Shown here in pieces: positions 1-12,755 of a stretch of DNA of 12,755 nt. The translations under genes and the position numbers were made by a program. Every line of letters starts with the position of its first letter. Within the stretch, counting starts at the first letter, position 1. Source of the stretch: Verrucomicrobiota bacterium (GTDB lineage: Bacteria > Verrucomicrobiota > Verrucomicrobiae > Opitutales > CG1-02-43-26); the NCBI GenBank assembly GCA_013289195.1, contig JABDAI010000036.1, positions 1 to 12,755 of the forward strand, written 5' to 3'. Below the pieces are notes generated by a model that saw nothing but the letters and a program-made list of their open reading frames with translations, was not told the origin of the DNA and made no database searches.

Positions 1-138
1 ATGGATGATATTCTTCAACAAGGTATCATGGGTGATTGGACGACAAAACAGTATAATGATAAATTGATGAATTTGCTAAAAGACACTCGATCCGGACTTA
101 AACAAGGTAAAATTGAACTAAACAGCGTAAAAAAATAA
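1..138 (+). CDS. 3' end of a toxin gene, probably an AHH-type nuclease tip of an Rhs protein (partial)
   Basis: Frame 1 is open from the window edge to TAA at 136-138 and gives the last 45 residues of a larger protein; the ATG at position 1 is probably internal. The helical, charged tail (DDILQQGIMGDWT, QYNDKLMNLLKD, LKQGKIELN) resembles the end of AHH/HNH-type nuclease domains in polymorphic toxins. That is a resemblance from memory, because the catalytic His residues would lie upstream of the window. The immunity-type gene that follows 5 bases later supports a toxin role. By inference it is the cargo end of an Rhs or similar secreted toxin that cleaves nucleic acid in rival cells or host. 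A small stand-alone protein of 45 residues is the less likely alternative. Confidence 0.6.
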   Translation: MDDILQQGIMGDWTTKQYNDKLMNLLKDTRSGLKQGKIELNSVKK

Positions 139-143
139 AAATT

Positions 144-770
144 ATGAAAGCATATTTATGGAAGCCTTTAATAAATTATCCAAATAAATGGATTGGCATG
201 TACAATGATGATATACCTCCCGATCGATTTATTTTTTTTCGTGGAAAATTAATTACAGAAAAATTGCCCACGCCCATTATCAATTTTGAATGCTCAAAAG
301 AGCGAATAGAAAAATTTGGGACGATTCGCACTACAACTGGATCACCCATAGTAAGAAAAGACGTGTTGGCAATTTGTATAGATTTATTTGAGACTCAAAT
401 TCAAACTTTTGATGTAGAACTGCATACACAAAATGGAGTTTTATATGATTATAAATTGATCAATATTTTAAATTTAGTAGAAGGAGTTAATTTAGAGGAA
501 TCTATTTGCGAATATTTTACTGATAAAAAAGCGATACGTGGTTATGAATATTTAGTGCTTAAAGAAAACTGCTTAGGAAATTTGAATATTGCTAGATTAA
601 AAGAAACACCCTCACATATTCTTGTTTCCGAAAAAGTGAAAGAACGTTTTCACAAGCATAAAATCAAAGGAGCTCGATTTATCGAACCAGAAGAATACTA
701 TGGGGAAATTTATAATTTAAAAAAAGTCTTTGAAGGTGTTGGAAGAGTATGGCCACCTGAAAAAAAATAA
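144..770 (+). CDS. Imm11-type (DUF1629) immunity protein
   Basis: This 208-residue soluble protein has no signal peptide or membrane segment, so it should act in the cytoplasm. The pattern fits the Imm11/DUF1629 family, the type of MXAN_0049 in Myxococcus xanthus. It has a YDYKLINILNLVEGVN strand-helix near residue 101, a central YEYLVLKEN segment near 134, and a C-terminal ILVSEKVKERFHKHKIKGARF block near 159-179. That block matches the family ending 'ilvse-lk..l...gi.G.rF'. Such proteins bind and neutralise the toxin encoded immediately upstream. The start is 5 bases after the upstream stop with no good Shine-Dalgarno sequence, so translation is probably coupled to the toxin. The specific partner is inferred from adjacency. 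The family call is from remembered motifs, not a search. Confidence 0.7.
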   Translation: MKAYLWKPLINYPNKWIGMYNDDIPPDRFIFFRGKLITEKLPTPIINFECSKERIEKFGTIRTTTGSPIVRKDVLAICIDLFETQIQTFDVELHTQNGVLYDYKLINILNLVEGVNLEESICEYFTDKKAIRGYEYLVLKENCLGNLNIARLKETPSHILVSEKVKERFHKHKIKGARFIEPEEYYGEIYNLKKVFEGVGRVWPPEKK

Positions 771-889
771 AAACTTTGTTTTAAGATATTGTAAAAACGA
801 TTTCATTTTGTAACAATTCAATCAACTTATTTGTGATTGTGTCTGTAAATAGTTAATGTATGTGTGTTCTTTGAAAAATAAGCTAGAGA
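771..889. other. Short AT-rich gap between immunity gene and displaced Rhs fragment
   Basis: I see no gene, clear terminator or promoter here. Recognisable Rhs coding sequence resumes abruptly around 893-905, so a recombination junction probably lies in or near this stretch. No terminal inverted repeats or transposase remnants are visible in it. Confidence 0.4.
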
Positions 890-892
890 TTT

Positions 893-1927
893 CGAATAGT
901 TAATATTGCCGTCTACGATGGTCTAGGAAGGCGATTAATAGTAAAGTCCGAATACGAGGGAAGTCCTCTGAAATTAAAAATTATTATGATCCTGAAGCAG
1001 AGTTTCTTGAAATTGGACTAGAAGTCGATGGACATAAAATATGGAAGATCTATGGACCGGATCTCAACGGTCAATATGGAGCATTCAATGGAATAGGAGG
1101 CTTAGAAGCGCTAATTGATAGCGAAAGTGGAAAGCCTTTGTATTTTATAAGTGATCTATTTGGTCATATTGCAGGGTATTTTCGATGAAAATAATCCATC
1201 CTGGAATCCAGATAATATAGACCCCTATGGGAATGTTGAATGGAAGTACTTAGAAGAAAAAACAAAAGCAGAAGCAACAACCGAAGCAGAAATTGAAGAA
1301 AAAGACGAAGACGCTTTAAAAAGAGTAGCCCAAAGTATTTTCTGGAGAAGCCGACGAAGCGATATCACAGGATTAGTATATATGGGAGCACGATATTATC
1401 ATCCATTAAGTGGAAGATTTATAAGCCCCGATCCCTTTGGCCATAGTGGAAGTTTAGATTTATATAATTATGCGGATGGAGACCCAATAAATTACTTCGA
1501 TCCGGATGGAAGATTACTCATGAAGAGTTGGGGGAAGGTAAAAAAATTTTCAGTAAAACATGGAAAAGTGGGATTAGATGGAGTGCAATTTGGACTAGAT
1601 ATAGCAGGAATGGCGCCAGTACTAGGAGCAATACCCGATATAGCAAATGCCGGAATCCATATACTCCGAGGACAATATGTAGAAGCAGGCCTATCGGCAA
1701 CCGCAGCAATACCGATAATAGGAGATATTGCCGGAGCGGCAAAAATAGCTGGTACGGTTTATGAAGGAGTAAATGCAGGAAAGAAGAGTTTTACAAAAGC
1801 TGCGGATAAAGAATTAAAAGCAATGGGCTATCAACACCATCATATTATTAGCGATACGCATCCTAAGACAAAGAATCATGTGTTATTGGAAATGACGAAC
1901 TTTGGATTAATTCGATTATTAAATTAA
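893..1927 (+). pseudogene. Displaced Rhs 3' end: core end, pretoxin linker and truncated AHH nuclease, with two frameshifts
   Basis: The segment starts inside the Rhs core (NIAVYDGLGRRL in frame 2, 902-937) and has no start codon. Near 958-975 the coding sense moves to frame 1 (NYYDPEAEFLEIG, then KIYGPDLNGQYGAFNG). It returns to frame 2 at the T-run 1179-1182, where removing one T restores GYFDENN. From there it runs through the Rhs landmarks YMGARYYHPLSGRFISPDP, NYADGDPINYFDPDGRL (the core/tip boundary) and a hydrophobic Gly/Ala/Pro-rich pretoxin linker (about 1575-1760). It ends with YQHHHIISDTHPKTKNH, which looks like the start of an AHH nuclease domain. TAA comes only about 18 residues after the His cluster, far short of a full domain. 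Codon choice (many GGA, ATA, CTA) differs from the neighbours. It is a silent or decaying Rhs tip; a sequencing indel could explain either frameshift. Confidence 0.85.
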
Positions 1928-1940
1928 TACATCTTTTATT

Positions 1941-2060
1941 TTAAGCATTTTTTATAACTTTGATTATTTTTCTTATAAACATACGCTTCCTTGTTCTTTC
2001 TGATCCTTTTTTTACTTCAGGAAATATTCTTCGATAAATTCTTGCCCAATACTTGATCAT
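1941..2060 (-). CDS. Possible very small basic ORF (39 aa) or gene remnant
   Basis: The minus strand holds ATG at 2060-2058 and TAA at 1943-1941. The product is very basic (starts MIKYWARIYRRIFPEVKKG, ends KIIKVIKNA). The frame stays open about ten codons upstream of the ATG, which fits the end of a decayed longer gene, for example a transposase, as well as a real small protein. No Shine-Dalgarno sequence is visible. I do not recognise a family. Confidence 0.2.
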   Translation of the reverse strand: MIKYWARIYRRIFPEVKKGSERTRKRMFIRKIIKVIKNA

Positions 2061-2081
2061 ATACAACAAAGATGCTACATA
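2053..2081 (+). promoter_or_regulatory. Possible promoter of the fic gene
   Basis: TTGATC (2053-2058) is followed after 17 bases by TACATA (2076-2081), preceded by TGC as in an extended -10. The -10 match is poor, and several other AT-rich hexamers lie nearby. Position, 46 bases ahead of the fic start, is the main support. Confidence 0.3.
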
Positions 2082-2126
2082 TACAGTATATTACTATAAC
2101 ATTAATTTATCTAGAAATTTTTTATT

Positions 2127-3629
2127 ATGCTTAAACAAATCATGCAAATGCAGGCACCTCGATCCCCTTCGGGTGACCATTTTATTGGTTTAAATGATAA
2201 AAATGAAATTGTTTTTAAGGAACGAGATGAAATATTGCAAATGGGCAGAGAAGCCTTACAATTTCGCAAAAGAATTGTGCAAAAAGTTATTGAAGAACAA
2301 AGCGACTCTCCTCGAATGATTGGATTGGTAAAGTCCACATTAGGAAGATATCCAGAACAACTCTTAACGGCAAACGACCTTATTGCGCTTAAGAATAAAA
2401 TTATTGCGATAGAAACTAAATCTTATGCTCCTGAAATCGTAAAATTTGCTCACGGTTACCTACGTGAGAGTCTTGTTAAACACTTTGGCGCTGATCTATT
2501 AAAAGAATATAACGCACAGTCTCCAAAATATAATGAAATTATAGATTTGCTTGATAAACTCGATGTCGATCTTGTTTCAGATTCTTTGGATGCTGTTCAC
2601 TATATTAATGCAGTGATTTTAGATAATTTTGAAAAAGAAATTTTAGAAAAAATTGATCAATCAGTCCAAACAAATCCAGATCTCCTTTTAAAAACCTTAC
2701 ACGAACTCCAAAAATCCAATTTACATAATCATTATGTTTTGAGAAAATTAATAGCTCAAGCAGAACTTTGGAAAGTGATGCAAGAAAATCCAAAATTACA
2801 AGAATTCCCCTTTAAAGACATATGGCGCCTCTGTATAGACTTCAAATATCAAGTCTACGGAGCTTATATATTTGAAAATGAACCTGGATATATGGTCGCA
2901 AGTTTAAAGGCTTTGCAATTTAGCCTGGAATGCAAAAATCCAACTTATCAAGATTACATTGAAATCAATAAAAAATGCGGTGAGAATGTTTATGGAACTT
3001 TAACTTCTTGGCAAGACTCAGAATATATATGTGATGACACGACCAAAGGATTCCTAGATACTTCCCTCAGAACTCAAGAAGAATTCTTTCATATACCTTT
3101 CATAGATGAAGAAGGCCTTAAAGACTTGCAGGAAAGAAGCAAAAATTCTTTATTCTTCCACCTAGATACAAAGGCTACTATAGGCAAGGGGTCTTTTAGG
3201 ATAGATTCAGAAGAGCTTTCCAAAGAACAAAATATTAGCAAAATGCAATCCCTCTTTACACATCATCAGAAATTAATTGCCCAATCACAGAATAGAGCAC
3301 AACGCCTTATTGCCCACTTATGGCTAGCTCGAGAACTGGAACTCCATCACCACTTTTGCGATGGAAACGGACGAAGCGCTGATAAACTTCTACTCGCCTT
3401 ACTAGCCAATGATCCAGAACTCTCAATGATACTCTATGACTCCGATCTCAATTACATGGATGGCAATGGACCCATTGGCTTTATTCAGAGAATTCTTTCA
3501 GCTATGCACTTCTTTAACAAAACTTGTGGTCATGAAGAAATTTCTTTAACTTTCTCTCAGATTGACGAAATGACCAATATTTCTCAGAAACCCTCATGGC
3601 GCTATTACCATCCAAACGATGAAGCGTAG
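2127..3629 (+). CDS. Fic-domain protein, putative protein-modifying (AMPylating-type) enzyme
   Basis: This 500-residue protein has no signal peptide or membrane segment. The C-terminal part carries a Fic motif HHFCDGNGRSADK at residues 408-420, with catalytic His408, Asp412, Asn414 and Arg416. Fic enzymes transfer a nucleotide monophosphate or a related group to a target protein, often as bacterial effectors acting in host cells or as toxins. The usual final Arg of HxFx(D/E)GNGRxxR is Asp419 here, so activity or substrate may differ. I see no clear inhibitory (S/T)xxxE(G/N) helix; SQIDEM at 477-482 is only a partial match. Residues 1-370 are helical, charged and unrecognised, and Fic proteins with such large N-terminal regions are often effectors. 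No Shine-Dalgarno sequence is evident at the ATG, and a second Met follows at residue 6. No antitoxin-like gene sits beside it, which argues against a classic Fic toxin-antitoxin pair. Confidence 0.85.
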   Translation: MLKQIMQMQAPRSPSGDHFIGLNDKNEIVFKERDEILQMGREALQFRKRIVQKVIEEQSDSPRMIGLVKSTLGRYPEQLLTANDLIALKNKIIAIETKSYAPEIVKFAHGYLRESLVKHFGADLLKEYNAQSPKYNEIIDLLDKLDVDLVSDSLDAVHYINAVILDNFEKEILEKIDQSVQTNPDLLLKTLHELQKSNLHNHYVLRKLIAQAELWKVMQENPKLQEFPFKDIWRLCIDFKYQVYGAYIFENEPGYMVASLKALQFSLECKNPTYQDYIEINKKCGENVYGTLTSWQDSEYICDDTTKGFLDTSLRTQEEFFHIPFIDEEGLKDLQERSKNSLFFHLDTKATIGKGSFRIDSEELSKEQNISKMQSLFTHHQKLIAQSQNRAQRLIAHLWLARELELHHHFCDGNGRSADKLLLALLANDPELSMILYDSDLNYMDGNGPIGFIQRILSAMHFFNKTCGHEEISLTFSQIDEMTNISQKPSWRYYHPNDEA

Positions 3630-3842
3630 ATAACTTTTCTCTGGTTACCCCTTAGATGGTTTCAAATTACATTGACAGAGACATCTAGTTGTATTGGAAA
3701 AGTCGATATGAAAGTAATACATCGACGTCTATATCAGATAAAGTCGGTAAATAATAGATGCTAGCCACATTAAGGTCCATTCAATGACAGCGGGCAATTC
3801 ATCCACATAAATCTCTTCTACTGGACATGTTTAAAACAGAAA
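3630..3842. other. Intergenic region between convergent fic and propeller genes
   Basis: No convincing gene or Rho-independent terminator is visible. Two weak signals are present. One is an inverted repeat GTCGAT/ATCGAC (3702-3707, 3721-3726) around 13 bases. The other is a 33-codon open stretch on the minus strand (3729-3830) without a start codon, reading VEEIYVDELPAVIEW then a hydrophobic LMWLASIIYRLYLI. It may be the tail of a lost gene; I do not recognise it. Confidence 0.3.
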
Positions 3843-5737
3843 CTAATCTTTTACTTTAAGCTTAACATGGACACTTTCTTGGCAGAATTGATCCACAGCA
3901 GTTATAGTATAACCTCTAGCCCGACATTTAGAAACCTTTTTCTTGAATTCCAAATCCGAGTGAGCTGATATTGTAGCAATCACTTTATTGTCTCTATAAA
4001 TCCTATAGAATACAACATTCGGTGAATGGCTCGCACTCCACGATGCCTCGAGGAAACATTCTGTTTTATTTAAAAACTTATTTTTTTTAATACAACCTTT
4101 AAACTTACGCGGAGGAAGTGGAGGATAAGTATACTGTCCAAAAATAGCACCAGTACATCCACCGCTAATTACCACAGATACTGTACTACCAGCAGTACCA
4201 GCAGGTACAGTGGCAGTAATCGAGTTTGAAGAATCTATAGTAAAATCCGCCTCTTTACCACCAAATTGTACGGAAGTAATACCACAAAAACTATCTCCAT
4301 TAATTGTCACTTTATTATCTGTACAATCTGGAGTAACATTGAAGATTTTTGTTGCAGGAGGAGTCCATACTGTAGCTTCAACAATCGAAGCGTCATTATT
4401 AATCCAAGTAACAACTGTGTATCCGTCACTACTCACAGAAAGGGCAGGGAATACAGAATTTGTGTCTGGATTAGAAATAGTAAAAGGAGTGGTCCGTGCG
4501 TTACTTAAATGGAGTAATATGGAAGCTTGAACAACATATATATTATTCTCTAAATTCGGCCAAGCAACAAATACATTTCCACAATAATCAATGCCGACTT
4601 TTGGGCTGGAAAATTTAGGGTCTGCAGTTGGAAGAGTACTAGAAACAGTTATAGGTGATGTCCAGGCTTTTCCTCTAAATGAAAGTGTCGAAGACTTAAT
4701 CGTGTTTACGCCGTTGACCACTGTCTCAAAAATCACAGCTGCATCACCAGTAATAGGATTAACCACGATTAGAGGAGCCACTGTTTGTAATGACGGTGAA
4801 GGAAAGGTTGACAAATTAATACCCGTAGCAATATTCAAAGGTGACGTCCAACTGGTCGCTCCAGCTGGAAGAGTTGAAGACTGAAGAACGGATACTCCAT
4901 TAATTATGGACACCCAAACTGCAGTTAAATTACCAGCATGATCAATCCCAGAAGCTACACTCGCAAATACAGAATTTGCAGTAATCAGAAGAGGAGAACT
5001 CCAGCTGCCAGTTCCAAATGTAAGTTCACTACTATAAAAAGGTACATTGCCACCGAATATAGGTGAAGTTTGATATACACTAAAAGCGTTGTTATTCTGA
5101 GCAAGATTAAATGCTATAGCTATATGCTCGGCTGTAGCAACCGATAATGTAGGTCCCCAGGTCACTCCTCCTTTGGGAAGCGTTGAAGTGAAAGCGGTGA
5201 TATTATTATTTACATCTCTTGCCGAAAAAAAGTTCGAAAGCGCATACCCATTCGAATTAACAACGATGCCATTAGTTCCATCGATAACATTGTTACTGCC
5301 AGAAATCAATAAAGGTGTTGACCATGATGATCCAAATTGCACCGTTGAGCCTTTCTGATTAAAGGTCACACTATTAACAAAGTCCGACCAAACACCAACC
5401 GCATAACCGGAAGTATCAACTGCAATTGCAGGGAATGCTATAGGTCCAAGAGTAGGATTACCAGTAGGTGATGTAGAAGCAACGTCAACAGGGGCAGTCC
5501 AGGCACCTCCAGGTGACAAAAATGAAGATTGGACATGGGTAACATCAGAAGTAGGAGTATCAATCTGTTGCCAAAGGGCAATGGTTCTACAAAAATTGTC
5601 TGTACCTACTGATTGAAACGATGATATTGAATCAGAAACGGGCGTCAAGGGACCCCATACAGCTTCCATGAAGTTAGTAAGATGCAAGCGAACAATGCTG
5701 TCCAACAAGTTGTAGCTAAGGTTTTTGTGCTTTTCAT
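3843..5737 (-). CDS. Secreted-type beta-propeller / IPT-TIG / Fn3-like protein; signal peptide in a different frame
   Basis: The long frame (5747 to 3843) opens only with TTG. In a neighbouring frame, ATG at 5737-5735 encodes a good signal peptide (MKSTKTLATT, then core WTALFACILLTS) that runs to a stop at 5645. A one-base shift near 5670 would join it to MEAVWGPLTPVSD of the long frame, so the native gene most likely starts at 5737. Residue numbers below follow the long frame. It has about eight repeats of 50-60 residues with signatures such as WTAPVDVA, WSTPLLIS, WSSPLLIT and WTSPLNIA (residues 31-425), then 'V..G.avavW'-type strands; this fits a beta-propeller. An IPT/TIG-like domain follows (about 465-542, INGDSFCGITSVQFGG), then an Fn3-like domain (about 546-634). 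By inference it is an exported adhesion or surface protein. Without the shift the protein would stay in the cytoplasm or not be made. Confidence 0.75.
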
Positions 5738-5867
5738 AATTTCTCAAGAATTATAGTTAATATGGTTTATCATGGATTGGCCATACATATTGAATTCATT
5801 GCAAAAAAATACAAAGGTCAATATATAAAATAGGGTTCTTAGCATCTGCAGGAGTGAAAATGAAAAA

Positions 5868-6008
5868 ATGACGGTATATCAAGATCATATGACTATTTTT
5901 CTATATTTTCATGAGTATACAGACTATGTAAGTCCTTGGGATCTTTTGCTTTGGGCTGACCACTATTACACGATTCCAAACTGTGTTTTCAAAAAAAAGA
6001 TTGCGTAA
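5868..6008 (+). CDS. Possible small ORF (46 aa), unknown
   Basis: ATG at 5868 opens 46 codons beginning MTVYQDHMTIFLYFHEY and ending in KKKIA. It is rich in aromatics and has no recognisable domain. A good Shine-Dalgarno-like GGAG (5851-5854) is spaced for a different ATG at 5860, which encodes only Met-Lys-Lys before TGA. That TGA overlaps the 5868 ATG, so coupled re-initiation is conceivable. The stop falls 59 bases before the FG-GAP gene. It could equally be a remnant of a longer gene, since the frame is open for 13 codons upstream. Confidence 0.25.
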   Translation: MTVYQDHMTIFLYFHEYTDYVSPWDLLLWADHYYTIPNCVFKKKIA

Positions 6009-6067
6009 TAGACAAAATAAAATAGATACTTGGTTTGAATTTGTATTCAATTATTAATGTTACTTTG

Positions 6068-7615
6068 ATGAAAAAATATTTTAAGCTTAAAATTAGGATG
6101 GTTATTTTGTTGAGTGCTTTTATGAGCATTCTTGCAGTGACGGCGTATGTTGAGGATTTGTCTGAATCTTTTCCTGCATACTTTAATCTCAGTAGCCTTA
6201 ATGGCGGTAATGGTTTTGCTATTTATGGCATTAATCCACATGACTGGAGTGGTCATTCAGTAAGTGGAGTAGGGGATATCGATGGAGATGGTATTGCTGA
6301 TATTTTAATTGGTGCTCCAGTGGCTAGGAATCATTCAGGCCAAAGCTACGTAGTATTTGGAAGTAATTGGCCGTGGCCTGCAATCATTAAACTTGCTGAT
6401 CTTAATCGTAATAATGGCTTTGCAATTAATGGCATTAATTCAAATGATATTAGTGGCTGGACTGTCAGTGGAGCCGGGGATGTCAATGGAGATGGAATCG
6501 CTGATATTTTAATTGGGGCTTCAGGTGCTCATAGCATGGCAGGTCAAAGCTACATAGTATTTGGTAGTAAAGAGCCGCGGCTTGCAGATATTTACCTGAG
6601 TACACTTAATGGTATTAATGGCTTTGCCATCAATGGCATTAATCAAAACGATAGCAGTGGGCACTCTGTGAGTGGAGCCGGAGATGTGAATGGAGATGGT
6701 ATAGATGATATTTTAATTGGTGCTGAATTTCCTAATGGTGGGGCAGGTCAAAGCTATGTTCTCTTCGGCAGTAGACAGAGATGGCCTTCATCAATTAATC
6801 TTGCCGATCTCGATGGTAATAATGGTTTTGCCATTAATGGCATTTATCCAGATGATCGGAGTGGTTCTTCGGTAAGTGGAGCAGGCGATGTGAATGGAGA
6901 TGGCATAGCTGATATTTTAATTGGGGCTCCTTGGGCTAATAATAGCGCAGGTCAATGCTATGTGGTATTTGGTAGTAAAAAGTCATGGCCTGCAGCTTTT
7001 GATTTAAATATGCTCAATGGTGCCAATGGTTTTGCTATTAATGGCATTCATCCAAATGATGGTATCGGTTATTCTCTAAGTGAAACAGCAGATGTCAATG
7101 GAGATGGTATAGATGATATCTTACTTGGTGTAGGGATTAATAACCGTAGAGGTCAAAGCTATGTAGTATTTGGTAGTAAAGCGCGGCGGCCCACAGAATT
7201 TGATCTTGCTCAGCTCAATGGTAAAAATGGCTTTGTCATTAATCACATTTATCCAGAAAATAGCAGTGGGCAGTCTGTCAGTGGAGCAGGAGATGTGAAT
7301 GGAGATGGTATAGATGATATCTTAATTAGTGCTCCTTGGGCTATTAATGGAAAAGGTCAAAGCTACATAGTGTTTGGTAGTAAAGCGCCGTGGCCTGCAG
7401 TAATAAAGCTTACTGCTCTCAATGGTAAAAATGGTTTCGTTATTACTGGCATTCATCCAAATGATCTGAGTGGTTCTTCAGTAAGTGGAGCAGGGGACTT
7501 TAATGGAGATGGTATAGCTGATATTTTAATTGGTACTCCACAGATTATCATTAATGGGGCTACTGGTCAAAGCTACGTCGTGTTTGGAAAACGTGAATTG
7601 TCAACAGAACCTTGA
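6068..7615 (+). CDS. Exported seven-repeat FG-GAP (integrin-alpha-like) beta-propeller protein
   Basis: I start at ATG 6068 because MKKYFKLKIR followed by the hydrophobic MVILLSAFMSILAVTA is a clean Sec signal peptide; the in-frame TTG at 6035 would only add 11 residues ahead of it. The 515-residue product is almost entirely seven repeats of 68 residues. Each has the pattern NG.NGFAINGI, S..SVSGAGDVNGDGI.DILIG and GQSYVVFGS. The DxNGDGxxD loops are typical Ca2+-binding sites of FG-GAP blades. Seven repeats match the number of blades in an integrin alpha head, so one complete closed propeller is likely. Repeat 5 is divergent (SETADVNGDG for SGAGDVNGDG), and repeat 6 has HIYPEN in place of GI.P.D. 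Such proteins are surface or secreted adhesins, or carbohydrate or protein binders; the ligand is unknown. No LPXTG or autotransporter anchor is visible. Confidence 0.85.
   Translation: MKKYFKLKIRMVILLSAFMSILAVTAYVEDLSESFPAYFNLSSLNGGNGFAIYGINPHDWSGHSVSGVGDIDGDGIADILIGAPVARNHSGQSYVVFGSNWPWPAIIKLADLNRNNGFAINGINSNDISGWTVSGAGDVNGDGIADILIGASGAHSMAGQSYIVFGSKEPRLADIYLSTLNGINGFAINGINQNDSSGHSVSGAGDVNGDGIDDILIGAEFPNGGAGQSYVLFGSRQRWPSSINLADLDGNNGFAINGIYPDDRSGSSVSGAGDVNGDGIADILIGAPWANNSAGQCYVVFGSKKSWPAAFDLNMLNGANGFAINGIHPNDGIGYSLSETADVNGDGIDDILLGVGINNRRGQSYVVFGSKARRPTEFDLAQLNGKNGFVINHIYPENSSGQSVSGAGDVNGDGIDDILISAPWAINGKGQSYIVFGSKAPWPAVIKLTALNGKNGFVITGIHPNDLSGSSVSGAGDFNGDGIADILIGTPQIIINGATGQSYVVFGKRELSTEP
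6200..7590 (+). repeat. In-gene tandem repeat, period 204 bp, seven copies
   Basis: The FG-GAP repeats are also similar at DNA level. Strings such as AATGGAGATGGTAT, GATATTTTAATTGG and GGTCAAAGCTA recur at 204-base steps. The exact 68-codon spacing of the GD(V/I)(N/D)GDG loops shows little indel drift, as expected from duplication followed by point changes or from ongoing gene conversion. Confidence 0.8.
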
Positions 7616-7840
7616 GCAAGCTCAAACAAATTTCTTAGAATCATAGTTTCGAAGGTGACATTTATCAATTTATTGAAATCAGAGATTCGCCCAATAATAA
7701 TGCAATGCACTATTTGGCCTCTTTTATCTAGTCCATAACATACCATGCTTCTATAGAAATTTCATAAAGAATATTAAATAAGGCATACGAACAGTATTTA
7801 GCTAAGTAATAGCTTCAAAATTCGTTAGCAAATTTTCAAT

Positions 7841-7873
7841 AAAAACCCCGCCGGCATGCCGCGAGGTTTTATT
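7841..7873. terminator. Bidirectional Rho-independent terminator
   Basis: A GC-rich stem around CCGGCATGCCG is flanked by AAAAACC on the left and GGTTTTATTT on the right. It therefore ends in U-runs when read from either strand. It lies between the convergent FG-GAP gene (ends 7615) and LRR gene (ends 7914) and can serve both. The stem has some mismatches. Confidence 0.75.
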
Positions 7874-7913
7874 TCTACTGAAGTTTTAAAGGTTCTGTAT
7901 TTCTTTCAAACAA

Positions 7914-9746
7914 TCAATTAAGTTTTCCTGAATTATGTTTATGGATGATGGTAAGTAATCGTTTGGCATTTCTATACAAGGATCGATGATACATATCATA
8001 TTGGTTTTTTAATAGATGTAATAATAATTCTTCCACAGCTTTAATCTCTTGAGCTGGAATTGCAGAAATTAGAGCTTCATTTGTAGATGCAAGCGTTACA
8101 ATCATACGTAATATATTTATTATTTTATTAGGTATTGTGCTAGTATCATAGACTTTAAGTTGACTTGGTTTTCTATAACATACTTTGCATTCCTCCACTA
8201 ATTTTTTAATCAATTTACTTAAAACGGAAGAATTTTCAAAATTAAAGTTTGAAGTGCAATACACTTCGGCTAATTTTGATATTAAATTTAAGGCTCTGCA
8301 ATAAGCATCAATAGCACTTATTTCATTTGTATGTGATGTTCCAAAGAAGTAGTACACGTTAGGGCCGAAATCGTGGATCTTAGGAATATCTAACAAAGTT
8401 ATTTCTAGGGCTTGACTGATTTCTTTTCCTGGGGCTTTTAAAAACATTTCTTTTAAAAAGCTTGTTGCTTGGTTTTGAGTATAAAGGTCACGCGAATTTA
8501 AGATTAAGTGGCAAGCCGTATGAAAACTTTTTACTTCCTTCTGTAAAATCGTAGGTATTTCTTTTTCACAATCAGTCTTTTCGTTTTTAAGGGTTTGTTT
8601 GCTCAATTCTTGTATTTTTCGCTCTTCGATTTGTTTGTGTAAATTGTCGAATTCTTTTTTTACACTGGAATTTCGAATGTACCCAAAATCGAGGCTTTGT
8701 AGTTGCGGAAATTTTCCGAGTAGGCATGATAGACTCTTTGTTGTAATATCTCCACAAGAGAGGAAACGTAACTCTGGAAGTTGAAAAAGTAGGAGATTGG
8801 CCTCACTCTTAGTCTCCTCGAAAATCTTATTGCCCACATACTTTCTCTCAATGTCATTGCAAATGCTACCACAAGAGACAGAAGTCAATTTTTTAAGATT
8901 AAAAAGGACCAGTGGTGCCCTAATGTCTCTAAAAAAAGAGACAGAAGTCAGATTTTCAAGATTCCTAAGAACCAGAGATTTGCAAACGAAATCACAAGAG
9001 AAAGAAGTCAAACTATCAAGATTAGCAATCACCAGGGGAGCACGAACTATACCCAAAAATAAAGAGGTTATACATTCAAAATTAGGCATAGTGAATTTTG
9101 TTGTATCCATACAAAAGAATGAAAGCAATTTTTTAGGATTAGAAAATGTCAGTTGCCCTTGATGATTAATACCGTGGTAAGAGAAAGAGGTCAAATTTTT
9201 TAAATAAGGAATCTTTACGGGCATGAGAAACTCACGACAAGTAAGAGAGGTCAAATTTGGGCATTGATGAGCGAGGATGTCCAACACTTTGTTAAGGTCA
9301 TCCAGGTTATTATCAGTAACGGTTGGCAAAGTAACAGCTTCAAGATTTGTTAGCAAATCTTTATTAACACGATCTTCCATCAAATCGCGTAAGAGTTTTG
9401 TTCTAGGAATATTTTTAGTCCTAACATTTATCATTATATTTAAAGGATTATTGTTTTTTGCAAGCTCTAATTCCTTAGGCGAAAGCAATGAATTACTAGT
9501 AGTGAAAGGAGCATCAACCAACAAATGCTCGGTTTGTCTCGAACGAGAATCTACCCGTTCTACACAGCTTTGATCGAAAGTAGCAAAAACTCCTTTTACT
9601 TGTGGGTGACCTCGACACCATTGAATTAGACGATTGTAAATGCCGTAAGCACCTCTTTTTTTCATGTCCATACTCACTTTCATATAAAAACGTGCGACTG
9701 AAATACTGTTACGTGCATCTTCTATAATATCTTGTCTTGTATTCAT
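7914..9746 (-). CDS. Leucine-rich-repeat / alpha-helical protein, candidate effector
   Basis: This 610-residue protein has no signal peptide or membrane segment. Residues about 134-355 hold irregular LRR-like units of 21-23 residues, with the recurring pattern NL..LTS.SC......LVL (for example NLDSLTSFSC at 242 and NLKKLTSVSC at 283). This suggests a solenoid for protein-protein contact. A charged helix, possibly a coiled coil, follows (about 363-395, VKKEFDNLHKQIEERK). The rest (400-610) is a helical domain I do not recognise. The N-terminal 130 residues are also helical and unassigned. LRR proteins without export signals in host-associated bacteria are often secretion-system effectors, but that is inference. 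No F-box, E3 ligase or catalytic motif is visible. Start: ATG at 9746 with no clear Shine-Dalgarno sequence, about 40 bases after a good promoter. The shared terminator lies at its 3' end. Confidence 0.7.
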   Translation of the reverse strand: MNTRQDIIEDARNSISVARFYMKVSMDMKKRGAYGIYNRLIQWCRGHPQVKGVFATFDQSCVERVDSRSRQTEHLLVDAPFTTSNSLLSPKELELAKNNNPLNIMINVRTKNIPRTKLLRDLMEDRVNKDLLTNLEAVTLPTVTDNNLDDLNKVLDILAHQCPNLTSLTCREFLMPVKIPYLKNLTSFSYHGINHQGQLTFSNPKKLLSFFCMDTTKFTMPNFECITSLFLGIVRAPLVIANLDSLTSFSCDFVCKSLVLRNLENLTSVSFFRDIRAPLVLFNLKKLTSVSCGSICNDIERKYVGNKIFEETKSEANLLLFQLPELRFLSCGDITTKSLSCLLGKFPQLQSLDFGYIRNSSVKKEFDNLHKQIEERKIQELSKQTLKNEKTDCEKEIPTILQKEVKSFHTACHLILNSRDLYTQNQATSFLKEMFLKAPGKEISQALEITLLDIPKIHDFGPNVYYFFGTSHTNEISAIDAYCRALNLISKLAEVYCTSNFNFENSSVLSKLIKKLVEECKVCYRKPSQLKVYDTSTIPNKIINILRMIVTLASTNEALISAIPAQEIKAVEELLLHLLKNQYDMYHRSLYRNAKRLLTIIHKHNSGKLN

Positions 9747-9793
9747 AATATTTTTAATTTTAATTCTAGATTGATTTTAGTTTAATTTTTAAG

Positions 9794-9821
9794 ATATTAC
9801 TAATAAATCACTTGATGTCAA
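9794..9821 (-). promoter_or_regulatory. Promoter of the LRR gene
   Basis: On the minus strand a perfect TTGACA (9821-9816) is followed after 16 bases by TAATAT (9799-9794). Transcription would start near 9787 and leave a leader of about 40 bases. The -10 matches four of six consensus bases. Confidence 0.55.
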
Positions 9822-9824
9822 TAT

Positions 9825-9848
9825 AAAAATTAATTTAGACTAATTTTT
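9825..9848. promoter_or_regulatory. Perfect 8-bp inverted repeat upstream of the LRR promoter, possible operator
   Basis: AAAAATTA (9825-9832) and TAATTTTT (9841-9848) are perfect complements around an 8-base spacer. The repeat sits directly upstream of the TTGACA box, where a regulator of the LRR gene could bind. In such AT-rich DNA it may be chance. Confidence 0.3.
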
Positions 9849-9958
9849 AGAAATTTTATCAGAAAAGCACCCTCCGCTTAGTCATTTTTTTTAAAAATTG
9901 AAAAAAAATAAAAAAATGCGTTTTGGTCAATTTTCTAAAATTAATCGGTTTCACCCTA

Positions 9959-9986
9959 TTGACGAAGCAAAAAGCCGTGTTAAAAT
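9959..9986 (+). promoter_or_regulatory. Strong-looking orphan promoter, no gene downstream
   Basis: TTGACG (9959-9964), a 16-base spacer and TAAAAT (9981-9986) preceded by TGT make a good sigma70-type promoter with an extended -10. A transcript from about 9993 would begin at the CCCCGCAAGGGG hairpin and run towards the 3' end of the argP-like gene as antisense. Confidence 0.5.
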
Positions 9987-10268
9987 GAGAGCCTCCCCGC
10001 AAGGGGTTTATCAAAATTAACCTTAACTCACAATAGGGTTTATGTATCTAATGCTTAAAAAGTTTAATGGTGGTTGATCGCGCTCGATACTTTAAATAGA
10101 TCTTTTTTGAAAGCTAATAATTTTGTTTAACAGGCCAGTGTTCAGATCGCGCGCCAACTTCGATTTTCACGAAAGGACGAATATATCCGATTTTTGAAGT
10201 CTCGCTTTGGTATTCCAATAATAGCATTTGAGCATTTAACTTTGATAGAATATGGACTTTTCACACCT

Positions 10269-11171
10269 CTAGTTCTTCAAATTGAGATAATGCTTTGCAT
10301 GTCGGATAACATCGGCATTAAATTTCTGATAGACTTTAGATGTCACTGTCCAAGAATGCCAGAATATTGGGATTTCCAATATTTTATCGTCGTAGAGTTG
10401 AACTAGCTTATTTGCCTTTAACTCCTGTACAATATCAATTTTTGGAATTAGCCCATAGCCATAACCTAAAAGAGCATACTGCTTGAATCCACGGACTGAA
10501 GGAATAACCTGAAAATTAAGTTCGGGCTTATGCAAGCCAAAAAATTTCTCTAGATAGTGTTCATGTAAGAAGTCGTTTTTGTCAAACTTAAGCGCTGGAG
10601 CATCCAAAAGATATTTGATTTGGTTTTTGGTGCCATCCAAAGTTGGAAAATAGCTCCTGATAAATTTGGGTGAAGCAACAAGAAGGTATTCCATCTTCCC
10701 TAGAAATGTGACATTGCTGCCCGCTATTTCCTTTCCTGAAGTGGAAAGGCAGGCGGAAACTAAACCTTTTTTAAAATAGTCTAAAGTCAGATCCTGATCG
10801 TCTGCCATAATCTCCAGCAGAATATCTTGGCAAAGGTCAATTTTATCAACCACATCTAAAAACCAGGTCTCCAAACTATCGCGATTTAGAGCAATGGCAA
10901 TACGCAGTTTCGTTGTTCGAAATTTCATCTGTTGCTCAAATGTGTCTTCGAGCAAACAAACTCGCTTAAAATGTCCAATAAGAGATTTTCCTAACTCCGT
11001 TGGTTTATAGGGTTGTATTCGAATAAGAACTGTTTCGCCGTAGTAAACCTCAAGATTTTTTATCCTTTGCGACACGGCAGATTGCGTGATGTACAGTTTT
11101 TTTGCTGCTGCTTCAAAACTCTGCAATTCTATAACGGCATGCAAGGCCTCGATGGATTTGTAGTCTAACAT
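10269..11171 (-). CDS. argP: LysR-type regulator of the ArgP (IciA)/LysG family
   Basis: This 300-residue protein matches the usual family length. The N-terminal winged helix-turn-helix (residues 1-65; MLDYKSIEALHAVI, SFEAAAKKLYITQSAVSQRIKNLE) is characteristic of ArgP/LysG. The MLDY start and the QPYKPTELGKSLIGH segment after the wing are shared with that subfamily. The remaining 210 residues form the ligand-binding domain, ending in an YGLIPKIDI segment like those seen in ArgP. In known systems, ArgP or LysG senses arginine, lysine or their analogues and activates the exporter argO or lysE. Here the exporter lies on the opposite strand behind a 116-base divergent promoter region, the classic LysR arrangement. 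I see no good terminator after its TAG. The subfamily assignment is strong; the effector molecule is inferred. Confidence 0.85.
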   Translation of the reverse strand: MLDYKSIEALHAVIELQSFEAAAKKLYITQSAVSQRIKNLEVYYGETVLIRIQPYKPTELGKSLIGHFKRVCLLEDTFEQQMKFRTTKLRIAIALNRDSLETWFLDVVDKIDLCQDILLEIMADDQDLTLDYFKKGLVSACLSTSGKEIAGSNVTFLGKMEYLLVASPKFIRSYFPTLDGTKNQIKYLLDAPALKFDKNDFLHEHYLEKFFGLHKPELNFQVIPSVRGFKQYALLGYGYGLIPKIDIVQELKANKLVQLYDDKILEIPIFWHSWTVTSKVYQKFNADVIRHAKHYLNLKN

Positions 11172-11187
11172 TTTATCTATTAAAAAA

Positions 11188-11242
11188 ATTCATGTATAAT
11201 TAAAATTATTAATTTTACTTATACAACAATTCATGGTATAAT
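11188..11242. promoter_or_regulatory. Direct repeat in the divergent promoter, possible ArgP operator
   Basis: ATTCATGTATAAT (11188-11200) recurs as ATTCATGGTATAAT (11229-11242), starting 41 bases apart, about four helical turns. The right copy contains the -10 of the exporter operon. LysR regulators bind paired sites of this kind between divergent genes, and this is the only strong repeat in the 116-base gap. Confidence 0.4.
11214..11242 (+). promoter_or_regulatory. Promoter of the B3/B4-lysE operon
   Basis: TTTACT (11214-11219), a 17-base spacer and a perfect TATAAT (11237-11242), within the perfect extended -10 TGGTATAAT. The start should fall near 11249 and give a leader of about 40 bases. 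I see no riboswitch fold in this short leader. Confidence 0.7.
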
Positions 11243-11276
11243 AAAAGCTCATTTTTAAACAATTTAGAAAAAGAAA

Positions 11277-11282
11277 AGGAGG
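11277..11282 (+). promoter_or_regulatory. Consensus Shine-Dalgarno site (AGGAGG)
   Basis: AGGAGG lies 5 bases before ATG 11288 and fixes that start. It is by far the best ribosome site in the window; most other genes here have none that is visible. Confidence 0.8.
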
Positions 11283-11287
11283 ATATC

Positions 11288-11995
11288 ATGTTAGCAAGAA
11301 TAGAAAATAAAGTTTTAGAAAAATATCCGGAGACAGAAATAGCCTATTTGGTGGCTAATGTAACTGTGAAAAAAAACGAATCCTTCGTCAATGAATTGAA
11401 GGCAGGATTAATAGAAACAGTAAAGGCAATGGGAATTGACTCTACAAATTTAATTTCGCATCCGAATATTTCTAGCTGGAGAAAAATATACCAAAATGAT
11501 TTTAATGTAAAAACCCAGAGTTACAACTCTTCTGTAGAAGCTCTTCTCACCCGCATTGTAAAAGGTAAGAAGCTGTGGGATATTTGTAATATCGTAGATT
11601 TATACAATTGTTGTTCCATCTCCCATTTATTGCCAATGGGAGGATATGATCTCAATAAAGTTTGTGGTGATATTACAATTCGTTTTGGCCAAGAAGGCGA
11701 TAACTTTCTTGGTTTGGGAAGACGAGAACCTGTGGTAGTTGAAAGTAACCATGTAATTTATGCTGATGACGTCAAGGTACTCTGTTGGCTTTGGAATTAT
11801 CAGGATTCCTCTGAAACCTGCATTGATGAGAATACAAAGGAGGTCCTATTTTTTATTGATTCAATTCAACAATCTACCCACCAATCGCTCAAAAAAGCCA
11901 TTCAAGAATTAATGAGTAATCTCGAAAAGATTAATGGCATTCCTATCAATCACGGTATTTTGAACTTAAATTCACCTCAAGCAATTCTAAAATGA
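11288..11995 (+). CDS. Free-standing B3/B4-domain protein, probable tRNA-editing (deacylase) protein
   Basis: This 235-residue soluble protein is homologous to the B3/B4 editing domain of the phenylalanyl-tRNA synthetase beta chain, but it stands alone. Family landmarks include W64-RKIY, the block EALLTRIVKGKKLWDICNIV followed by DLYN (84-107), the turn MGGYDL (117-122), CGDITIRFG.EGD (126-138) and VIYADDVKVLCWLWNYQDS (156-174). In synthetases this domain hydrolyses wrongly charged tRNA. I recall one free-standing member, CtdA, reported to remove canavanine from tRNA-Arg. It is the first gene of an operon with a LysE/ArgO exporter (ATGA overlap), divergent from an ArgP-type regulator. By inference it clears tRNA charged with an arginine or lysine analogue. 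Substrate and catalytic residues cannot be read with certainty from sequence. Expression should follow the regulator and the strong promoter and ribosome site upstream. Confidence 0.8.
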   Translation: MLARIENKVLEKYPETEIAYLVANVTVKKNESFVNELKAGLIETVKAMGIDSTNLISHPNISSWRKIYQNDFNVKTQSYNSSVEALLTRIVKGKKLWDICNIVDLYNCCSISHLLPMGGYDLNKVCGDITIRFGQEGDNFLGLGRREPVVVESNHVIYADDVKVLCWLWNYQDSSETCIDENTKEVLFFIDSIQQSTHQSLKKAIQELMSNLEKINGIPINHGILNLNSPQAILK

Positions 11996-12606
11996 ATATA
12001 TTATATCCTTTAATAAAGGGCTTCATAGCGAGCGGATGCTTAATTATAGCCATTGGAGCACAAAATGCCTTTGTTATTAAGCAAGGCCTGAGAAGACATC
12101 TTACTCTGTTAACGGCTTTAGTTTGTTCGCTAATCGACGCTGGGTTGATTATATCAGGTGTGTTAGGCTTGGGGCAGATTATTTCGACCTACCCGGAATT
12201 TATCGAGTTCACGAAGTATTTTGCTAGTATATTTCTGTTTATCTATGGCATCATTGCATTCAGATCTGCATTTAAAATCAAAAAAACTGCCAAGACTTCA
12301 GCTGATGCAATAGCCTTACCTACAATAAAAGAAACGATCATTTTGCTCCTTGCATTGAGTTTGCTGAACCCCCATGTATATCTTGATACAGTGATTCTTT
12401 TAGGGAGCATTGCATCTGAACATCAAGCCGACGAAAAACTGTACTTTTGTCTGGGAGCCATTATTGCATCATTTTCATGGTTTTTTGCAATTTCTTATGG
12501 AGCGCAGTTATTAAATCCCTTTTTTCAAAAAGACAGTTCATGGAAATTTATCGACGGTTTTACTGGCTTAATGATGTGGGGAATTGCCTTTACTCTTCTT
12601 ATATAA
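11992..12606 (+). CDS. LysE/ArgO-family amino-acid exporter
   Basis: This 204-residue inner-membrane protein has about six hydrophobic segments (near 5-25, 36-63, 75-92, 113-137, 149-172, 186-204) and the usual LysE length. Family signatures are GAQNAFVIKQGLRR (22-35) and LLNPHVYLDTVILLG (124-138). NPH.YLDT is typical of the LysE/ArgO branch rather than RhtB. Characterised members export lysine, arginine and the analogue canavanine, driven by the membrane potential. Its ATG overlaps the stop of the B3/B4 gene (ATGA, 11992-11995), so the two are translationally coupled. Divergent control by the ArgP-type regulator is expected. Whether it prefers lysine or arginine cannot be decided here, so I give no gene symbol. 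Confidence 0.9.
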   Translation: MNILYPLIKGFIASGCLIIAIGAQNAFVIKQGLRRHLTLLTALVCSLIDAGLIISGVLGLGQIISTYPEFIEFTKYFASIFLFIYGIIAFRSAFKIKKTAKTSADAIALPTIKETIILLLALSLLNPHVYLDTVILLGSIASEHQADEKLYFCLGAIIASFSWFFAISYGAQLLNPFFQKDSSWKFIDGFTGLMMWGIAFTLLI

Positions 12607-12626
12607 CGCATATTCCGCACGACTTT

Positions 12627-12643
12627 AATCAAGTTTTTTGATT
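12627..12643. terminator. Weak AT-rich hairpin after the exporter gene
   Basis: AATCAA (12627-12632) and TTGATT (12638-12643) form a 6-bp stem with a T-rich loop, 20 bases after the lysE-type stop. There is no GC clamp and no proper T-run, so it is at best a poor terminator. Confidence 0.3.
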
Positions 12644-12716
12644 TAATTTGATATCATGCAATGATAAATGCACTCACAATGCATAATGACTTTTGCAATT
12701 CTTCAAAACGATTAAT

Positions 12717-12755
12717 TCAGTCGCTCATAGAATCACCCATATTTTTTAAAATTTC
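12717..12755 (-). CDS. Possible 3' end of a minus-strand gene (partial)
   Basis: On the minus strand the frame is open from the window edge to TGA at 12719-12717 and reads EILKNMGDSMSD. Twelve codons are far too few to identify anything. A convergent neighbour would fit the layout, but this may be chance. Confidence 0.2.
   Translation of the reverse strand, partial: EILKNMGDSMSD

What the first reader, a model, noticed from the sequence alone, without database searches (positions are those of the whole stretch)
10269..12606. ArgP regulator, B3/B4 tRNA-editing protein and LysE/ArgO exporter form one candidate analogue-resistance module
Seen: a divergent ArgP-type regulator and a coupled operon (ATGA overlap) of a free-standing B3/B4 domain protein and a LysE/ArgO exporter, with a strong promoter and consensus ribosome site. 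Known: ArgP/ArgO systems export arginine and canavanine, and I recall that the B3/B4-type protein CtdA deacylates canavanyl-tRNA-Arg. Inference: the cell exports a toxic arginine or lysine analogue and clears the tRNA it has mischarged. The two defences would be induced together by the sensor of the same amino acid. That combined logic is, as far as I know, not described as a unit.
Basis: partly seen in the sequence, partly recalled or inferred. Interest (0 to 1): 0.72.

Follow-up and report, generated by a model that had tools for sequence, protein, structure and literature searches.

The report
ArgP-controlled tRNA-editing and export pair
A probable Chlamydia-relative carries a lysine/arginine-type sensor gene that appears to switch on, from one shared control site, a protein that probably strips wrong amino acids off tRNA and a pump of the family that expels basic amino acids; the pairing recurs in related bacteria, but which amino acid it guards against is still unknown.

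Summary
In detail: divergent ArgP (10269-11171), B3/4 protein (11288-11995) and LysE exporter (11992-12606, ATGA overlap). The linkage recurs. Of 232 Chlamydiota genomes, 11 have ArgP: in 8 it is divergent from and beside a B3/4 gene of the window's clade (all 8 such genes found; 3 also have lysE), in 3 beside lysE. All 12 intergenic regions examined, the window's included, carry TATTAATTTTACTTAT with at most one mismatch. B3/4 and lysE thus look like alternative or joint outputs of one ArgP switch.

Unexpected: in other Chlamydiota the domain is fused to lysyl-tRNA synthetase, and a sister B3/4 group lies in cassettes with a 2OG-Fe dioxygenase, mostly with LysE and a CASTOR-like ACT protein.

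Best reading: an ArgP-regulated "export and edit" defence against a lysine- or arginine-like amino acid, identity open. New variant of a known kind.

The parts
10269..11171 (-). ArgP/LysG-family LysR-type regulator, 300 aa
   Evidence: TIGR03298 above cut-off; nearest solved relatives M. tuberculosis Rv1985c 3isp 1.6e-38 and LysG 6xtu/6xtv
11207..11222 (+). conserved block TATTAATTTTACTTAT, putative ArgP operator overlapping the -35
   Evidence: exact in 7 and one mismatch in 5 of 12 argP intergenic regions; 0 of 3600 Markov-resampled intergenics reached 0-1 mismatch; exact in the window
11214..11242 (+). promoter TTTACT-17-TATAAT for the B3/4-lysE transcript
   Evidence: TAAAAT/TATAAT 14-15 bases after the block in all 12 regions
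11277..11282 (+). ribosome-binding site AGGAGG
   Evidence: sequence
11288..11995 (+). free-standing B3/4 (CtdA-like) putative aminoacyl-tRNA deacylase, 235 aa
11992..11995 (+). ATGA stop/start overlap of B3/4 and lysE
   Evidence: sequence
11992..12606 (+). LysE/ArgO-type amino-acid exporter, 204 aa
   Evidence: PF01810; best NCBIfam TIGR00948 162.3 bits, under its cut-off of 213.65; groups with the ArgP-linked LysE of Chlamydiota, 6 rows, support 100/99

Best explanation
ArgP senses a basic amino acid (lysine, arginine or a close analogue) and activates one promoter from the site at 11207-11222. The transcript makes two outputs: the B3/4 protein, which hydrolyses a wrong amino acid from tRNALys or tRNAArg, and LysE, which lowers the cytoplasmic pool of that amino acid. 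Across Chlamydiota the same switch drives lysE alone, B3/4 alone or both, so export and tRNA editing act as alternative or layered answers to one stress. Shown by sequence: the gene families, their order, the recurrent divergent linkage, the shared intergenic block, the deacylase-type fold (predicted). Inferred: ArgP binding to the block, ligand, deacylase activity, which tRNA and which amino acid, transport direction and substrate.
For: All 8 window-clade B3/4 genes found in 232 Chlamydiota genomes are divergent from and adjacent to argP; the other 3 of 11 argP genes are divergent from lysE (9 of the 11 ArgP matches pass the curated cut-off, G009 and G109 are partial). One block is shared by the B3/4-type and the lysE-type loci (12 of 12); exact WTTAATTTTACTTAT occurs 7 times in the 11 genomes, each time at argP. 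Whole-length CtdA fold, with W64, R89, Y106, N107, G118, D160 and N170 identical in all 33 rows compared (three long-branch rows left out). LysE relatives within about 2.1 kb in 8 of 17 free-standing B3/4 loci other than the window. LysG of M. tuberculosis upregulates the neighbouring lysE in the presence of lysine (PMC5648196, abstract). B3/4 domains fused to LysRS in the same phylum show that the domain is also used beside tRNALys charging.
Against: No activity, ligand or binding data. 5 of 8 ArgP-B3/4 loci have no LysE. The ArgP tree is unresolved, so the direction of gain or loss is not shown. The LysRS-fused B3/4 group falls on the CtdA side of the split, not with the window, so it does not fix the window's tRNA. 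LysE misses the curated cut-offs of both basic-amino-acid exporter models. With one mismatch allowed, the 15-base pattern is no commoner genome-wide than its reversed control (39 against 42 hits in 11 genomes).
Confidence: 0.68

Rival explanations
1. The B3/4 protein is a true CtdA: it clears canavanyl-tRNAArg, and LysE exports canavanine.
For: The two solved B3/4 proteins, 9mkl (2.7e-14) and CtdA 9f7e (1.2e-13), both described as CtdA, are the nearest solved chains by sequence and by fold. A distant homologue from C. perfringens, 35% identical to the P. canavaninivorans protein, also prevented canavanylation (PMC10018355). That ArgP/ArgO systems export canavanine is recalled.
Against: Mean 20.7%, at most 22% identity to three rhizobial/Pantoea CtdA relatives, the 100/100 split, changed motif residues (Y120 instead of E, W167 instead of R, D173 instead of Q), no guanidine riboswitch, no recognised canavanine gene among nine window ORFs. 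Legume canavanine is not an obvious exposure for a chlamydia-like endosymbiont (inference).
Confidence: 0.13
2. No toxin is involved. The unit corrects ordinary lysine/arginine imbalance in an intracellular scavenger: excess host lysine or arginine leads to mischarging, which B3/4 clears while LysE vents the excess.
For: The M. tuberculosis LysG answers to normal lysine (PMC5648196, abstract). Five loci have ArgP-B3/4 without a LysE. LysRS-fused B3/4 in the phylum looks like constitutive proofreading.
Against: I know of no mischarging by normal lysine or arginine that needs a dedicated inducible editor (recalled, not searched). The sister cassettes with a 2OG-Fe dioxygenase gene point to a non-standard amino acid.
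Confidence: 0.25
3. The B3/4 gene is a passenger in an ordinary argP-lysE cassette, without a joint function.
For: Three Chlamydiota loci are argP-lysE without B3/4 (L092-L094).
Against: B3/4 stands directly under the shared block without lysE in 5 of 8 loci; 8 of 8 linkage; overlapping stop and start in the window.
Confidence: 0.04

Closest known systems
CtdA, canavanyl-tRNAArg deacylase (PMC10018355; PDB 9f7e, 9mkl)
   Different: About 21% identity; split 100/100 from its relatives in the tree; different motif residues; under ArgP with LysE instead of beside canavanine-degradation genes or under guanidine riboswitches
ArgP-ArgO / LysG-LysE systems (M. tuberculosis Rv1985c-Rv1986, PMC5648196, abstract)
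   Same: ArgP/LysG regulator beside a LysE-family exporter with a shared promoter region; regulator model TIGR03298 above cut-off
   Different: A tRNA-editing gene stands between regulator and exporter, or where the exporter would be
B3/4 editing domain of PheRS beta
   Different: Free-standing, not part of a synthetase
LysRS fused to B3/4 in other Chlamydiota (found here)
   Same: Same phylum (if the window is chlamydial), same domain family
   Different: Fused in cis to LysRS at either end; lies on the CtdA side of the B3/4 tree

Membership tests
CtdA | free-standing B3/4 fold over the whole protein | tested here: met
CtdA | deacylates canavanyl-tRNAArg | not testable with these tools
   needs purified protein
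CtdA | groups with CtdA relatives in a tree | tested here: not met
   window clade plus sa3 (31 rows) split from CtdA relatives, LysRS-fused and sa2 rows (40) with 100/100 support (unrooted, long branches flagged, and a constrained tree scored slightly better than the free one)
CtdA | motif CRRWNWRQGxRTRL and GGE, as in rhizobial/Pantoea relatives | tested here: not met
   window has CWLWNYQDSSETCID and GGYD; that these residues set specificity is inference
CtdA | guanidine riboswitch or canavanine-degradation genes nearby (frequent, not universal) | tested here: not met
   no such Rfam match at gathering score in the window or 12 other loci; none recognised among nine window ORFs; the window ends 149 bases after lysE
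ArgP/LysG | TIGR03298 above curated cut-off | tested here: met
   292.7 against 273.55 bits
ArgP/LysG | divergent from a target gene, with a shared intergenic site | tested here: met
   binding to the site not tested
ArgP/LysG | responds to lysine or arginine | not testable with these tools
   needs an assay
LysE/ArgO exporter | PF01810 above gathering score | tested here: met
   115.9 against 25.6 bits
LysE/ArgO exporter | lysine (TIGR00948) or arginine (NF006801) exporter model above cut-off | tested here: not met
   162.3 against 213.65 and 151.3 against 298; leaves the family intact, the substrate open
LysRS-fused B3/4 | one ORF with LysRS | tested here: not met
   235-aa free-standing ORF

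The most novel reading that the evidence does not exclude
The free-standing B3/4 proteins of chlamydia-like and Legionellales-like bacteria are shields against a modified lysine- or arginine-like antimetabolite that circulates among intracellular bacteria and their hosts. Some relatives make it themselves: in sister cassettes a 2OG-Fe dioxygenase of a family that includes free-amino-acid hydroxylases stands beside LysE and B3/4, with a CASTOR-like ACT protein and mitochondrial-carrier proteins. The window would be a listener: it senses the compound through ArgP, exports it and clears the mischarged tRNA.
Probability: 0.2. Interest if true: 0.88.

Novelty: new variant of a known kind. Interest (0 to 1): 0.7.

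Why it matters
It puts a likely tRNA-proofreading enzyme under a classic basic-amino-acid sensor, so translation quality control would be an inducible response beside export. It extends CtdA-like editing to a lineage and context where canavanine is not the obvious target, and the LysRS fusions suggest post-transfer editing for lysine charging, which is readily testable. If the antimetabolite reading holds, it would reveal chemical warfare by an unusual amino acid among intracellular bacteria.

Tried and rejected
No whole genome is held for the window, so its organism is inferred only: its B3/4 lies in a 23-row set (100/96) whose loci with organism titles are all chlamydial, and its ArgP and LysE are nearest to Chlamydiota rows in trees that held few others. 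Viral contigs gave no relative. In the 143 genomes of the order of G011 only G011 matched at 1e-15; the order of G010 held one genome. LysE gave no solved relative up to E 0.1. PADLOC gave two weak matches, none to B3/4.

Idea considered and weakened: that the LysRS fusions fix the window's substrate as tRNALys. The A1 profile scores LysRS-fused domains at 110-155 bits (one, L054, at 71) against 56-77 for three strict CtdA relatives, and identity points the same way (mean 31% against 21%), but the trees place the LysRS-fused group on the CtdA side. An AU test holding all 60 rows other than the 11 CtdA-type rows together gave p 0.628, the held tree scoring 3.4 log units better than the free search, so the printed tree is not the best one. 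That no genome had both a fusion and a free-standing copy was not used as evidence: by simple proportion about one would be expected.

Rows dropped: trees used 15 of the 120 listed window-clade proteins (186 found) and 17 of 62 fusion proteins; PheT (L053) and L012 were left out as very long branches; L066, L069, L012 and PheT were left out of the conserved-position count. L007 enters as a shortened ORF (a TGA inside; ambiguous bases), L009 as a partial ArgP. L094 has a truncated ArgP and a split LysE and was left out of the LysE tree. PMC11580382 was not read (the look-up failed).

Full report
What is there. The window's last 2.5 kb holds argP (10269-11171, minus), a free-standing B3/4 gene (11288-11995, plus) and lysE (11992-12606, plus), the last two sharing ATGA. 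Family assignments pass curated cut-offs for ArgP (TIGR03298), B3/4 (PF03483) and LysE (PF01810); the lysine- and arginine-exporter models are below their cut-offs.

The linkage is recurrent. A protein search found 186 B3/4 homologues; the 120 listed are 50-92% identical, and of the five named with a taxon four are chlamydial and one Anaplasmataceae. A scan of species genomes gave 12 loci: seven titled as chlamydial, one unassigned bacterium, three Gammaproteobacteria/Legionellales and one distant Clostridium. argP lies divergently beside B3/4 in 8 of these 12, lysE directly downstream in 3. In 232 Chlamydiota genomes, 42 match the B3/4 profile; 8 are of the window's clade (G001-G007, G009). 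ArgP (E up to 1e-40) is in 11 of 232, 9 over the curated cut-off: those same 8 genomes, plus G072, G090 and G109, where it is divergent from lysE (in G109 ArgP is cut short and lysE split). LysE relatives of the window's are in 18 of 232; in G001, G002, G004, G006 and G009 none was found at 1e-8. The slot opposite argP therefore holds lysE (3), B3/4 (5) or B3/4 followed by lysE (3, and the window).

One control site. Alignment of 12 argP intergenic regions (window, 8 B3/4-type, 3 lysE-type) shows a block TATTAATTTTACTTAT, exact in 7 and with one mismatch in 5, followed after 14-15 bases by TAAAAT or TATAAT. In 3600 Markov-resampled intergenics the best match never had fewer than two mismatches. 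In the 11 genomes, exact WTTAATTTTACTTAT occurs 7 times, all at argP; the other 4 genomes have a one-mismatch copy there; the 28 other one-mismatch hits are at background level (39 in all against 42 for the reversed control). I infer that this is ArgP's activation site.

Unexpected finding 1: B3/4 fused to lysyl-tRNA synthetase. Many chlamydial B3/4 matches lie in frames of 684-818 aa. Pfam shows PF03483 with the OB-fold and class II synthetase core in 8 of 8 tested, B3/4 at the N end in 5 and at the C end in 3. In 17 genomes the B3/4 match and a TIGR00499 LysRS match listed lie on one contig in frames of the same length. A search with the B3/4 part of one fusion found 62 proteins, all with PF03483 and PF00152; where a usable name is given it is lysine--tRNA ligase or lysyl-tRNA synthetase, with chlamydial taxa where a taxon is named. 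7 of the 8 window-clade genomes have a LysRS frame of 523-550 aa, i.e. unfused; in G001 no full LysRS was found. Searches listed no paper on such a fusion (listings only; the held library lacks most subscription journals).

Unexpected finding 2: a dioxygenase-exporter-editor cassette. The sa3 loci carry, in overlapping or near-contiguous order, mitochondrial-carrier proteins (L050, L052), a PF10014 2OG-Fe dioxygenase (L050, L051, L052), LysE (L049 and L050 adjacent; L051 on the other strand; not seen in L052), B3/4 and a small ACT_7 protein (Pfam in L050; similar ORFs in L049 and L052). PF10014 occurs in only 4 of 232 Chlamydiota genomes: these three loci and G195, where it is followed by LysE and by an ORF that looks by eye like the first part of B3/4 near a contig end; the later part of a B3/4 and an ACT-like ORF (by eye) are on another contig. 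The dioxygenase of L051 has weak solved relatives, BsmA-domain proteins (1.7e-8) and L-isoleucine-4-hydroxylase (2.6e-4); the ACT protein of L050 matches Atu0741 (2.6e-13) and the human arginine sensors CASTOR1/2 (about 1e-9). L049 has no PF10014 gene but an arginine deiminase, a DDAH-like ORF, an amino-acid kinase and an amino-acid permease. These contexts point to arginine-like amino acids and suggest a self-made compound, but nothing was measured.

Comparison with other B3/4 contexts. Free-standing B3/4 loci other than the window (L001-L011, L047-L052; 17) have a LysE relative within about 2.1 kb in 8 (L003, L005, L007, L008, L011, L049, L050, L051); some contigs are short. Of 11 plasmid B3/4 loci that I picked and fetched, 8 carry annotation; 4 of these have an EamA or MFS transporter within two genes, none a gene annotated as LysE or ArgP (the gene tables are incomplete). 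Linking tRNA editing with export is thus a wider theme; the ArgP version was seen only in this clade as far as I looked. Papers: PMC10018355 parts 1-4 of 6 read; PMC12508155 and PMC11415595 passages only; PMC5648196 abstract; others as search listings. The listings showed no paper joining ArgP or LysE with a B3/4 deacylase.

Verdict. Canavanine should be dropped as the default substrate. The best-supported model is an ArgP-driven defence that edits tRNA and exports a basic amino acid; ligand and tRNA need the biochemical test in the next steps.

Noticed in passing
L021, L022, L027, L029, L034, L037, L039, L042 (Pfam-checked); further fusions by coordinates, e.g. L043-L046: B3/4 domain in one frame with class II LysRS, N-terminal or C-terminal, in Chlamydiota: a candidate post-transfer editing domain for LysRS.
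   Followed up: partly
L050:2570-6907, L052:3226-7105, L051:4804-7160, L100:2754-4375 and L101:346-1342: Cassettes around a PF10014 2OG-Fe dioxygenase: mitochondrial carriers (L050, L052), LysE (not seen in L052), B3/4, ACT-type ORF (not reached in L051; by eye in L101). PF10014 is in 4 of 232 Chlamydiota genomes, all four at such a locus.
   Followed up: partly
L050:6500-6907: ACT_7 protein downstream of B3/4 resembles human CASTOR1/2 arginine sensors and Atu0741.
   Followed up: partly
L008:4921-5754, L008:6869-7681, L010:3653-4480: Mitochondrial-carrier-like ORFs beside B3/4 genes of Gammaproteobacteria/Legionellales MAGs (Pfam on two, similarity for L008:6869-7681); the B3/4 ORFs of L010 and L011 have long C-terminal extensions that look ankyrin-like by eye.
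   Followed up: partly
L047:3063-5685: In G185 a free-standing B3/4 gene that lies near the LysRS-fused group follows a PALP enzyme and an ornithine-cyclodeaminase-family gene, as if guarding against a made amino acid; a second copy is in L048.
   Followed up: no
window 2127-3629: 500-aa ORF without Pfam match that holds HHHFCDGNGRS, resembling a Fic motif (motif recalled).
   Followed up: no
window 144-1927: Imm11-family immunity-like ORF followed by an ORF that looks like an Rhs-type C-terminal fragment (by eye; no Pfam match).
   Followed up: no
window 3843-9746: Large ORFs: IPT/TIG protein, FG-GAP protein with seven matched stretches and a 610-aa leucine-rich-looking ORF without Pfam match.
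   Followed up: no
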